DNA from: Desulfovibrio piger
Lineage (GTDB): Bacteria; Desulfobacterota; Desulfovibrionia; Desulfovibrionales; Desulfovibrionaceae
DNA: 64,000 nucleotides
NCBI RefSeq assembly: GCF_900116045.1
Contig: NZ_LT630450.1
Span: forward strand, 2,442,501 to 2,506,500
Direction of reading: 5' to 3'
A program made the position numbers and the translations under genes. The notes beneath the pieces were generated by a model. It worked only from the letters and a program-made list of their open reading frames with translations, ran no database searches and was not told the DNA's origin. Position 1 is the stretch's first letter; each line of letters opens with the position of its first letter. Shown one piece after another: positions 1-64,000 of this stretch.

Positions 1-282
1 GAGCACGGCATGGCCCTGGCCCGCTACGCGGTGGAAAAGCTCACGGCCCTGCCCGGTGTTTCCCGGCTCAATGACGCGCCCTTCGGCAACGAAGTGGCCC
101 TGCGCCTGCCGCGTCCCGCCGAGGAGGTGGTGCAGGCCCTGCTGCGCCAGGGCGTGGCCGCCGGGTATCCTGTGGGCCGTGCCTATGCGGGCATGGATGA
201 TGTGCTCTTGCTGGCCTGCACCGAATGCAACACGCGCGCTCAGGTGGATGCCATGGTCGAAAAGCTGGGAGGTCTGCTGTGA
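1..282 (+). CDS. gcvPA: Glycine dehydrogenase (decarboxylating) subunit 1, 3' end only
   Basis: The reading frame is open from the first base, so only the last 93 codons are present. This is the alpha half of the split P-protein of the glycine cleavage system, which with subunit 2 decarboxylates glycine on PLP and passes the aminomethyl group to the lipoyl H-protein. The visible part is the C-terminal small-domain region of the PLP fold I family, including an Arg-Leu-Pro segment and the closing Met-Val-Glu-Lys-Leu helix. Identification rests mainly on the next gene, an unmistakable subunit 2, whose GTG start overlaps this stop by 4 nt (GTGA), implying translational coupling. Confidence 0.85.
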   Translation, partial: EHGMALARYAVEKLTALPGVSRLNDAPFGNEVALRLPRPAEEVVQALLRQGVAAGYPVGRAYAGMDDVLLLACTECNTRAQVDAMVEKLGGLL

Positions 283-1730
283 AAACCATTTTTGCCGAAT
301 CCGTAGAAGGCCGCCGCGCTCCCGGTCTGGCCCTGCCTGTGGACGATGACGCGCCCCGCGCCGTGCAGATGCTGCCCGAAGCCCTGCTGCGCAAGAGCGC
401 GCCGCGCCTGCCCCAATGCTCCGAACTGGACGTGGTGCGCCACTTCACCAACCTGTCCAAGCTCAACTACAGTGTGGATGCCAATTTCTATCCCCTTGGC
501 TCCTGCACCATGAAGTACAACCCCAAGTTCACGGAATACGTGGCCTCCCTGCCGGGCTTTGCCCGCATGCATCCCCTGCTGGCCCAGCTTTCCGGCGAGC
601 TGGCCCAGGGCGCCCTGCAATGCCTGTATGACGCCGAACAGTGGCTGTGCGAGGTCACGGGCATGAAGGCCTTCACCTTCCAGCCCATGGCCGGGGCCAA
701 CGGCGAATACACCGGCGTCAAGCTCATCGCCGCCTACCACAAGGCCAGGGGCCGCAAGCGCACCAAGATGCTCATCCCCGACTCGGCCCACGGCACCAAC
801 CCCGCCTCGGCCGTGCTGGCGGGCTTCGAGATCGTCAACGTGCCCTCGCGTGACGGCATGGTGGACCCCGCCGCCCTCGAAGAGGCCCTGGCCAAATATC
901 CCGACCAGGTGGCCGGTCTGATGATGACCAACCCCAACACCCTGGGCCTGCTGGAGCTGCACCTGCCCCGCATCGTGGAAGTGCTGCGCCGCGAGGACGC
1001 CCTGCTGTATTACGACGGCGCCAACATGAACGCCATCCTGGGCAAGATGCGCGTGGGCGACGTGGGCTTCGACGTGGTGCACCTCAACGTCCACAAGACC
1101 CTGGGCACGCCCCACGGCGGCGGCGGCCCCGGCTGCGGTCCCGTGGGCGTGGGCGAGCGCCTGCTGCCCTTCCTGCCCGCGCCGCGTGTGCGCAAGGCCG
1201 AGGACGGCAGCTATGCGCTGGACTACGACCTGCCGCAGAGCATCGGCCATATCGGCCCCTTCTATGGCAGCTTCGGCGTGGTGCTGAAGGCCCTGGCCTA
1301 CATGATGCGCCTGGGCGCCGAGGGCCTGACCCGCGCGGCCGAGTTCGCCAGCCTCAATGCCAACTATCTGCGCAAAAAGCTGGAAGGCGTGCTGGACGTG
1401 CCCTTCGACCGCATCTGCGCCCACGAGTTCGTGGCCTCCGCGCCCGAAGGCCTGCGCGCCCTGGACATCGCCAAGGCCCTGCTGGACCGCGGCTTCCACG
1501 CGCCCACGGTCTACTTCCCGCTCATCGTCCATGAATGCCTCATGGCCGAGCCCACGGAGACCGAGAGCAAGCAGACCCTGGATGCCTACATCGAGGCCCT
1601 GCGCGAGATCGTGGCCCTGGGCAAGTCCGATCCCCAGCAGCTGCTGGATGCCCCGGTGAAGATGCCCGTGCGCCGCCTGGACGAGACCGCGGCCGCGCGC
1701 CACATGATCCTTACGGAAGATATGGCATAG
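279..1730 (+). CDS. gcvPB: Glycine dehydrogenase (decarboxylating) subunit 2
   Basis: This is the beta half of the split P-protein, 483 aa, normal for the family. It carries the PLP-binding lysine in the motif HLNVHKT (Lys near residue 273), followed by a glycine-rich PHGGGGPG loop, and the N-terminal YPLGSCTMKYNP motif typical of GcvPB. It acts in the cytoplasm in glycine cleavage, feeding methylene-tetrahydrofolate. I chose the GTG at 279 because a GGGAGG ribosome site lies just upstream (268-273) and it overlaps the gcvPA stop; the first ATG in frame lies well inside gcvPA and has no ribosome site. It is the last gene of its operon, followed by a strong terminator. Confidence 0.96.
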   Translation: MKTIFAESVEGRRAPGLALPVDDDAPRAVQMLPEALLRKSAPRLPQCSELDVVRHFTNLSKLNYSVDANFYPLGSCTMKYNPKFTEYVASLPGFARMHPLLAQLSGELAQGALQCLYDAEQWLCEVTGMKAFTFQPMAGANGEYTGVKLIAAYHKARGRKRTKMLIPDSAHGTNPASAVLAGFEIVNVPSRDGMVDPAALEEALAKYPDQVAGLMMTNPNTLGLLELHLPRIVEVLRREDALLYYDGANMNAILGKMRVGDVGFDVVHLNVHKTLGTPHGGGGPGCGPVGVGERLLPFLPAPRVRKAEDGSYALDYDLPQSIGHIGPFYGSFGVVLKALAYMMRLGAEGLTRAAEFASLNANYLRKKLEGVLDVPFDRICAHEFVASAPEGLRALDIAKALLDRGFHAPTVYFPLIVHECLMAEPTETESKQTLDAYIEALREIVALGKSDPQQLLDAPVKMPVRRLDETAAARHMILTEDMA

Positions 1731-1789
1731 CGGGCAGGGCGCCCCCGTCCTCCGGCACGGAGCGGCGTCCCGCCTGCCATGCCCCTGTC

Positions 1790-1820
1790 ACGGCGGTCCT
1801 TCGGGGCCGCCGTTGTTTTT
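1790..1820 (+). terminator. Intrinsic terminator of the gcvPAB operon
   Basis: A 10-bp stem (one G-T pair) is closed by a C(TTCG)G tetraloop and followed by TTGTTTTT. It lies 60 nt after the gcvPB stop. Confidence 0.85.
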
Positions 1821-1952
1821 GGGGGAGCAGGGGGACGGGAGGGCAGGGGGCCGGCAGATCGGCGCATGGAGTGCATCGCAGGCAGGATGCCTTCCGCCGC
1901 TGCCCTTGCCACTTTCTTTTTAAGAATATATCCTGATAAAAAAGGAGGCATC

Positions 1953-2414
1953 ATGAACTACTGGTTGTTCAAGAGCGAGCCGGGCTGCTATTCCTGGCAG
2001 GATCTGGAAGCCGCGCCCGGACAGACCACGTCCTGGGACGGCGTGCGCAATTATCAGGCCCGCAATTTCATGAAAGCCATGAAAAAGGGCGACCTGGGCT
2101 TTTTCTACCACAGCGGTGCGGACCCCTCCATCGTGGGCGTGGTGGAGGTGGTGCGCGAGGCCTATCCCGACCATACGGCGCAGGACCCCGAGAACAATCA
2201 TTTCGACCCCCGGGCCACGCCGGAAAAGCCCATCTGGGAGATGGTGGACGTGCGCCTGCACAAAGCCCTGCCCGCCCTGAGCCGCAAGGAGCTGGCCGGG
2301 CACGCCGCCCTGGCAGGCATGGAACTCATGCGCCGGGGCAGTCGGCTCTCCGTCCAGCCGGTAAGCGCGGAAGCCTTTGAATATATTATGCATCTGGCGG
2401 ATGAGAAAAAATAG
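1953..2414 (+). CDS. EVE domain-containing protein
   Basis: This 153-aa single-domain protein opens with MNYWLFKSEP, the signature start of EVE (PUA-like) proteins, and contains the family motifs WDGVRNYQARN, GDLGFFYHS and the buried aromatic residues of the pocket. EVE domains are thought to recognise modified bases in DNA or RNA; the substrate here is unknown. The ATG at 1953 is preceded by AAAGGAGG, an excellent ribosome site. It stands alone between the gcvPB terminator and an AT-rich gap, so it is probably monocistronic. Confidence 0.92.
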   Translation: MNYWLFKSEPGCYSWQDLEAAPGQTTSWDGVRNYQARNFMKAMKKGDLGFFYHSGADPSIVGVVEVVREAYPDHTAQDPENNHFDPRATPEKPIWEMVDVRLHKALPALSRKELAGHAALAGMELMRRGSRLSVQPVSAEAFEYIMHLADEKK

Positions 2415-2938
2415 ACAATCCCGGCGGCCACAGGGGGCGCTGAAAAAGTGTTGCCGGGAGCCTCTGGACAGGATATAAAAAAATTTTTTTTGTTTTGATT
2501 CCTTATCTTGAAGATAGGTGGACAGGAAAACAACTGCCGTAATGTGTACAATGCAGAGACTGTTGCATATGGTTTCTTTCTCTCTTGTGTGTTTTTTCTT
2601 TGGAAAAATTTGATTGTATCATCTGTGTTGCCTTCTTTTTTGTACATTTTTCCTTAGTAAAAGGAGCCTGATAGTCGAAAAATATATTTTATAAAATATT
2701 TTTAAAAATACAAGAAGAGGGAGATCCCTTTTTTTCTTTGCAACATCAGATTGGGGAGCAGTTTTACCTTTTCAAAAAAAGAAATTCTTGCTAAAAAAAT
2801 TCATTCGGCCCGGATCAACCTGTCCGTCGGAGCAGGCCTTGCTGCGTGCTCTTTTTTTCGTGTTCCGGGTAGATTGGGTGCAGGCCCGGTCGGGAGCCCG
2901 GGTTGATGAGCATATTTCATGAGTAACAGGAGGCCCTT
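2415..2938 (+). promoter_or_regulatory. AT-rich 5' regulatory gap of the lactate locus
   Basis: About 520 bp hold no gene. The stretch 2470-2810 is markedly AT-rich in an otherwise GC-rich window. It includes a perfect 16-nt palindrome, ATATTTTATAAAATAT, at 2684-2699 that could be an operator or contain a -10 element, and an imperfect inverted repeat CCTTATCTTGAAGATAGG near 2500. I could not assign a convincing -35/-10 pair. A strong ribosome site (AACAGGAGG) precedes the next gene. Confidence 0.5.
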
Positions 2939-4324
2939 ATGGCAAGCCAGGCGCTTATCAAAGAATTTGAAGATCTCCTCGGCAAGGAAAACGTGTTCAG
3001 CTCCGAAGCTGACCGCCAGAGTTATTCCTATGATTCCGCGGTGCTGCCCCCCGTGGTGCCCGCTTTCGCGCTGCGTCCCACCACCACCGAGCAGCTCGGC
3101 ATCTGCGTGAAGAAACTCTATGATTACGGCATCCCCATGACCGTGCGCGGCGCCGGCACCAACCTGTCCGGCGGCACCATCCCTGACAGCAAGGAAAGCG
3201 TGGTCATCCTGACCAACGGTCTGAACCGCATCCTTGAGATCAACTCCGACGACCTGTACGCCGTGGTGGAACCCGGCGTGGTCACGGCCGACTTCGCCGC
3301 CGCTGTTGCCCAGAAGAACCTTTTCTACCCCCCGGATCCGGGGTCTCAGGCCGTATCCACCCTGGCCGGCAACATCGCCGAGAACGCCGGCGGTCTGCGC
3401 GGCCTGAAATACGGCGTCACCAAGGACTATCTGATGGGCCTGGAATTCTTTGACGCCACCGGCGAACTGGTCAAGACCGGTTCCCGCACCGTCAAATGCG
3501 TCACCGGCTACAACCTGGCCGGCATGATGCTGCAGTCCGAAGGCACCCTGGGCGTCATCTCCCAGGCCGTGCTCAAGCTGGTGCCCCCGCCGAAGGCCTC
3601 CAAGGCCCTGATGGCCGTGTTCGACGACATGCAGAAGGCCGCCGAAGCCGTGGCCGGCATCATCGCCGCCCACGTGGTGCCCTGTACGCTGGAATTCCTG
3701 GACAACAACACCATCGTGCGCGTGGACGACTACACCAAGGCCGGCCTGCCCCGTGACGCTGCGGCCATCCTGCTCATCGAGGTGGACGGCCATCCCGCTC
3801 AGGTGGCTGACGAAGCCGTGGTGGTGGAACGCGTGCTGCAGCAGACCGGCGCCGTGGCCGTGCATGTGGCCAAGGACGCTGCCGAAAAGTTCAAGCTGTG
3901 GGAAGCCCGCCGCCAGGCCCTGCCCGTGCTGGCCCGCTGCAAGCCCACCACCGTGCTGGAAGACGCCACCGTGCCGCGCTCCCAGATCCCTGCCATGATG
4001 AAGGCCGTCAACGACATCGCCAAGAAGTACAATGTCGAAGTGGGCACCTTCGGTCATGCCGGTGACGGCAACCTGCATCCCACCTTCCTGTGCGACAAGC
4101 GCGACAAGGAAGAATTCGCCCGCGTGGAAGCCGCCGTCGACGAAATGTTCGACGTGGCCATCAGCCTGCACGGCACCCTGTCCGGCGAACACGGCATCGG
4201 CACCGCCAAGGCCCGGTGGCTGGAAAAGGAAACCTCCCGCGGCACCATCCTCTTCTCGCAGCGCCTGCGCCGCGCTCTGGATCCCAAGGGTCTGCTCAAT
4301 CCCACCAAGCTGGTGGGCATTTAG
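2939..4324 (+). CDS. FAD-binding D-lactate dehydrogenase (GlcD/Dld-II family)
   Basis: This 461-aa flavoprotein is of the VAO/GlcD family. The FAD-binding N-terminal half shows RGAGTNLSGGT (around residue 70) and the DPGS...GNIAENAGG segment; the C-terminal FAD-oxidase domain shows GHAGDGNLHP (around residue 372), with a closing GLLNPTKLV typical of GlcD-like enzymes. With the following Fe-S protein it forms the D-lactate dehydrogenase of Desulfovibrio (equivalent to the DVU3027-DVU3028 pair of D. vulgaris), oxidising lactate to pyruvate at the inner membrane side. It is the first gene of the locus. Glycolate cannot be excluded as substrate from sequence alone. Confidence 0.9.
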   Translation: MASQALIKEFEDLLGKENVFSSEADRQSYSYDSAVLPPVVPAFALRPTTTEQLGICVKKLYDYGIPMTVRGAGTNLSGGTIPDSKESVVILTNGLNRILEINSDDLYAVVEPGVVTADFAAAVAQKNLFYPPDPGSQAVSTLAGNIAENAGGLRGLKYGVTKDYLMGLEFFDATGELVKTGSRTVKCVTGYNLAGMMLQSEGTLGVISQAVLKLVPPPKASKALMAVFDDMQKAAEAVAGIIAAHVVPCTLEFLDNNTIVRVDDYTKAGLPRDAAAILLIEVDGHPAQVADEAVVVERVLQQTGAVAVHVAKDAAEKFKLWEARRQALPVLARCKPTTVLEDATVPRSQIPAMMKAVNDIAKKYNVEVGTFGHAGDGNLHPTFLCDKRDKEEFARVEAAVDEMFDVAISLHGTLSGEHGIGTAKARWLEKETSRGTILFSQRLRRALDPKGLLNPTKLVGI

Positions 4325-4335
4325 GGAGACACGCC

Positions 4336-5628
4336 ATGAGCGACCTGAAAAAACTGGCAAAGCGTCTGATGACGCTTGACGACCGCATCATCGCCTGCAT
4401 GAAGTGCGGCATGTGCCAGGCTGTCTGCCCCATGTTCGGCGCCACCATGATGGAAGCCGACGTGGCCCGCGGCAAGCTGGCCCTGGTGGACAATCTTGCC
4501 CATGAGATGATCGCCGACCCCGAGGCCGTGGCCGACAAGCTGGGCCGCTGCCTGCTGTGCGGCTCCTGCGAGGCCAACTGCCCCTCCGGCGTGAAGATCA
4601 TGGACATCTTCATGGAGGCCCGCGAGATCGTGAACACCTATATTGGCCTGCATCCGGTCAAAAAGATGGTGTTCCGTGCCCTGCTGCCGTATCCCGGCCT
4701 GTTCAATTTTGCCATGCGGGTGGGCGCGCCCATGCAGCGCGTCATCTTCCGCAGCAACAAGGACACCCAGAACACGGCCTGCGCCCCCATGCTCAACTTC
4801 ATGCTGGGCGACCGCCACATCCGTTCCCTGGCCCTCAAGCCCCTGCACGCCATCTACGGCAACCTGGACGAGCCCCGCGTCATGGGCGGTCTGAAGGTGG
4901 CCTTCTTCCCCGGCTGCATGGGGGACAAGCTGTATGTGGATGTGTCCGAAGCCTGCATCAAGGTGCTGCACCACCATAACGTGGCCATCTACATGCCCAG
5001 CAGCTTCGCCTGCTGCGGCATCCCGGCCCTGTCCTCCGGCGACGCCGAAGGCATGGTGAAGCAGATGGCCAAGAGCCTGGCCGCCTTTGGCGAGAGCAGC
5101 TTCGACTATGTGCTGACGGCCTGTTCCTCCTGTACCTCCACCATCAAGGAACTGTGGCCCCGTTACGCCGCCCGCCTGGGCAGCGTGGAACAGCACCAGG
5201 CCGAGGCCCTGGCCGCCATCACCATGGACATCAACGAATTCCTGGTGAAGGTGCTCAAGGTCGAAGCCGTGGAAAGCCTGCCCGGCGCCAAGACCGTGAC
5301 CTACCACGATTCCTGCCACCTCAAGAAGGCCCTGGGCCTTTCCGAGGAACCGCGCACCATCATCAAGGCCAACCCCAACTACAAGCTGGTGGAGATGAAG
5401 GAAGCCGACCGTTGCTGCGGCTGCGGCGGTTCCTTCAACCTCTTCCACTATGACCTGTCGCGTGTCATCGGCCAGCGCAAGCGTGACAACGTGGTGGCCA
5501 CGGGCGCCCATGTGGTGGCCGCCGGCTGCCCTGCCTGCATGATGCAGCTGGAGGACGTGCTTTCGCACAACAATGACCCCGTGCAGGTCAAACACACTAT
5601 CCAGATCTATGCCGAGACCCTCAAATAG
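4336..5628 (+). CDS. Fe-S/CCG-domain subunit of D-lactate dehydrogenase (GlcF-like)
   Basis: This protein of 430 aa has two [4Fe-4S] ferredoxin motifs near residues 21-31 (CMKCGMCQAVCP) and 72-82 (CLLCGSCEANCP). Two CCG domains follow, with FFPGCMGD...ACCG in the first and SCHLKKALG...CCGCGGSF in the second. CCG domains bind noncanonical Fe-S clusters in heterodisulfide reductase-like and glycolate/lactate oxidase subunits. It starts 11 nt after the preceding flavoprotein stop with GGGAG upstream, so the two are co-translated. It should carry electrons from the flavin of the partner toward the quinone or another membrane carrier. Confidence 0.9.
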   Translation: MSDLKKLAKRLMTLDDRIIACMKCGMCQAVCPMFGATMMEADVARGKLALVDNLAHEMIADPEAVADKLGRCLLCGSCEANCPSGVKIMDIFMEAREIVNTYIGLHPVKKMVFRALLPYPGLFNFAMRVGAPMQRVIFRSNKDTQNTACAPMLNFMLGDRHIRSLALKPLHAIYGNLDEPRVMGGLKVAFFPGCMGDKLYVDVSEACIKVLHHHNVAIYMPSSFACCGIPALSSGDAEGMVKQMAKSLAAFGESSFDYVLTACSSCTSTIKELWPRYAARLGSVEQHQAEALAAITMDINEFLVKVLKVEAVESLPGAKTVTYHDSCHLKKALGLSEEPRTIIKANPNYKLVEMKEADRCCGCGGSFNLFHYDLSRVIGQRKRDNVVATGAHVVAAGCPACMMQLEDVLSHNNDPVQVKHTIQIYAETLK

Positions 5629-5657
5629 GGGACGGCATTCATTATAAGGAGACATCA

Positions 5658-6296
5658 ATGGCCCCTGAAGAAATGCAGGATCTTGTTCAGGACTTCACCG
5701 CCAAGGCCACGGCCGTCAACGCCGTGGTGCAGGAGCTGCCCAACATGGCCGCCGCGCTGCAGTACGTGGTGGACGTGTGTGAAAACAAAGCCCCGTGCGA
5801 ACTGATGGCGGACGAGGACGTGGAAAAAGGCCCCAACGGCCCCAACGGCGTGCCCACCCGCGTGCAGCGCATCGTGGCCGCCCCTGTCCTGAACGACGAA
5901 GACTTTGCCACCCTGGAAGCCGCCTGCAACGAAAAGGGCTTCCTGTGCATCCGTGACGGTCTGCGCAACCATCTGGCCGGTATCGACGTGGGTCTGACCG
6001 CCGCCGAGATGGGCGTGTCTTCCAGTGCCACCTGTCTGGTGAACACCGATAACGAAGATGCCCGTCTGGCCGGCATGATCAGCGAGATCCATGTGCTGCT
6101 GCTGGCCAAGTCCAAGCTGGTGCGCACCCTGCCCGAGATCGCCGACCGCATGCGCGAGCTGCTCATGGCCAACCCCAAGGGCGGCAACTACACGACCCTG
6201 ATCAGCGGCCCCAGCCGTACCGCCGATATCGAGCGCGTGGCCGCCGTGGGCGTTCATGGCCCGCTGGAATTGCATATCATTCTTCTGGAGGACTAA
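5658..6296 (+). CDS. lldG: L-lactate dehydrogenase subunit LldG (LutC-like, LUD domain)
   Basis: This 212-aa protein is almost entirely one LUD (lactate utilisation) domain: a central GLRNHLAGIDVGLTAAEMGV segment and a C-terminal SGPSRTADIE motif, both highly conserved in LutC proteins. It is the small subunit of the LldEFG/LutABC L-lactate dehydrogenase. The ATG at 5658 has AAGGAG 10 nt upstream. It sits 29 nt after the D-lactate dehydrogenase Fe-S gene and 3 nt before lldEF. In D. vulgaris pta and ackA separate these two dehydrogenases; here they are absent. Confidence 0.92.
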   Translation: MAPEEMQDLVQDFTAKATAVNAVVQELPNMAAALQYVVDVCENKAPCELMADEDVEKGPNGPNGVPTRVQRIVAAPVLNDEDFATLEAACNEKGFLCIRDGLRNHLAGIDVGLTAAEMGVSSSATCLVNTDNEDARLAGMISEIHVLLLAKSKLVRTLPEIADRMRELLMANPKGGNYTTLISGPSRTADIERVAAVGVHGPLELHIILLED

Positions 6297-6299
6297 GCC

Positions 6300-8456
6300 A
6301 TGAGCCACACTGCACCCAAAAGCCTTTCGGATTACCGCAAGGATATTGATTCCGCCCTTGAGGACAGCTTCCTGCGCCGTACCCTCGACACCTTCGCCGT
6401 GGCCTACCGCGCCAACCGTGAAGCTGTGTTCAAGGAAGTGGACGAACGCGGCCTGATCAAGCAGATCGCCGATGCCAAGGACGATGCCTGCAAGCACATG
6501 GAAGAACTGTACGAACAGTTCCGCCGTGTGGCCGAGGAACGCGGCGTGCACGTGCATCGCGCCGCCACCGCCGAGGATGCCAACCGCATCATCGCCAGCA
6601 TCGCCCGCGAGAACAACGTCAAGCGCATCATCAAGTCCAAGTCCATGACCGCTGAAGAAATCCAGCTGAACCCCTACCTGGAAAAGGAAGGGTTCATCGT
6701 GGACGAGACCGACCTTGGCGAATGGATCATCCAGCTGCGCCACGAAGGTCCCTCGCACATGGTCATGCCCGCCATCCACCTGTCCCGCTATCAGGTGGCC
6801 GACGACTTCACCAAGGAGACCGGCGTCAAGCAGGATGCCGAAGACATCCAGCGCCTGGTGAAAGTGGCCCGCGTGCAGCTGCGCCGCAAGTTCATCAACG
6901 GTGACATGGGCATCTCCGGCTGCAACTTCGCCGTGGCCGAGATGGGCGCCGTCAGCACCGTGACCAACGAAGGCAACGCCCGCATGGTCACCACCCTGCC
7001 GCGCGTCCATGTGGCCATCGCCGGCCTGGACAAGCTGATCCCCAACCTGGAAGTGGCCCTGACCGCCCTGCAGGTGCTGCCCCGTAACGCCACGGCCCAG
7101 CGCCTGACCGCGTACGTCACCTTCATGGCCGGTGCCGGCGAATGCCGCGTCTGTGAGGACAACAAGAAGATCATGCATGTGGTCTTCCTGGACAACGGCC
7201 GTACCGAGATCGCCCGCGATCCGCTGTTCTCCCAGATCTTCCGCTGCGTGCGCTGCGGCGCCTGCGCCAACGTCTGTCCCGTGTTCCGCCTGGTGGGCGG
7301 CCACAAGATGGGCTACATCTACATCGGCGCCATCGGCCTGATCCTGACCTACTTCTTCCACGGCAAGGACAAGGCCAAGGTGCTGTGCCAGAACTGCGTG
7401 GGCTGCGAATCCTGCAAGAACGTCTGCGCCGGCGGCATCGACCTGCCCCGCCTGATCCGCGAGATCCGCTCCCGCCTGACCGAAGAGCAGGGCGGTGGTG
7501 TGGAAGGCACCCTGCTGGCCGCCGTGATGAAGAACCGCAAGATGTTCCACAGCCTGCTCAAGTTCGCCAAGTACGCCCAGAAGCCCTTCACCGGCGGCAC
7601 CCAGTTCCAGCGCCACCTGCCGGCCATGTTCCTTGGCAAGCACGGCTTCAAGGCCCTGCCCGCCATCGCCAACGAGGCCTTCCGTGACCGCTGGGCCAAG
7701 ATCGCTCCGCGCGTGGCCACCCCGCGCTACCGCGTGGCCATCTTCGGCGGCTGCGCCCAGGACTTCGTCTACCCCGAACAGCTGGAAGCCTGCGTCAAGG
7801 TGCTGGGCGCCCGCGGCGTGGCCGTGGAATATCCCATGTCCCAGACCTGCTGCGGCCTGCCCCTGGAAATGATGGGCCAGCGCAAGACCTCCGTGGACGT
7901 GGCCAAGCAGAACCTGGACGCCTTCGACGCCAGCAAGTATGACGCCATCATCACCCTGTGCGCCAGCTGCGCTTCCCATCTGAAGCATTCGTACCCCCAG
8001 ATCCTGGAAGGCAAGGCCGACGCCGCCCGCGTGCAGCTCTTCGCCGACAAGGTGACGGACTACAGCTCCTTCGTGCATGACGTCCTCGGCCTGACCGAGA
8101 AGGACTTCAACAACAGCGGTGAAAAGGTGACCTACCACGCCTCCTGCCACATCTGCCGCGGCCTGGGCGTGACCAAGGCCCCGCGTGACCTCATCGCCGA
8201 TGCGGCCACCTATGTGCCGTGCGCCGAAGAAGACGTGTGCTGCGGTTTCGGTGGCACCTACTCCATGAAGTTCCCGGAAATCTCCGGCACGCTGCTGGCC
8301 AAGAAGCTGAAGAACATCGAAGCGACCGGTGCCTCCCGCGTGGTCATGGACTGCCCCGGCTGCGTCATGCAGCTGCGTGGTGGTGTGGAAAAGCAGGGCA
8401 TGAAGGTCAAGGTCTCGCACATCGCGGAACTGGTGGCCGAAAACCTGAAAAACTAA
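6300..8456 (+). CDS. lldEF: Fused L-lactate dehydrogenase Fe-S subunit LldEF (LutB-LutA fusion)
   Basis: This 718-aa protein joins what are usually two proteins. Residues about 1-300 are a LutB-type LUD domain (NFAVAEMGAVSTVTNEGNARM). Residues about 316-375 carry two [4Fe-4S] motifs (CVRCGACANVCP, CQNCVGCESCKNVC). From about 480 onward come two CCG domains of LutA type (GGCAQDF...CCGLP near 517; SCHICRGLG...CCGFGG near 615-650). Fusion of LldE and LldF is known from Desulfovibrio (DVU3033-like). It should oxidise L-lactate and pass electrons on through its clusters. It closes the dehydrogenase operon. Confidence 0.92.
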   Translation: MSHTAPKSLSDYRKDIDSALEDSFLRRTLDTFAVAYRANREAVFKEVDERGLIKQIADAKDDACKHMEELYEQFRRVAEERGVHVHRAATAEDANRIIASIARENNVKRIIKSKSMTAEEIQLNPYLEKEGFIVDETDLGEWIIQLRHEGPSHMVMPAIHLSRYQVADDFTKETGVKQDAEDIQRLVKVARVQLRRKFINGDMGISGCNFAVAEMGAVSTVTNEGNARMVTTLPRVHVAIAGLDKLIPNLEVALTALQVLPRNATAQRLTAYVTFMAGAGECRVCEDNKKIMHVVFLDNGRTEIARDPLFSQIFRCVRCGACANVCPVFRLVGGHKMGYIYIGAIGLILTYFFHGKDKAKVLCQNCVGCESCKNVCAGGIDLPRLIREIRSRLTEEQGGGVEGTLLAAVMKNRKMFHSLLKFAKYAQKPFTGGTQFQRHLPAMFLGKHGFKALPAIANEAFRDRWAKIAPRVATPRYRVAIFGGCAQDFVYPEQLEACVKVLGARGVAVEYPMSQTCCGLPLEMMGQRKTSVDVAKQNLDAFDASKYDAIITLCASCASHLKHSYPQILEGKADAARVQLFADKVTDYSSFVHDVLGLTEKDFNNSGEKVTYHASCHICRGLGVTKAPRDLIADAATYVPCAEEDVCCGFGGTYSMKFPEISGTLLAKKLKNIEATGASRVVMDCPGCVMQLRGGVEKQGMKVKVSHIAELVAENLKN

Positions 8457-8466
8457 CGAAAAACGA

Positions 8467-8496
8467 GCGGCGGCGTGCCTTGCGGCGCGCCGCCGC
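8467..8496 (+). terminator. Stem-loop after lldEF (possible terminator)
   Basis: A perfect 9-bp stem (GCGGCGGCG/CGCCGCCGC) lies 10 nt after the lldEF stop. No T-run follows, so it may stabilise the mRNA end or be a weak or Rho-assisted terminator. Confidence 0.45.
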
Positions 8497-8521
8497 CTTC
8501 CATGCGGGCCTGACCTGTCCG

Positions 8522-8555
8522 GGCCCGGCATGAAGGGCCGGCCTCGTGCCGGGCC
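8522..8555. other. Second inverted repeat in the lldEF-lctP gap
   Basis: The arms GGCCCGGCA and TGCCGGGCC form a perfect 9-bp stem in the 387-bp gap before the permease. No T-run follows. Apart from this, the preceding hairpin and the permease ribosome site, the gap shows nothing recognisable. Confidence 0.4.
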
Positions 8556-8843
8556 GGGTGCTGCCCAGGGCGCCCCGGCAGCAGGGGACAGGAGGGATTT
8601 TTGGGCAGACACCGGGTCTCCGGGCGGTTTTGAGGAAGGCCGCCGTCTGTCCGAAAACGCCGCATGTCGCGGCCTTTTCCTGGCGAACCTGACGGAGCGC
8701 CGGTGGGCCCGCGGCCGTGCGGCAAGGTCACGACCGTCATGCGGCATGTCTCATGCCGCCGGTTTTGGGAAGGTCACGGCTGCGTGTGGTGCGAAAATAT
8801 GCGGCCGGTCATGTTCAACATGGACACTTGCAGAGGAGGTCTC

Positions 8844-10541
8844 ATGTCCATCGGTCTTCTGGCATTTCTTGCCTTCATCCCGATCCTGATTGCCCTGATC
8901 CTCATGGCCGGCCTGCGCTGGCCCTCCACCCGGGCCATGCCCATCGCCTGGCTCGCCGGTGTGGTGCTGGCCTGTGCCTTCTGGGGTCAGGATCCGCTGC
9001 GCCTGGTGGCCCTTTCCATCGAAGGCACCATCACGGCTGTGGGCGTGCTGATCATCGTGTTCGGCGCGCTGCTGATCTACTATACCCTGCAGTACAGCGG
9101 CGCCATGGAGACCATCCAGGCCGGCATGAAGAAGATCAGCCCCGACAAACGCCTGCAGGCCATCATCATCGGCTTCATGTTCGCCGCCTTCATCGAAGGC
9201 GCCGCCGGCTTCGGCACGCCTGCCGCCCTGGCGGCGCCCCTGCTGCTGGGCCTTGGCTTCCCGCCCCTGTGTGCGGCCGTCATCTGCCTGGCCTTCAACA
9301 GCGTGCCCGTGACCTTCGGCGCTGTGGGCACCCCCGTGCTGCAGGGCTTCAAATCCATTGAAGCCGTGGCCATGCAGGCCATGAACTTTTCCGACCCTGC
9401 CATGGCCTACAAGACCATCGGCGAATATGTCACCCTCATGCATTTCCCCATGGGCATCATCCTGCCCATCTTCATGCTGGGCTTCATGACCCGCTTCTTC
9501 GGCAAGAACAAGTCCTGGATGGAAGGCTTCCGCGCGTGGAAGTACTGCCTCATGGCGTCTGCCTGCTTCCTGGTGCCGTACCTGATCCTGGCCTGGCTGG
9601 TGGGCCCCGAACTGCCTTCCATGGTCGGCGGCCTGCTGGGCCTCGGCGCCCTGGTCTGGCTGACGCAGAAGGGTTTCTGCGTGCCGACCGACGGCGTGTG
9701 GGACTTCGACCACAAGGATGCCTGGGATGCTGAATGGACCGGCTCCATCGAAGCCAGCTCCGCCACCGAGTACAAGGAACACATGAGCCAGACCATGGCC
9801 TGGCTGCCCTATGTGCTGTGCGGCCTGCTGCTGGTGCTGACCCGCGTGCCCGCCTTCCACCTGAAGCCCATCGTCACCGATCCCATGTTCAGTGTGGGCT
9901 GGGCCAACATCCTGGGCTACGAGGGCGTGACCTCCAAGATCGCCCTGCTCAACCTGCCCGGCACCATCCCCTTCATCCTGGTGTCCATCATCACCATCGG
10001 CCTGCACAAGATGAACGGTGAAAAGATCCGCCAGGCTTGGGGCACCGCTCTGGAAAAGATGACGGCCCCCACCATCGCCCTGGTGGCCGCCGTGGCCCTG
10101 GTGTCCATCCTGCGCGGCTCCGGCGTCAACACCGCCGGCCCCGACGGTGCCGCCCTGCCGTCCATGCCCATGGCCATGGCGCTGTTCGCCTCTGACGTGG
10201 CCGGCTCCGCCTGGCCCATGCTGGCCGCTTTCGTGGGTGGCCTGGGCGCCTTCATCACCGGCTCCTGCACCGTGTCCGACATGCTCTTCGCCAACTTCCA
10301 GTGGGATATGGGCGGTCTGCTGGACTATCCCGCTCTCGGCAAGTACATCATCGTGGCTGCCCAGGGCGTGGGCGGTGCCGCCGGCAACATGATCTGCATC
10401 CACAACATCGTGGCCGTGTGCGCCGTGCTGGGCATGATCGGCAAGGAAGGCATCATCCTGCGCCGCACCATCTGGCCCTTCGTCCTCTACTGCCTGGTGG
10501 CCGGCACGGTGTGCTTCTATCTTATTGGCCGTGTCCTGTAG
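8844..10541 (+). CDS. lctP: L-lactate permease (LctP family)
   Basis: This 565-aa polytopic inner-membrane protein belongs to the lactate permease (LctP) family. It has a dozen or more hydrophobic segments, the [13 protein letters not shown] motif (the [10 protein letters not shown] signature) near residue 118, and the conserved [14 protein letters not shown] near the C-terminus. It imports lactate, probably with protons, for the dehydrogenases upstream. The ATG at 8844 is chosen because GAGGAGG precedes it by 6 nt; longer in-frame starts upstream would add a hydrophilic Arg-rich stretch unlike the family. A strong terminator follows, so this gene ends the lactate locus. Confidence 0.93.
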
Positions 10542-10561
10542 CGGAACGGCTGCAACCCTGT

Positions 10562-10591
10562 GAAAAAAGCCCGCCCCGGCGGGCTTTTTTC
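10562..10591 (+). terminator. Strong intrinsic terminator after lctP
   Basis: AAAAAAGCCCGCC and GGCGGGCTTTTTT form a 13-bp symmetric stem with a 2-nt centre, 20 nt after the lctP stop. With an A-run on the left and a T-run on the right it can work in both directions. Confidence 0.9.
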
Positions 10592-10625
10592 ATGCCGTCC
10601 TCCGGCGTGCACGGTGCGCGCCGCC

Positions 10626-10653
10626 ACAAAAAAACCACCCGGGCGGGTGGTTT
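10626..10653 (-). terminator. Intrinsic terminator of the minus-strand gene at 10690-11094
   Basis: The AAACCACCC/GGGTGGTTT stem has a GGGC loop. On the minus strand it is followed by TTTT, and it lies 37 nt past the stop of the convergent hypothetical gene. Confidence 0.75.
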
Positions 10654-10689
10654 CGGCAGGTGGAGGAGGGGCTGGAGGAGGACAAGGGG

Positions 10690-11094
10690 CTAACTGCCCA
10701 GGAGGACAGCCGGCGCACGCCAGTACCAGTGCGCCACCAGGGTCAGGTCGTCAGGCAGCCATTCCCCGCTGTGTTCGAACTGGAACAGCAGCTCCTCTTC
10801 CGCGTCGTCCAGCGGGATGGCGGGGTGGGCCAGCTTGCGCAGATGGACCAGGACGGCCAGGCACTCGAAAAGCGAGAACAGGGCATCAGGGGAAAAATCG
10901 GCCGCGGCGATGGCCCGCAGCAGCTCGGGATGAAAGGGATTGCTGCTGACACGGGCGGCATCGTACAGGTCGCAGTGCCGGCACAGGGAATCCAGAGTAT
11001 CGGCGACCAGCAGATCCCGTTTGTCCTGGGAGGACCGTTGCCGCAATGCAGCGGCGAACTGGCTGATGGAGGTACGTTTTTCGCGAATACTCAC
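10690..11094 (-). CDS. Hypothetical protein, 134 aa
   Basis: I do not recognise this protein. It is a soluble, largely helical sequence with two Cys near residues 38-41 (CRHC) and a Leu-rich centre around residues 70-95 (LFECLAVLVHLRKL), with no signal peptide. The GTG start at 11094 is supported by GGAGCCTCC just upstream; no ATG is available nearby. It is flanked by its own terminator and followed upstream by a short AT-rich stretch (about 11110-11165) that could hold its promoter. Codon use matches the neighbours, and the dedicated terminator argues that it is a real gene. Confidence 0.6.
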   Translation of the reverse strand: MSIREKRTSISQFAAALRQRSSQDKRDLLVADTLDSLCRHCDLYDAARVSSNPFHPELLRAIAAADFSPDALFSLFECLAVLVHLRKLAHPAIPLDDAEEELLFQFEHSGEWLPDDLTLVAHWYWRAPAVLLGS

Positions 11095-11257
11095 CGGGAG
11101 GCTCCTGTTTTCTACGGACTATAGGATAATAAATATACAAAAGCAATATTATTTGTCATGAAGAGTGGACGGGAAAATGCATCGCCGGCATGTCATGCGG
11201 AATGGCCCGGAGGGCAGCGTTGCATTGTCGTCGCCTTTCTCCGGCGGTGGGCCCGGT

Positions 11258-11863
11258 TCAGCGCCGGGGGTCGAGATAGCGGGGATCGATGTGCAGGCGG
11301 TAGGTCTGTGCGGCCGGACTGCGGCGGGGCGGCAGGGAGATGCTGCCTTCGATGGACAGGGGCTTGTCCGAGAGCCCGAAGGGTTGCAGGCCCTGGAGGC
11401 CCTGGGGCATGGCGGCCAGACGGTCGCCCAGGACATAGAGGACGGGCATGCTGCGCTGGGCGCGTCCTGCCAGGAGCATGCTGCCGCCGTAGCTGCTGCC
11501 CAGGACACTGGAGAGCAGGGAGGGCAGGCGCACGTCGGCGCGGCGCAGCAGTTCCAGAAAATCATTGCCCGTCTGCCCCACGAAGGAGACCAGGGACATG
11601 CCGTCACGGCTCACCAGCAGACTCACCGGCACGGTACCGCCGTGGATGCCCAGATAGGTGGAGCGGGCGCCCGCGGGCATGGCCGTCCAGCCTTCCGGGA
11701 GGGCCCGGCCGCTGACGGTGGCCGGTGCCGCGGACGGTGGCGTCTGGGCCGTGGTGATGCCGGCTGCCCTGAGCAGGGGGCCCGTGTCCAGCGCGGGCCA
11801 CGCACAGGCCAGGGCGGCCAGGGCCAGCAGGGCGCAGGCCAGCAGGGATTGGAGATGGCGCAT
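11258..11863 (-). CDS. Secreted hypothetical protein, 201 aa
   Basis: A signal peptide is visible at residues 1-21 (MRHLQSLLACALLALAALAC), and Cys20 could be a lipid-attachment site, although the preceding LAAL-A is a poor lipobox. The mature part starts with an Ala/Pro/Thr-rich linker (to about residue 50), then a folded region with LGIHGGTVPVSLLVSRDGMSLVSFVGQTGNDF, and ends Arg/Pro-rich (IDPRYLDPRR). I recognise no known family. It lies 75 nt downstream of a secreted hydrolase on the same strand and may be co-transcribed with it. Confidence 0.65.
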   Translation of the reverse strand: MRHLQSLLACALLALAALACAWPALDTGPLLRAAGITTAQTPPSAAPATVSGRALPEGWTAMPAGARSTYLGIHGGTVPVSLLVSRDGMSLVSFVGQTGNDFLELLRRADVRLPSLLSSVLGSSYGGSMLLAGRAQRSMPVLYVLGDRLAAMPQGLQGLQPFGLSDKPLSIEGSISLPPRRSPAAQTYRLHIDPRYLDPRR

Positions 11864-11938
11864 GCCGTTATGTCCTTGATGGGGGATGATTTCCCTTCCT
11901 AGGAAGAATGACGGGGCCTTGTCAAGCCAAAGGCCGGA

Positions 11939-13003
11939 TCATTCCCCGGTGCCGAGGGAGAAGAAGCCCTCCGTGGCCTCCTGGGTCCCGAGCCATTCCA
12001 GAAAAAAGGCGGCCAGCCTGCGGGTCAGTGTGCTGAACAGCTGCTGGCGCAGGGGATCCAGCTCGTCATGGCACATCTCGGGCAGTTCATTGGCCAGGCT
12101 GGGCGGACAGGGGGCCATGAGCAGCGACATGTCGGCCTTGTCCAGAAACAGGTGGGCGGGCTTCCTGCCCATGCGTTCATACAGGGCATCGGCATGCAGC
12201 GAGGGGATGCTCAGGTCGTCATGCTCAAGGCTCACCAGCAGCAGGTGGGGGTGCAGGCCGGCCAGCCCCTGGCTGCTGAACAGCATGCCGAAGACGGGGC
12301 CCACGGCGGCGATGGCCTTGACGCGGGGATCGGTCAGGCTGCGCGGGTCCAGCGGGAAATGGGTGCACATGCTGTCCATACGGGCCCGCGGCTGCTCATA
12401 GCAATAGGCATCGTCCAGGGGCGCCTTGCGGCAGTAGTCCATCCAGCCGGAGCAGTCGGGCAGGGCGCCGCCCAGCAGCAGGGCCGCCGTGGCGCCGCTG
12501 CCGTAGCCCAGGACGCCGATGCGCTTGGGGTCGATGCTGGGACCGATGTCCTTGTCGGCCAGCAGCAGGTCCATGGTGGCCGACAGTTCCAGGGCCCTGT
12601 TCTTGAGCTGCTCCCAAAGGAAAAGATGATCCATGTTCGCCATGCAGTCACGGGGATGGGTGGGCGCGGCCACCACGAACCCCCGTGCCGCCAGGGCCGC
12701 CGCCGTATCGTGGAAGGAAAAGCGCGTCCCCGATGAGGGATGGGAGAGCAGGATCAGGGGAAAGCGCCCGGGCACGGGCTTGCCGTTGCGGGCACCGCGG
12801 ATGGTCCAGGGCGCGTAGGACAGGGAACGCGGTGCGCGCACGGACGGATACCAGACATTGACGTCCACGCGGATGCCGCTTTCCTGCTGCCAGAACCCCA
12901 GGGTACGGAATCCGGGATTGTAACCGTTCTCGGCCAGGGCCGGGACGGCGGTGAGGCAGGACAGGCAGAGCAGGGCCATGATGATGGCGGAACGGACAGG
13001 CAT
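11939..13003 (-). CDS. Secreted alpha/beta hydrolase, predicted dienelactone hydrolase family
   Basis: This 354-aa protein has a clear signal peptide (MPVRSAIIMALLCLSCLTAVPALA, cleavage after residue 24). The mature sequence follows the predicted-dienelactone-hydrolase pattern: a VNVWYPS strand, FPLILLSHPSSGTRFSF oxyanion region, an AARGFVVAAPTHPRD strand-turn, then IGVLGYGSGATAALLL at the nucleophile position. In relatives that stretch reads GHSxGG, so the usual serine is displaced and catalysis is uncertain. It has more cysteines than usual for the family, possibly disulfides in the periplasm. The ATG at 13003 has GAGGT upstream and immediately precedes the signal peptide. It is divergent from the DedA gene across 135 bp. 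Confidence 0.8.
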   Translation of the reverse strand: MPVRSAIIMALLCLSCLTAVPALAENGYNPGFRTLGFWQQESGIRVDVNVWYPSVRAPRSLSYAPWTIRGARNGKPVPGRFPLILLSHPSSGTRFSFHDTAAALAARGFVVAAPTHPRDCMANMDHLFLWEQLKNRALELSATMDLLLADKDIGPSIDPKRIGVLGYGSGATAALLLGGALPDCSGWMDYCRKAPLDDAYCYEQPRARMDSMCTHFPLDPRSLTDPRVKAIAAVGPVFGMLFSSQGLAGLHPHLLLVSLEHDDLSIPSLHADALYERMGRKPAHLFLDKADMSLLMAPCPPSLANELPEMCHDELDPLRQQLFSTLTRRLAAFFLEWLGTQEATEGFFSLGTGE

Positions 13004-13138
13004 GGGACCTCGCACGACGGGAAAATAGGTGGGGATGTCCCCGCAAACGGGGTACAGGGCCGCTGCAGGTGTTGTGCCACAGGCATGGCTGGGATACAAG
13101 GGAAAGGCTTTCAGTCCAAATCCCTTACCGAGGTGTCC

Positions 13139-13819
13139 ATGGAATTTTTGACATATCTGGCGGATTTCATCCTGCATATCGATGCCCATCTCTTCGAGCT
13201 GGTGGAACAGTACGGGACGTGGATCTATGCCATCCTGTTCATCATCGTCTTTTGCGAGACCGGCCTCGTGGTCACGCCCTTCCTGCCGGGCGATTCCCTG
13301 CTCTTCGCCTCCGGCGTCGTGGCCGGTACCGGGCTCATGGGCTACGGCCATGTGCTGCTGGTGCTGCTGGCCGCCGGCATCACGGGCGATGCGGTGAATT
13401 ATTTCATCGGCCGCCATGTGGGCCCGGCCATCTTCCAGCGCGATTCCCGCCTCATCAAGAAGGAGCATCTGCTCAAGGCGCACCATTTCTATGAGAAGCA
13501 CGGCGGCAAGGCCATCATCCTGGCCCGCTTCGTGCCCATCGTGCGCACCTTCGCGCCCTTCGTGGCCGGTATCGCCCTCATGTGCCCGCACCGCTTCTTC
13601 CTGTTCAACATCACGGGCTGTGTGCTCTGGGTGGGCGGTCTGGTCTCGGCCGGGTACTTTCTGGGCAATCTGGAATGGGTGCGCCAGAACTTCGGCATCA
13701 TCGTCTACCTGATCATCATCATCTCCGTGCTGCCGGTGGCCATCGAAGTCCTGCGCGCCAGGCTGGGCAAGAAGCCGGAACAGGTGGAAGAGTTGAAGAA
13801 CCCCTTCGAGAAGAGATAA
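13139..13819 (+). CDS. DedA family membrane protein
   Basis: This 226-aa membrane protein shows the DedA signature: FCETGLVVTPFLPGDSLLF near residues 40-58, GDAVNYFIGRHVG, and the conserved RFVPIVRTFAPFVAGI helix near residue 135. Members are thought to act as undecaprenyl-phosphate or phospholipid flippases/transporters using the proton-motive force. Four to five transmembrane segments are visible, the last at about residues 185-205. The ATG at 13139 has GAGGT 7 nt upstream. It runs 20 nt ahead of the AT-rich methyltransferase gene on the same strand. Confidence 0.92.
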   Translation: MEFLTYLADFILHIDAHLFELVEQYGTWIYAILFIIVFCETGLVVTPFLPGDSLLFASGVVAGTGLMGYGHVLLVLLAAGITGDAVNYFIGRHVGPAIFQRDSRLIKKEHLLKAHHFYEKHGGKAIILARFVPIVRTFAPFVAGIALMCPHRFFLFNITGCVLWVGGLVSAGYFLGNLEWVRQNFGIIVYLIIIISVLPVAIEVLRARLGKKPEQVEELKNPFEKR

Positions 13820-13839
13820 GATATCTAATAAAGAAGGAC

Positions 13840-14586
13840 ATGGAGATGCGTATCATAGGTTGTGAACATTCTGGCTGGCTGCGTTTTGTTGACCACCATG
13901 AGACATATGGTCCAGATGTCATCAGAGATTTCTTGAAGTCGACATCATTCGTAGATACAGCACTTGACCTTGGTGCCGGGAGTGGACGTGACCTGGGATT
14001 CATACATGAGGCATTTCCTCAGGCAAAACTGTATGGTCTTGAATTTCTTCCTGAAAATATAGAAAAACTTAAGTCAAAGAATATCGAGACTCACAAAATT
14101 AATATAGAATCCGAGCGGCTTCCATTTGCTGATGAAAGTATATCTTTATGTATATGTAACCAATTTTTGGAACATACGAAGGAACTATTTTGGATATTTC
14201 ATGAAATAACGAGGGTTCTTAAGGTTGGTGGGAGCCTCATTATTGGTGTTCCAAATGTTGCTTCTTTACATAACAGAGTTGGATTACTTTTTGGAAAGCA
14301 ACCTACACAAGCAAAGAGTTGTTCTGCACATGTTCGCTGTTTTTCAAAAGGTGATATATTACAGTTTCTCTCAGAGTGTTTCCCCGGTGGCTATTCGTTG
14401 AAAAAGTTTTCTGGAAGCCAATTCTATCCTTTTCCCCCAAGAGCATCCAAGATTCTCTCTTCCCGTTTCCCAACACTTTCTTTTTCGATTTTCTTTTTAT
14501 TGGTAAAGGAAAAATCTTATCAACGTTCTTTTCTCGACTACCCCTCTAAGGCCCATCTGGAGACGAACTTCAAGGTCTCACTCTAA
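13840..14586 (+). CDS. Class I SAM-dependent methyltransferase, AT-rich and probably acquired
   Basis: This 248-aa protein of the Methyltransf_11/25 type has motif I LDLGAGSGRD near residue 43, an acidic LEFLPENI end of strand 2, LPFADESISLCICNQFLEH (motif IV region) and VLKVGGSLIIGVPN (motif VI). The substrate is unknown; its closest look-alikes are methyltransferases of surface-polysaccharide loci. Base composition changes abruptly from GC-rich to AT-rich within a few bases of the DedA stop, with rare-for-this-genome codons such as ATA, TTA and AGA throughout, and returns to GC-rich at the end. This is strong evidence of horizontal transfer. The ATG at 13840 follows AGAAGGAC; a second ATG lies 6 nt later. 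Confidence 0.85.
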   Translation: MEMRIIGCEHSGWLRFVDHHETYGPDVIRDFLKSTSFVDTALDLGAGSGRDLGFIHEAFPQAKLYGLEFLPENIEKLKSKNIETHKINIESERLPFADESISLCICNQFLEHTKELFWIFHEITRVLKVGGSLIIGVPNVASLHNRVGLLFGKQPTQAKSCSAHVRCFSKGDILQFLSECFPGGYSLKKFSGSQFYPFPPRASKILSSRFPTLSFSIFFLLVKEKSYQRSFLDYPSKAHLETNFKVSL

Positions 14587-14678
14587 TCATCATAAGGTCA
14601 GAGTGCCCACAAGCGATGCCCCATGTGATGCGGAATCTGTACAGGGCGCCTTGGTCGTCTGGTGTCATGGTTCCCATG

Positions 14679-14708
14679 AAAAAAGCCCCGCACTGCGCGG
14701 GGCTTTTT
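14679..14708. terminator. Bidirectional intrinsic terminator
   Basis: GCCCCGC/GCGGGGC stem flanked by an A-run (left) and TTTTT (right), 93 nt after the methyltransferase stop. It can also serve the convergent ABC gene on the minus strand. Confidence 0.85.
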
Positions 14709-14722
14709 CGTGGGCGGGTTTT

Positions 14723-14787
14723 GGGGGAGGAAGGGGGCCAGGGGGGAGGAACCCCCTTTTTTGCCGCAAGGAAAGGGGGCCTCCCCC
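14723..14787. repeat. G/C-tract palindromic repeat, copy 1
   Basis: Nested inverted repeat: outer arms GGGGGAGG (14723-14730) and CCTCCCCC (14780-14787), inner arms CCCCCTTT (14752-14759) and AAAGGGGG (14772-14779). The GGGGGAGGAACCCCC core resembles elements at 39636-39687 and 49817-49866. All three lie just past the stop codon of a minus-strand gene. Confidence 0.6.
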
Positions 14788-14813
14788 GTGAAAAAAACGT
14801 TTCGGGAGACTTC

Positions 14814-16289
14814 TTACTCCAATATCTCCAGACGGCCTTGATGCATGCGCGCCCGGCGGTTGATGCAGGAGGGCGCATCGCCCTCGAAATGGGAGACGAA
14901 GACCAGCGAGATGCCGCGGGCGGCCAGCTGGTCCAGCAGGTCCAGATACTGGCGGCGGGAGTCTTCGTCCAGGGCGGAGCAGGGTTCGTCCAGCAGCAGG
15001 ATGTCCGGTTCGCCCATGAGGGCGCGGGCCAGGAACAGGCGGCGCAGCTGGCCGGTGGAGAGCAGACGGATGGAGCGCTCCGCCAGATGGCCTACGCCCA
15101 GTTCCCGCATGACGCGGCGGGCCTGCTCCTGTTCGGCCCTGCTGTAGTCGCGGTAGACGCCCACGGTGTTTTCCAGACCGGTGCAGACCAGTTCCAGCGC
15201 CGTGATGCTGTAGCCGTACAGGGCCTGGGAAAGGTCGGAGACCAGACGCACGCCCTTGCGGATCTCTTCCAGCAGCACGGTCTCGCCGCCGTGATGGGGC
15301 AGATGGCGCACCAGCGTGCCGCCAACGGCCACGAACTCGTCCCCGGCCAGCAGGCGCAGGAAGGTGGACTTGCCCGAGCCGTTCTCGCCCTCGATGCGCC
15401 AGTGTTCGCCCTTGCGCAGCGTCCAGTCCACATCGTGCAGTATCTCCTGCCCGTCGATGAAGACCGTGGCGTGGCGCACGTCCAGCAGCGGGGCGGCAGG
15501 CTCGGGCGCGGGCGTCACGGCGCCGGCCAGGCTGATGTCCTCGTATTCGCCTTCCTGCGGCGGCAGGGCGCTGCCGGGGGCCAGCAGGCGGCCCTGGTGG
15601 ATGACGCGCGTCTTGCGGCACCAGTCCGGCACCTGTTCGGGGCGGTGGCTGCTCATGATGACCGTGCAGTGTTCGCGCACGCCGTCCAGCACTTCGTAGA
15701 AACGGCGGCTGTGGTCGGCGTCCAGGCCGTCGCTGCATTCGTCCAGCAGAAGCAGGTCGGGCTGCCGGACCAGGGCCCGGCCCAGCAGGAGCAGGCGGAG
15801 CTGCCCCTGCGAGACTTCCGGCACCATCCTGTCCAGCAGGTCCAGGGCGCGCAGGCGCCGGGCCATGTCTTCCACCTGCGCGTGGCGCTGCTCGGAGCTG
15901 CTGGTGTAGAGCAGGGGAGTATCCTCAAAGGCCGTGAGCAGCAGTTCCCGGCCGGTGATGTACCAGCGCTGGCGCTGGTAGTTCTCCTGCTGGTCGGGCG
16001 AGACCAGGGCACTGACGGCACGGCCCGCGATGGGCGAGGTCTCCTCGCCTTCGCTGGTATGCCAGACGATGCGGCCTTCCGCCGGCCAGAGCAGGCCGTG
16101 CATGAGGCGCATGAGCGTGGTCTTGCCGGCGCCGTTGTGGCCCAGCAGCAAATGGTGCTCGCCGCGGCACAGATGCCAGTCGATGTGGTGCAGGATCATT
16201 TTCTGCCGGGCATCGCCGGGCAGGAACAGGCTCAGGTCTTCGATGTCCACCAGGGGACTGCCGGGAACAAGGGGGGACGGGGTTTCCAT
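14814..16289 (-). CDS. Double ABC ATPase, ModF-like
   Basis: This 491-aa protein consists of two ABC ATPase domains in tandem with no membrane part. Domain 1 (about residues 10-230): Walker A GHNGAGKTT, signature VSQGQ, Walker B LLLLDECSDGLD. Domain 2 (about 255-490): Walker A GENGSGKST, signature LSTGQ, Walker B ILLLDEPCSALD. This arrangement and the GEHWRIEGENGSGKST context match ModF, a protein associated with molybdate transport whose exact role is not settled. No modABC lies in the window. The ATG at 16289 has only a weak ribosome site; the upstream 300 bp can form several hairpins ending in a T8 run (see the leader feature). Confidence 0.8.
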   Translation of the reverse strand: METPSPLVPGSPLVDIEDLSLFLPGDARQKMILHHIDWHLCRGEHHLLLGHNGAGKTTLMRLMHGLLWPAEGRIVWHTSEGEETSPIAGRAVSALVSPDQQENYQRQRWYITGRELLLTAFEDTPLLYTSSSEQRHAQVEDMARRLRALDLLDRMVPEVSQGQLRLLLLGRALVRQPDLLLLDECSDGLDADHSRRFYEVLDGVREHCTVIMSSHRPEQVPDWCRKTRVIHQGRLLAPGSALPPQEGEYEDISLAGAVTPAPEPAAPLLDVRHATVFIDGQEILHDVDWTLRKGEHWRIEGENGSGKSTFLRLLAGDEFVAVGGTLVRHLPHHGGETVLLEEIRKGVRLVSDLSQALYGYSITALELVCTGLENTVGVYRDYSRAEQEQARRVMRELGVGHLAERSIRLLSTGQLRRLFLARALMGEPDILLLDEPCSALDEDSRRQYLDLLDQLAARGISLVFVSHFEGDAPSCINRRARMHQGRLEILE

Positions 16290-16343
16290 ACAAAACTCGT
16301 GCAGAATTGTCCCGGACGGATCGCAGCCGTCGTGCGGGACGTC

Positions 16344-16455
16344 AAAAAAAAGGACAGCCGGCCGGAGACCGGGCGGCGGGAAACAGGCCGGGCGCTCCGG
16401 CCCGGAAGCTCGCGGGGGACCCGCGCTGCGGGCATGCCCGCGGCCTCCCGCGAAC
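16344..16455 (-). promoter_or_regulatory. Candidate structured leader/attenuator upstream of the ModF-like gene
   Basis: Reading the minus strand from 16455 down: a 9-bp stem GTTCGCGGG/CCCGCGAGC encloses the palindrome GCGGGCATGCCCGC; next comes a CCGGGC/GCCCGG hairpin (16388-16405); last a GCCGcCCGG-TCT-CCGGcCGGC hairpin (16357-16377), then a T8 run (16344-16351). The terminator ends only 55 nt before the start codon, which fits a riboswitch or attenuator. Since the gene looks molybdate-related, a molybdenum-cofactor riboswitch is one possibility, but I could not match the consensus. It may instead be the distal terminator of the upstream hisK gene. Confidence 0.4.
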
Positions 16456-16645
16456 GTCATTGTTTCGGATCAGGCGCACAGGGGAGGGGAGAGGAATGGG
16501 GAAAGGGAGACTCTTCCCGTGCGGGCAGCGATCCGATGGCGGCCTGCAGGGCCGTGCCCGTGAGCGCCGCAGGAGCGTCAGGGGCATCGACGGTGGGGGG
16601 AGGGCTCCCCTTCCCCGGAACGACATCCGGGCGCCGTGTCCTTGC

Positions 16646-17473
16646 CTACAGCGGCAGCACGTGCTGCCGGCCCTGCCTGTACCAGACGCTCCGGGTGAAG
16701 CCGAAAGCGCGGGCGTAGCTTTCCAGGCGGGGGAAGGCAAAGGCCACGTCGGTGGTGATGTGGGCGTCGGAGGCGAAGGTCACGGGCACGCGGAGCTCGG
16801 CGGCCAGCTGCATGATGGGCGCGCAGGGATAGATCTCGCGGCAGGGCTTGCGCAGCCCGGCGGACGAGATCTCCATGGCCATGCCCGCGTCGCGCAGCTC
16901 GGTGAGGGCCGTGCGGATGATGTCGAGGCTGCCGGGCTTGTTGAGCCAGATGTGGAAGCGGTCCACGGAGAAGATCTTGATGAGGTCGGGGTGGGCGGCG
17001 ATCTGGAACATGCCCGAGGCGATCATCTCGCGCCAGCTCTGGAAGTAGCGCACATAGTTCCGTTCGCATTCTTCCTGCGAAAGGATGTCCCAGTCCGAGG
17101 CCCGGTCGTCGAAGCCCCAGTGGCCGATGAAGTGCACGCTGCCCAGCAGATAGTCGAAATCATAGGCGGTGCAGGCCTGGCGGGCAAAGTCCGCCTGCCC
17201 TTCCAGCCAGTCCATCTCCATGCCGAACAGCACCTGGCAGGCATCGGGGGCGGCGTTGTCGCGCAGCTCGCAGACCTCGCGGGCATAGGTGGGCATGAAG
17301 CGGCTCAGCTGTTCGCGGTATTCGTTGGTATAGTCGAAGCCCAGCGGACGCGGGGAATGTTCGGTGAAGCCCAGCAGTTTGAGCCCGGCCGTGCAGGCGG
17401 CGGCGTACATCTCTTGGGGCGTGCTGGCGCCGTGGGAATAACGGGTATGGCTGTGGAGGTCGGCGGTGATCAT
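16646..17473 (-). CDS. hisK: Histidinol-phosphatase, PHP family
   Basis: This 275-aa PHP-domain phosphoesterase has the metal-binding motifs DLHSHT at the N-terminus, GFTEHSP (residues about 35-41), GMEMDW, LGSVHF, IAAHPD and a C-terminal FASDAH, all expected of the trinuclear-metal PHP fold. In the HisK subgroup it hydrolyses histidinol phosphate to histidinol in histidine synthesis. No other his gene is adjacent. The start ATG at 17473 places the first metal-binding motif at residues 5-10, as usual. Function is inferred from family; other PHP phosphatase substrates are possible. Confidence 0.85.
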   Translation of the reverse strand: MITADLHSHTRYSHGASTPQEMYAAACTAGLKLLGFTEHSPRPLGFDYTNEYREQLSRFMPTYAREVCELRDNAAPDACQVLFGMEMDWLEGQADFARQACTAYDFDYLLGSVHFIGHWGFDDRASDWDILSQEECERNYVRYFQSWREMIASGMFQIAAHPDLIKIFSVDRFHIWLNKPGSLDIIRTALTELRDAGMAMEISSAGLRKPCREIYPCAPIMQLAAELRVPVTFASDAHITTDVAFAFPRLESYARAFGFTRSVWYRQGRQHVLPL

Positions 17474-17573
17474 GGTGGTCTCCGGGGAGCGCCCCGGCCT
17501 GTCAGGGACAGACGGGATGGCCGTGATGGCGGCAGGTCGCGGACGCGGCTGTGATGGGGGCAGGGCCCGAGGG

Positions 17574-17602
17574 AAAAAAACGGGGAGGGCGGACCCTCCC
17601 CG
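17574..17602 (-). terminator. Intrinsic terminator of nfnAB
   Basis: Perfect 9-bp stem CGGGGAGGG/CCCTCCCCG with a 4-nt loop, followed on the minus strand by seven T. It lies 24 nt past the nfnB stop. Confidence 0.9.
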
Positions 17603-17625
17603 TGATGTGCTGACGGTATGGCCGG

Positions 17626-19041
17626 CTAGCCGAGCAGGCGGCGGCAGATCTCCTGACCGGCCCGGCGTCCGGCGCCCATGGCCAGGATGACCGTGGCCGC
17701 GCCGGTGACGATGTCGCCGCCGGCGAAGACGTTGGGCAGCGAGGTCTCGCCCGTGGCTTCATCCACCTTGATGTAGCCGCGTTCGGTCTTTTCCAGGCCT
17801 TCGGTGGCTTCCAGCAGGATGGGGTTGGAGCGGGTGCCCAGGGCCACGATGGCCAGGTCGGTGGCCAGTTCGTAGGTGGCGCCTTCCACAGGCACGGGGC
17901 GACGGCGGCCGGAGGCGTCGGGCTCGCCCAGTTCCATCTTCTGCAGGGTCACGGACGTGAGCTTCATCTCGGCGTCCCCGTTGAACTGCACGGGGGCGGC
18001 CAGCATCTCGAACTTCACGCCCTCTTCCTCCGCATGTTCCACTTCCTCGCGGCGGGCGGGCATCTCGGCCTTGGTGCGGCGGTAGACGATGTGCACGCTT
18101 TCCGCGCCCATGCGCAGGGCGGTGCGGGCGGCGTCCATGGCCACGTTGCCGGCGCCGAACACGGTCACATGCTTGCCGAGGTAGGCGGGGGTGTCCTGTT
18201 CGGGGAAGGCATAGGCGCGGCCCAGGTTCACGCGGGTCAGGTATTCGTTGGCGGAGAACACCCCCACCAGGTTCTCGCCGGGCACGCCCAGGAAGACAGG
18301 CAGACCGGCGCCCACGCCGATGAAGACCGCGTCATATTCCTTGCGCAGTTCGTCCACGGTGAAGGTGCGGCCGCCCACGCTGTTGAGGTGGAAGTCCACA
18401 CCGGAACGGCGCAGGCCGTCCACTTCGGTGGCCACCACGTTCTTGGGCAGACGGAAGGAGGGGATGCCGTAGATGAGCACGCCGCCGGGTTCGTGCAGGG
18501 CTTCGAACACGTCCACCTTGAGGCCGTTGGCGGCGCAGACGCCCGCACAGGTCAGGGAGGAGGGACCGGAGCCGATGCAGGCCACCTTCTTGCCCTTGAC
18601 GGGCATGGCACAGGAATTGGTGCCGGTCACCTGCTCACAGGCGCTGGTGGCGATGTAGCTGTCGGCCACGAAGCGTTCCAGGCGGCCGATGGCGACGGGC
18701 TGGCCCTTGGCGTTGAGGATGCACTTGCCTTCGCACTGGTGTTCCTGCGGGCAGACGCGGCCGCACACGGCGGGCAGGCTGTTGGTGGTCTTGATGATGC
18801 GGTAGGCGGCGTCGAAGTTGCCGCGGGCCACTTCGGCGATGAAGTCGCGGATGGGCACTTCCACGGGGCAGCCCTTCATGCAGAGGGGCTTTTTGCACTG
18901 CAGGCAGCGGGAGGCTTCCTGCATGGCCATCTCTTTGGTGTAGCCGGTGGCCACTTCGTCGAAATTGTGAGCGCGCACGTCCGCGGGCTGGCAGGGCATG
19001 TCCACGCGCGGAGCAATGGTCTTTTTGGGCTTAGTTTCCAT
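17626..19041 (-). CDS. nfnB: NfnB/SudA-type NADPH oxidoreductase large subunit (GltA-like)
   Basis: This protein of 471 aa belongs to the family of the glutamate synthase small chain. An N-terminal [4Fe-4S] domain has CLQCKKPLCMKGCP (near residue 46) and CGRVCPQEHQCEGKC. It is followed by an FAD-binding GSGPSSLTCAG motif, an NADP-binding VFGAGNVAMDAAR motif, and the closing VFAGGDIVTGAATVILAMGAGR. Paired with the flavoprotein encoded just upstream, it makes the NADH-dependent ferredoxin:NADP oxidoreductase (NfnAB, also described as sulfide dehydrogenase SudAB) of anaerobes, which couples NADPH, NAD and ferredoxin by electron bifurcation. It overlaps nfnA by 11 nt. No glutamate synthase large chain is present, which favours NfnB over GltD. 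Confidence 0.88.
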   Translation of the reverse strand: METKPKKTIAPRVDMPCQPADVRAHNFDEVATGYTKEMAMQEASRCLQCKKPLCMKGCPVEVPIRDFIAEVARGNFDAAYRIIKTTNSLPAVCGRVCPQEHQCEGKCILNAKGQPVAIGRLERFVADSYIATSACEQVTGTNSCAMPVKGKKVACIGSGPSSLTCAGVCAANGLKVDVFEALHEPGGVLIYGIPSFRLPKNVVATEVDGLRRSGVDFHLNSVGGRTFTVDELRKEYDAVFIGVGAGLPVFLGVPGENLVGVFSANEYLTRVNLGRAYAFPEQDTPAYLGKHVTVFGAGNVAMDAARTALRMGAESVHIVYRRTKAEMPARREEVEHAEEEGVKFEMLAAPVQFNGDAEMKLTSVTLQKMELGEPDASGRRRPVPVEGATYELATDLAIVALGTRSNPILLEATEGLEKTERGYIKVDEATGETSLPNVFAGGDIVTGAATVILAMGAGRRAGQEICRRLLG

Positions 19042-19870
19042 GGGTGCTCCTGTACTGGTCGATGGAGACCTTTTCCTGATCGCGGTAGGCGCCCAGACGG
19101 CGGCGCAGTTCGTCGAAGTCCACCTTGTGGCCGTCGAATTCGGGGCCGTCCACACAGGCGAACCTGGTCTTGCCGTCCACGGTCACGCGGCAGGCGCCGC
19201 ACATGCCGATGCCGTCCACCATGATGGGGTTGAGGCTGACGGTGGTGCGCACGCCGTAGGGACGGGTGGTGTTGGCCACGGCGGCCATCATGGGCACGGG
19301 ACCCACGGCCACCACTTCGAAGACGTCCTTGTCGGATTCCAGACGTTCGCGGAGCAGGTCGGTGACCAGGCCCTTGTGGCCGTAGCTGCCGTCGTCGGTG
19401 GAGATGAGCAGCTCGTCCACGAAGCTGGCCAGTTCCTTTTCGAACAGGAGCAGGTCCTTGTTGCGGGCGCCGATGATGCCCACGACCTTGTTGCCGATGC
19501 GCGAATGGCCCTTGGCGATGTGGTGCATGGCGGCGATGCCGGTACCGCCGCCCACACAGATGACGGTACCTTTTTTCTCGATATGGGTGGGCTTGCCCAG
19601 GGGACCGCAAACGTCCAGGATCTCGTCACCGGCCTTGAGGTCCTCAAGGATGGCCGTGCTCTTGCCCATGACCAGATAGACGATGGTGATGGTGCCCTTT
19701 TCGGCATCGGTATCGGCGATGGTCAGGGGGATGCGCTCGCCCGTGGGGCTCATGCGCAGCATGACGAAATGTCCGGGCCGGGCGTGGCCGGCAATGGCCG
19801 GCGCATGCAGCACCAGTTTGCTGGTCTTGCCCGGGATGAGGCTTTCTTTTTCCAGAATGGGGGTTGGCAT
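19031..19870 (-). CDS. nfnA: NfnA/SudB-type ferredoxin-NADP reductase subunit
   Basis: This 279-aa protein resembles dihydroorotate dehydrogenase electron-transfer subunits (PyrK). It has an FAD domain with RIPLTIAD, an NAD-binding GGGTGIAAMHHIAKG loop (near residue 105), and a C-terminal [2Fe-2S] site with GMCGACRV and FACVDGPEFDGH. This is the small subunit of NfnAB. The ATG at 19870 follows AGGA-type bases at a workable distance and lies about 40 nt downstream of a good promoter; an upstream in-frame Met would overlap the promoter. It is co-translated with nfnB. Confidence 0.88.
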   Translation of the reverse strand: MPTPILEKESLIPGKTSKLVLHAPAIAGHARPGHFVMLRMSPTGERIPLTIADTDAEKGTITIVYLVMGKSTAILEDLKAGDEILDVCGPLGKPTHIEKKGTVICVGGGTGIAAMHHIAKGHSRIGNKVVGIIGARNKDLLLFEKELASFVDELLISTDDGSYGHKGLVTDLLRERLESDKDVFEVVAVGPVPMMAAVANTTRPYGVRTTVSLNPIMVDGIGMCGACRVTVDGKTRFACVDGPEFDGHKVDFDELRRRLGAYRDQEKVSIDQYRSTHGN

Positions 19871-19910
19871 GATGTTCCTGCACTCCTGCTGCGGGATAAT
19901 GGAAAGTGCC

Positions 19911-19939
19911 AGTTTACCCAAGCTTTTTACCGCTTGCAA
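19911..19939 (-). promoter_or_regulatory. Sigma-70-type promoter of nfnAB
   Basis: On the minus strand, TTGCAA (19934-19939) and TAAACT (19911-19916) are separated by exactly 17 nt. The -10 box lies 40 nt upstream of the nfnA start. Confidence 0.6.
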
Positions 19940-20089
19940 GCGTTGCGGTATGAAATGAGGAATTGTGAAAAGCGGGGCGTCCCGTGGACAAAGGGCATGG
20001 GCCCCCGCAGGCTGGGCAGGGACGCGGCCATGGCGCGCTGCCGTGCCTGGCTGGTGACGGATGGGAAGGAAGACTAAGAGAGGAATGAT

Positions 20090-20118
20090 CCGGGAAAGGC
20101 TCCGGGGCGCTTTCCCGG
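20090..20118 (-). terminator. Stem-loop after cbiF
   Basis: The perfect 9-bp stem CCGGGAAAG/CTTTCCCGG lies 5 nt past the cbiF stop. It has no T-run, so it is a probable but not proven terminator. The rest of the gap up to nfnA (20119-20123 and 19940-20089) shows no gene. Confidence 0.5.
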
Positions 20119-20123
20119 AGCGC

Positions 20124-20876
20124 TCAGTCGTGGTCGGTATGCGGGCCGCGGGTGCGCGGCGCCGGGGCGTCCTCTCCCTCGCCGGGCAGGACGAGGACCA
20201 CGGTCTGGCGGGAGAGGCCGTTCTTTTCGATGGTCTCGGCCAGCAGGTCGAGGCGGGTGCGGATGAGCTGCTGGTCGGGCCAGCCCAGGCGGAAGGCGCA
20301 GATGACGGGCGTGGCGGCGGGCAGGCAGTGTTCCAGTTCCTCCTGCATGGCGCGGGCCTGCATGGCCGAAAGGTAGACGGCCAGTGTGGTGCCGTGGCTG
20401 GCCAGATGGCGCAGGGCTTCCTGTGGGGGCATGGGCGTGCGGCCGGGCATGCGGGTCATGATCAGGCTCTGGGTGGCGCCGGGCACGGTGAAGCTGCATC
20501 CGGCAGCGGCAGCGGCGGCGCTGGCGGCCGTGATGCCGGGCACCACCTGCCAGGGGATGCCGTCCCTGTCCAGCAGGGCCAGCTGTTCGCGCAGGGCGCT
20601 GTAGACGGCGGGGTCGCCGGTATGCAGGTGCACCACGGGCTGGCCGGCGCGGGCGAACTGGAGCATGAGGGAATGGCACTCTTCCAGATCCAGCGGGGCG
20701 GCGTCTATGACGCTGGCCCGGGGCGAAGCCAGATCCAGCAGGGCGGGCGGGATCATGGAACCGGCGTAGAGCAGCAGGGCGGCCTCCTGGATGAGGCGCT
20801 TGCCCTTGAGGGTGAGCAGTTCCGGGTCACCGGGACCCGCGCCGACGAAACTGACCATGCCTGGCTGTTTGTCCAT
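20124..20876 (-). CDS. cbiF: Cobalt-precorrin-4 methyltransferase
   Basis: This 250-aa tetrapyrrole methylase has an N-terminal VSFVGAGPGDPELLTLKG motif (SAM binding), LLYAGS, HTGDPAVYSA (the GDP motif near residue 86) and VVPGITAASAAAAAAG. These mark precorrin-4 C11-methyltransferases (CobM/CbiF). It methylates C11 in corrin-ring synthesis; an anaerobe would use the cobalt-precorrin form, hence cbiF. It is 115 bp downstream of cbiET on the same strand and probably co-transcribed. The C-terminal 20 residues are acidic and Pro-rich (GEGEDAPAPRTRGP) and beyond the usual fold. Confidence 0.93.
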   Translation of the reverse strand: MDKQPGMVSFVGAGPGDPELLTLKGKRLIQEAALLLYAGSMIPPALLDLASPRASVIDAAPLDLEECHSLMLQFARAGQPVVHLHTGDPAVYSALREQLALLDRDGIPWQVVPGITAASAAAAAAGCSFTVPGATQSLIMTRMPGRTPMPPQEALRHLASHGTTLAVYLSAMQARAMQEELEHCLPAATPVICAFRLGWPDQQLIRTRLDLLAETIEKNGLSRQTVVLVLPGEGEDAPAPRTRGPHTDHD

Positions 20877-20991
20877 GTTCTCCTCCAGCGGCGGGGAGCG
20901 TCGCTCCCCCGCGTCCCTGCGATGTCATGCCGGGGACTGGCGTCCACAGGGAGGACGCCTCCCTCATGCGGCATGCCAGAAAGTTTCTTCC

Positions 20992-22404
20992 CTAGCCTTC
21001 GTCCCCTTCCCGCCCGGGCTTGTCCGCGGCCAGCAGGAAGACGGGGTTGGCGGCGGCCAGGAAAATGTCCTGTCCCAGCGGCCGGGAACGGGCGGCCTGC
21101 ACCTGCATCACTTCGGCGGGCCAGCCCAGGTCTTTGAAAAAGGCGCGGCAGCGGGCCAGCGTATCCAGCAGGATGCAGCTCACCACCAGCCGTCCGCCGG
21201 GCAGCAGGCGCCGGCAGACCTGTTCCAGCAGGGCGGGGGCCCCTTCGCCGGAAAGGCCGCCGCCGATGAAGACCCGGTGCGGGTCGGGCAGGCGCGGCAG
21301 GCACTGGGGCACCGTGCCCAGACAGACATCCACCGAGGCGGCCCCGAAGCGGCGGCGGTTCTCCTGGATGTCCAGAGCGCGGGAAGGGACCTGCTCCACG
21401 GCCACCACGCGGCCCTCGTGGGCCAGACAGGCCGCCTCCAGGGCCACGGAACCGGAACCGGCGCCCAGATCCCAGACCGTATGCCGGGGCTCGGGCCGCA
21501 GCAGGGCCAGGGCGGCGGCACGCACGGCGGGCTTGGTCAGCAGGCCGTCCTCGTGACGCAGCTCGGCGGGCAGCAGGCCGGGATGCGGGCGGCGCATCCC
21601 GCCCGCGGGCGTCAGCAAAACGGTACAGACAGCGCCGAAGCGGGCAGCGGCGGCTTCTTCCAGGGCAAGATGATGTTCCTTTTCCCTGTCGCTCCCCATG
21701 TGTTCAAAGACATGCATGGTGAACCAGTCCACGCCCCTGTCCAGCAGATGGCGGGCCAGCAGGTCGGGCGTCATGCGGGCATCGGTGAGCAGGCTGACGG
21801 GCCGCTGCCGCTGGACGGCGGCATGGAGGGGCGTCAGGTCGTCGCGGCCGTGCAGGGAAAGGCAGATGACGTCATGCCAGGGCAGGCCCAGACGGGCGCA
21901 GGCCTGCTGCAGGGAGCTGACCCCGGGCAGGATGCGCACGGCGTCGGGGCCCAGCTGGCGCAGGAGCGTGGTGCCGATGCCGTAGAACAGGGGGTCTCCG
22001 TCGGCCAGCACCACCACTTTCTTGCCGCCGGCGCGCCAATGGCTGATGCGGGCCAGCACCGGTTCCAGCGGCGCGGTCAGGGGGAGCTGCAGGGCGGGGA
22101 GGTCGTCGAAGGCCGCCAGCAGGCGACGGCCGCCGCACAGGACATCGGCCTGTTCGATGAGGCGCAGGCGGGCGGGGGCAAGGCCCTCGCGCGGGGGCAG
22201 GGCGCAGTCCAGGCCAAGGATCAGGACAGGCTCGGCCGCCGCGCCGGCAGGCTCGAAGACGAAGGCGGAACGCAGCAGGTCTTCCTGCGGGGACCAGGCA
22301 TCCGTATCGGACGCGGCCGGGGACGGTGCCGGCGGCGTGTCGGCCGGACGGGCGGGACGGGGAGCGGGCAGGCTGATGCCGGGGAGGAGGTTCTGCTGTC
22401 TCAT
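20992..22404 (-). CDS. cbiET: Bifunctional cobalt-precorrin-7 C5 / C15 methyltransferase-decarboxylase (CbiET/CobL)
   Basis: This 470-aa fusion has two parts. The N-terminal part (about residues 60-260) is a tetrapyrrole methylase of CbiE type with LADGDPLFYGIG and RILPGVSSLQQACARLGLPW. The C-terminal part (about 275-460) is a CbiT-type class I methyltransferase with VWDLGAGSGSVALEAA and FIGGGLSGEG. Together they add methyls at C5 and C15 and decarboxylate the C12 side chain. The first 60 residues are a Pro/Ala-rich extension, so the true start could lie further in; ATG 22404 has only a weak ribosome site. It precedes cbiF in the same direction. Confidence 0.92.
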   Translation of the reverse strand: MRQQNLLPGISLPAPRPARPADTPPAPSPAASDTDAWSPQEDLLRSAFVFEPAGAAAEPVLILGLDCALPPREGLAPARLRLIEQADVLCGGRRLLAAFDDLPALQLPLTAPLEPVLARISHWRAGGKKVVVLADGDPLFYGIGTTLLRQLGPDAVRILPGVSSLQQACARLGLPWHDVICLSLHGRDDLTPLHAAVQRQRPVSLLTDARMTPDLLARHLLDRGVDWFTMHVFEHMGSDREKEHHLALEEAAAARFGAVCTVLLTPAGGMRRPHPGLLPAELRHEDGLLTKPAVRAAALALLRPEPRHTVWDLGAGSGSVALEAACLAHEGRVVAVEQVPSRALDIQENRRRFGAASVDVCLGTVPQCLPRLPDPHRVFIGGGLSGEGAPALLEQVCRRLLPGGRLVVSCILLDTLARCRAFFKDLGWPAEVMQVQAARSRPLGQDIFLAAANPVFLLAADKPGREGDEG

Positions 22405-22450
22405 GTATCTCTGGTCGGAAAGGAGCGGGGACAGGGCGCACCGGGCGCGC

Positions 22451-22501
22451 AAAAAAAAAGACAGCCGCGGCGGCCGGACGCGGGCCCGGCAGGCGGCCGC
22501 C
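22451..22501 (-). terminator. Intrinsic terminator between the DapF-like gene and cbiET
   Basis: Arms GGCGGCC (22469-22475) and GGCCGCC (22495-22501) enclose an inner GC palindrome. On the minus strand the stem is followed by nine T (22451-22459). It separates cbiET from the upstream gene, so cbiET may use read-through or its own promoter. Confidence 0.75.
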
Positions 22502-22510
22502 CCGAAAATG

Positions 22511-23359
22511 TCAGGACTGCGCGTCGGGCAGCCAGACGCGGCCGCGGGCCACGAGGTCCACGGGGCCGTCGATGATGGCCGTGCCCTGGTCATCGTCGGG
22601 GATGTGGACATGCAGGGAGCTGCCGCCGGGCTGCATGATGTCCAGGGGCTTGCGGTTGCCCTTGGCGGCCAGCAGCAGGGCCAGGGCCAGGGCCCCGGAG
22701 CCGCAGGCGTTCTCGATGCAGGTGGTGTGGGCATCGCGCACATGGACCACGGGCAGCATGTCCAGCAGGCCCGCACGGCGGCCCCACCAGATGACGCCGC
22801 TGGCCACTTCGCCGGTCATGCCGTACTGGCGGCGCAGCATGCGCGAGGCGGCGATGCAGTCCTCGGGCTGCATGTGGACCTCGCCGTCCAGCAGCAGATG
22901 GCAGATGCCGGGCAGGCGCACCAGATGGATGCCCTGCTCCGGGTGGGTGATGGGGCAGGACGGCAGGTGCAGTTCGGCGCGCACCTCCCAGTGGGGGGAG
23001 GTGCCCCGCACCAGAAGGCGGATGGGGGTCTGCCAGCCGGAGACCTGCACCTCGTAGCGGTGTCCGTTGGCCAGCTTCTGGCGGGCGATGCCCTGGAGCG
23101 TGGCCTCGGGCGAGGCGCTCTCGCGGAAGGCCAGCAGGGCGCCGAAGGCCCGGGTGGCGTTGACGCAGAACTCACCGCCCGCCATGCGCAGGCGGCGTTC
23201 CTCCACGGAGACGAAACCGGCCTGTTCCGCCCCCAGGTTGTCGGGGCGCATGGCCTGCCGGGCCAGCTCCGCCTGCCGGGCCGCATCCAGGCCCGCGGCG
23301 GGGAAAAAGAGCGTGGTGTTGCCCCCGGGGCTCCATTTGGAAAAATCGAGTGCTGGCAT
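22511..23359 (-). CDS. DapF-like PLP-independent epimerase/racemase, divergent
   Basis: This 282-aa protein has the diaminopimelate epimerase fold pattern. The N-terminal FSKWSPGGNTTLFF replaces the usual FxKMHGxGNDF. The first catalytic Cys region reads GGEFCVNATRAFGA instead of MCGNGxRC, and the second reads ENACGSGALALALLLA instead of ERGxGxTxACGTGxxA. Both catalytic cysteines are kept but their surroundings differ, so the substrate is probably not meso-diaminopimelate. Some DapF relatives, such as the histidine racemase of staphylopine synthesis, show this kind of change. It is next to cobalamin genes but is separated from them by a terminator. Confidence 0.8.
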   Translation of the reverse strand: MPALDFSKWSPGGNTTLFFPAAGLDAARQAELARQAMRPDNLGAEQAGFVSVEERRLRMAGGEFCVNATRAFGALLAFRESASPEATLQGIARQKLANGHRYEVQVSGWQTPIRLLVRGTSPHWEVRAELHLPSCPITHPEQGIHLVRLPGICHLLLDGEVHMQPEDCIAASRMLRRQYGMTGEVASGVIWWGRRAGLLDMLPVVHVRDAHTTCIENACGSGALALALLLAAKGNRKPLDIMQPGGSSLHVHIPDDDQGTAIIDGPVDLVARGRVWLPDAQS

Positions 23360-23629
23360 AACCCATCCTTTTGTATCTATTCAGTATGCTACAGGCGGGC
23401 CCGGCTGTCCAGCCACCGGGCATCCCCGGCGGGGACGGGGGCTGCGGGTGCCTTCCGCCCTGCCGGAAGGCGTTGCACGGGAGGCTTTCGGAAGAAAGAA
23501 CGCTTGCCCTTTGCTGCGAAAAGCGCTACCTTGTAAAGGTGTCAATACCCTTTCCAGTGAAAGGAAAGGCACATGGCGCATATTGCCTGGCATGTTGCAG
23601 GCAAAACAACAACTTTTTTGGGAGGCATC

Positions 23630-24625
23630 ATGAAATCTTTCCGCCTGCTGGCCCTTACCGCCGCGGTTCTTCTGAGCTTCGCCGTGGCAGCCGTGGCCGC
23701 TCCTGTCTGCAGCAAGAAGGTCAACAGCTTCGACTTCGTCGTGGACTATTCCGGCTCCATGATGATGAAGAACGACAAAATGAAGCAGGACAAGATCGAA
23801 GTGGCCAAGATCGCCCTGAAGCGCGTCAACGCCGCCATCCCCGCCCTGGACTTCAAGGGCGGCCTGCACACCATCGCTCCGAACGGCACCATCATCGAGC
23901 AGGGTCCCTGGAACCGCGCCGCCATGGATAGCGGCATCAACACCCTGCGCAGCGGCTTCGATACCTTCGGCCGCATGACCAACATGGGCGACGGCCTGCA
24001 GACCTACGAGCCCTTCCTGAGCTCCATGGAACGCAGCGCTGCCCTGATCCTGGTGACCGACGGCGACAACAACCGCGGCATGGATCTGGTGGAAGTGGCC
24101 CGTCAGGTGTACGCCACCCAGCGCAACCTGGTCATCCACGTGATCTCCCTGGCCGACACCCCGCAGGGCGAAGCCACCGTCAAGGCCATTGCCGGCATGA
24201 ACCCTGACTCCGTGCTGGTCCGCGCTGAAGACCTGGCCACCAGCGACGCCGAAGTGGAACGCTTCGTGCTGGCCGTGTTCTGCCAGGAAGAAACCGTGAT
24301 CGTGCTGCGCGGCGTCAACTTCGCCTTCGACTCCTATGCCCTGGACAGCAAGGCCATGGGCATCCTGGATGAAGCCGCCGGCCTCATCAAGTCCAAGCCC
24401 AACACCAAGATCGTGCTGACCGGCTGGACCGACTCCCGTGGTACCGACGCCTACAACGCCAAGCTGTCCAAGAACCGCGCCGAAGCCGTCAAGGGCTACC
24501 TGGCCAAGCAGGGCGTGCCCGCCAGCCGCATGACCGCCATCGGCAAGGGCAAGTCCTTCAAGTACAGCAATGACAGCGAAGAAGGCCGTTACATGAACCG
24601 TCGTACGGAGATCTCCTTCGACTAA
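23630..24625 (+). CDS. Secreted VWA plus OmpA-C domain protein
   Basis: This 331-aa protein has a signal peptide (residues 1-24, ending AVAAVA-AP). A von Willebrand factor A domain follows, with a MIDAS motif DYSGSM near residue 40 and VTDGDNN near 145. A C-terminal OmpA-like peptidoglycan-binding domain (about 225-331) has FAFDSYALDSKAM, GWTDSRGTDAYN and the SKNRAEAVKGYL helix. It should sit in the periplasm bound to peptidoglycan and bind a partner through the metal-dependent VWA site. No beta-barrel is present. GGGAGG precedes the ATG by 7 nt. A terminator and a lipoprotein gene follow. Confidence 0.92.
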   Translation: MKSFRLLALTAAVLLSFAVAAVAAPVCSKKVNSFDFVVDYSGSMMMKNDKMKQDKIEVAKIALKRVNAAIPALDFKGGLHTIAPNGTIIEQGPWNRAAMDSGINTLRSGFDTFGRMTNMGDGLQTYEPFLSSMERSAALILVTDGDNNRGMDLVEVARQVYATQRNLVIHVISLADTPQGEATVKAIAGMNPDSVLVRAEDLATSDAEVERFVLAVFCQEETVIVLRGVNFAFDSYALDSKAMGILDEAAGLIKSKPNTKIVLTGWTDSRGTDAYNAKLSKNRAEAVKGYLAKQGVPASRMTAIGKGKSFKYSNDSEEGRYMNRRTEISFD

Positions 24626-24650
24626 ACGGCGCCCCTTTCCCCCTTTGAAC

Positions 24651-24676
24651 AAAACCCGGCGGAAACGCCGGGTTTT
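24651..24676 (+). terminator. Intrinsic terminator with GAAA tetraloop
   Basis: The perfect 11-bp stem AAAACCCGGCG/CGCCGGGTTTT is closed by GAAA. It lies between the VWA-OmpA gene and the lipoprotein gene, so it may attenuate rather than fully stop transcription into the second gene. Confidence 0.85.
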
Positions 24677-24696
24677 CCATTAAGGAGTAATGACTG

Positions 24697-25200
24697 ATGA
24701 AAAAGATCCTGGCAGTCAGCCTGCTGACCAGCCTGCTGTGCGGCGGCTGCGCCCTGTTCGGCGGGGATGAAGGTTCCAGCCCGGCCACGGCCGCCCCTGC
24801 TGGAGACCCCGCCACCACCGAGACCGCCACAGCCCCTGAAAAGGCCCCGGCCAAGGCGGCCCCCGTATCCCAGTCCAAACTGGAAGCCGATCTGTACAAG
24901 ACCGGCCAGAGCCTGGTGGGCCGTGCCTCCCGCACGGTGATGCCCTCCAAGGCCCACAAGGAAGTGCGCAAGGTGGGCAAGGAATACGTGGCCACCTATG
25001 TGGACGTGGATACCGACAGCCTGACCACCGAGGTGCGCAAGGGCGCCCGCGGCTATGTGGGCTTCATCCGCTATGCCGAGCATGTCTATGAATGCCGCGG
25101 CGCCAGCAAGAGCGCGGCCCTGTCCGCTCCCTGCGAAAAGATCAAGACCCGCAACCTCAACGAGATGATCCGCTACGACGGCAAGAAGTGGCAGTACTAG
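24697..25200 (+). CDS. Small lipoprotein, unknown function
   Basis: This 167-aa protein has a signal sequence MKKILAVSLLTSLLCGGC. Cys18 is the likely lipidated residue, although the preceding CGG is a weak lipobox; Cys15 is an alternative. A Thr/Ala/Pro/Glu-rich linker (to about residue 60) is followed by a folded domain with VGKEYVATYVDVDTDSLTTEVR and FIRYAEHVYECRG. Two further cysteines could form a disulfide. I recognise no named family; the pattern resembles small envelope lipoproteins conserved in Desulfovibrio. AAGGAG lies 9 nt before the ATG, and a terminator follows. Confidence 0.75.
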   Translation: MKKILAVSLLTSLLCGGCALFGGDEGSSPATAAPAGDPATTETATAPEKAPAKAAPVSQSKLEADLYKTGQSLVGRASRTVMPSKAHKEVRKVGKEYVATYVDVDTDSLTTEVRKGARGYVGFIRYAEHVYECRGASKSAALSAPCEKIKTRNLNEMIRYDGKKWQY

Positions 25201-25225
25201 CTCCACACGTCCTGCCTGATGACGG

Positions 25226-25258
25226 GCCCTCTTCTCCGCACGGGAAGGGGGCTTTTTT
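25226..25258 (+). terminator. Intrinsic terminator after the lipoprotein gene
   Basis: GCCCTCTTC/GAAGGGGGC stem (one G-T pair) followed by TTTTTT, 26 nt after the stop. The rest of the gap up to 25627 shows no gene. Confidence 0.85.
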
Positions 25259-25627
25259 GCGGCCTGCGCCCGGGCCCCGGAAACAGGCCCGGGGGGCCTG
25301 TCCGGCTGCGGGGATGTCTTCAGCGGCGGGAGTACCGGCCGCCCGCATCCGGTCGGAGCGACGGTGCAGATGCCGCGGGCATGGAGGAGGGGAGCGGCCG
25401 TCAGCCCCGCAAACGGGCCTGATGCTGTCGCGTGTCGCCGCATCCGCGGCCTGTGCGGCAGGCCGGAGCTCCGTCCGCTGCCGGTGGCGCTGCGGGGATG
25501 GCGTCCGGCAACGGGAGCATGCGCATGGACGCGCTCCGCCAGCCGGAAGCTGGGAATGGAGACTGGGGCAGGGATGCCGGGGGCTCCTGTGGGGTGCCGG
25601 GCCGTGCTCCCGGACCACGGGGACGGA

Positions 25628-26185
25628 TCAGGCCGCGGGCTGGCCCGGCAGCGGGGGCAGGTGCGCGGCGATCCAGCGGGCGCACTGCTGGGGCGTCTTC
25701 TGGCGGGCGTCGCAGCGCAGGGTGGCATAGTGGCTGTAGAGGGCCTCGCGCTCATAAAAGATGTCGGCTAGGGTCTGGCCCGGGGCGATGGCCAGGCCGC
25801 GGTCGGGGTTGCGGGCGATGCGCTCCTCGATGGTCTCCAGCGGCACGTCCAGGAAGACCACAGGGCCCAGGCTGGCCAGATGGGCCATGGCCTGCGGCCG
25901 GTAGACGGCGCTGCCGCCCGTGGCGATGACCGTGCGCTGGACACGGATGGAGCCCAGCATCACGGCTTCCAGATCCAGGAAGGCCTCCTTGCTCAGGGCG
26001 TCGGTGACGGCCTGCAGCCGGTCGGCGTACAGGGCTTCCATAAGGTAGTCGCTGTCCATGAAGGCCCAGCCCAGGCTCTGGGCCAGGGCCATGCCCACAG
26101 TGGACTTTCCCGCGCCGGCCATGCCGATGAGGATCACACAGGGGCAGGCGGGCGGCGGGGGCAGCAGGTGTTCTGGCGTGGACAT
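25628..26185 (-). CDS. aroK: Shikimate kinase
   Basis: This 185-aa P-loop kinase has Walker A GMAGAGKST near residue 21, the DSDYLMEAL acidic motif (the family has DxD), and ATGGSAVYRP, corresponding to the shikimate-binding GGG region. It phosphorylates shikimate at the 3-position in aromatic amino-acid synthesis. The ATG at 26185 follows AAGGAGACCGC, an ideal ribosome site; in-frame upstream codons overlap that site. It is divergent from the rpmH cluster. The C-terminus is Pro/Ala-rich. Gluconate-type kinases share the fold, so I hold some reserve. Confidence 0.85.
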   Translation of the reverse strand: MSTPEHLLPPPPACPCVILIGMAGAGKSTVGMALAQSLGWAFMDSDYLMEALYADRLQAVTDALSKEAFLDLEAVMLGSIRVQRTVIATGGSAVYRPQAMAHLASLGPVVFLDVPLETIEERIARNPDRGLAIAPGQTLADIFYEREALYSHYATLRCDARQKTPQQCARWIAAHLPPLPGQPAA

Positions 26186-26328
26186 GCGGTCTCCTTGATG
26201 ATAATGGAAAAAAAATTGTGCCGCCGCAGGCACATCCTGTCAAGGCGCAAACGGCGTTGCCGACAGGCAGGGAGCGGTCCCGCCGGCGTTTTTTGTTCAT
26301 TGTCCCGCCAGGGGATGGGGAACAAGCC

Positions 26329-26357
26329 TTGACGGCGGGCCTTATGCCGTGTATGTA
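26329..26357 (+). promoter_or_regulatory. Sigma-70-type promoter of the rpmH cluster
   Basis: TTGACG (26329-26334) and TATGTA (26352-26357) are separated by 17 nt, about 150 nt upstream of rpmH. Confidence 0.6.
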
Positions 26358-26508
26358 ACCCTTTCAAATTTACAGGCTGCAAGGCGTATCCCGTGCAGCG
26401 ACAGTGCTGCGGGCACGGGCAAGCCTTCCCGCTTATGTCGCGCAAAACTCGCGCCGGGCCACCTGGCCTGCTGTCCGTCGCCGCAGCCACACGCAAGGAG
26501 CTAGAGCA

Positions 26509-26643
26509 ATGAAGAGAACATACCAGCCCAGTAAAGTCAGAAGAGCCCGCACCCACGGTTTCCGCGCCCGCATGGCCACCCCCAGCGGCCGCGCCATCCT
26601 GCGCCGTCGTCGCGCCAAGGGCCGCAAGCATCTGAGCGCCTAG
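26509..26643 (+). CDS. rpmH: 50S ribosomal protein L34
   Basis: The 44-aa product [18 protein letters not shown]... is the canonical L34, very basic, with the conserved [13 protein letters not shown] ending. AAGGAG lies upstream. It begins the conserved rpmH-rnpA-yidD-yidC-jag-mnmE cluster. Confidence 0.98.
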
Positions 26644-26685
26644 TCGATGGGGGGCTGCGCCCCGCGATCCCAGAAGCGAGCCATC

Positions 26686-27081
26686 ATGGCCGAACGCCTT
26701 TTTCTGCCCCGCCAGAGCCGCATCCGCAAACAAGCGGAGTATTCCGCGTGCTACGAGCGGGGCAGGCGTTACCATACGGAGCATTTCCTTGTTTTTGTAC
26801 GGCCCCGCGAAAACGGGGCCTGTACGCGTATGGGCATGGCTGTATCCCGCAAGGTGGGCAAAGCGGTCACGCGCAACCGGGTCAAACGTCTGCTGCGGGA
26901 ATTCTTTCGCCTGCACCGGGCACTTTTGCCCGAACATCTGGATATCGTGGCCGTTGCCAAAAAGCATACCGGCGCGGCGGACCTGAGCCAGGAACGCGTC
27001 AACGCCCAGCTGCTGCCGCTGCTGCAGCGCCTGCCGCGTCTGCACCCGGCCAGGGACAACGGCAGCCGGGACAGGGACTAG
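26686..27081 (+). CDS. rnpA: Ribonuclease P protein component
   Basis: This 131-aa basic protein has the RNR signature [16 protein letters not shown] near residues 63-78 and the central-cleft FLVFVRPR and [12 protein letters not shown] segments. It binds the RNase P RNA and assists in 5' maturation of tRNA precursors. I chose ATG 26686 because it puts the family's [20 protein letters not shown] at the N-terminus. It is 42 nt after rpmH and 2 nt before yidD. Confidence 0.97.
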
Positions 27082-27083
27082 CC

Positions 27084-27314
27084 ATGCTGCGCCGTCTCTT
27101 CGTCCTGCCCATCCGCTTCTACCAGCTGTTCATCTCTCCGGTCCTGCCCCCTGCCTGTCGTTTTTACCCCACATGTTCCGCCTACGCCCTGGAAGCCATC
27201 ATGACCCACGGCGTATTGCGCGGCGGCTGGCTGGCCTTGCGGCGGCTGGCCCGCTGCCATCCCTGGGGCGGCTCGGGATATGATCCCGTGCCCCCTGCGC
27301 GGCGTCACCCGTAG
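27084..27314 (+). CDS. yidD: Membrane protein insertion efficiency factor YidD
   Basis: This short protein of 76 aa opens with a membrane-associating helix ([23 protein letters not shown]) and then the three-cysteine YidD signature [15 protein letters not shown]...[14 protein letters not shown]. It assists YidC-mediated insertion. It is tightly placed between rnpA and yidC. Confidence 0.97.
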
Positions 27315-27341
27315 TCTCTGCTTCATGGAGTACCTCCCCGC

Positions 27342-28991
27342 ATGCAAGACGGCAAAAATCTTATCATGGCAATTGTCCTGTGTCTGCTCGTGGTCGTCGG
27401 CTGGAGCTATCTGGCCGACTATATGGGTTGGGTGGTCAAACCCGACCCGGCCGAGATAGCCAAGATGGAGGCTGCCCAGGCCGAGCAGGCCCAGAAGGCC
27501 CAGGCCGAAGCCGAAGCCAAGCAGAAGGCCCAGGCCGAGCCCCTGCCTGCCTTCACTCCCGCCCCCGGCGTGGACGTGACGGTGGACGCCCCCCTGTACA
27601 AGGCCGTGCTGCATTCCGGCGGCGGCGTGCTGCGCTCCTTCGAGCTCAAGAAGTACACCTCCGGCCTGGACGAGGATTCCCCCCGCATCAATATGGTCGA
27701 TCCCCAGACCGCCGCGGTGGCGCCCCTGGGCCTGGTCATCAACGGCCAGCCGTCGTGGAGCACCGGCAAGTGGGCCCTGGAATCCGACAGCGGCGTGAGC
27801 GTGGCCGAGGGCGGCAAGGGCGTCGTCCGTCTGGTGGGCGAGGTGGACAACCTGCGCGTGACCCGCGAGCTGACCTTCAACGCCGACAATTACCTGATCT
27901 CCGAAAAAGTGAGCCTGGCCACCCTGGGCAACGACACCCGCAGCGTGCGCGTGCGCTACACCGTGGCCGCCGACACCAGCAATGCCGCCAATACCAATTA
28001 TGACGCCATGCGCGTGGCCTGGGACAACGGCGGCTCCCTGGGCGAGGAGACCTCCACCGACAAGCTGACCAAGGAAGGCGTGGAAGCCAGCGGCAAGCTC
28101 TACTGGGCCGGCCCCATGAGCACCTACTTCCTGTCCGCCGTCATGCCCGGCAATGCCGATGAGGCCCGCATGGTGGGCCGCATGCAGGGCAGCGTCTACC
28201 GTGTGGCCCTGGAGCCCAAGGAAGTGGTGGTGGCCCCCGGCCAGGAGACCACCCTCGAAGTCTCCTACTGGATGGGCCCCAAGGTTCGCAAGATGCTGGC
28301 CGCCGTGTCCGACCAGCTGGCCCTCAGCGTGGACCTGGGCATGTTCAGCATCATCGCCAAGGGCCTGCTGTGGCTGCTGGAGTTCTTCCAGCAGTATACC
28401 CACAACTGGGGCCTTTCCATCATCATGCTGACCATCGTCATCAAGGCCGTGTTCTGGCCCCTGACGGCCAAGAGCTACTCTTCCATGGAAAAGATGAAGA
28501 AGCTCCAGCCCATGATGGCCAGCATCCGCGAGAAGTACAAGGACAACAAGGAAGCCATGAACAAGGAAGTCATGGCCCTGTACAAGACCTACGGCGTCAA
28601 CCCCGCCAGCGGCTGTGTGCCCATCCTGGTGCAGCTGCCCGTGTTCTTCGGTCTGTATCAGGCGCTGCTGACCTCCATCGAGCTGCGTCATGCGCCCTTC
28701 ATCACCTATCTGCCCGGCACGGACCTGATCTGGCTGGCTGACCTGTCCGCCAAGGACCCCTATTACATCACGCCCATCATCATGGGCATCACCATGTTCC
28801 TGCAGCAGAGGATGAGCCCGCCGGCCACCGATCCCACGCAGCAGAAGATCATGATGTTCCTGCCCATCGTCTTCACCGCCCTGTTCCTGAGCTTCCCCTC
28901 CGGTCTGGTGGTGTACTGGCTGGTCAACAACATCCTGTCCATCGCCCAGCAGTGGCGGATGGGCCGCAGGAACAAGCTGCTGGCCCAGTAG
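27342..28991 (+). CDS. yidC: Membrane protein insertase YidC
   Basis: This 549-aa protein has an N-terminal anchor helix (residues about 7-25). A charged Ala/Gln/Lys linker follows, then the large periplasmic beta-sandwich domain (about 70-330) of Gram-negative YidC, then the conserved insertase core with five helices, including WGLSIIMLTIVIKAVFWPL, the MEKMKKLQP cytoplasmic loop and VVYWLVNNILSIAQQ. It inserts and folds inner-membrane proteins alone or with Sec. It starts 27 nt after yidD. Confidence 0.98.
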   Translation: MQDGKNLIMAIVLCLLVVVGWSYLADYMGWVVKPDPAEIAKMEAAQAEQAQKAQAEAEAKQKAQAEPLPAFTPAPGVDVTVDAPLYKAVLHSGGGVLRSFELKKYTSGLDEDSPRINMVDPQTAAVAPLGLVINGQPSWSTGKWALESDSGVSVAEGGKGVVRLVGEVDNLRVTRELTFNADNYLISEKVSLATLGNDTRSVRVRYTVAADTSNAANTNYDAMRVAWDNGGSLGEETSTDKLTKEGVEASGKLYWAGPMSTYFLSAVMPGNADEARMVGRMQGSVYRVALEPKEVVVAPGQETTLEVSYWMGPKVRKMLAAVSDQLALSVDLGMFSIIAKGLLWLLEFFQQYTHNWGLSIIMLTIVIKAVFWPLTAKSYSSMEKMKKLQPMMASIREKYKDNKEAMNKEVMALYKTYGVNPASGCVPILVQLPVFFGLYQALLTSIELRHAPFITYLPGTDLIWLADLSAKDPYYITPIIMGITMFLQQRMSPPATDPTQQKIMMFLPIVFTALFLSFPSGLVVYWLVNNILSIAQQWRMGRRNKLLAQ

Positions 28992-29051
28992 CGGGGTCAC
29001 GGCAGGCCGCGCGGAGCGGTCTTGCGACACGGAAAAGAGTCCATATGTGGT

Positions 29052-29074
29052 GGCAGCGGGGTCTCCCCGCTGCC
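29052..29074 (+). promoter_or_regulatory. Perfect hairpin between yidC and jag
   Basis: GGCAGCGGGG/CCCCGCTGCC, 10 bp with a TCT loop, is followed by GCCCCTTTT. It ends 19 nt before the jag start and may be a weak terminator, attenuator or processing site. Confidence 0.5.
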
Positions 29075-29093
29075 GCCCCTTTTGGGAGAGTTT

Positions 29094-30332
29094 ATGGACG
29101 GATTCAAAGAGTTTCAGGGTAAGAATCTGGATGCCGCCATTCAGGAGGCCTGCAGCTATTACAACGTCGCCCGCGAAAAGCTGGAGATCGAGATAGTTCA
29201 GGACGCCAAGAGCGGCATCTTTGGTATCGTGGGGGCCCGCAAGGCCAAGATCCGGGCGCGCCGTGCCGCCCTGCGCGAAGCCGTGGAAAGCGTCCTCGGC
29301 AAGAAACATTGCGATGTCCGGCTGGAACGGCCGTCCCTGGGCCGCGAGGAGACGCCCCGCCGCTCCGCCGGGAAGATGCCGCCGGCCGCCCGTGAGGACA
29401 GCGCGGCCGCTCCGGCCGCGCCCGCCCCGGAAGAGATGCGCGCGGAGAGCGCTCCTGACCAAGAATGCCCGGTCCGCAAGGATGGAAAGGCGGAAGAGGC
29501 CGAGCAGCCCGAACGGGCCGAAAAGCCCGCCAGGGCGGAAAAGGCCGAACGGCAGGAAAAGCCCGCCGAGAACGCCCGCCCCTCCCGTGCCCGCGGCCGT
29601 GGCCGCGACCAGGCCCGGGCCGCCGCTCCGGCCGAAGCCCAGGCCGGGGAAGCCCCTGCCGAAGGCGCGGCCCCCGAAGCCGGCGGCCGTCGCGGCGAGG
29701 GCCGCCGTGCCCGCCCCCGTCCTTCGCTGCGCGGTGAGGGCGAAGGCCGCCGCCGTCAGCGTCCGCAGGGCCCGGCCGTGCCCGCTCCTGCCGAGAACAC
29801 CGAAGACGTGCTGGACGAAGCGGAGGAGAGCCTGCCCTTCACCCCTGTGGAGGAACTGGATCCCCAGCGTCTCGAAGCCCTGACCAAGGAGGCCGTGCGC
29901 CAGCTCGTCCGTCCCATCGTGGGCGAGGAAGTGACGCTGGAGGTGACCGTGGCCGACGGCCGCGTGCGTGTGGCCGTGGACTGCGAGGAGGATTCCGGCC
30001 TGCTCATCGGGCGCGAGGGCCAGACCCTGGCCTCCCTGCAGTACCTGGCTTCGCGCGTGGTCTCGCGCGGCATGAACGCCGCCGTGCGCGTGCAGCTGGA
30101 TGCCGGGCGCTACCGCCAGCGCCAGGACGAGAAGCTGCGCGAGATGGCCCTGGCCCTGGCCGAAAAAGTGCGCCAGACCGGCCGCTCCTATTCCACCCGT
30201 CCGCTCAGTTCCTATCACCGGCGCATCGTGCATCTTTGCCTGCAGGATGCCGAGGAAGTGCAGACCCGCAGTTCCGGTGACGGCCCCATGAAGCGGGTGG
30301 TCATCATGCGCCGCCGGCCCGAGCGTTCCTGA
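29094..30332 (+). CDS. jag: RNA-binding protein Jag/KhpB with long charged linker
   Basis: This protein of 412 aa is much longer than the roughly 200-aa Bacillus Jag. A Jag-N domain (residues 1-55, with SGIFGIVGARKAKI) is followed by a low-complexity Ala/Glu/Arg/Pro/Lys linker (about 80-260), a KH domain (GREG loop near residue 305), and an R3H domain at the C-terminus (YHRRIVHLCLQD). It binds RNA; in Firmicutes its partner is KhpA, and it influences cell division and elongation. GGGAGAG precedes the ATG by 6 nt. The stop overlaps the mnmE start by 1 nt. Confidence 0.94.
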   Translation: MDGFKEFQGKNLDAAIQEACSYYNVAREKLEIEIVQDAKSGIFGIVGARKAKIRARRAALREAVESVLGKKHCDVRLERPSLGREETPRRSAGKMPPAAREDSAAAPAAPAPEEMRAESAPDQECPVRKDGKAEEAEQPERAEKPARAEKAERQEKPAENARPSRARGRGRDQARAAAPAEAQAGEAPAEGAAPEAGGRRGEGRRARPRPSLRGEGEGRRRQRPQGPAVPAPAENTEDVLDEAEESLPFTPVEELDPQRLEALTKEAVRQLVRPIVGEEVTLEVTVADGRVRVAVDCEEDSGLLIGREGQTLASLQYLASRVVSRGMNAAVRVQLDAGRYRQRQDEKLREMALALAEKVRQTGRSYSTRPLSSYHRRIVHLCLQDAEEVQTRSSGDGPMKRVVIMRRRPERS

Positions 30333-31729
30333 TGCCCACCATCGCCGCCATAGCCACGGCCCCCGGTGCGGGAGGCATCGGCATCGTCCGCCTTTCCGGG
30401 CCGCAGGCCCGGGAGATCCTTTCCCGCATGTTCAGGCCTGCGTCGGTGAAGTTCACGGGCTTCCGGCCCTGGATGCTGCACCGCGGGCGCGTCCTCGACC
30501 ATGAAGGCGTGCCGCTGGACGACGTGCTGGCCGTGTTCATGCCCGGCCCGCGCACCTTCACCGGGGAGGACGTGGCCGAGATCCATTGCCACGGCGGCCC
30601 CTTCATCGTGCAGGCCGTCCTGGAGACGGCCCTGCGGCTGGGGGCACGGGCCGCGGAACGGGGCGAGTTCTCGCGCCGGGCCTTCGTCAACGGCCGCATG
30701 GACCTGAGCCAGGCCGAGGCCGTGGCCGAACTCATCGCCGCGCCTTCGCGCGAGGCCCTGCGCTACAGCCTCAACCGTCTGGACGGCCTGCTGGGCCGCA
30801 AGGTCACGGCCCTGCGCCGGCAGCTGGAAGGGCTGCGCGTGCAGATGAGCCTGGCCGTGGACTTTCCCGACGAAGAGGTGGAATGCCTTGCCCCCGAGGC
30901 CTTCGCCGCCGTGGTGGAGGAGGTGGCCGCCGCCGTGCGCGGCCTGCTGACCGGCCAGCGCCGTGCGCAGGTCATGCAGCAGGGCGCCGTGGTGGTGCTG
31001 GCCGGTGCCGTCAATGCGGGCAAGTCCAGCCTGCTCAATGCCCTGCTGGGCCGCAACCGCGCCCTGGTCACGGACATCCCCGGTACCACGCGCGATTTCC
31101 TTGAGGAGAGCTGCCAGCTGGACGGCCTGCCCGTGCGCCTGACCGATACGGCGGGCCTGCGCGAGACCGGCGAGAGCGTGGAGGAGATGGGCGTGGCCCT
31201 GAGCCGCCAGAAGGTGCGCCAGGCCGACGCCATCCTGCTGCTGGTGGACGGCGGCCGTCTGGGCCCTGCCGGGGCCGCTGCCGACATCTGCCCCGACGAG
31301 GCCGTGCGCGAAGTGCTGTCCCAGTGCGGGGACATCCCCGTGCTGCTGGTCTGGAACAAGGTGGACCTGGCCGAGCCCGCCGTGTGGCCCCCTGTCTGGG
31401 CCCCTGACCGGCCCTGTGTGCGCATCAGCGCCAGCACCGGCCACAACGTGGATACCCTGGCCCGCCGTCTGCGGGCCCTGCTGCTGGACGACGGCAGCCA
31501 CACGCCGCCCTCCGACGGGCTGGCCCCCAACGCGCGCCAGTCGCTGGCGCTGGAACGCGCCCTGCACGAGCTGGAGGCCCTGCTGGCCGATATCGCCGCC
31601 GGCAGTCCCTATGACTGCTGCTCCGTCCGCCTGGACGCCGCCGCGGCCCTGCTGGGCGAGGTCACCGGCCTGGACAGCCCGGAAGAGGTCTTGAACCGCG
31701 TCTTTTCAAGCTTTTGCATCGGCAAGTGA
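30332..31729 (+). CDS. mnmE: tRNA uridine-5-carboxymethylaminomethyl modification GTPase MnmE
   Basis: This 465-aa protein has an N-terminal folate-binding domain (IAAIATAPGAGGIGIVRLSG), a helical domain and an inserted G domain with GAVNAGKSSLLNALLG (G1 near residue 227), DTAGLRET (G3) and NKVD (G4). The C-terminus is FCIGK, the invariant C-(I/L/V)-G-K. With MnmG it modifies U34 of several tRNAs. Its ATG shares a base with the jag stop (TGATG). Confidence 0.98.
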   Translation: MPTIAAIATAPGAGGIGIVRLSGPQAREILSRMFRPASVKFTGFRPWMLHRGRVLDHEGVPLDDVLAVFMPGPRTFTGEDVAEIHCHGGPFIVQAVLETALRLGARAAERGEFSRRAFVNGRMDLSQAEAVAELIAAPSREALRYSLNRLDGLLGRKVTALRRQLEGLRVQMSLAVDFPDEEVECLAPEAFAAVVEEVAAAVRGLLTGQRRAQVMQQGAVVVLAGAVNAGKSSLLNALLGRNRALVTDIPGTTRDFLEESCQLDGLPVRLTDTAGLRETGESVEEMGVALSRQKVRQADAILLLVDGGRLGPAGAAADICPDEAVREVLSQCGDIPVLLVWNKVDLAEPAVWPPVWAPDRPCVRISASTGHNVDTLARRLRALLLDDGSHTPPSDGLAPNARQSLALERALHELEALLADIAAGSPYDCCSVRLDAAAALLGEVTGLDSPEEVLNRVFSSFCIGK

Positions 31730-31806
31730 TTTGTGGTATACAGGGCAGGTATGCGCGTGCCGCAGGCACGCGGTACTTCCCCCTAGGACACGAACCCCCG
31801 AACGGC

Positions 31807-32412
31807 ATGAATCTGGAAAGTCTGCGTCGCCGCCTGAGCAGCGACGAAATCAACGCCCTGCCCCTGTGCCATTACGAAGGGCCCATCCATCTGGTGCGCA
31901 GTCTGGAAGACTGGGAAAAGGCCCTGCCGGATCTGGCGCGGGAACAGGTGCTGGGCTTCGATACCGAGACCCGTCCCTCCTTCCGCAAGGGCCGGCTCAA
32001 CACGCCTTCCCTGGTGCAGCTGGCCACGGGCCGGGCCGTTTATCTGGTGCAGCTTTCCTGGTGGCCTTTCGGGCCCGAGCTGGCGGGCCTGCTGGCCGAC
32101 CCCGGCGTCATCAAGGCCGGGGTGGCCATCGGCGACGACATGCGCGAGCTGGGGCGGCTGTATCCTTTCACGCCCGCGGGCACGGTGGATCTGGGCATGG
32201 TGGCCCGGGCCCACCAGCTGACCACGCAGGGCCTGCGCACCCTGGCCGCCAACCTGTTCGGGCAGCGCATCTCCAAGGGGCCCCAGTGTTCCAACTGGAG
32301 CGTCCCGGAGCTGAGCAAACGCCAGGTCATCTACGCCGCCACCGATGCCTGGATCGGCCGCGCCATCTACCTCAGGATGCGCGAGCTGGGCATGACCGGA
32401 GAAGCGGCGTGA
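31807..32412 (+). CDS. 3'-5' exonuclease domain protein (RNase D-like)
   Basis: This 201-aa protein is one DEDD-type exonuclease domain. Motif I is LGFDTETRPSF near residue 50, motif II is in the AGVAIGDDMREL region, and motif III is YAATDAWIGRAIY near residue 178 (D-x4-(R/A) of DEDDy type with Tyr). No HRDC domain is present, so it is a short RNase D relative; substrate unknown. The ATG at 31807 fits the compact domain. It overlaps the CofD-like gene by 4 nt. Confidence 0.88.
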   Translation: MNLESLRRRLSSDEINALPLCHYEGPIHLVRSLEDWEKALPDLAREQVLGFDTETRPSFRKGRLNTPSLVQLATGRAVYLVQLSWWPFGPELAGLLADPGVIKAGVAIGDDMRELGRLYPFTPAGTVDLGMVARAHQLTTQGLRTLAANLFGQRISKGPQCSNWSVPELSKRQVIYAATDAWIGRAIYLRMRELGMTGEAA

Positions 32413-33602
32413 GCGTCCTTTTGCCCGCCCTTGGTCCCCGGCTGGTCTTCTTCACCGGCGGTACGGCCCTCAGGGGCCTGAGCCGCAGCCTTACCCGTTA
32501 TACCCACAATTCCGTCCATCTGGTGACGCCCTTCGATTCGGGCGGCAGTTCCGCCGCCCTGCGCGAAGCCTTTGCCCTGCCCGCCGTGGGGGACATCCGC
32601 AACCGCCTGGCCGCCCTTGCGGACAGCATGGTCCCGCAGAGCGTGCTGGACTTCTGGGAGATGCGCCTGCCCGCGGAAGGCGATTCCGAGGCCCTGCGCG
32701 CCCGCCTGCGCGCCATGGGCAGCGCCGGGCACCCCTGCTGGCGTCTCCTGCCGCCGGTCATGGCCGATGTGATGCGGGTGCATCTGGGCTATTTCCTGGA
32801 GCGCATGCCCGATGATTTCCGCCCCCAGAAAGCCAGCATGGGCAACCTGCTGCTTGCCGGGGGCTATCTGCATTTCCAGCGCAATTTCACCCCGGTACTG
32901 AGCCTGTTCAGCCGTCTTTTGCAGGTGCGCGGCGTGGTCCTGCCCATCGTCAATGCCTGTCTGCATCTGGCTGCCGAGCTGGCCGACGGTTCCGTCCTGG
33001 TGGGGCAGCACCACTTCTGCCGCCTGACCCAGCCGGTGCGGCGCCTCTACCTCACGGTCCATGAACCGGGGCGCACCTCCACGGCCCTCACGCCCTGCCG
33101 TCCGCCCCTGTCGGCCACGGCGGCCACCTATCTGCAAAGCGCCGGGGCCATCTGCTATCCCATGGGCAGTTTCTACACCAGCGTGCTCTCCAACCTGCTG
33201 CCCGACGGCGTGGGCCGTGCCGTGGCCGCGGCACGCTGCCCCAAGATCTACATCCCCAATTCCGGCAGGGACACCGAGGCCCAGGGCCTGAGCCTCACCG
33301 CCCAGGTGGACATGCTGCTGCGCCACCTGCAGCAGGACGCACCGCAGGCGGGCCCCGGCGATTTGCTGCAGGCCGTGCTGCTGGACAGCCGCCACGGGCG
33401 CTACCCCGGCGGCATTGAATGGAAGGAGCTGGAACGCCGCGGCATCGAGGTGGTGGACCGGGAGATGGTCTGCCCGGACGACCCGCAGCACCACGATCCC
33501 CAACGGACCTCCGTGGCCCTGCTGGAGCTGGTGGAGGATCTGCGTGCCCGTGCGCGTGCCCCGGAAGCGGGGACGGCCGCGGCTTCGGATGAGGATGCCT
33601 GA
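32409..33602 (+). CDS. CofD-like/YvcK-family protein
   Basis: This 397-aa protein begins PRLVFFTGGTALRGLSRSL, the FTGGTG-type nucleotide motif of the CofD/YvcK family, followed by the HLVTPFDSGGSSAALRE segment typical of it. Later come NACLHLAAELADGSVLVGQ and PMGSFYTSVLSNLLPDG, the conserved active-cleft elements. CofD itself transfers a phospholactyl group in F420 synthesis; this branch is closer to the uncharacterised CofD-like proteins of deltaproteobacteria (the so-called GAK-system type), so its activity is unknown. The GTG start overlaps the upstream stop (GTGA) with GGAG in place. The stop overlaps the next ATG by 1 nt. Confidence 0.82.
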   Translation: MSVLLPALGPRLVFFTGGTALRGLSRSLTRYTHNSVHLVTPFDSGGSSAALREAFALPAVGDIRNRLAALADSMVPQSVLDFWEMRLPAEGDSEALRARLRAMGSAGHPCWRLLPPVMADVMRVHLGYFLERMPDDFRPQKASMGNLLLAGGYLHFQRNFTPVLSLFSRLLQVRGVVLPIVNACLHLAAELADGSVLVGQHHFCRLTQPVRRLYLTVHEPGRTSTALTPCRPPLSATAATYLQSAGAICYPMGSFYTSVLSNLLPDGVGRAVAAARCPKIYIPNSGRDTEAQGLSLTAQVDMLLRHLQQDAPQAGPGDLLQAVLLDSRHGRYPGGIEWKELERRGIEVVDREMVCPDDPQHHDPQRTSVALLELVEDLRARARAPEAGTAAASDEDA

Positions 33603-34645
33603 TGGACGCCCTGCGTGAAGCCTGTCATGTGGCCGGTGCCGCCCTTGCCGGTCAGCGCCTGGACGCGGCCCTGGCCGTGGTGCTGGAGGCCCTGGGCCAG
33701 CCCGTGCCCGGTCTGCGCGGCCGCCGGCGCCTGCTGGAAGAGGGGCGGGTGCGGGTCAACGGCCGTCAGGCCCCCGCAGCCTACCGTGTGCGTCAGGGCG
33801 ACGGCATCTGCCTGTCCCCGGCCCTCCCGGAACTTTTTCCTGATCCTGCCGCCGGTGGGGACCTTCCCCGCGCCCTTTCCCGCCAGGGACGCTGGCAGGC
33901 CTTTTTCAAACCCGCCGGCTGGCACAGCGTCAGTCTGGCAGGGGGCAGCGGCCGCAGCCTCGAGGCCGCCATCCCTTCGCTGTGGCCCGGGGGCGGCGGC
34001 CCTGCGGCCTGGGCCCTGCTGCAACGCCTGGATGCCCGTACCTCGGGCATCGTCTGCGCCGCCGTGGCGGATGATGCGGACAGCCTGGCCGCCACGGTGC
34101 GGGATTTCCGCCGGGCCGAAGCCGGGGGCCGGTGCCGCAAGGGCTATCTGGCCCTGCTGTCCGGCGGCCTGGAGCGGGCGGCCTGCGTGCGCCTGGCCCT
34201 GGACATGGCACAGCGCCGTGGGGTCCGTGTGCTGGACGCCGAGACCGCCGACGCCACCCGCTGGACCTGGTTCCGTCCCCTGTACCGCTGGCAGGGGGAG
34301 GCCTGCCGTGCTTTTGCCCGCGAACTGTGCCGGCGCTTTTCCTTGTCCGTCCCGTCCCTGCCCCACAGTCTGACCCTGGCGGGCTGCACCATCCACCGGG
34401 GCGCCCGGCACCAGATCCGGGCCCATGCCGCCGCCCTGGGCCATGCCTTGTGGCTGGACGGCCTCTATGGTCCTTCCTCCCTGCCGCAGTCCCCCGTGGA
34501 CGGGCAGGGAGCTTTTTTTCTGCACCACGGCGCCCTGTACCTGCCGGAAGCCCGCTGGATGCTGCCGCCCGGCTGGCTGCCGGAAGGGGAAATCGCAACG
34601 GCAGGCCGGAAATGGCTTGAAAACGATTTCATGGACACAGTATAA
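33602..34645 (+). CDS. RluA-family pseudouridine synthase
   Basis: This 347-aa protein has an S4-like RNA-binding start (RRRLLEEGRVRVNGRQAPAAYRVRQGDGI) and a catalytic domain with LQRLDARTSGIV, the RLD-x-x-(T/S)-SG motif whose Asp (near residue 144) attacks uridine. The GARHQIRAHAAALGHAL motif lies near residue 268. It should modify a uridine in rRNA or tRNA; the site cannot be read from sequence. Several Gly/Ala-rich insertions make it divergent from RluC/RluD. It is the third gene of an overlapping trio; the promoter of the Pit operon overlaps its end. Confidence 0.88.
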   Translation: MDALREACHVAGAALAGQRLDAALAVVLEALGQPVPGLRGRRRLLEEGRVRVNGRQAPAAYRVRQGDGICLSPALPELFPDPAAGGDLPRALSRQGRWQAFFKPAGWHSVSLAGGSGRSLEAAIPSLWPGGGGPAAWALLQRLDARTSGIVCAAVADDADSLAATVRDFRRAEAGGRCRKGYLALLSGGLERAACVRLALDMAQRRGVRVLDAETADATRWTWFRPLYRWQGEACRAFARELCRRFSLSVPSLPHSLTLAGCTIHRGARHQIRAHAAALGHALWLDGLYGPSSLPQSPVDGQGAFFLHHGALYLPEARWMLPPGWLPEGEIATAGRKWLENDFMDTV

Positions 34646-34646
34646 T
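34617..34646 (+). promoter_or_regulatory. Near-consensus sigma-70 promoter of the DUF47-pit operon
   Basis: TTGAAA (34617-34622) and a perfect TATAAT (34641-34646) are separated by 18 nt. The -10 box overlaps the stop codon of the pseudouridine synthase gene. The leader to the next gene is about 180 nt and holds no gene. Confidence 0.75.
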
Positions 34647-34834
34647 CACTGCAAAGATACTAAACAGATATCATTATCCATTGTAACACAAGGCGGTATC
34701 CGCCCGGCAGCAAGCATGCCGGCGTACACGATAAGGAATGACGTCAGGGGATCCCGGCTCATCGTCCCTTCCGGCCGTCCGGTACAGGGACCGGGAACCC
34801 CGTCCAGGGATCTTTCACATCAAGAGGAGGGCGC

Positions 34835-35464
34835 ATGTTCGCATCCCTGCTTCCCAAGTCCGCTCCGTTTTTCGAAATGCTGCTGGAGCAAAACAGTCAC
34901 CTGCGCCACATGTCGCGACTGCTGCTCGGCATGCTGGAGGACCTGTCCAGGATGGACGAGGCCCACAAGGAGATCGCCCTGATCGAGGAGGAGGCCGACA
35001 AGCTCCACGTGCGCATCATCCGCGACCTGTCGCAGACCTTCATCACGCCCATCGACCGTGAGGACATCCTGCGCATCAACCAGGAGCAGGAAGAAGCCCT
35101 GGACGGCCTGCACACCCTGAGCACCCGGCTGCACATCTTCGAGTTCCCCACCATGCGCTTCCCGGCCATGCAGCTGGTGCGCACCATCTGCTCCATGCTG
35201 GATCTGACCGGCGAGATGCTGGACGGCCTGACCCGGCGTGAGGACTGCCACAAGACGCGCGCCTTCCGCTACCTGCGCGGCGAGTGCGACATGCTGCTGG
35301 CCGTGGGACTGGCCGAGCTCATGGACGACCAGCAGGAGATCACCCCCGCCCGGCTCATGAACATCATGAAGTGGAGCCAGGCCTACGACCGCATCAGCAT
35401 GCTTCTGGAAAACGTCAACAATCTGGCTGAAACCATCGAAGAAGCGGTGCTGAAGAATGTTTGA
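34835..35464 (+). CDS. DUF47 family phosphate-transport accessory protein (PhoU-like)
   Basis: This 209-aa protein is all-helical and resembles PhoU and the DUF47/YkaA family. It shows FFEMLLEQNSHL at the start, EEADKLHVRIIRDLSQTFITPIDREDI in the middle (the E-x-x-x-D metal-site pattern), and an acidic C-terminal helix with NNLAETIEEAVLKN. Such proteins accompany Pit transporters and probably regulate them. GAGGAGG precedes the ATG. It overlaps the pit gene by 8 nt. Confidence 0.93.
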   Translation: MFASLLPKSAPFFEMLLEQNSHLRHMSRLLLGMLEDLSRMDEAHKEIALIEEEADKLHVRIIRDLSQTFITPIDREDILRINQEQEEALDGLHTLSTRLHIFEFPTMRFPAMQLVRTICSMLDLTGEMLDGLTRREDCHKTRAFRYLRGECDMLLAVGLAELMDDQQEITPARLMNIMKWSQAYDRISMLLENVNNLAETIEEAVLKNV

Positions 35465-36461
35465 GATACCCTTCCTCCTCATTCTCATCGTCCTTGTCGC
35501 CCTGGTATTCGACTTTACCAACGGCGCGCACGACTGCGCCAATGCCATCGCCACCGTGGTCTCCACCAAGGTGGTCACGCCCCGCTTCGCCGTGGGCATG
35601 GCGGCCGCCCTCAATCTGGCCGGGGCCCTGCTGGGCACCGAGGTGGCCAAGACCCTGGGGGCGGGCCTGGTCCTGCCCGAGGTGGTGCAGGGCAGCCACA
35701 TCCTTGTGCTGGCGGCCCTGCTGGGCGCCATTTTCTGGAACTGTCTCACCTGGTATTTCGGCATCCCCTCGTCGTCATCCCATGCGCTCATCGGCGGCCT
35801 GGTGGGCGCGGCCCTGGCCCATGCCGGGCCCGAGGCCCTCAATTTCAGCGGCATCGTCAACAAGGTGCTGCTGCCGCTGGTGCTCTCGCCGCTGGCGGGC
35901 TTCGGCATGGGCTTCCTCATCATGTGGCTCATCTACTGGCTCTTCGCACGGGTCATGCGCAGCAAGGTCAACCGCATCTTCCGCAAGATGCAGCTGGTGT
36001 CCGCGGCCTTCATGGCCACCAGCCACGGCCTCAATGACGCCCAGAAGACCATGGGCATCATCACCCTGGCCCTGTTCATCTTCGGCGAGATCGACGAGGT
36101 GGCCGTGCCCCTGTGGGTCAAGCTGGCCTGCGCCCTGGCCATGGCCGCAGGGACGGCCATCGGCGGCTGGAAGATCGTCAAGACCATGGGCCACCGCATC
36201 TTCAAGCTGGAGCCCGTGCACGGCTTCGCCGCCGAAACGTCGGCCGCCCTGGTCATCTCCGGGGCATCCGTGCTGGGCGCGCCCGTGAGCACCACGCACA
36301 CCATCTCGGCCTGCATCTTCGGTGTGGGCTCCACCAAGCGCCTTTCCGCCGTGCGCTGGACCGTGGCCGGCCAGCTGGTCACGGCCTGGGTGCTGACCCT
36401 GCCCGCGGCGGCCACGGTGGGATTCTGTTCCTACTGGCTGCTGCATCTGATCTGGAATTAG
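35457..36461 (+). CDS. pit: Inorganic phosphate transporter, Pit family
   Basis: This 334-aa membrane protein carries both PiT signature repeats: DFTNGAHDCANAIATVVSTKV near residues 14-34 and SHGLNDAQKTMGII near residue 185, plus the SSSSHALIGGLVGAA and GAPVSTTHTISA elements. It is a proton- or sodium-coupled phosphate importer of the inner membrane. It begins inside the end of the DUF47 gene, so the two are translationally coupled. A strong terminator follows. Confidence 0.96.
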   Translation: MFEIPFLLILIVLVALVFDFTNGAHDCANAIATVVSTKVVTPRFAVGMAAALNLAGALLGTEVAKTLGAGLVLPEVVQGSHILVLAALLGAIFWNCLTWYFGIPSSSSHALIGGLVGAALAHAGPEALNFSGIVNKVLLPLVLSPLAGFGMGFLIMWLIYWLFARVMRSKVNRIFRKMQLVSAAFMATSHGLNDAQKTMGIITLALFIFGEIDEVAVPLWVKLACALAMAAGTAIGGWKIVKTMGHRIFKLEPVHGFAAETSAALVISGASVLGAPVSTTHTISACIFGVGSTKRLSAVRWTVAGQLVTAWVLTLPAAATVGFCSYWLLHLIWN

Positions 36462-36493
36462 ACGGGTACCGCCCTGCGGGGCCCGTGGCTGAA

Positions 36494-36530
36494 ACGCCCC
36501 GTGCCGTCCTGGTGACGGCGCGGGGCGTTT
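36494..36530 (+). terminator. Intrinsic terminator after pit
   Basis: A long stem, ACGCCCCG-TGCCGTC with GACGGC-GCGGGGCGT (one bulge), is followed by TTT, 32 nt after the stop. Confidence 0.8.
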
Positions 36531-36583
36531 GGCTGTTTTGGGGGCAGGGGCCGTCGTATCCCGGGGCCGCGGCCCGGCCGCGA

Positions 36584-37477
36584 TCAGGCTTTGGGGCGGC
36601 GCAGGGGCAGGCGGCCTTCGGAGATGACCAGGCCGAGGATGATGAGGGCCATGCCGGTCAGGGCCAGCCCGGTCAGGCGTTCGCCCAGCAAGAGGGTGGC
36701 GGTGATGACCGAGACCACGGGCACAGCGTAGATGTAGACGCTGGTCTTGATGGCGCCCAGGATGCGGATGGTGAAGTTCCAGGTGGCGAAGCACAGGGCC
36801 GAGGCCCCCAGGCCCAGGAAGAGCAGGTTGGCCAGCATCTCGGGCCGGGCCAGGCGTGCCAGGTCCCAGCGGAAGCCGGACAGCGGCAGGGTGGGCAGCA
36901 TGAAGAGCAGGCCCCAGCAGAAGATGCGGCGCGTCACCTGCAGGGTGTTGTAGCCGTAGTCGCCTATCTTGCGGGTCAGGATGGAGTAGAATGCCCAGGT
37001 CAGGGCCGCCAGCAGGGCCAGGACATCGCCCAGCGGATTGAGCCGGAGCACGGCGTTGCTGTTGACGGCGATGCAGATGATGCCGGACATGGCGCAGACG
37101 AAGCCCACGAAAAAGCCGGGGTGCAGGCTCTCGCCCAGGACGATGCGGGCCAGCAGGGCCGTGAGGAAGGGCGAGATGCCCACCAGCACGCCCACGTTGG
37201 ACGCCGTACTGTAGCTCAGGGCGATGTTTTCCAGCAAAAAGTAGAGGGTCACGCCGCACAGGCCCGCCAGGGCAAAGATAACTTCCCGGCGACGGTCGCG
37301 CACATGCAGCAGGCGCGGGCAGGCCAGCAGCAGGGCACAGGCCCCCAGCAGAAAGCGCAGGAAAAGGATCTCGATGGGCGCAAAGGCCTGCAGCAGCACC
37401 TTGGTGGAGGTGAAGGTGGCGCCCCAGATGAGGATGGTCAGGATGGCGGCCGCGTGGGCGGCAAGGGTGGGATTCAT
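36584..37477 (-). CDS. EamA-family drug/metabolite exporter
   Basis: This 297-aa protein has ten hydrophobic helices in two EamA repeats: WGATFTSTKVLLQAFAPIEILFLRF in the first half and LALLAALTWAFYSILTRK opening the second. The C-terminus ends with LGLVISEGRLPLRRPKA. Substrate cannot be predicted. It is convergent with the pit operon and 135 bp from ddl on the same strand. Confidence 0.92.
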   Translation of the reverse strand: MNPTLAAHAAAILTILIWGATFTSTKVLLQAFAPIEILFLRFLLGACALLLACPRLLHVRDRRREVIFALAGLCGVTLYFLLENIALSYSTASNVGVLVGISPFLTALLARIVLGESLHPGFFVGFVCAMSGIICIAVNSNAVLRLNPLGDVLALLAALTWAFYSILTRKIGDYGYNTLQVTRRIFCWGLLFMLPTLPLSGFRWDLARLARPEMLANLLFLGLGASALCFATWNFTIRILGAIKTSVYIYAVPVVSVITATLLLGERLTGLALTGMALIILGLVISEGRLPLRRPKA

Positions 37478-37612
37478 GGGGCTGCCTCCTTGGGCAGGCG
37501 TGCACGATGTGCGGTCGCGCGGTCAGGGCGGGGCCGTTCCCGGCCCGCGGGCCGGGAACGAAAAAGCGCGCTGCCCGCGGACAGCGCGCCTGACGGCGGA
37601 AGGGGGCAGGGC

Positions 37613-38527
37613 TCAGGCCTTGGCGTGCTGCTCCATGCCCAGCTCGATGAGTTTTTCCAGCAGCTGGCCAAAATCCATGCCCAGCTGGGCGGCCTCCTGC
37701 GGCACAAGGCTGGTGGGCGTCATGCCGGGCAGGGTGTTGACCTCCAGCAGGTGCAGGCTGTCGCCGGGGCCGAGGATGAAGTCGGCGCGGCTGTAGCCCT
37801 TGAGGCCCAGGGCCTTGTGGGCGGCCAGGGCCAGGCGCTGCACCTCGGCGGTGACGGCCGGGGACACGGGCGCGGGGCAGAGCTCGCGCGCGCCGCCGGC
37901 GGCGTACTTGCTCTCGTAGTCGAAGTAATCGCCCGCCACGGGCTCGATGAGGATGGGCGGCATGGCTTCCTCGCCCAGGATGCCGCAGGTGATCTCCCTG
38001 CCGGGCAGCTGGGGCTCGATGAGCACGCCTTCCCCGGCGGCGAAGATCTCGTCCATGATGGCATCCAGCTCCTGCCGGTTGGCGGCACGGCCCAGACGCA
38101 GGGAAGAACCGCCCGTGGTACTCTTGACGAAGAGCGGCCAGGGCAGGCGCGGTTCCCAGCCTGCGGCGGGGCGCACGGGCAGGAATTCCCAGTCGGCCGT
38201 GGGCAGGCCGGCCATGCGGAAGATCTGCTTGGCGGCGGCCTTGTTCAGGGCCAGGAAGGAACCGGAAGGCCCGGAGCCCTGGTAGGGACAGTCGGCCTTT
38301 TCCAGCATGGCCTGCACCAGACCGTCCTCGCCCGGCGAACCGTGCAGGTTGATGAGGGCAAAGTCGTGCTGCCGGGCGGTCTCCAGCAGGTCGTCGAAAT
38401 GTTCCAGCAGGTCGAAGAAGGTCACGGCATGGCCGCGTCTGACCAGGGCTTCCTGCATGCCGCGGGCACCGGTCAGCGAGACCTCACGCTCGCTGGACCA
38501 GCCGCCCGCTATCAAAAGAATCTTCAT
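37613..38527 (-). CDS. ddl: D-alanine--D-alanine ligase
   Basis: This 304-aa ATP-grasp enzyme opens with MKILLIAGGWSSEREVSL (Ddl has GGxSxEREVSLxSG) and has LHGSPGEDG (the HGxxGEDG motif), the ATP-grasp core with PLFVKSTTGGSS, and HLLEVNTLPGMTPTSL at the C-terminus (family: NTxPGMTxxS). It joins two D-Ala for peptidoglycan precursors. The ATG at 38527 lies inside the upstream HD-domain gene (44-nt overlap), so translation is coupled. Confidence 0.95.
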   Translation of the reverse strand: MKILLIAGGWSSEREVSLTGARGMQEALVRRGHAVTFFDLLEHFDDLLETARQHDFALINLHGSPGEDGLVQAMLEKADCPYQGSGPSGSFLALNKAAAKQIFRMAGLPTADWEFLPVRPAAGWEPRLPWPLFVKSTTGGSSLRLGRAANRQELDAIMDEIFAAGEGVLIEPQLPGREITCGILGEEAMPPILIEPVAGDYFDYESKYAAGGARELCPAPVSPAVTAEVQRLALAAHKALGLKGYSRADFILGPGDSLHLLEVNTLPGMTPTSLVPQEAAQLGMDFGQLLEKLIELGMEQHAKA

Positions 38528-39173
38528 GGATGGCATACCCCAGATGCGCCTCGAAGGCGCGTTCGATACATTCGCCCTGCTGCCATGAAAGGCGGATGCC
38601 CTTGCGGGCCTTTTCCGTGTGGCCGTAGCGCACCAGCAGGTCCTCATAACGCTGGCGCAGGGGCACGCACTGGTCGTGCTTGACCCGCTTGTCAGCATAG
38701 ATCACGAAAAACGGGATGGAGAACAGGCGCCCGGGCTCCCGTTCCGGGACGGCCCAGGGCCAGTGGACGTGCAGCAGCACGCCCTGCGCCAGGGCATGGT
38801 TGCGGGTCTCGGCCACCACCCAGCTGGCCCCCAGCTGGGCATGGCTGCCGCCGTGCAGGACGCTGTAGGTCTTGGCGATGTCGTGCAGCATGGCGCTGGC
38901 GCGCACAGCGGCCACATTGACCGGGAAGCCGGCCGCGCGGGCCCGCCGGGCCAGCTCGGTGGCGATATGGGCCACCAGGCGCGAATGGGCGCGGATATTG
39001 TCCAGCATGCCATATTTGTCCCACAGGGCCATGCAGGCGGCATCATCGGGGATGCCGCCCTGCGCGGGAGGGGCCAGGGCCGGTTCGGGCAGGCAGGCCA
39101 GCGGGTGCACCAGAGGCCATTCGCCGTTTTCCGGCCTGCCGATGACGGGGGTGGATGTGGTGAAGATGGACAT
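38484..39173 (-). CDS. HD-domain phosphohydrolase-like protein
   Basis: This 229-aa protein has an HD domain beginning near residue 60: NIRAHSRLVAHIA gives the first His, and ASAMLHDIAKTYSVLHGGSHAQLG gives the HD pair and further His ligands. The motif layout is that of soluble HD phosphohydrolases acting on nucleotides or phosphorylated small molecules. The C-terminal half has FFVIYADKRV, where Ala-Asp could be the last metal ligand. The ATG at 39173 has no ribosome site and lies only 6 nt from a -10 box, suggesting a leaderless mRNA. It overlaps ddl. Confidence 0.85.
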   Translation of the reverse strand: MSIFTTSTPVIGRPENGEWPLVHPLACLPEPALAPPAQGGIPDDAACMALWDKYGMLDNIRAHSRLVAHIATELARRARAAGFPVNVAAVRASAMLHDIAKTYSVLHGGSHAQLGASWVVAETRNHALAQGVLLHVHWPWAVPEREPGRLFSIPFFVIYADKRVKHDQCVPLRQRYEDLLVRYGHTEKARKGIRLSWQQGECIERAFEAHLGYAIHEDSFDSGRLVQRA

Positions 39174-39179
39174 GGCGGC

Positions 39180-39208
39180 AGTATGCCACCGGCCCGGGGG
39201 GAAGGCAA
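39180..39208 (-). promoter_or_regulatory. Promoter giving a probable leaderless transcript for HD-ddl
   Basis: On the minus strand, TTGCCT (39203-39208) and CATACT (39180-39185) are 17 nt apart. The -10 box is 6 nt from the ATG, so transcription should begin at or within a base or two of the start codon. Confidence 0.5.
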
Positions 39209-39635
39209 CGTAAAAGAGCTTCGCCTGCGCGGCGGGCGGCACGACGCCTTCGGCGTACGCCGCCCGATCGGCGCGCTCAATGGATGGGGAAGGGAGGTAT
39301 AACGATGGCAGAGCGGCCGCTGGTTGGGGGATGGATGTGCAGGAGCGTCGTGTGGAAGGGTGCCGCCAGTGGCGTGGAAGTTCCTCTTGGCAGAACAGGA
39401 TAGACTGATTGTCTGTTCGTGATGGAGCTATCAGGGGCTGGGAGGAAGGCCTTGCAGACGTTGTGGGCGCGTTTGGGGCGATGAAAAGCGCAGATTGCTT
39501 TGTATTACGAGGAGAGCGGTCGCTCGTCCGCATCCGGGGCGAGCATCCGGGGCGGCAAGGACCGGGGAAAGCGGCACGTTTTTTATCTGTCCGTCAGGAC
39601 AAAATAAAACGCGCTGGGGAGGGGGAGGGGAGTTT
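39209..39635. other. Gap without a recognisable gene
   Basis: About 430 bp between the HD-ddl promoter and the repeat next to the Ehr locus. Short frames exist on the plus strand but have low-complexity Gly/Arg/Ser composition and no ribosome site. I see no RNA gene. Confidence 0.5.
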
Positions 39636-39687
39636 GAGGGGAGGGGGAAGCCCCTCTCGCGTCAGCAGAGGGGTTCCCCCTCCCCTC
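39636..39687. repeat. G/C-tract palindromic repeat, copy 2
   Basis: The left arm at 39636-39656 (GAGGGGAGGGGGAAGCCCCT plus a final C) pairs with GAGGGGTTCCCCCTCCCCTC (39668-39687) with one bulged base, around an 11-nt loop. It begins 9 nt past the stop of the last Ehr gene on the minus strand. Related to copies at 14723-14787 and 49817-49866. Confidence 0.7.
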
Positions 39688-39696
39688 ATCTAGCCT

Positions 39697-40494
39697 TTAC
39701 AGCACGTCTTTTTCCGACTTGAGGCGCAGCAGGCCGTCGAGGATGCTCCAGGGGCTGGGCGGGCAGCCGGGCACGAAGAGCTGCACGTCGCACAGGGGCG
39801 GCAGGCCGCCGCAGCACTCGTCGCTGTCGGCGAAAAGGCCGCCGGAGATGGCGCAGGAGCCCACGGCGATGGCGATGCGCGGTTCGGGCACGGCGGCCCA
39901 GGTGGCCAGCACGGCGTCGCGCATGTTGCGGCTCACGGGGCCGGTGACCAGGATGCCGTCGGCATGGCGGGGCGAGGCCACGAAGCTGATGCCGAATTTG
40001 CCCAGGTCATAGACCAGGGTGCCCAGCACGTTGGTATCGGCCTCGCAGGCGTTGCAGCCGGCGGCGCTGATCTCGCGCAGCTTGAGCGAGCGGGAGAACA
40101 GGCCGTGGCAGGCCGTGGGCGTGTGCGGGGGGCGGGGCCGGGCCGTGACGATGAGGTCCTCACGGGTAAAGGCGGCCACGCGGTAGTCTTTGGTGAAGCG
40201 GATCAGGCCCTCGCCGCGTGCCGCGGTACAGGCACGGGCACAGGCGCCGCAGAACAGGCAGCGCCCCATGTCCAGGGCGATGCCGCCGGTCTCGCCGGCG
40301 GGGCCGGGCCCGGCGGGCGAGAGCTTGCGCAGGGCCCCGGTGGGGCAGACGTCGAGGCAGGCGCGGCAGGCGCCGCAGTCCCCGGCCGCGATCTCGGGGC
40401 GCCCCATGTAGCGGGGCGAAAGGCCCGGCGCCTTGCGGGGAAAGTCCAGCGTCCTGTATTTCTGGTGCAGGCGTTCCTTGAAGATGTCCAGCAT
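39697..40494 (-). CDS. Ehr complex small subunit: fused ferredoxin and NuoB/HyfI-like protein
   Basis: This 265-aa protein combines what Hyf or complex I make as two. Residues about 1-100 are a polyferredoxin (HyfH/NuoI-like) with CGACRACLDVCP near residue 39 and CLFCGACARAC near 79. Residues about 140-265 are the NuoB/HycG-type small subunit, with CNAC near 145, VGSC near 215 and VPGCPPSPW near 242, so the ligands of the cluster next to the large subunit are all present. It should relay electrons from the clusters to the site at the large-small subunit interface. It is last in the six-gene operon, 14 nt after the large subunit. Confidence 0.88.
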   Translation of the reverse strand: MLDIFKERLHQKYRTLDFPRKAPGLSPRYMGRPEIAAGDCGACRACLDVCPTGALRKLSPAGPGPAGETGGIALDMGRCLFCGACARACTAARGEGLIRFTKDYRVAAFTREDLIVTARPRPPHTPTACHGLFSRSLKLREISAAGCNACEADTNVLGTLVYDLGKFGISFVASPRHADGILVTGPVSRNMRDAVLATWAAVPEPRIAIAVGSCAISGGLFADSDECCGGLPPLCDVQLFVPGCPPSPWSILDGLLRLKSEKDVL

Positions 40495-40508
40495 GTCAGT
40501 CCTCCTGC

Positions 40509-42071
40509 CTACAGGTCGTGGCCGCAATAGGAAAGGTTGAAGCTCTTGTTGCAGAGCGGGAAGTCGGAGATCTGTTCGCCGCGCAGGGCCATCTCCAGAC
40601 CGCTCCAGTTGTGCCACGAAGGATCGTAGATCTTGTAGACGCCGAAGCGGCCTTCCGCATCCGTGACGGCCACATGGCACAGCTCGCCGCGCCAGCCTTC
40701 CACTTGGGCCACGGCCAGCATGCCGCCGGGCAGGGCCCCGGGCATGGGCGCGCGCCAGAGGGCGGCATCGCTCTCGCTCCCGTTGAGCTTTTCCTCCTCG
40801 CCCAGACGGGCCAGATGCTGGAGGTCGGCCTCCACCAGGCGCACGGAGTCGGCCACTTCCAGACGGCGCACCGTGGCGCGGCCCAGCACGTCGCCGCCCT
40901 GGGCGGTGCGGATGTCGGTATCTTCCAGCGGCAGGCGGGAAAGGGGCGCATGGCGCCGGGCATCGCGCGGCAGGCCGCAGGCACGCGCGGCCACGCCCAC
41001 CATGCCGAAGACCTCGGCGGTGCGCAGGCTGACGCAGCCCGTGCCGGTCAGACGGTCCAGCACGCTGGGCGAGGCGAACATCACGTCCACGGCGCCCCTG
41101 ACATCGCGCCAGCCCGCACGCAGGCGGTCCAGCAGGCCGCGGCAGGCGGCGGGATCCAGATCCCGGCTGACGCCGCCGGGGCAGACCAGACCGCGCCCGA
41201 AGCGGTTGCCGCAGATCTCGGCGGTCATGTTGAGGAAGTCGCCGCGGATGCGGCCGTTCCAGGACGAGGTGGGCAAAAAGCCCGTATCGCCCGCGATGGC
41301 GCCCAGATCGCCGGTGTGGTTGGCCAGGCGTTCGAACTCCAGGCCCATGCGCCGCAGCAGCTGGGCGCGCAGCGGCACGCTGACGCCCGCCAGACGTTCC
41401 AGCACCACGCAGTAGGCCGTGCAGTGGCCCACGCTGGTATCCCCGGCCACGCATTCCATGAGCGCGGCATCGCGCAGGTGCGGGCCTCCGGCCAGCATCT
41501 TTTCCACGCCGCGGTGCTGGAAGCCCAGGCTGATCTCCAGATTGAGCACGTTCTCGCCGTAGCACTGGAAGCGGAAGTGCCCGGGCTCGATGATGCCCGC
41601 ATGCACGGGGCCCACGGCCACTTCGTGGACCTCGCTGCCCTCCACGCGGTAGTGGTCGCACTGGGCCGGGCCGGGACGCTCCGCGCCCGGGGCGGGCGTG
41701 GTGTAGCGCACGGGCTTGAGCCAGGGGTGGCCCTCGGGCACGATGCCCCAGGCCTCGTGGACCTCACGCTCGAAGCGCTGGAGCTGGGGGCACTCCAGGC
41801 TCATGGACGCATAGCGGTCCAGCGGCAGGCAGCGGGAGGCCCACAGTTCCTGCTGCCGGTCATGGGCCATGACGCAGCACAGACCGGCGGCGGCCGTATT
41901 GCCCGCCACCAGCGCCAGCTCGCCCGGGGCGTACAGGGCCCGGGGCAGGCCGAAGAAGGCCAGCACGCGCCAGCCGTGCGCCACCTGCGTCAGGATGGCG
42001 GCCCTCAGGGAGGCCGCGTCAAGACAGGGGATGTCGGCCAGTCTGGCCGGGGAAGCATAGGAAAAACGCAT
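40509..42071 (-). CDS. Ehr complex large subunit: HycE/HyfG-like, NiFe ligands missing
   Basis: This 520-aa protein is a NuoC-NuoD fusion like HycE. The NuoC-like part (about 1-150) has FEREVHEAWGIVPEGHPWLKP. The NuoD-like part has GPVHAGIIEPGHFRF and NLEISLGFQHRGVEK. In hydrogenases the next motif is CGICxxxH; here it reads VAGDTSVGHC (near residue 206). The C-terminal DPCxxC is replaced by DPSWHNW (near 483). With all four metal-binding cysteines changed it cannot hold a NiFe centre, so it belongs with energy-converting hydrogenase-related (Ehr) complexes. The substrate is unknown. Confidence 0.9.
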   Translation of the reverse strand: MRFSYASPARLADIPCLDAASLRAAILTQVAHGWRVLAFFGLPRALYAPGELALVAGNTAAAGLCCVMAHDRQQELWASRCLPLDRYASMSLECPQLQRFEREVHEAWGIVPEGHPWLKPVRYTTPAPGAERPGPAQCDHYRVEGSEVHEVAVGPVHAGIIEPGHFRFQCYGENVLNLEISLGFQHRGVEKMLAGGPHLRDAALMECVAGDTSVGHCTAYCVVLERLAGVSVPLRAQLLRRMGLEFERLANHTGDLGAIAGDTGFLPTSSWNGRIRGDFLNMTAEICGNRFGRGLVCPGGVSRDLDPAACRGLLDRLRAGWRDVRGAVDVMFASPSVLDRLTGTGCVSLRTAEVFGMVGVAARACGLPRDARRHAPLSRLPLEDTDIRTAQGGDVLGRATVRRLEVADSVRLVEADLQHLARLGEEEKLNGSESDAALWRAPMPGALPGGMLAVAQVEGWRGELCHVAVTDAEGRFGVYKIYDPSWHNWSGLEMALRGEQISDFPLCNKSFNLSYCGHDL

Positions 42072-42074
42072 GGT

Positions 42075-43610
42075 CTAGCCTCCAATGAGGGCCGCGCCGG
42101 CGCGCAGCAGCTTTTCGACGCCGTCGGGCATCCAGAAACCCAGCAGCAGCACGCCCAGGCCCAGGGTCATGGGCGGCAGTACGCTCAGGGCGGACTCACG
42201 CGGGCATTCGGGCATGTCGGTGGGGCGGGTGCCCTGGAACATGCGCAGCACGGCCACGGACATGCCCACGAAGATGATGGCCAGGGCCAGCAGGTACAGG
42301 GCGGCCACCAGCCACTGGCCCTGCTGCAGGATGCCCTTGAGGATCAGGAACTCGCTGACGAACAGGCCGAACGGCGGCGAGCCCACGATGGCCAGGAAAC
42401 CGCCCATCCACAGGGCGCCGGTGACGGGCATGGTCCAGCGCAGGCCGTGCACGTCGTAGCTGGAATAGGTGTGGTAGCGGGCCAGGATGTTGCCGGCCAG
42501 CAGGAAGAGCATGCACTTGGTCAGCGAATGGCACACGGCATGCAGCATGCCGCCGAAGGCCGCGGCGCCGCCCAGGCCCACGGCCAGGGCCAGGATGCCC
42601 ATGTGCTCCACGCTGGAGTAGGCCAGCATGCGCTTGTAGTGGCCCTGTCCCACGATGAAGATGGCGGCCACGAACATGGAGACCAGGCCGAAGAAGACCA
42701 GCAGCGTGCCGCTGAACCCGCCCAGGCCCGCGCCCAGCATGATCTGGTGCCCGCGCAGGATGCCCAGGAAGGCGCAGTTGAGCAGGGCGCCGGACAGCAG
42801 GGCCGAGACCAGCGAGGGGGCCTGGCTGTGGGCGTCGGGCAGCCAGTTGTGCAGGGGCGCCAGGCCCATCTTGGTGCCGTAGCCCACCAGCAGGAAGATG
42901 AAGGCCGCCTTGAGCCAGGGCAGATAGGTGGCCGCGCTCTGGGGCGCATCCAGCACGGCCAGGGCATCGGCGCGCTGCCGGGCCAGATGGCGGAAGGCCT
43001 CCACCTGGTCCATGCTCTCCACCGGCGGCACGCCGGGCTCGTAGAAGGCCACGGAAAGCAGGATGTTGCCCAGCAGGGCCAGGGCGATGCCCACGGAACA
43101 GATGATGAGGTATTTCCAGGTGGCTTCCAGCGACTGCTTGTGGCGGTGGAAGTAGATGAGGGGCGCGCTGGACAGGGTGGTGATCTCGATGCCCACCCAC
43201 AGGGCGCCCAGATGGCGCGTGGTGGTGACCAGCGTCATGGCCGAGAGGAAGAAGCACAGGCAGGCCGTGAAGCGGCGTTCCGGGGCATTGGTGAAGGCCC
43301 GGCCGTCCAGGATGCTGGCACGTTCGGTGATCCGGGCCTCGTCGCGCAGATAGCCCACGCCGTAGACCGAGGCCACCAGAAAGAGCACGCTGGCCAGCAC
43401 GAGGAAGAGCGTGCCCAGCGCGTCAGGCGCCAGCAGACCGGCCAGGGCCTGCGGATGCAGGCCGCCGCTCACGTCGGCGGCCAGTTTGAGGGAAAGGGCC
43501 GTGTGCAGCACGGCCGTGAGCAGGAGCAGGCCGCGGCAGACGGTGGTATTGCCCAGCAGCAGCATGAGCAGTCCGGCGCACAGGGGCGCAAACAGCAGAC
43601 ATTCCAGCAT
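42075..43610 (-). CDS. Ehr complex antiporter-like subunit, HyfF/NuoN type
   Basis: This 511-aa protein has about 14 transmembrane helices and belongs to the Mrp/NuoLMN antiporter family. Visible family features are LWVGIEITTLSSAPLIY (the Glu in helix 5), GYGTKMGLAPLHNWLPDAHSQAPS (the Lys in helix 7 and the broken-helix region), and KRMLAYSSVEHMGI. It should form one proton or sodium path of the complex. It lies 9 nt after the HyfE-like gene and 3 nt before the large subunit. Confidence 0.92.
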   Translation of the reverse strand: MLECLLFAPLCAGLLMLLLGNTTVCRGLLLLTAVLHTALSLKLAADVSGGLHPQALAGLLAPDALGTLFLVLASVLFLVASVYGVGYLRDEARITERASILDGRAFTNAPERRFTACLCFFLSAMTLVTTTRHLGALWVGIEITTLSSAPLIYFHRHKQSLEATWKYLIICSVGIALALLGNILLSVAFYEPGVPPVESMDQVEAFRHLARQRADALAVLDAPQSAATYLPWLKAAFIFLLVGYGTKMGLAPLHNWLPDAHSQAPSLVSALLSGALLNCAFLGILRGHQIMLGAGLGGFSGTLLVFFGLVSMFVAAIFIVGQGHYKRMLAYSSVEHMGILALAVGLGGAAAFGGMLHAVCHSLTKCMLFLLAGNILARYHTYSSYDVHGLRWTMPVTGALWMGGFLAIVGSPPFGLFVSEFLILKGILQQGQWLVAALYLLALAIIFVGMSVAVLRMFQGTRPTDMPECPRESALSVLPPMTLGLGVLLLGFWMPDGVEKLLRAGAALIGG

Positions 43611-43619
43611 GGTCGCCCC

Positions 43620-44240
43620 CTAGTCGCGCAGATCGTGGAAGCCTACGTCGATGGATTCGAACGTGTGGCTGATGTGGTTGATGGCGATGCCCATGACGAA
43701 GACCGCCACGAAGATGTCCAGCAGCAGGGTCAGCTCGAACCAGACGGCACCGGCCGTCATGAGCGGGATGCCCAGCAGGAAGATGCCGTTTTCGGCCACC
43801 AGATAGCCCATGACCTGCGAGAGCGCCGTGGCGCGGCCCACCACCAGCAAGAGGCCGCAGAACAGCGTGGTCAGGCCGGCGGGCAGGAGCAGGGGCGGGA
43901 AGAGGCCGGGCGTCATGGGCAGGCGGCCTTCCAGCCAGAGCGAGAAGACCAGGCAGGCCAGACCGGTGAGCACGGCCAGGCCGAAGCCCAGACGGGGCTT
44001 GATGTGCGGATCGGCACCGATCTGGCGCCGGGTGCGGTGCAGCAGCCAGGGGAGCAGGCCGCCCTTGATGAGCAGCACGGCCACGGCCAGCAGGGCATGG
44101 TCATGCATGAGCAGCAGGCCGCCCAGCAGGATGCCCTGCGCGGTCACCAGATTGATGAGCGTGCGCAGGCGGCCCATGCCCAGCAGGGCCAGGTTGTTGA
44201 GCGTCAGCAGGAAGAGGAAGAACTGGAAAAGAGCGCTCAT
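43620..44240 (-). CDS. Ehr complex membrane subunit, HyfE type
   Basis: This 206-aa protein is highly hydrophobic with six or seven helices, matching HyfE. The C-terminal half resembles NuoK, with GYLVAENGIFLLGIPL (a conserved membrane Glu in the NuoK-like position) and DIFVAVFVMGIAINHI. It links the antiporter-like subunits. It starts 3 nt after the HyfC-like gene stop. Confidence 0.9.
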   Translation of the reverse strand: MSALFQFFLFLLTLNNLALLGMGRLRTLINLVTAQGILLGGLLLMHDHALLAVAVLLIKGGLLPWLLHRTRRQIGADPHIKPRLGFGLAVLTGLACLVFSLWLEGRLPMTPGLFPPLLLPAGLTTLFCGLLLVVGRATALSQVMGYLVAENGIFLLGIPLMTAGAVWFELTLLLDIFVAVFVMGIAINHISHTFESIDVGFHDLRD

Positions 44241-44243
44241 GGT

Positions 44244-45176
44244 TTACCTCACCTGGGTCAGGATCAGGGCCAGGGCCGAAAGCACGGCCGCGCCGCCCAG
44301 CAGCACGGGCACCTTCTGCATGCGCAGACGGGCCATGACGGATTCCACTATGCCCACCAGCACGGCCACGGCGAAGATGCAGGCCAGCCAGCACAGGCTC
44401 TGCTGCCACAGGGGCAGGTCGGGCACCAGGATGCCCGCGGGCAGGGCCGCGAAGAACCACAGCTTGAGGGCCGCGCCGTACTCGATGAAGGAGAGGCTGG
44501 GGCCGGAGTGGTCCAGGATCATGACCTCGTGGATCATGGTCAGTTCCAGATGGGTGGTGGGGTCGTCCACGGGGATGCGGCTGTTCTCCACCAGCAGCAG
44601 CACGAAGAAGACCATCGGCACCAGCAGCAGCTCGGCGCGTCCCAGCAGCCATTCGTGGGCCGGGCGGCCGCCCAGCATGCCGGAAAGGGAAAGCGCATCG
44701 TGCATGCCTAGGGCGGAGCCCACGCCCACCAGGGTCAGCAGGCAGAGGAAGAGCACCGGCTCGGACAGGGCCGAGAAGGCGGCCTCGCGGCTGGCGCCCA
44801 TGCCTTCAAAGGAGGAGCCCGTGTCCAGGGCGGCCAGCATGGTCAGAAAGCGGCCCAGGCCCAGCAGGTAGGCGGCCAGCAAAAAGTCGCCGGAAAAACG
44901 CAGCGGCGAGGCCATGCCGCCCAGGGGCAGCAGGGCTAGGGCGCAGAGCACCGTGGCCAGGCCCACCACCGGGCCCAGCGTGAAGACGGGCGTGGTCACA
45001 TGGCTGATGACCTCGCCCTTGCGCAGGCCCTTGACGATGTCGAAGTACAATTGCAGCACAGGCTTGCCGTGCCTGCCCGCCACCTTGGCCTTGACACGGG
45101 CTATGATGCCCGGCAGCAGCGGCGCCAGCAGCAGGGCCAGCGCATACTGGAAACAGTAGAAGGCGAGATCGCTCAT
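44244..45176 (-). CDS. Ehr complex membrane subunit, HyfC/HycD (NuoH-like) type
   Basis: This 310-aa NuoH/HycD-family protein has the conserved PLLPGIIARVKAKVAGRHGKP loop near the N-terminus, QLYFDIVKGLRKGEV, FFVLLLVENSRIPVDDPTTHLELTMIHE (the acidic stretch that joins the catalytic arm to the membrane arm) and a hydrophobic C-terminus. The ATG at 45176 overlaps the preceding HyfB-like stop by 4 nt (ATGA). Confidence 0.93.
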   Translation of the reverse strand: MSDLAFYCFQYALALLLAPLLPGIIARVKAKVAGRHGKPVLQLYFDIVKGLRKGEVISHVTTPVFTLGPVVGLATVLCALALLPLGGMASPLRFSGDFLLAAYLLGLGRFLTMLAALDTGSSFEGMGASREAAFSALSEPVLFLCLLTLVGVGSALGMHDALSLSGMLGGRPAHEWLLGRAELLLVPMVFFVLLLVENSRIPVDDPTTHLELTMIHEVMILDHSGPSLSFIEYGAALKLWFFAALPAGILVPDLPLWQQSLCWLACIFAVAVLVGIVESVMARLRMQKVPVLLGGAAVLSALALILTQVR

Positions 45177-47185
45177 GCGTGCAGCCCCCAGGCCAGCAAC
45201 GCCACCAGCGTGGCGAGGATGTAAAGGATATAGAGATGGATCTTGCCGTGTTGCAGGATCTTGCACATGTTGCAGAGCTTCTCCACGCCTTCGAACAGCG
45301 GCGTGAACAGGCCCGTGCGCAGACGGTCGGGGGCGGAGATGGCCACAGACGCCTTGCCGGGGAAGTAGCGGCCGTCCAGCTCCTGATGCACCTTCAGGCC
45401 CATGGCGCCGCCGAAGAGGCGGCCCAGCGGCTCGGAGAAGGAAGCGTCCGTGTACTGCACGCGCGCCGTCCCGTACCGGTAGCCGCAGCCCCAGGTCTCC
45501 TCGCGGCGCAGACGGCCGGCGATGCAGGCCTTGCGCAGCAGCCACAGGGCGGCCACCAGGGCCAGCAGCACCATGCCCACCAGCGAGACCGTGCCCAGCA
45601 TGTCGGCCACGCGCAGCATGACCTGCTGTCCGGCGGCCGGATCGGGCAGGGGCGCGTTGACCGTGCTGATGAGCCAGCGGAAGCAGTGGCCGGAGGCCAG
45701 GCCGCCGGCCACGCAGAGGAAGGCCGGGATGGCCAGGGGCCAGAGGTCACGGGGACGGGGGCGGTGGGCCTCTTCCACGCAGCGGCTGCGCGGCGCGCCC
45801 AGGAAGGTGATGCCGTAAGCCTTGGCATAGGTGGCGGCGGCCAGACCGGAGACCAGGCCCAGCACCACCAGCGCCATGAGCAGGCCCAGCTGCTGTTCCA
45901 CACCGGGCAGGCTGGAGCCGTCCAGCAGGGAAAGGGCCAGCACGAATTCACCGGCAAAGCCGTTGAAGGGCGGGAAGCAGGCGATGGAGACCGCGCCGAT
46001 GCCGAAGGCGGCGCCCACCAGGGGCATGCGCTGCTGCAGGCCGCCCAGCAGGTCCATGCGCACCGTGCCGGTGGCGTGCAGCACCTCGCCGGCGGTGAGG
46101 AAGAGCAGGCCCTTGAAGGCCGAGTGGTTGAGCATGTGGAACATGGCACCGGCCAGGCCCAGGGTGCCGATCCAGCTGTTGCCGCTGTGGCTGCCGATGA
46201 GCCAGGCCCCCACGCCCATGAGCATGAGGCCCATGTTCTCCACGCTGGAGTAGGCCAGCAGGCGTTTGAGGTTGCTCTGGGCCAGGGCCTTGAGGATGCC
46301 CATCAGCGCCGTGCCCAGGCCCAGGAACAGGGCCAGCCAGCCCCACCAGGCCGGAGCGGCGCTCAGAGGGGCCACGAATTCGCAGCTGCGGATGATGCCG
46401 TACAGGCCCGCATTGATCATGGCGCCGGAGAGCAGGGCCGAGATGTGGCTGGGCGCGGCCGGGTGGGCCTCGGGTAGCCAGACGTGCATGGGCGCGATAC
46501 CGGCCTTGGCGCCGAAGCCCAGCAGGGAGAGCACGAACAGGACCGAGGCCAGCGGCACAGCGGGGCCTTCCCTGAGGGGCAGGACGGCGAAGGCCGTGTC
46601 GCCCGCGTTCTGCCAGAGCAGGCCGAAGAAGGCCAGCAGCAGCACGGCGCCCAGGTGGGCGGCCACCAGATAGACCCACGAGGCGTCGCGCACGTTGCGG
46701 TCGCTGTCGTTGAAGTCGATGAGGAAGAAGGGCGACAGGGACATGACTTCCCAGGCCAGCAGGAAGAGCACGGCGTCACGGGCCATCATGACCACGGCCA
46801 TGCCCAGCACCAGCAGCAGATAGAAGAGCCAGTGGGCGGCCAGGTTATGCTCGCTGGCGCGGGTATGGCGCAGCGAGATGCCCCCGGCGCAGGCACAGAC
46901 GAAGCCCAGGCCGAAGACCGGCAGCAGGAAGACGCGGGAAAGGGCGTCCAGCCCCAGACTCAGGCTGCCCACGGGCAGGCCCCAGGCCTGGGTCCACAGC
47001 AGGCTGTCTGTCCAGCTGTCCGTGAACAGGCCCGCCATGCCCAGGGCACAGCCGCAGGCGGCTCCCAGAGGGCCGGACAGGTCGGCCAGCCGGGTCGTGG
47101 CGGGCGTGGGGCGGGCAAAGGCCAGCAGCCCCAGACCGGCGGCGCTGACCGCCAGTACACACAGAGCCAGTAAAATCAGAAACAT
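45173..47185 (-). CDS. Ehr complex antiporter-like subunit, HyfB/HycC (NuoL-like) type
   Basis: This 670-aa protein has about 16 helices. The core is of NuoL/HyfB type: LFLLAWEVMSLSPFFLI (helix 5 Glu), GFGAKAGIAPMHVWLPEAHPAAPSHISA (helix 7 Lys and discontinuous helix), and KRLLAYSSVENMGLML. A C-terminal extension with KVHQELDGRYFPGKA ends in another helix. It is the first gene of the operon. I prefer ATG 47185, since GGAG lies 7 nt upstream; a GTG two codons earlier is possible. Confidence 0.92.
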   Translation of the reverse strand: MFLILLALCVLAVSAAGLGLLAFARPTPATTRLADLSGPLGAACGCALGMAGLFTDSWTDSLLWTQAWGLPVGSLSLGLDALSRVFLLPVFGLGFVCACAGGISLRHTRASEHNLAAHWLFYLLLVLGMAVVMMARDAVLFLLAWEVMSLSPFFLIDFNDSDRNVRDASWVYLVAAHLGAVLLLAFFGLLWQNAGDTAFAVLPLREGPAVPLASVLFVLSLLGFGAKAGIAPMHVWLPEAHPAAPSHISALLSGAMINAGLYGIIRSCEFVAPLSAAPAWWGWLALFLGLGTALMGILKALAQSNLKRLLAYSSVENMGLMLMGVGAWLIGSHSGNSWIGTLGLAGAMFHMLNHSAFKGLLFLTAGEVLHATGTVRMDLLGGLQQRMPLVGAAFGIGAVSIACFPPFNGFAGEFVLALSLLDGSSLPGVEQQLGLLMALVVLGLVSGLAAATYAKAYGITFLGAPRSRCVEEAHRPRPRDLWPLAIPAFLCVAGGLASGHCFRWLISTVNAPLPDPAAGQQVMLRVADMLGTVSLVGMVLLALVAALWLLRKACIAGRLRREETWGCGYRYGTARVQYTDASFSEPLGRLFGGAMGLKVHQELDGRYFPGKASVAISAPDRLRTGLFTPLFEGVEKLCNMCKILQHGKIHLYILYILATLVALLAWGLHA

Positions 47186-47220
47186 GGGCACACTCCGACA
47201 TTCAGACCGTCAAAGTACAC

Positions 47221-47251
47221 GATGCGGCCCTGCCGTGGGCAGGACCGCATC
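47221..47251 (-). promoter_or_regulatory. Strong hairpin in the Ehr operon leader
   Basis: GATGCGGCCCTGCC/GGCAGGACCGCATC: a 14-bp stem (one G-T pair) with a 3-nt loop, 35 nt upstream of the first Ehr gene. No T-run follows, so it is more likely a leader structure or operator than a terminator. Confidence 0.55.
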
Positions 47252-47317
47252 TGTGCGAACTTTTCTGGCGGCATGGTCCGAGCGCTCCTTCCCCGGAGAC
47301 TTGCAGCGTCCATGCCG

Positions 47318-47344
47318 GACGGACAGACGGACTCCCTGTCCGTC
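47318..47344. promoter_or_regulatory. Inverted repeat in the Ehr upstream gap
   Basis: GACGGACAG and CTGTCCGTC, 9 bp perfect with a 9-nt spacer. The half-site spacing (about 18 nt centre to centre) suits a dimeric regulator. Confidence 0.4.
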
Positions 47345-47362
47345 AAGGGTTGTGGTTGCGCG

Positions 47363-47382
47363 TCCGTACCGGCCGGTACGGA
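47363..47382. promoter_or_regulatory. Perfect 20-nt palindrome in the Ehr upstream gap
   Basis: TCCGTACCGGCCGGTACGGA is fully self-complementary with no spacer. It is a candidate operator about 180 nt upstream of the first Ehr gene. Confidence 0.45.
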
Positions 47383-47430
47383 TCCCCCCTGCGCCGCCTT
47401 CCCCGGGCGGCGCATCATATATGAGTTCGA

Positions 47431-47500
47431 CCGGAGCAGGGACGGCGGCGCGCTGTCCGCTCAGGGACGGTGTTGCGCTCGTCGGCATCCCCTGCTCCGG
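47431..47500. other. Long-spaced inverted repeat after the UDP-glucuronate decarboxylase gene
   Basis: CCGGAGCAGGG (47431-47441) and CCCTGCTCCGG (47490-47500) are perfect 11-bp arms 48 nt apart. It begins 10 nt past the stop of the minus-strand decarboxylase gene and may be its transcript end structure. Confidence 0.4.
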
Positions 47501-47510
47501 GCACGGGCTT

Positions 47511-48467
47511 TTAGGCCAGACCCTTGCGGATCTGGGCGTCGAAATAGGCGATGGTCTTTTTCAGGCCTTCTTCCAGCTGGACCCTGGGCTCCCAGCCCAG
47601 GACCTCGCGGGCCAGGCTGATGTCGGGACGGCGCTGTCTGGGGTCGTCGCCGGGCAGGGGCTCGCAGATCAGCCTGGAGCTGCTGTTGGTGAGTTCGATG
47701 ACCTTCTCGGCCAGTTCGCGGATGGTGAACTCGCCGGGGTTGCCCATGTTCACGGGGCCGGTGAAGTCGTCGGGCGTGGCCATGAGGCGGCACATGCATT
47801 CCACCAGGTCATCCACATAGCAGAAGGAGCGGGTCTGGCTGCCGTCACCGTAGATGGTGATGGGCTCGCCCTTCAGGGCCTGCACGATGAAGTTGGAGAC
47901 CACGCGGCCGTCGTTGGGATGCATCTTGGGGCCGTAGGTATTGAAGATGCGGCCCACCTTGATGTTCACATTGTTCTGGCGGCGGTAGGAGAAGAACAGG
48001 GCCTCGGCGCAGCGCTTGCCTTCGTCATAGCAGGAGCGGATGCCGTTGGGGTTCACATGGCCCCAGTAGCTCTCGGGCTGCGGATGCACGTCGGGGTCGC
48101 CGTAGACCTCGCTGGTGGAGGCCTGGAAGATGCGCGCCTTCAGGCGTTTGGCCAGGCCCAGCATGTTGATGGCGCCGTGGACGCAGGTCTTGATGGTCTG
48201 CACGGGGTCGTGCTGGTAGTGGACGGGCGAGGCCGGACAGGCCAGGTTGTAGATCTCGTCCACTTCCACGAACAGGGGGAAGGTCACGTCATGGCGCAGC
48301 AGCTCGAAGCGCTTGTTGTCCATGAGCTCTTCCACATTGGAGCGGGCGCTGGAAAAGAAATTGTCCACGCACAGGACCTCGTGCCCCTCGTCCAGCAGAC
48401 GTGCGCACAGATGCGAGCCCAGAAAACCCGAACCACCGGTGACAAGAACCCGTTTTCGCAAATGCAT
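47511..48467 (-). CDS. UDP-glucuronate decarboxylase (UDP-xylose synthase)
   Basis: This 318-aa short-chain dehydrogenase/reductase of extended type has the NAD-binding [31 protein letters not shown] (the substrate loop typical of UXS enzymes), [14 protein letters not shown], and the active-site [11 protein letters not shown] (Y-x3-K with E, as in UXS). It converts UDP-glucuronate to UDP-xylose for surface polysaccharide. The close match to UXS motifs argues against GalE. It is divergent from tatD. Confidence 0.92.
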
Positions 48468-48693
48468 GATAGCCTCTCAACGTAAAATGACCAATAGGCG
48501 CAGAGAGTGTACGCCCTTGTTCCGGGACTGGCAATGCCTGAAACAGGGCTTTTTTCGCGGCGGGGCAGGGGCTTGCGTCCCGCGGCCGCCCCTGCTAGAA
48601 GCCATGCCAGACGGGCGCCCGCCGGGGATGGGGCGGTGTCCGCCCCCGGGCCGTGCCGCCCGCATCCCGCATGCCCGCCATCCCGGATCAGCC

Positions 48694-49515
48694 ATGAGCC
48701 ACAAGAAAGTTGAACGTATCGACCCCCTGACCCAGGCCCTGCCCTGCGTGGGCTGTGACAGCCACGCCCATCTGGACGGCGAGGAATTCGACGCCGACCG
48801 CGAGGAGGTGCTGGCCCGCGCCCGTGCCGCCGGTGTGGCCACCATCGGCAACATCTTCCTGCATCCCGATACCTGGCGGCAGAAGCGCGCGTATTTCGCC
48901 GCGCACCCCGAGGTCTTCTTCGTGCTGGGCATCCATCCCTGTGACGGGCAGCAGTGCACGCCCGAGGTCATGGCCGCCATCCGGGACGCCTTTGCCGGGG
49001 ATGGGCGCCTGCGCGCCGTGGGCGAGATTGGGCTCGATTTCTACTGGGACGACTGCCCCAGGGAGATCCAGTACCAGGCCCTGCACGACCAGCTGCAACT
49101 GGCCCGCGAGCTGGAAAAACCCGTGGTCATCCATTGCCGCAATGCCGAGGCCGAGACCCTCACGACCCTTGAGGCGCGCGGTTTTGCCGGGTACCCGCTG
49201 CTCTGGCACTGCTTTGGCGGCGATGCCGACATGGCCCGGCGCATCATCCGCAACGGCTGGCACATCTCCATCCCCGGCCCGGTCAGCTATCCGGCCAACA
49301 AGGCCGTGCGCGAGGCCCTGGCCGTCATCCCTGACGACCGCCTGCTGCTGGAGACCGACAGCCCCTACCTTTCGCCCGTGCCCTGGCGCGGCAAGCGCAA
49401 CGAGCCCGCCTTCACGGTGTTCACCGTGCGCCACATGGCCGCCGCCCGCGGCATGGAGCCCGAAGAACTCTGGCGGCTCTGCGGCGACAACGCCCGCCGT
49501 TTCTTCGGCGTATAG
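48694..49515 (+). CDS. tatD: TatD-family metal-dependent hydrolase
   Basis: This 273-aa TIM-barrel hydrolase has the metal ligands DSHAHLD (near residue 22), GEIGLDFYW (near 109), VIHCRNAE (near 146), LWHCFGG and LETDSPYL (near 220). TatD proteins are 3'-5' DNA exonucleases or D-tyrosyl deacylase-like hydrolases. The ATG at 48694 gives the usual length with a short leader. A terminator lies 130 nt downstream. Confidence 0.93.
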   Translation: MSHKKVERIDPLTQALPCVGCDSHAHLDGEEFDADREEVLARARAAGVATIGNIFLHPDTWRQKRAYFAAHPEVFFVLGIHPCDGQQCTPEVMAAIRDAFAGDGRLRAVGEIGLDFYWDDCPREIQYQALHDQLQLARELEKPVVIHCRNAEAETLTTLEARGFAGYPLLWHCFGGDADMARRIIRNGWHISIPGPVSYPANKAVREALAVIPDDRLLLETDSPYLSPVPWRGKRNEPAFTVFTVRHMAAARGMEPEELWRLCGDNARRFFGV

Positions 49516-49645
49516 ACGCATGGGGCGGGGGGCCCTTTCCCTCCTGAACGCGTTTTGTCAGTGTGTCAGGGAGGCTGACGGGCATCGTGTCGTGGAGGTG
49601 GACGCACGATGCTGCTCCCCGACGGTGTAGGCAAACGGTATTTGC

Positions 49646-49689
49646 AAAAAAGCCGGGCGACCGCTCAACTGCGGCTCCCGGCTTTTTTT
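49646..49689 (+). terminator. Intrinsic terminator after tatD
   Basis: AAAAAAGCCGGG and CCCGGCTTTTTTT form the outer stem, with an inner CCGC/GCGG hairpin. Between here and 49816 I see nothing recognisable. Confidence 0.85.
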
Positions 49690-49816
49690 GATGCCGCGGC
49701 GATGCGAACCGGCAAGGGAGGGTCGCCTGCTCTCGTGGGTGCCGTCATATCTCACCGGCATACCATGTGGGGGCGCAGCGCATGGTGCGGCGTATCGCGG
49801 AACGGAGCGTAGTGGA

Positions 49817-49866
49817 GAGGGGAGGGGAAACCTTCCCCTGGTCCGGGCGTGGTTCCCCCTCCCCTC
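49817..49866. repeat. G/C-tract palindromic repeat, copy 3
   Basis: GAGGGGAGGGGAAACC (49817-49832) and GGTTCCCCCTCCCCTC (49851-49866) pair with one mismatch. It lies 12 nt past the stop of the minus-strand cupin gene, in the same position as the copies at 14723-14787 and 39636-39687. Confidence 0.7.
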
Positions 49867-49878
49867 ACAAAGGCCTTT

Positions 49879-50379
49879 CTAGTCCCAGCTGTAGGGGATG
49901 TCCTTCGTATCGGCGGGCAGGTGCTCGCCTTCTTCAGGGTCGTGGGGCAGGTCGGCGCAGTTGCAGATCAGGGCCGGTCCGTCACCGGCGGCGGTGAAGC
50001 CGTACCAGACCCCTGTGGGGATACGCAGCAGGCCGTAGTGGTCGGGGCGGCCCAGCAGCAGTTCCAGCAGCACGTTTCGGGTGGGCGAGTCGGGGCGGGC
50101 ATCGTAAAGGACGAGGTGCAGCAGGCCGTGGGGCACGGCATAATACTGTGTCTGACGGCGGTGGCGCTTCCAGGCCTTGACGGCCCCGGGCAGGACTTCG
50201 GAGAAATAGACCTCGCCCAGATGCAGTTCCCCGTCGGCCGTCCCGGCGCCGGGGCGCAGGGGGGAGTCGGGGCGCAGCATGTGCAGCACCGGGCCGCCTG
50301 GGGTGTCGATGACCTTCAGGGGCTGGAAGCAGACGCCGATGATGCCCATGTCCGGGCACGGATGTTCGGAACGTTCCAT
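49879..50379 (-). CDS. RmlC-like cupin (dTDP-4-dehydrorhamnose 3,5-epimerase family)
   Basis: This 166-aa single-cupin protein resembles sugar-nucleotide 3,5-epimerases: GELHLGEVYFSEVLPGAVKAWKRHRRQTQYYAVPHG contains the typical W-x-R/K-H...Q pattern, and RIPTGVWYGFTA gives the second cupin motif. Lying just after rfbG, it could act on CDP-4-keto-6-deoxyglucose rather than the dTDP sugar. It is 57 nt downstream of rfbG. Catalytic residues cannot be confirmed by eye. Confidence 0.8.
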   Translation of the reverse strand: MERSEHPCPDMGIIGVCFQPLKVIDTPGGPVLHMLRPDSPLRPGAGTADGELHLGEVYFSEVLPGAVKAWKRHRRQTQYYAVPHGLLHLVLYDARPDSPTRNVLLELLLGRPDHYGLLRIPTGVWYGFTAAGDGPALICNCADLPHDPEEGEHLPADTKDIPYSWD

Positions 50380-50436
50380 GAGGGTATCCTTTTCTGGACA
50401 GCGGACCCGCCCGGCGGGGCCGGGCGGACTGCCGGT

Positions 50437-51546
50437 TTATCTGGTCCAGGGCTGTTCGCGCTGTTCGGCGGCGTTCACATAGGCCGCGATCTGGCCCAGG
50501 CTGAAGTCCAGCATGGAGCCCGTCCCGGCGCCGTCGCCGCGATAGAAACGATGGTACCATTCGGCGGTGAAGCGGATGGTCTCCTCAAAGGTCAGGGTGG
50601 CTTTCCAGCCCAGGTGGGCCAGGGCCTTGTCGCAGCAGAGCTTGAGCAGGGTGCATTCCTTCATGCCCGCCTGTCCGGCCTTGTCCATCTCGCTGCGGAA
50701 GCCGGGCCAGTGCAGGGCCAGGGCCTCCACCACTTCCGCCACGGTATTGTTGACGCTGGCGGCAGGGCCGAAGTTGTAGGCCTCGCCGCGGGTCTCGAAG
50801 GGGCCCTTGCGCGCGCCCAGCAGATGGGCGCCCAGCCACAGATAGCCGGACAGGGGCTCCAGCACCAGCTGCCAGGGGCGGGTGGCCCAGGGGCTGCGGA
50901 TCTGCACGGCCTGACCGGCGGCCCAGGCGCGGGCGCAGTCGGGCACGATGCGGTCGGCGGCCCAGTCGCCGCCGCCGATGACGTTGCCGGCGCGCACGGT
51001 GGCGCAGGCCGGGCCGTCCTTGAAAAAGCTCTTGAAATAGGAATGGGCGATGATCTCGGCGCAGCCCTTGGAGGCGGAATAGGGATCGTCGCCGCCCAGA
51101 TGGTCGGTCTCGCGGTAGCCCCAGACCCACTCGTCGTTGCGGTAGCACTTGTCCGAGGTGATGAAGACCGCGGCTTCCACGCTGGGGCACCGGCGCACGG
51201 CCTCCAGCATGTTGAGGGTGCCCAGCATGTTGGCCTCGAAGGTCAGGGGCGCGTCTTCGTAGGATTTGCGCACCAGGGCCTGGGCGGCCAGATGGAAGAC
51301 CACATCGGGGCGGAATTCCTTCATGGCGCGGATCACGGCGTCACGGTCGCGGATGTCGCCGCGCACGTCCTGGACATGCCGTCCCAGATGCATGGCCTCG
51401 AAATGGGACGGGCTGGTGGGCACGCAGTCGGCAAAGCCGCAGACGGTGGCGCCCATCCGGCTCAGCCACGCGGCCAGCCAGGAGCCCTTGAAACCGGTAT
51501 GGCCGGTGATGAACACACGGCGGCCTTCATAACAGTTGGCAAACAT
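50437..51546 (-). CDS. rfbG: CDP-glucose 4,6-dehydratase
   Basis: This protein of 369 aa has the extended SDR fold: GHTGFKGSWLAAWL (NAD loop; CDP-glucose dehydratases have this GFKGSWL variant), FHLAAQALVRKSYEDP-type segment, TSDKCY, and DPYSASKGCAEII (Y-x3-K). RAGNVIGGGDWAADRIVPD is characteristic of RfbG. It turns CDP-glucose into CDP-4-keto-6-deoxyglucose. It follows rfbF in the minus-strand cluster; its ATG is in MFANCYEG, after a GAGAAGAC ribosome site. Confidence 0.95.
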   Translation of the reverse strand: MFANCYEGRRVFITGHTGFKGSWLAAWLSRMGATVCGFADCVPTSPSHFEAMHLGRHVQDVRGDIRDRDAVIRAMKEFRPDVVFHLAAQALVRKSYEDAPLTFEANMLGTLNMLEAVRRCPSVEAAVFITSDKCYRNDEWVWGYRETDHLGGDDPYSASKGCAEIIAHSYFKSFFKDGPACATVRAGNVIGGGDWAADRIVPDCARAWAAGQAVQIRSPWATRPWQLVLEPLSGYLWLGAHLLGARKGPFETRGEAYNFGPAASVNNTVAEVVEALALHWPGFRSEMDKAGQAGMKECTLLKLCCDKALAHLGWKATLTFEETIRFTAEWYHRFYRGDGAGTGSMLDFSLGQIAAYVNAAEQREQPWTR

Positions 51547-51623
51547 GGTCTTCTCCTGCCGGTCGCGCTTGCGCCGGCGTCTGACGGAAGGGGGGAGGGC
51601 CGCCGGACGGCGCCCTGAAGGAA

Positions 51624-51643
51624 GGCGGGGCCGCGGCCCCGCC
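51624..51643 (-). terminator. Perfect GC palindrome between rfbF and rfbG
   Basis: GGCGGGGCCGCGGCCCCGCC lies 8 nt past the rfbF stop. No T-run follows, so rfbG can still be transcribed with rfbF; it may lower read-through or protect the rfbF message. Confidence 0.45.
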
Positions 51644-51651
51644 GGGAGGGT

Positions 51652-52416
51652 CTATTTCCAGAAGGCCTTGCCGCTGTCCCACAGCTCGTTGAGCTTGATG
51701 GAGTCGCGCAGGGTGTCCATGCACTGCCACTGTCCGGGGTGCTGGTACATGGAGAGCTGGCCTTCGGCGGCCAGGCGCTGCAGGGGCTCTTTTTCCAGGT
51801 CGCAGGATTCGTCTTCGTCCAGATAGTCCAGGAACTCGCGCTTGAAGACGAAAAAGCCGCAGTTGATGTACTCGTTGAGCACGGGCTTTTCTTCCCAGGA
51901 CAGGATATTGCCGTTCCCGTCGGTGCGCACGGTGCCGAAGCGCGAGGGCATGCGCACACCGGTGAAGGTCCCGATGGTGCCGGACTTCATGTGGAAGTCG
52001 ATGAGCTTGTTGATGTCGATGTCGGCCACGCCGTCACCGTAGGTGACCATGAAGCGGTCGGTATCGATGTAGCGGGCCACGCGCTTCAGGCGGCCGCCCT
52101 TGAGGGTCTCCTGCCCGGTGTCGCACAGGGTCACGCGCCAGTCCTCGATCTCGCGGGGATGGGGGGTGACGGCGCCGCTGCGCAGGTCCACGGTGAAGTC
52201 CGTGTTGCGGATGTTGTAGTCGTGGAAATACTGTTTGATGTATTCGCCCTTGTAGCCCAGGGGCAGGATGAAGTCCTTGAAGCCGAAGCGGGCATAGATG
52301 TTCATGATGTGCCAGAGCACGGGCCGCCCGCCGATCTCGACCATGGGCTTGGGTTTGATGACGGTCTCTTCCCGCAGCCGGGTGCCCTTGCCGCCGCACA
52401 TGATGATGACTTTCAT
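51652..52416 (-). CDS. rfbF: Glucose-1-phosphate cytidylyltransferase
   Basis: This 254-aa nucleotidyltransferase opens with MKVIIMCGGKGTRLREETV and has KPKPMVEIGGRPVLWHIM, the lysine and signature of sugar-1-phosphate cytidylyltransferases. VTYGDGVADIDI and GQWQCMDTLRD are typical of RfbF. It makes CDP-glucose from CTP and glucose-1-phosphate, the substrate of RfbG. The ATG at 52416 follows GGAGG. It begins the minus-strand rfb cluster, divergent from the lipoprotein gene. Confidence 0.96.
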   Translation of the reverse strand: MKVIIMCGGKGTRLREETVIKPKPMVEIGGRPVLWHIMNIYARFGFKDFILPLGYKGEYIKQYFHDYNIRNTDFTVDLRSGAVTPHPREIEDWRVTLCDTGQETLKGGRLKRVARYIDTDRFMVTYGDGVADIDINKLIDFHMKSGTIGTFTGVRMPSRFGTVRTDGNGNILSWEEKPVLNEYINCGFFVFKREFLDYLDEDESCDLEKEPLQRLAAEGQLSMYQHPGQWQCMDTLRDSIKLNELWDSGKAFWK

Positions 52417-52574
52417 ACAGCCTCCGCCTGTCCGCCGCGGGAGCGGGACAGCAGTTGCCAAAGGTTTCGTATCGCGACCGGCCGGGATGGCGCGGTCGGC
52501 CGGGGGCGATGCTAGCAAAAGGCGTGACGGAAAAAAAGCCCTTGTTTTCCGGCCGCCGGCCGCAGATGCGGCGC

Positions 52575-52603
52575 TTGGCAAGCACCGGCGTCTGCGCTAT
52601 GGT
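52575..52603 (+). promoter_or_regulatory. Sigma-70-type promoter of the lipoprotein gene
   Basis: TTGGCA (52575-52580) and TATGGT (52598-52603) are 17 nt apart, about 40 nt upstream of the ATG at 52642. Confidence 0.6.
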
Positions 52604-52641
52604 GTATGTCGCCCGAAAGTATTTGCTGCATGGAGGCTCCT

Positions 52642-53304
52642 ATGCGTAGAACCTACAGATCCCTGTTGCCGGCGGCCCTCATCCTGTTGTGCGGCCTGCT
52701 GGCGTCCTGCCTTTCGTCCGGCCCGGAAAAGCCGCTCGGCGCCATGGCCGATGCCATGGAAAAGAACGACAGCGCGGCCTTCCTGGCCCAGATGGACATG
52801 CCCCTGTTCGCCGCCAACGAGGCGCGGAACATGACCAGCGAGAACGAGGCCCTGAACATGCTGGATTCCCTGGGGCAGGACCTGGGGCTGGGCGGTATGG
52901 ACCAGCTGCTGGGCAGCGCCCTGAACATGGAGGACAAACTCCGCAAGAGCCTGACCCGCGGAGTCTCCACCGGTGAGCTCATGGCCCATTGCCGCAAGGC
53001 CGAGCGCCCCGACTGCCCGTGGGTGCCGGAATCGCTCAGGAACGCCAGGGTCGTGGAGCTGGGCCCCGATGCCGCCGTGGCTTCCGTGACCACGCCCGCC
53101 GGCATGACCTCCTGGCTGGCCCTGCGGAAGCAGGGCGAGAACTGGCGCGTGGTGGGCCGGGCCGTCATGGAGAACATGGCCCGCGCCTTCGCCCAGGCCG
53201 GGCAGGCCAAGGCCGCGCCCGCCGCTCCGGCCAAGGCGCAGCAGCCCGCCGCCACGCCCGCGCCCAAGCCCGCCCCCAAGGGCGACGGCGCTGTCACCTT
53301 GTAG
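52642..53304 (+). CDS. Lipoprotein, unknown function
   Basis: This 220-aa protein has a type II signal peptide with a good lipobox LLASC (Cys23). The mature protein has a helical region with MADAMEKNDSAAFLAQMDMP, a middle stretch rich in Met and Leu, and a beta-rich part with AAVASVTTPAGMTSWLALRKQGENWRVVGRAV, resembling the DUF4878/NTF2-like fold where short lipoproteins end a cone-shaped sheet with a W-x-V strand. The C-terminus is an Ala/Pro/Lys-rich tail. GGAGG precedes the ATG. It ends at a strong terminator. Confidence 0.8.
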   Translation: MRRTYRSLLPAALILLCGLLASCLSSGPEKPLGAMADAMEKNDSAAFLAQMDMPLFAANEARNMTSENEALNMLDSLGQDLGLGGMDQLLGSALNMEDKLRKSLTRGVSTGELMAHCRKAERPDCPWVPESLRNARVVELGPDAAVASVTTPAGMTSWLALRKQGENWRVVGRAVMENMARAFAQAGQAKAAPAAPAKAQQPAATPAPKPAPKGDGAVTL

Positions 53305-53355
53305 ACAACGGCAAGGTCGCCGTCGTGTGACGGCAGGATGTCGTCATGATGCCGT

Positions 53356-53384
53356 AAGGGCCGCTCCGGGAGCGGCCCTTTTTC
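53356..53384 (+). terminator. Intrinsic terminator after the lipoprotein gene
   Basis: AAGGGCCGCTC/GAGCGGCCCTT, an 11-bp perfect stem with a 3-nt loop, then TTT. Confidence 0.9.
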
Positions 53385-53567
53385 ATATGGCGCCAGCCGG
53401 TGGGGCACCTGAGGCACAGACCGGAAATCCATCTGTCAGGCGGGTGGGGACAACATGTCATGCAAAGGGGCGGCCGGTTACGGTCGTTTTTCGTCCAAAG
53501 CGATGCGGCTCCCGGGAAAAGGTCGGGGAAGGGCCCCGGGGGCAGGCTGTGTCCGGCGGCTGTCCTG

Positions 53568-53587
53568 AAAAAAACGGGCGTCGCCCG
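53568..53587 (-). terminator. Intrinsic terminator after hflX
   Basis: The minus-strand stem CGGGC-GAC-GCCCG is followed by seven T, 17 nt past the hflX stop. Confidence 0.7.
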
Positions 53588-53604
53588 CTCCGGCCGCCGG
53601 CGTG

Positions 53605-55284
<1,680 letters not shown>

Positions 55285-55286
55285 GG

Positions 55287-55883
55287 CTAGGCCCCCGGAC
55301 GCAGGTAGGAGGTGATGAGGGCGTCGTAGCGCGAGGTGGCTTCGAACGCGCGCGAGGCCATGGCCTGGCGGAAGTCCAGGCTGACCTTCATGCCGTGTTC
55401 CTTCATCTCCTGCATGGCGGTGGCATACCATTTGGTGCCGGGCAGCACCAGGATGCTGTGGAAGTTCTTGGCAGCGGCGCGGATCATGCAGGGACCGCCG
55501 ATGTCGATCTCCTCCACGGCCTGTTCCAGTGAGAGCTTGCGCTCCACGGCACCGGCAAAGTCGTACAGGTTCACGCAGACCAGGTCAAAGGGCTTGATCC
55601 CCTTTTCTTCCAGCGTGGCCATGTGCTCGGGAAGGTCCTTGTTGGCAAGGATGCCCCCGTGGATCTTGGGATGCAGCGTCTTCACGCGGCCGCCCAGGAT
55701 CTCGGGGAAGCCGGTGACGTCACTGACGGCCGTCACGGGCAGACCGGCTGCCTGCAGGGCCTTCATGGTCCCGCCGGTGGAGACCAGCTCCACGCCGTTT
55801 TGCGACAGGAAGGTGGCAAACTCCACCAGACCGGTTTTGTCCGTCACGCTCAGGATGGCGCGACGGATAGGAAGCATATCCAT
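55287..55883 (-). CDS. purH: IMP cyclohydrolase, PurH N-terminal domain only
   Basis: This 198-aa protein equals the MGS-like N-terminal domain of PurH: RAILSVTDKTGLVEFA, LVSTGGTMKALQ, GGRVKTLHPKIHGGIL and IDIGGPCMIRAAAKN are all textbook. The AICAR formyltransferase half is absent, and the frame stops cleanly 2 nt before the HflX frame rather than by a frameshift. It closes FAICAR to IMP. The transformylase must be a separate gene, as known in some anaerobes and archaea. Divergent from xth. Confidence 0.93.
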   Translation of the reverse strand: MDMLPIRRAILSVTDKTGLVEFATFLSQNGVELVSTGGTMKALQAAGLPVTAVSDVTGFPEILGGRVKTLHPKIHGGILANKDLPEHMATLEEKGIKPFDLVCVNLYDFAGAVERKLSLEQAVEEIDIGGPCMIRAAAKNFHSILVLPGTKWYATAMQEMKEHGMKVSLDFRQAMASRAFEATSRYDALITSYLRPGA

Positions 55884-56006
55884 ACGGATTCTCCTTGGCT
55901 CATGTTGGCATTATTGCCGCAGGCGATTTTGCCAGAAAAACGGCCCGTCCGCAATGCCGCGCTTGCGGCCGGCAGCGCCTGCCGCTATGCTGGCGGCGGA
56001 GGTCCT

Positions 56007-56816
56007 ATGTCCATCAGACTCGTATCCTGGAACGTCAACGGCCTGCGTGCCGTGTCCGCCAAGCCCGAATGGCGCTGGTTCGCCGAGAACACCTGCGATG
56101 TCATCGGCCTGCAGGAGACCAAGGCCATGCCCGAACAGCTCCGGCCCGAGGTGGCCAGCCCCGCAGGCTGGGAAGCGCACTGGGCGTCCAGCGTGGTGAA
56201 GAAAGGCTATTCCGGCGTGGCCGTGTTCAGCCGCATCAAACCGCTGGCCGTACACTGCGAGCTGCCCCAGCCGGAATGGCAGGGCGAAGGGCGCATCCTG
56301 CATCTGGAATTTGAAAAATTCCACTTCTTCAACGGCTATTTCCCCAACGGCGGCGCCGAGGAACTGGACGAGAACGGCAAGCCCATCCCCGGCCGCTTCA
56401 AGCGCGTGCCCTACAAGATGGGCTTTTTCGACGCCTTCACGGCCTATGCGGAAGAATGCCGCAAAAGCAAACCCGTCGTGGTCTGCGGGGACTTCAACAT
56501 CGCCCACAGGGCCATCGACCTGGCGCGGCCCAGGCAGAACGAGAAGAACACCGGCTTCTTGCCCGAAGAGCGCGCCTTCCTGGACCGCTTCACGGCCCTG
56601 GGCTATGTGGATACCTTCCGCCACGTGCACGGCGACGTGGAAGGCCGCTATTCCTGGTGGTCGTACAAGATGCGCGCCCGCGAGAAGAACGTGGGCTGGC
56701 GCATCGACTATTTCTTTGTTTCGGAAGAGCTGAAACCGTACATCCGCGACGCCTGGATCGAGGACGACGTCTACGGCTCGGACCACTGCCCCGTGGGCCT
56801 GGAGCTGGACATCTAG
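56007..56816 (+). CDS. xth: Exodeoxyribonuclease III
   Basis: This 269-aa EEP-fold nuclease has RLVSWNVNGLRA at the start, DVIGLQETKA (metal-binding Glu), GYSGVAVFSR, CGDFNIAHRAIDLARP (Asp/Asn), VGWRIDYFF and the final YGSDHCPVGLEL (catalytic His). It is an AP endonuclease and 3'-5' exonuclease for base-excision repair. The ATG at 56007 follows GGAGG. Single gene, divergent from the purH domain gene. Confidence 0.96.
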   Translation: MSIRLVSWNVNGLRAVSAKPEWRWFAENTCDVIGLQETKAMPEQLRPEVASPAGWEAHWASSVVKKGYSGVAVFSRIKPLAVHCELPQPEWQGEGRILHLEFEKFHFFNGYFPNGGAEELDENGKPIPGRFKRVPYKMGFFDAFTAYAEECRKSKPVVVCGDFNIAHRAIDLARPRQNEKNTGFLPEERAFLDRFTALGYVDTFRHVHGDVEGRYSWWSYKMRAREKNVGWRIDYFFVSEELKPYIRDAWIEDDVYGSDHCPVGLELDI

Positions 56817-56975
56817 CCCGGCAGGCCCGGACGGTATCCCTGCCGGGAGCAGCGCCGCGGCCGGAGGTACGGCCCCTGTCCGTACAGACAGGGCCTTCGC
56901 CGTCATCCCCGGGCGTCTAGCCGGCATGCCCGTGCCGGCAGGCACGCGTCATTGAAGCATCAGAGGTGAAGCCAC

Positions 56976-57704
56976 ATGAAAACCATCGGTCTTCTGGGCG
57001 GCATGAGCTGGGAAAGCACGCTGACCTATTATCAGATCATCAACATGGTGACGGCCCAGACCCTGGGCGGTCTGCATTCGGCCCGCTGCCTGCTCTACAG
57101 CGTGGACTTCGACGAGATTGAACGCTGCCAGCAGGCCGGGGACTGGGACAAAAGCGCCCGCATCCTGGCCGAGGCCGCGCAGGCCCTGGAGCGGGGCGGG
57201 GCGGACTTCCTGGTCATCTGCACCAACACCATGCACAAGGTGGCCCCGCAGATCGCCGCCGCCGTGGGCATCCCGCTGATGCACATCGCCGACGTGACGG
57301 CCCGGCAGCTGCACATGGCGGGCGTGCAGCGCGTGGGCCTGCTGGGCACCCGCTACACCATGGAAGAGGATTTCTACACCGGCCGTCTGGAAGCCAACGG
57401 CCTGCAGGTGCTGGTGCCCGAAGCGGAAGCCCGGGCCGAGATCAACCGCGTCATCTTCGAGGAGCTCTGCCGGGGCGAGGTCAGGGACAGCTCACGCGAG
57501 GCCTTTTTGCGGGCCATCCGGGATCTGGCCGCCCGGGGCGCCCAGGGCGTGATCCTGGGCTGCACCGAGATCGGCATGCTGGTGCAGCAGGAGGACATCG
57601 CCGTGCCCCTGTTCGATACCACGCTCATCCACGCCCGCACGGCCGCGCTGGTGGCCATCAACGGGACGCCGGTGGATACCGAGCCGGTGAAGGTGAAGAA
57701 GTAG
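56976..57704 (+). CDS. Aspartate/glutamate racemase family protein
   Basis: This 242-aa PLP-independent racemase opens with KTIGLLGGMSWEST and has the two catalytic cysteines in VICTNTMHK (near residue 84) and ILGCTEIGML (near 195), with two Thr-rich binding loops. YgeA-type broad-specificity racemases and aspartate racemases share this pattern, so the amino acid is not certain. AGAGGTG precedes the ATG. The gene ends 23 nt before the HsdR-N protein gene. Confidence 0.9.
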   Translation: MKTIGLLGGMSWESTLTYYQIINMVTAQTLGGLHSARCLLYSVDFDEIERCQQAGDWDKSARILAEAAQALERGGADFLVICTNTMHKVAPQIAAAVGIPLMHIADVTARQLHMAGVQRVGLLGTRYTMEEDFYTGRLEANGLQVLVPEAEARAEINRVIFEELCRGEVRDSSREAFLRAIRDLAARGAQGVILGCTEIGMLVQQEDIAVPLFDTTLIHARTAALVAINGTPVDTEPVKVKK

Positions 57705-57727
57705 TTTCGCGGCAAGCGGAGTGAGGT

Positions 57728-58822
57728 ATGCAGGCTCTGATCGAGCGTATCAAACAGAATATCCCGGAATACCGAGCCTATGATGAGGCGGCGACCAGAA
57801 ACAGCATCATTTTGCCGATGTTAAGCAAGCTGGGCTGGGACATTTTTTCCCGAGACAGTGTCTATCCTGAATATCCTGTCGGTTCCAAAAGGGTCGATTA
57901 TTCCCTCCGCATTCTGGGGCAGAACCGCTTCTTCATCGAGACGAAGCGCTGCAATGTCGACCTGGCCTGCCATCAGGAACAGCTTCTCGGCTACGCTTTT
58001 CATTTTGGTGTCGAGCTGGCCTGCTTGACCAACGGCATCACATGGCAGTTTTTTCTGCCGCTCAAATCCGGTGAATGGGAGCAGCGCCTGTTTTATACAG
58101 TGGATTTTGAAAACCAGAGCCCAGACGAGATTGAAAAGTTCTTCGTGGATATCCTGCGTCGTGAGGCTGTGGAAGACAGGACAGCTGTTGAAAAGGCTGA
58201 AGACATCTTTGTCAAAAAAAACAGACATGCTGTCATCAAAGCGGTGTTTCCGGCTGTCTGGAAAGAGCTCATCACAAATCCGCCCAGAGAATTTCTGGAC
58301 GTGATTTGTGACAAGATTGAGAAAACATGCGGCTATCGTCCAGATGATGCTACGGTCACCAGATTTTTGCTTAAAACGCAACGAGGACGGTCTGTGCCCA
58401 CAACGTCCGCACCTGTTCAGGGCCATACCGATGTCCAGAGCTGTTCCGGGCAGGCAAGGCTGCGTAACAATCCTGCTTCACGAGAGGAAAACGCACTTCC
58501 TGTGGAAAAAATTATGCTTCGAGGAATAGAAATCCCTCTTGAGCGTACAGGAAGTAACAGCAGAAGATATTTTTCAGAAGTTCTTCCTAAGTTGTTTTCC
58601 GTCCTAACAGAACAGGAACTCAAAAATCTAAAGGATATTTCATTTTGTAAAAAATATATTACAATGCATGATTTCCCGTTAATTTCTCATGAACCTATGC
58701 TGGATAAGCATGGTTATCATAGATCGTGGGGAAAGAAAATCTCTGGATACTATGTTTATTCACAATGGTATCAGGATAGTACATTGAAATCGTGGAAGCA
58801 GTACTTATTAGGACTCGCTTAA
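57728..58822 (+). CDS. Orphan protein with type I restriction HsdR N-terminal nuclease domain
   Basis: This 364-aa protein has a PD-(D/E)xK nuclease-like fold of the HSDR_N family at residues about 1-170: YDEAATRNSIILPMLSKLGWD, RVDYSLRILGQNRFFIETKR (Asp, then E-x-K), and HQEQLLGYAFHFGVELACLTNG. The remaining 190 residues have no family I recognise and include a Lys- and aromatic-rich end (KISGYYVYSQWYQD). No helicase, specificity or methyltransferase gene is near. The second half of the gene is clearly richer in A and T than its neighbours, suggesting acquisition or fusion. GGAGTGAGGT lies before the ATG. Confidence 0.8.
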   Translation: MQALIERIKQNIPEYRAYDEAATRNSIILPMLSKLGWDIFSRDSVYPEYPVGSKRVDYSLRILGQNRFFIETKRCNVDLACHQEQLLGYAFHFGVELACLTNGITWQFFLPLKSGEWEQRLFYTVDFENQSPDEIEKFFVDILRREAVEDRTAVEKAEDIFVKKNRHAVIKAVFPAVWKELITNPPREFLDVICDKIEKTCGYRPDDATVTRFLLKTQRGRSVPTTSAPVQGHTDVQSCSGQARLRNNPASREENALPVEKIMLRGIEIPLERTGSNSRRYFSEVLPKLFSVLTEQELKNLKDISFCKKYITMHDFPLISHEPMLDKHGYHRSWGKKISGYYVYSQWYQDSTLKSWKQYLLGLA

Positions 58823-58833
58823 AAAGGATAATC

Positions 58834-58862
58834 AAAAGCCCCCTGGTTTCAGGGGGCTTTTT
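58834..58862 (+). terminator. Intrinsic terminator after the HsdR-N gene
   Basis: AAAAGCCCCCTG/CAGGGGGCTTTT, a 12-bp perfect stem with a GTTT loop, then further T. It may also serve the convergent YdjM-like gene. Confidence 0.9.
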
Positions 58863-58878
58863 CGTCATGAATTTCCAG

Positions 58879-59379
58879 CTAAAAATGCAGCACGGGCATG
58901 CCCAGCTGGCGGACGTGGCGGATGAGCTCCTTCATTTCCGGGCCCAGCAAAAAGCCCAGCAGGACGAGCATCACGCCCAGGAAGACATATTCGCCCACGC
59001 TGCCGGTGGAGCAGACCTTGAACGAGAGTTTGTTCTTGCGGGAAAAGGGATGCAGGGGGATGCCCGAAGGGGTCAGCATGTCCAGCACCACATGGCTGAT
59101 GCCGCCCAGGCCGATGCCCAGCAGGGCGGGCTGCCAGTGCGGGGGCACCAGATGGCTGCACGCCAGCAGCAGGATGGCGACCCACCAGCCGAACCAGTGG
59201 GTGGTGCCGCGGTGGATCTGGTTGAAGGTGCGCTGCGGGTTGCGGGAGCGCTTGGCGATGGCCTGGTCGAGCTTGTCGGGCAGGATGGCGCCGAGGCAGG
59301 CGGCGACCACGCCTTCCAGCGGCAGGTGCAGGGCCAGGGCGGCGCCGACGCCCGCCGTCTGGTGGGTGATCCATTTCAT
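58879..59379 (-). CDS. YdjM-like inner-membrane metal-dependent hydrolase (DUF457)
   Basis: This 166-aa protein has the family pattern of YbcI/YdjM: THQTAGVGAALALHLP at the start, LGAILPDKLDQ (acidic metal motif), RGTTHWFGWW (His), GLGGISHVVLDMLTPSGI (H-x3-D) and hydrophobic segments near residues 20-40, 70-95 and 135-155. The E. coli YdjM is SOS-regulated; I see no LexA box here. The ATG at 59379 has GGAGCTCC upstream. 256 bp separate it from nrdJ, with no recognisable gene between. Confidence 0.88.
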   Translation of the reverse strand: MKWITHQTAGVGAALALHLPLEGVVAACLGAILPDKLDQAIAKRSRNPQRTFNQIHRGTTHWFGWWVAILLLACSHLVPPHWQPALLGIGLGGISHVVLDMLTPSGIPLHPFSRKNKLSFKVCSTGSVGEYVFLGVMLVLLGFLLGPEMKELIRHVRQLGMPVLHF

Positions 59380-59635
59380 GGGAGCTCCATAGGACTGGGA
59401 TGCCGTCCCGGAAGGCCGGGCGCGGGCTGCGGTCAAAAGGGCGGGCGGAGAGGGCCTCCGCTGGCCGGTGCCGGTGGCGGACGCATGCTGCCGGGCACAT
59501 GCGGGTGGGGATGCGGGCGCTGCGGCGGCATCCGCTTTTGCCTGCGGCGGCAGGCTGCGAAAAAAAGGGGACCACCGGCAGGCCCGCCGCGCAGGGCGAC
59601 GGGGGCGTCCCGGCGGCCTCCCTGTGCGGATCGTT

Positions 59636-61906
59636 CTAGCCGCAGCGGGAAAAACCGCAGGCGGGGCAGATCAGGCAGCCTTCCTGGAAGACCAGGGGCT
59701 CGTCACATTCGGGGCAGCGGTGTTCCTCGATATCGGCCACACCGGAACCCAGATGTTCGTCCTTGAGGTAGCGGCGTTCCAGCACCCAGGCGATGGCGTC
59801 CGGGATGGAGAGCAGCAGGCCCTTGCCGCGGAACACGGGATGTTCGCCGCCGATGCCCTTGATCTGGGCCACGATGTCGCGCACTTCCACGCCGGAGCGC
59901 AGGGCCAGGGACACCAGGCGGCCGATGGCTTCGGCCTTGGCCGTGATGGAGCGGCCGGACTTGCCGATGGTGGCGAAAACCTCGAAGGGTTTGCCGTCGA
60001 TCTCGTTGACGGTCAGGTACATGGCGCCCAGACCGGTCTGGATCTTCTGGGTGAAGCCCTGCACCACGTCGGGGCGCTTGCGCACCACGCCCAGGCGGGG
60101 CTTTTCCGCGGGCGCGGGGGCTTCGCCGTCCATCTTCTTCTGGCCTTCGCCGGTGGCCAGCACCTGCAGGCTCTTGCAGCCGTCGCGGTACACGGTGACG
60201 CCCTTGCAGCCTTCCTTGTAGGCCAGCCAGTAGATGTCGTGGATGTCCTGTTCGGTGGCGCTGTGGGGCAGGTTCACGGTCTTGGACACGGCGTTGTCGG
60301 TATGGCGCTGGAAGGCGGCCTGCATGCGCAGGTGCCAGACGGGGTCGATGTCCATGGCCGTGACGAAGACCTTGCGCATGGCGGCGGGCAGGGCATCCAG
60401 GGACTGGATGGAGCCTTTTTCCACCACCTGTTCCATGAGTTCGGGCGTGCCCAGGCCGGCTTCCTTGAGGGCGGCCTCGAAATAGGGGTTCACTTCCACC
60501 AGGCGCTCGCCGTCCAGGATGTTGCGGGTGAAGCAGAGGGCAAACAGGGGCTCCACGCCCGAGGAGCAGCCGCCGATGATGGACAGGGTGCCCGTGGGCG
60601 CGATGGTGGTGACCGTGGCATTGCGGTAGGGGCCTTCGCCGCGCTGGGGGAAGACGGATTCCGCATAGGCCGGGAAGGGCCCGCGCTCTTCGGCCAGACG
60701 GGCCGAGGCGGCGTGGCCTTCGGCATTGATGAAGCCCATGATGCGTTCGGCCAGGGCGATGCCCGCCTCGGAATCATAGGGGATGCCCAGCTGGAAGAGG
60801 AGGTCGGCAAAGCCCATGACGCCCAGGCCGATCTTGCGGTTGCGGCGCACGGTCTCGTCGATGCGCTCCAGCGGGAAGCGCGAGGCGTCGATGACGTTGT
60901 CCAGGAAGCGCACGGCCAGGTGCACCACCTGCTTCAGGCCGTCCCAGTCGATACCGGCCGCGGCGGGATCCTCGTCATGCTCGTGGCCGGGCACGAAGAA
61001 GCAGGCCAGATTGACGGAGCCCAGGTTGCAGGCCTCGTAGGGCAGCAGGGGCTGTTCGCCGCAGGGGTTGGTGGATTCGATCTCGCCCTGGGCGGGCGTG
61101 GGGTTGTCGCGGTTGATGCGGTCCAGGAAGACGATGCCGGGGTCGCCCGTCTGCCAGGCGCGGCAGACCAGCAGGTCGAAGATCTCGCGGGCGCGCAGGC
61201 TCCCGGTGACCTGGCCGGTATGGGGATCGGTCAGGTCGTAGTTCCCGTCGCGCTCCACGGCCTGCATGAAGGCCTCGGTCAGGCCCACGGAAAGATTGAA
61301 ATTGTTGAATTCCCCTTCCTTTTCCTTGGCCCGGATGAACTCCACGATGTCGGGATGGTCCACGCGCAGGATGCCCATGTTGGCACCGCGCCGGGTACCG
61401 CCCTGCTTGATCTGCTCCGTGGCGGTGTTGAAGATGCGCAGGAAGGAGACCGGGCCGGAAGCCACGCCGCCGGTGGAACCCACACGGCTGGCCTTGGGGC
61501 GCAGGCGGGAGAAGGAAAAGCCCGTGCCGCCGCCGGACTTGTGGATCATGGCGGCGAACTTGACGGCATCGAAGATCTCTTCGATGGAGTCGCCCACCGG
61601 CAGGACGAAGCAGGCGGAGAGCTGGCCCAGCTCACTGGCGGCGTTCATCAGGGTGGGGGAGTTGGGCAGGAAGCGCCAGCTGGTCATCAGGTCATAGAAC
61701 CGGCGGGCCAGGTCGTCGACGGTGAAGGGGGAGCGTTCGTACTTGGCTTCTTCAGCGGCGATGGCGCTGGACACACGCCAGAACAGGTCACGGGGCGTCT
61801 CGGTGCTGCCGTCTGCTTTTTTGTGCAGATAGCGTTTCTGCAGCACCACTTCCGTATTGGGCTTGAGCCGCGGCTCGGGCAGATCGTGAGGCATGGGAGG
61901 GATCAT
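59636..61906 (-). CDS. nrdJ: Adenosylcobalamin-dependent (class II) ribonucleotide reductase
   Basis: This 756-aa protein follows class II NrdJ: WRFLPNSPTLMNA, SACFVLPVGDSIEEI, KSGGGTGFSFSRLR, GTRRGANMGIL, ESTNPCGEQPLLPYEACNLGSVNL (the active-site N-x-C-x-E motif) and ATVTTIAPTGTLSIIGGCS. A C-terminal zinc-ribbon-like CPECDEPLVF...CPACGFSRCG carries the redox cysteines. It reduces ribonucleotides without oxygen and needs B12, in line with cbiF and cbiET in this window. The ATG at 61906 follows AAAGGT. I see no B12 riboswitch in the leader. Confidence 0.96.
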   Translation of the reverse strand: MIPPMPHDLPEPRLKPNTEVVLQKRYLHKKADGSTETPRDLFWRVSSAIAAEEAKYERSPFTVDDLARRFYDLMTSWRFLPNSPTLMNAASELGQLSACFVLPVGDSIEEIFDAVKFAAMIHKSGGGTGFSFSRLRPKASRVGSTGGVASGPVSFLRIFNTATEQIKQGGTRRGANMGILRVDHPDIVEFIRAKEKEGEFNNFNLSVGLTEAFMQAVERDGNYDLTDPHTGQVTGSLRAREIFDLLVCRAWQTGDPGIVFLDRINRDNPTPAQGEIESTNPCGEQPLLPYEACNLGSVNLACFFVPGHEHDEDPAAAGIDWDGLKQVVHLAVRFLDNVIDASRFPLERIDETVRRNRKIGLGVMGFADLLFQLGIPYDSEAGIALAERIMGFINAEGHAASARLAEERGPFPAYAESVFPQRGEGPYRNATVTTIAPTGTLSIIGGCSSGVEPLFALCFTRNILDGERLVEVNPYFEAALKEAGLGTPELMEQVVEKGSIQSLDALPAAMRKVFVTAMDIDPVWHLRMQAAFQRHTDNAVSKTVNLPHSATEQDIHDIYWLAYKEGCKGVTVYRDGCKSLQVLATGEGQKKMDGEAPAPAEKPRLGVVRKRPDVVQGFTQKIQTGLGAMYLTVNEIDGKPFEVFATIGKSGRSITAKAEAIGRLVSLALRSGVEVRDIVAQIKGIGGEHPVFRGKGLLLSIPDAIAWVLERRYLKDEHLGSGVADIEEHRCPECDEPLVFQEGCLICPACGFSRCG

Positions 61907-62204
61907 GGCAGACCTTTGGGTAAAAAGAAAAGCGGCTGGCCTCCCGCAGGGGGAAAGTCGGCACGCTGAACTGGCTTTGACGGGCCGGGCGGTACTGGAA
62001 CCGCACGGCGAAAGCCCTTTATACGCGTTCCCCGGGGGAAAATAAAGGCCCTCTTCCAGTGGAGAAGAAAAGCCCGCTTTGATCTTATCCAATAAAATCA
62101 GGATGTTTTTTGAAGAAAGCGGATCTTGTCAGCGGCGGAGGACCCACGGGGGGCAAATCCCCGCAGGGCCTTGGCCTGCAAAGGAAAAGACGGGGAAAGA
62201 AAAA

Positions 62205-62224
62205 TTTTTCCGGGCCCGGAAAAA
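62205..62224. other. Perfect 20-nt palindrome upstream of nrdJ
   Basis: TTTTTCCGGGCCCGGAAAAA is fully self-complementary. It lies in the 596-bp gap between nrdJ and the Rsm22-like gene, about 300 nt upstream of the nrdJ start. It may be an operator or a bidirectional terminator. Apart from this and the terminator at 62325-62355, the gap shows nothing recognisable. Confidence 0.45.
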
Positions 62225-62324
62225 GATTTTTGTCACAGGGCGCCGGGAAGGCCGCTCCGGCGGAGCCTGCCGGGCTGTGCCGCGCGGTCCGTGCCGTTGC
62301 CGGTGGCGGCATCGGACGCCGGGC

Positions 62325-62355
62325 AAAAAAGGGAAGGGGCCCGGGACCCCTTCCC
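62325..62355 (-). terminator. Intrinsic terminator of the Rsm22-like gene
   Basis: The perfect 9-bp stem GGGAAGGGG/CCCCTTCCC has a 7-nt loop, then six T on the minus strand, 148 nt past the stop. Confidence 0.75.
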
Positions 62356-62502
62356 CATCACTTTTCTTCATGGGCATCCGTCAGGCTCAGGCAGCCGTGG
62401 TGCGGTGGCCGCCGGTCAGACGGGACGCCCGTGCGGCGGACGTGCGGACATGCGCGGAAGGCGCTGTTGCCCGTCACGGGCCCTCCGCGGGAGGAGGACG
62501 GG

Positions 62503-64000
62503 CTAGTCCTCCCCGCGGCCACGGCCGTGGCCGCGGGCATCGCCCTGGCGCCTGTCTCCGGGGCGGCGGCCGTCGGGCCTGCGGTCGTTCCGGGGGAAGG
62601 CGCGGGGATCGTCGCGCCGGTCAGAGCGGCCGTCCTCATGGCGTCCGGGACGGCGGTCCTGATGGCGGGCCGGTCTTTCCGGGGCCACGCGCCGGTCGTC
62701 ACGGCGGGCCGGGCGGTCGTTGCCGTTGCGGCGGTCGCGGAAGGTGCCGTCATGGCCGGAGCGTCCGCCGGAGGGCTGGTCCATGCGGCTGTCTTCCCGC
62801 CGGTCAGGGAAGTTCCGGCGCGTTCCTCCGGCGCCCGCAGCAGCGGGCAGGGCCAGCAGCAGGGCGCCGCTCTTGCGGTCGCGGCGGGGCGTGCCGGGCC
62901 GTTCCATGTCCGCCTGGGCCCGGGCCGTGAGGCTGGCGCCCGGGGGCAGGGCGGCGGCATCGGGCACCACGGCCAGACCGGCGGCACAGCAGGCATAGCG
63001 GGCCTGACCGCGCAGGCCGGGCACCACGAAGGGCGAGGAGAGCACGCGCACGGGCCGGGGCCGGTGCAGCATGTCCGCCGCTTCGCGGCGGGCGTTGTCC
63101 GGGTCGGCGTCATCGAAGCCGTCCCTGTCGTCGAACAGGTCCTCCCCGGCGGCGGGGTCGGCCCGCAGCAGCAGGGGGGCCAGGCTCAGGGCGCTCTTGG
63201 CCAGTCCGGCGGCGGAGGACAGCTCCTGCAGCCAGTGCGGCGCGCCCTCGCAATCGAAGGTGAAGTGGCACCAGCCGCGCCCGGCAGGGGCATGGGCCAG
63301 CGGGCAGGGGCCCCGGTGCGTGCAGGGGGCCAGCGGTATCAGGTCGCGTTCCAGGGCGGCATCACGCAGGCGGCTGATGGTCTTGCCGCCCAGACGGGTG
63401 CCGGGCTCCACGAAAAGGGCTGCGGGCAGCAGGGCCTCGTCGGCAGTGCCGGTCTCGTCCTCGTTCAGCGGGGCGGGCCAGCACAGGGGCTCCAGCTCGT
63501 CCAGCAGGTTTTCCAGACGGCGCACGCCGCCGGGGCCATCCTCGTCCTCGTCGTCCTCGCGGTTCATCCGGCGGCTCTCGGCGCTCAGTTCGTTGAGCAC
63601 GTTGGCCGCCGTGAGCAGCCAGGGGCGCAGGTGGCGTTCCTGCCGCTCCAGCGTGCCGGCCAGTTTGCGTTCCAGACGCGGCATGTGCTCCAGCGAGCCC
63701 CGCTCCACACGCACCTGCCAGACGGGCTGGCCCAGGATGTCGCCCCAGGCGGCCATGACGTCGCGGCCCAGTTCCATGGGCTGCACGGCATTGTCCACGG
63801 CCAGCACCTGGATGGGTAGGGCACGCCATTCGGGGCGGGCCAGCCACAGGGCCAGGGGCACGCTCAGGGGGCCGGAGCCGCCGTCCAGCAGCAGGGGCGT
63901 CCGGCCTTTCTTCAGCCAGAGGCGGGGATCGGGCAGGGGCAGGGAGCGGAACAGGCGCGCCAGGCGCAGCACGTTCCAGGGCAGGAAATAATACAGATAG
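62503..64000 (-). CDS. Rsm22-like small-subunit-associated methyltransferase with Arg/Asp-rich tail (5' end missing)
   Basis: The frame is open to the window edge, so the start is missing; the first visible residues YLYYFLPWNVLRLARLF fit the Rsm22 family N-terminal region. LLLDGGSGPLSVPLALWLAR would be the SAM motif I. Near visible residue 220 is APCTHRGPCPLAHAPAGRGWCHF, the Rsm22 Fe-S/zinc-type motif with three Cys and His. The last 110 residues are a low-complexity tail of Arg, Asp, Gly and Pro (RRDDRRVAPERPARHQDRRP style), not part of the family domain and possibly RNA-binding. Rsm22 proteins are linked to the small ribosomal subunit; activity is unproven. Confidence 0.8.
   Translation of the reverse strand, partial: YLYYFLPWNVLRLARLFRSLPLPDPRLWLKKGRTPLLLDGGSGPLSVPLALWLARPEWRALPIQVLAVDNAVQPMELGRDVMAAWGDILGQPVWQVRVERGSLEHMPRLERKLAGTLERQERHLRPWLLTAANVLNELSAESRRMNREDDEDEDGPGGVRRLENLLDELEPLCWPAPLNEDETGTADEALLPAALFVEPGTRLGGKTISRLRDAALERDLIPLAPCTHRGPCPLAHAPAGRGWCHFTFDCEGAPHWLQELSSAAGLAKSALSLAPLLLRADPAAGEDLFDDRDGFDDADPDNARREAADMLHRPRPVRVLSSPFVVPGLRGQARYACCAAGLAVVPDAAALPPGASLTARAQADMERPGTPRRDRKSGALLLALPAAAGAGGTRRNFPDRREDSRMDQPSGGRSGHDGTFRDRRNGNDRPARRDDRRVAPERPARHQDRRPGRHEDGRSDRRDDPRAFPRNDRRPDGRRPGDRRQGDARGHGRGRGED

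What the first reader, a model, noticed from the sequence alone, without database searches (positions are those of the whole stretch)
39697..47185. Six-gene Hyf-like membrane complex whose large subunit has lost the NiFe site (Ehr-type)
Gene order HyfB, HyfC, HyfE, HyfF, fused NuoCD-like, fused ferredoxin-NuoB-like is that of formate hydrogenlyase/Hyf complexes. In the large subunit the CGIC motif reads AGDT and the C-terminal DPCxxC reads DPSWHNW, so all four NiFe-binding cysteines are gone. The Fe-S ligands of the small subunit and the ion-path residues (Glu helix 5, Lys helix 7) remain. Such energy-converting hydrogenase-related complexes are known from surveys but their reaction is undetermined. 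A working ion pump with an unknown electron partner in a sulfate reducer is the most novel system here.
Basis: partly seen in the sequence, partly recalled or inferred. Interest (0 to 1): 0.78.

Follow-up and report, generated by a model that had tools for sequence, protein, structure and literature searches.

The report
Ion pump with rebuilt hydrogenase pocket
A gut sulfate reducer, probably Desulfovibrio piger, carries six genes for a membrane complex built like a hydrogen-making ion pump whose large subunit lacks all four active-site metal-binding cysteines; a different set of residues is conserved there in relatives from 14 phyla, so it likely still pumps ions but would run an unidentified reaction other than making hydrogen.

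Summary
The six genes are real and intact: HyfB, HyfC, HyfE, HyfF, a fused NuoC/D-like large subunit and a fused ferredoxin-NuoB small subunit, all on the minus strand. This is an Ehr (energy-converting hydrogenase-related) complex, a known family of unknown function. DPSWHNW is not the site of DPCxxC (it matches 'ATYANW' of HycE). The true site reads NLSYCG (residues 512-517 of 520), with a cysteine one place off. CGIC is replaced by AGDT, as stated. The site was not merely lost: 'GD' plus N-x-SY-[C/S]-G-x-D-L at the C-terminus is conserved, and the hydrogenase proton path (E162, H252, E405, R363, R461) is kept. The clade with this cysteine is monophyletic and spans 14 phyla. Of 50 carrier genomes searched, 16 have neither HypD nor a PF00374 hydrogenase, and 9 of these also lack markers of both menaquinone pathways. 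So H2 is excluded, and menaquinone is unlikely, as the general substrate. No redox partner recurs beside it, which points to a diffusible donor, likely ferredoxin. About half of the named loci carry an HTH-EIIA regulator, not found in this genome. The substrate stays unknown.

The parts
45173..47191 (-). HyfB/NuoL-like antiporter subunit, 672 aa (start GTG 47191 or ATG 47185)
   Evidence: PF00361 1.9e-51; best NCBIfam hydrogenase 4 subunit B 7e-159, below that model's cut-off; E148, H243, K360, E415 kept
44244..45176 (-). HyfC/NuoH-like membrane anchor, 310 aa
   Evidence: PF00146 4.4e-28; E-channel residues Y103, R109, E131, E139, E197 kept
43620..44240 (-). HyfE-like membrane subunit, 206 aa
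   Evidence: NCBIfam hydrogenase 4 membrane subunit 5e-12, below its cut-off; no Pfam match; place in the gene order constant in relatives
42075..43610 (-). HyfF-like antiporter subunit, 511 aa
   Evidence: PF00361 1.3e-47; hydrogenase 4 subunit F 1.1e-98, below that model's cut-off; E142, H261, K365, E420
40509..42071 (-). Large subunit (NuoC/D-like, EhrL), 520 aa, without NiFe ligands
   Evidence: PF00346 5.3e-30; HycE E 2.1e-38; Foldseek best 7z0s_E; alignment A3
41436..41447 (-). AGDT, residues 209-212, replaces CGIC; G210 and D211 invariant
   Evidence: G210 and D211 120 of 120
40512..40559 (-). C-terminal signature PLCNKSFNLSYCGHDL, residues 505-520; replaces DPCxxC, no C-terminal extension
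40605..40625 (-). DPSWHNW, residues 483-489: NOT the DPCxxC site; a segment with counterparts in true hydrogenases
39697..40494 (-). Fused ferredoxin (2x4Fe4S) plus NuoB-like small subunit, 265 aa
   Evidence: Fer4_7 1.3e-09 and Oxidored_q6 1.6e-22; C147, C150, C214, C244
39635..39688 (-). Strong hairpin just after the last stop codon, possible end of the transcript (no T run)
   Evidence: MFE -53 kcal/mol, z -5.5 for the 81 nt of 39620-39700

Best explanation
This six-gene cluster encodes an Ehr-type membrane complex, a relative of formate hydrogenlyase whose large subunit lacks all four NiFe-binding cysteines; it likely takes electrons from a soluble carrier, probably ferredoxin, to a small substrate that is probably neither protons (as H2) nor menaquinone, and is predicted to pump ions with the energy. 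Shown by sequence: gene content, intact frames, cluster ligands, loss of the NiFe ligands, the new conserved pocket residues and the kept proton path. Inferred: ferredoxin as donor (two-cluster ferredoxin domain as in Ech, Mbh and HycF; no NADH or formate module in the operon). Inferred: proton-coupled chemistry in the rebuilt pocket, because E162, the counterpart of HycE E193 and MbhL E21, and the path H252/E405/R363/R461 are kept while the canopy Asp is Asn512. Inferred: coupling to HyfB and HyfF, because their Glu, Lys and His residues are kept. Unknown: the substrate and the direction.
For: Ligand loss and new signature; further sample of the 120 nearest relatives of a Lentisphaerae member: G210, D211, E162, H157, H252, R363, R461, S514, Y515 and D519 120 of 120, E405 115, N512 117. 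Clade monophyletic 100/99, inside Ehr, 14 phylum-level groups. NiFe not needed: HypD in 32 of 50 genomes, PF00374 in 34 of 50; 16 lack both. Menaquinone not general: MqnA/D in 25 of 50, MenD over cut-off in 2 of the other 25; 9 of the 16 lack both. No recurrent redox gene seen in the operon. 2-oxoacid:ferredoxin oxidoreductase domain in 49 of 50. Ion path and clusters kept. Published residue roles: PMC9474812, PMC7684303 (passages).
Against: No structure of the pocket: the tail is below pLDDT 50 alone and still about 30-55 when folded with the small subunit of a relative. The ferredoxin control is weak (POR also in 11 of 14 control genomes). Eight of the nine genomes without NiFe and menaquinone markers have RnfC over the cut-off, so another ferredoxin-linked pump is present there. 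This genome itself has MqnA/D, so quinone cannot be excluded here. UbiA-type prenyltransferase is in 47 of 50, a broad family that also rings in all 14 controls. Most of the 50 records are titled MAG, of untold completeness. HycD loop glutamates E199 and E201 are not Glu in HyfC.
Confidence: 0.5

Rival explanations
1. It is a ferredoxin:menaquinone oxidoreductase: the NiFe cavity became a quinone pocket, as in complex I.
For: Same fold family as NuoD; this genome has MqnA/D; 25 of 50 relatives have them.
Against: Quinone-head residues of complex I are not kept: the Nqo4 H38 position is I161 and the Y87 position is G210 (roles from PMC7684303). 23 of 50 genomes lack MqnA/D and MenD over cut-off. 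The small subunit has CxxC, not the adjacent cysteines of complex I.
Confidence: 0.25
2. It is a sulfane or disulfide reductase that works like archaeal MBS.
For: MBS is a relative with a known non-H2, non-quinone substrate (PMC7684303, passages); a cysteine (C516) lies in the pocket segment.
Against: MBS has a proximal cluster with an open site, made by a motif three residues shorter (PMC7684303); here the CxxC motif aligns without a gap to HycG and all four ligands are present, also in the 21 relatives aligned. MBS lacks the counterpart of MbhL E21, kept here as E162; against that, PMC9474812 notes one acidic residue on the same loop of MbsL. C516 is Ser in 12 rows of other Ehr clades and in 3 of 120 clade members.
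Confidence: 0.1
3. It is wired to formate: a cytosolic formate dehydrogenase docks on it (FDH-Ehr).
For: G. sulfurreducens Ehr subunits are more abundant on formate than in hydrogen-containing conditions (PMC7894505, passages); FDH-Ehr proposed for Margulisbacteria (PMC6349859, passages).
Against: No formate dehydrogenase gene was seen to recur next to the cluster. Limits: 8 of 80 loci gave no usable gene call, 40 of 42 non-regulator operon extras were scanned, and the table shows 25 of 67 families, none with more than 2 members. The reading also does not say what accepts the electrons.
Confidence: 0.08
4. It is redox-dead in function, an ion exchanger under a PTS-Ntr regulator.
For: HTH-EIIA regulator in 42 of 80 loci, in 21 of them -19 to +31 bases from the first HyfB gene (recounted); a pH role was suggested for Methylacidiphilum Ehr (PMC6688271, passages).
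Against: Cluster ligands and the pocket are strongly conserved; the first ferredoxin motif is lost in one of 21 aligned relatives, L071. No regulator found in this genome.
Confidence: 0.05
5. It is a hydrogenase after all, with the metal held by other cysteines.
For: Four other cysteines are conserved together.
Against: 16 of 50 carriers have neither HypD nor any PF00374 hydrogenase.
Confidence: 0.02

Closest known systems
Ehr complexes (G. sulfurreducens GSU0739-0745; ehrABCDLS)
   Same: Same composition and loss of NiFe ligands, function unknown (PMC7894505, PMC6688271, PMC4378227, passages).
   Different: This one has the minimal six genes, no second HyfB and no HTH-EIIA gene. GSU sequences were not compared here; seven genes would fit the clade form with two HyfB (inference).
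Formate hydrogenlyase / Hyd-3 (HycE, 7z0s) and Hyf
   Same: Nearest solved structure by sequence and fold; gene set and proton-path residues.
   Different: No CGIC, no DPCxxC, canopy Asp529 is Asn, no formate dehydrogenase gene in the cluster.
MBS (P. furiosus sulfane reductase; 6u8y, identity of that entry recalled)
   Same: No NiFe site, antiporter-type membrane arm (PMC7684303).
   Different: Proximal cluster fully ligated, beta1-beta2 Glu in the MbhL E21 place kept.
Respiratory complex I (NuoB/C/D/H/L/M/N)
   Same: Superfamily fold; Glu and Lys in the antiporters.
   Different: No NADH module in the cluster, Y87 and H38 not kept, CxxC in place of adjacent Cys.

Membership tests
Ehr (energy-converting hydrogenase-related complex) | Group-4-hydrogenase-like large subunit without the four NiFe cysteines | tested here: met
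Ehr (energy-converting hydrogenase-related complex) | HyfB/C/E/F-like membrane arm with large and small subunits in one cluster | tested here: met
Ehr (energy-converting hydrogenase-related complex) | Branches with other NiFe-less members rather than inside Hyf/Hyc | tested here: met
   99/93 for the 47 NiFe-less rows; NuoCD and Ech rows are very long and the root is for drawing only; no published Ehr sequence was in the tree by name
Group 4 [NiFe] hydrogenase | CxxC and DPCxxC NiFe ligands | tested here: not met
Group 4 [NiFe] hydrogenase | H2 activity | not testable with these tools
MBS sulfane reductase | Three-cysteine proximal cluster from a shortened motif | tested here: not met
   against HycG; the MBS sequence itself was not aligned, the length difference is from PMC7684303
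Respiratory complex I | Quinone-head His and Tyr; adjacent Cys at N2 | tested here: not met
Respiratory complex I | Quinone reductase activity | not testable with these tools

The most novel reading that the evidence does not exclude
The dead NiFe site was rebuilt into a new catalytic pocket (xGD[T/S] plus N-x-SY-C-G-x-D-L at the C-terminus, with four clade-conserved cysteines) that runs a redox chemistry new to the complex I superfamily, after H2, sulfane and quinone, and drives an ion pump across at least 14 phyla.
Probability: 0.35. Interest if true: 0.88.

Novelty: new member of a known kind. Interest (0 to 1): 0.5.

Why it matters
The residues named here turn that into a test: a conserved pocket, a kept proton path, and hosts that seem able to make neither a NiFe centre nor menaquinone. 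If the substrate is new, it adds a branch to the history that links hydrogenases to complex I. In a gut sulfate reducer it would be an uncounted energy-conserving site.

Tried and rejected
Structure of the pocket: the large subunit alone folds well (pLDDT 89.9, pTM 0.91) but loop 157-160 and tail 507-520 are below 50. Folding it as one chain with the small subunit of a relative (L031) left the tail at about 30-55. The tool gave no coordinates, so no distances between C170, C287, C507 and C516 could be measured. Not used as support.

UbiA (PF01040) as a quinone marker was dropped: it rings in all 14 controls. MenD hits below the curated cut-off (19 more of 25 genomes; the control rings in 14, over the cut-off in 7) were taken as other ThDP enzymes.

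Ehr as the only ferredoxin pump of its hosts was considered and dropped: 17 of 50 genomes have RnfC over the cut-off, among them 8 of the 9 without NiFe and menaquinone markers.

C516 as an absolute requirement was dropped: Ser in 12 other-clade rows and in 3 of 120 clade members. In one search the clade was picked by its SYCG motif, so its 250 of 250 there is by construction.

Neighbour search: no shared redox gene seen. The cruder clustering mostly returned antisense shadow frames. In one search eight of 80 loci (L039, L063, L082, L092, L103-L106) gave no large-subunit call and were dropped; two of 42 extras (both L081) were left out. One paper looked up by DOI is not held. Two papers proved beside the point (PMC11540253, PMC8076601).
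Full report
What is there. Six intact genes lie on the minus strand at 39697-47191. HyfB and HyfC overlap by 4 bases; the other gaps are 3 to 14 bases. The order is HyfB (45173-47191), HyfC (44244-45176), HyfE (43620-44240), HyfF (42075-43610), a NuoC/D-like large subunit (40509-42071, 520 aa) and a ferredoxin-NuoB fusion (39697-40494, 265 aa). Pfam and NCBIfam agree, though no NCBIfam cut-off is reached in the rows shown and HyfE has no Pfam match. The genome is one contig of 2.81 Mb. Its large subunit is 96% identical to that of Desulfovibrio piger PG-251-APC-1, so the source is probably D. piger or a close relative. The genome holds one other large-subunit relative by this search, an Ech-type protein ending DPCVSCTER, about 79 kb away. 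In the window's family 48 of 149 sampled genomes have a match of 50% identity or more.

The NiFe site. The nearest solved relative by sequence and by fold is HycE of E. coli formate hydrogenlyase. In the alignment with HycE, a Hyf-type protein from the same genus (L141), Ech and NuoCD, the ligands C241, C244, C531 and C534 fall on A209, T212, S514 and G517. The former DPCxxC reads NLSYCG and the protein ends three residues later. None of the SYCG rows has an extension (250 of 250), nor any of a further 120. The C-terminus thus ends at the residue where the HycE motif DPCYSCTDR ends; that HycE is cut there on maturation is recalled.

The new site. Residues known from HycE work (PMC9474812, passages) map as follows: proton-donor loop E193 to E162, kept; H284, E437, R395 and R478 to H252, E405, R363 and R461, kept; canopy D529 to N512, changed; I243 to D211, changed. 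G210 and D211 were 250 of 250 in the SYCG rows and 120 of 120 in the further sample. N512 was 247 of 250 and 117 of 120; R363 is Lys in 10 of 250; E405 is Asp in 5 of 120. In the 17-row alignment every row with the SY tail has GD and N512; the two rows ending SNAECDR (L140, L142) do not. C516 is special to the window's clade. Of 273 rows, 250 read SYCG and 12 SYSG; the other 11 are fragments, chimeras, true hydrogenases, NuoCD and the two SNAE rows. In a tree of 51 rows the SYCG rows form one clade of 34 with support 100/99, and their sister pair reads SYSG. The 34 rows carry 13 phylum labels plus one record titled Riflebacteria; many come from metagenome assemblies. C516 is Ser in 3 of 120 further members. 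C170, C287, C507 and C516 occur together in 356 of 381 SY-tail rows; 12 of the 381 belong to other clades, so 356 of 369 (one of the 120 was dropped there for an Ala at 517). Caveats: L027-L106 were found with the patterns HAG[IV]IEPG and SDFPLCNK, so conservation of E162 and C507 among those is partly built in. The lists are the 120 best matches of one query each. Rows are related and some may repeat between sources.

Is NiFe or menaquinone needed? I chose 50 of the 80 named loci for diversity and searched their genomes. HypD was in 32 of 50 and a PF00374 hydrogenase in 34 of 50. All 32 with HypD have PF00374; two without HypD (G537, G544) have it, probably assembly gaps. So 16 carriers have neither. 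MqnA/D was in 25 of 50; of the other 25, 2 have MenD over the cut-off. Nine genomes lack all four markers: G532, G551, G554, G562, G568, G570, G574, G575 and G579. One of them, Rectinema subterraneum SURF-ANA1 (L086), is not titled MAG. Completeness of these genomes is not told. The own genome has MqnA/D. Against an easy reading: 8 of the 9 have RnfC over the cut-off.

Partners. The gene order is constant in most relatives that reach far enough, with an optional second HyfB. The only recurrent extra gene recognised is a helix-turn-helix plus PTS EIIA fusion (PF12728 and PF00359), in 42 of 80 named loci. In 21 of these it ends -19 to +31 bases from the first HyfB gene; in seven (L074, L084, L087, L092, L093, L095, L101) it lies after a first HyfB. 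The EIIA motif A-[IVLM]-P-H is present in 46 of 52 such rows and in 120 of 120 listed relatives (its role as phosphorylation site is recalled). It occurs beside other Ehr clades too (L130, L139, L146, L147). It was not found in the own genome by one search (which has no positive control) nor in L027-L030, the named loci nearest the window; a 74-aa piece is in L076, another Desulfovibrionaceae record. One search for print on such a regulator with hydrogenases found nothing. Of 42 other genes contiguous with the cluster in 72 of 80 loci, 40 were scanned and no Pfam family occurs in more than 2. The donor is therefore likely diffusible. Ferredoxin is the natural candidate; POR domains are in 49 of 50, but also in 11 of 14 controls.

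Print. Ehr is a named family of unknown function (PMC4378227, PMC10284858, PMC12342949; passages seen); one Desulfotomaculum EhrL is said to keep the four cysteines (PMC3569383). Ehr subunits are more abundant on formate than with hydrogen in G. sulfurreducens (PMC7894505), and Ehr proteins were among those higher in a syntrophic coculture (PMC8691401). In N. moscoviensis Ehr expression was not raised by H2 (PMC12342949). None of the ten searches was aimed at the C-terminal signature by its letters, so I do not claim that it is unpublished. The founding papers (Coppi; Marreiros) are known to me from recall and from citations in the passages; I did not look them up.

Verdict. An ordinary member of a widespread, unexplained family. 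The added value is the conserved replacement pocket and the evidence against H2, and for menaquinone not being general.

Noticed in passing
L046:3630-4295 and 42 of 80 named loci: A helix-turn-helix plus PTS EIIA fusion gene sits at the head of Ehr clusters in many phyla, but was not found in this genome or in L027-L030.
   Followed up: partly
L130, L131/L132, L133, L101: Two different Ehr clusters lie side by side in some genomes, one with the SYCG tail and one with a SYSG tail, divergent in L131 and L133 and in the same direction in L130 and L101.
   Followed up: partly
L143 (own genome C1:2396000-2412000): An Ech-type hydrogenase cluster (large subunit ending DPCVSCTER) lies about 79 kb from the Ehr cluster.
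   Followed up: no
window 39635-39688: A very stable hairpin (MFE -53 kcal/mol for the 81-nt stretch folded) follows the last gene; no T run follows it.
   Followed up: partly
L140, L142: A further NiFe-less branch ends in SNAECDR and has SGTS or SGSS in place of CGIC.
   Followed up: no
window 31731-33602 (+): A 623 aa frame with a CofD domain (2-phospho-L-lactate transferase family, 7.9e-37).
   Followed up: no
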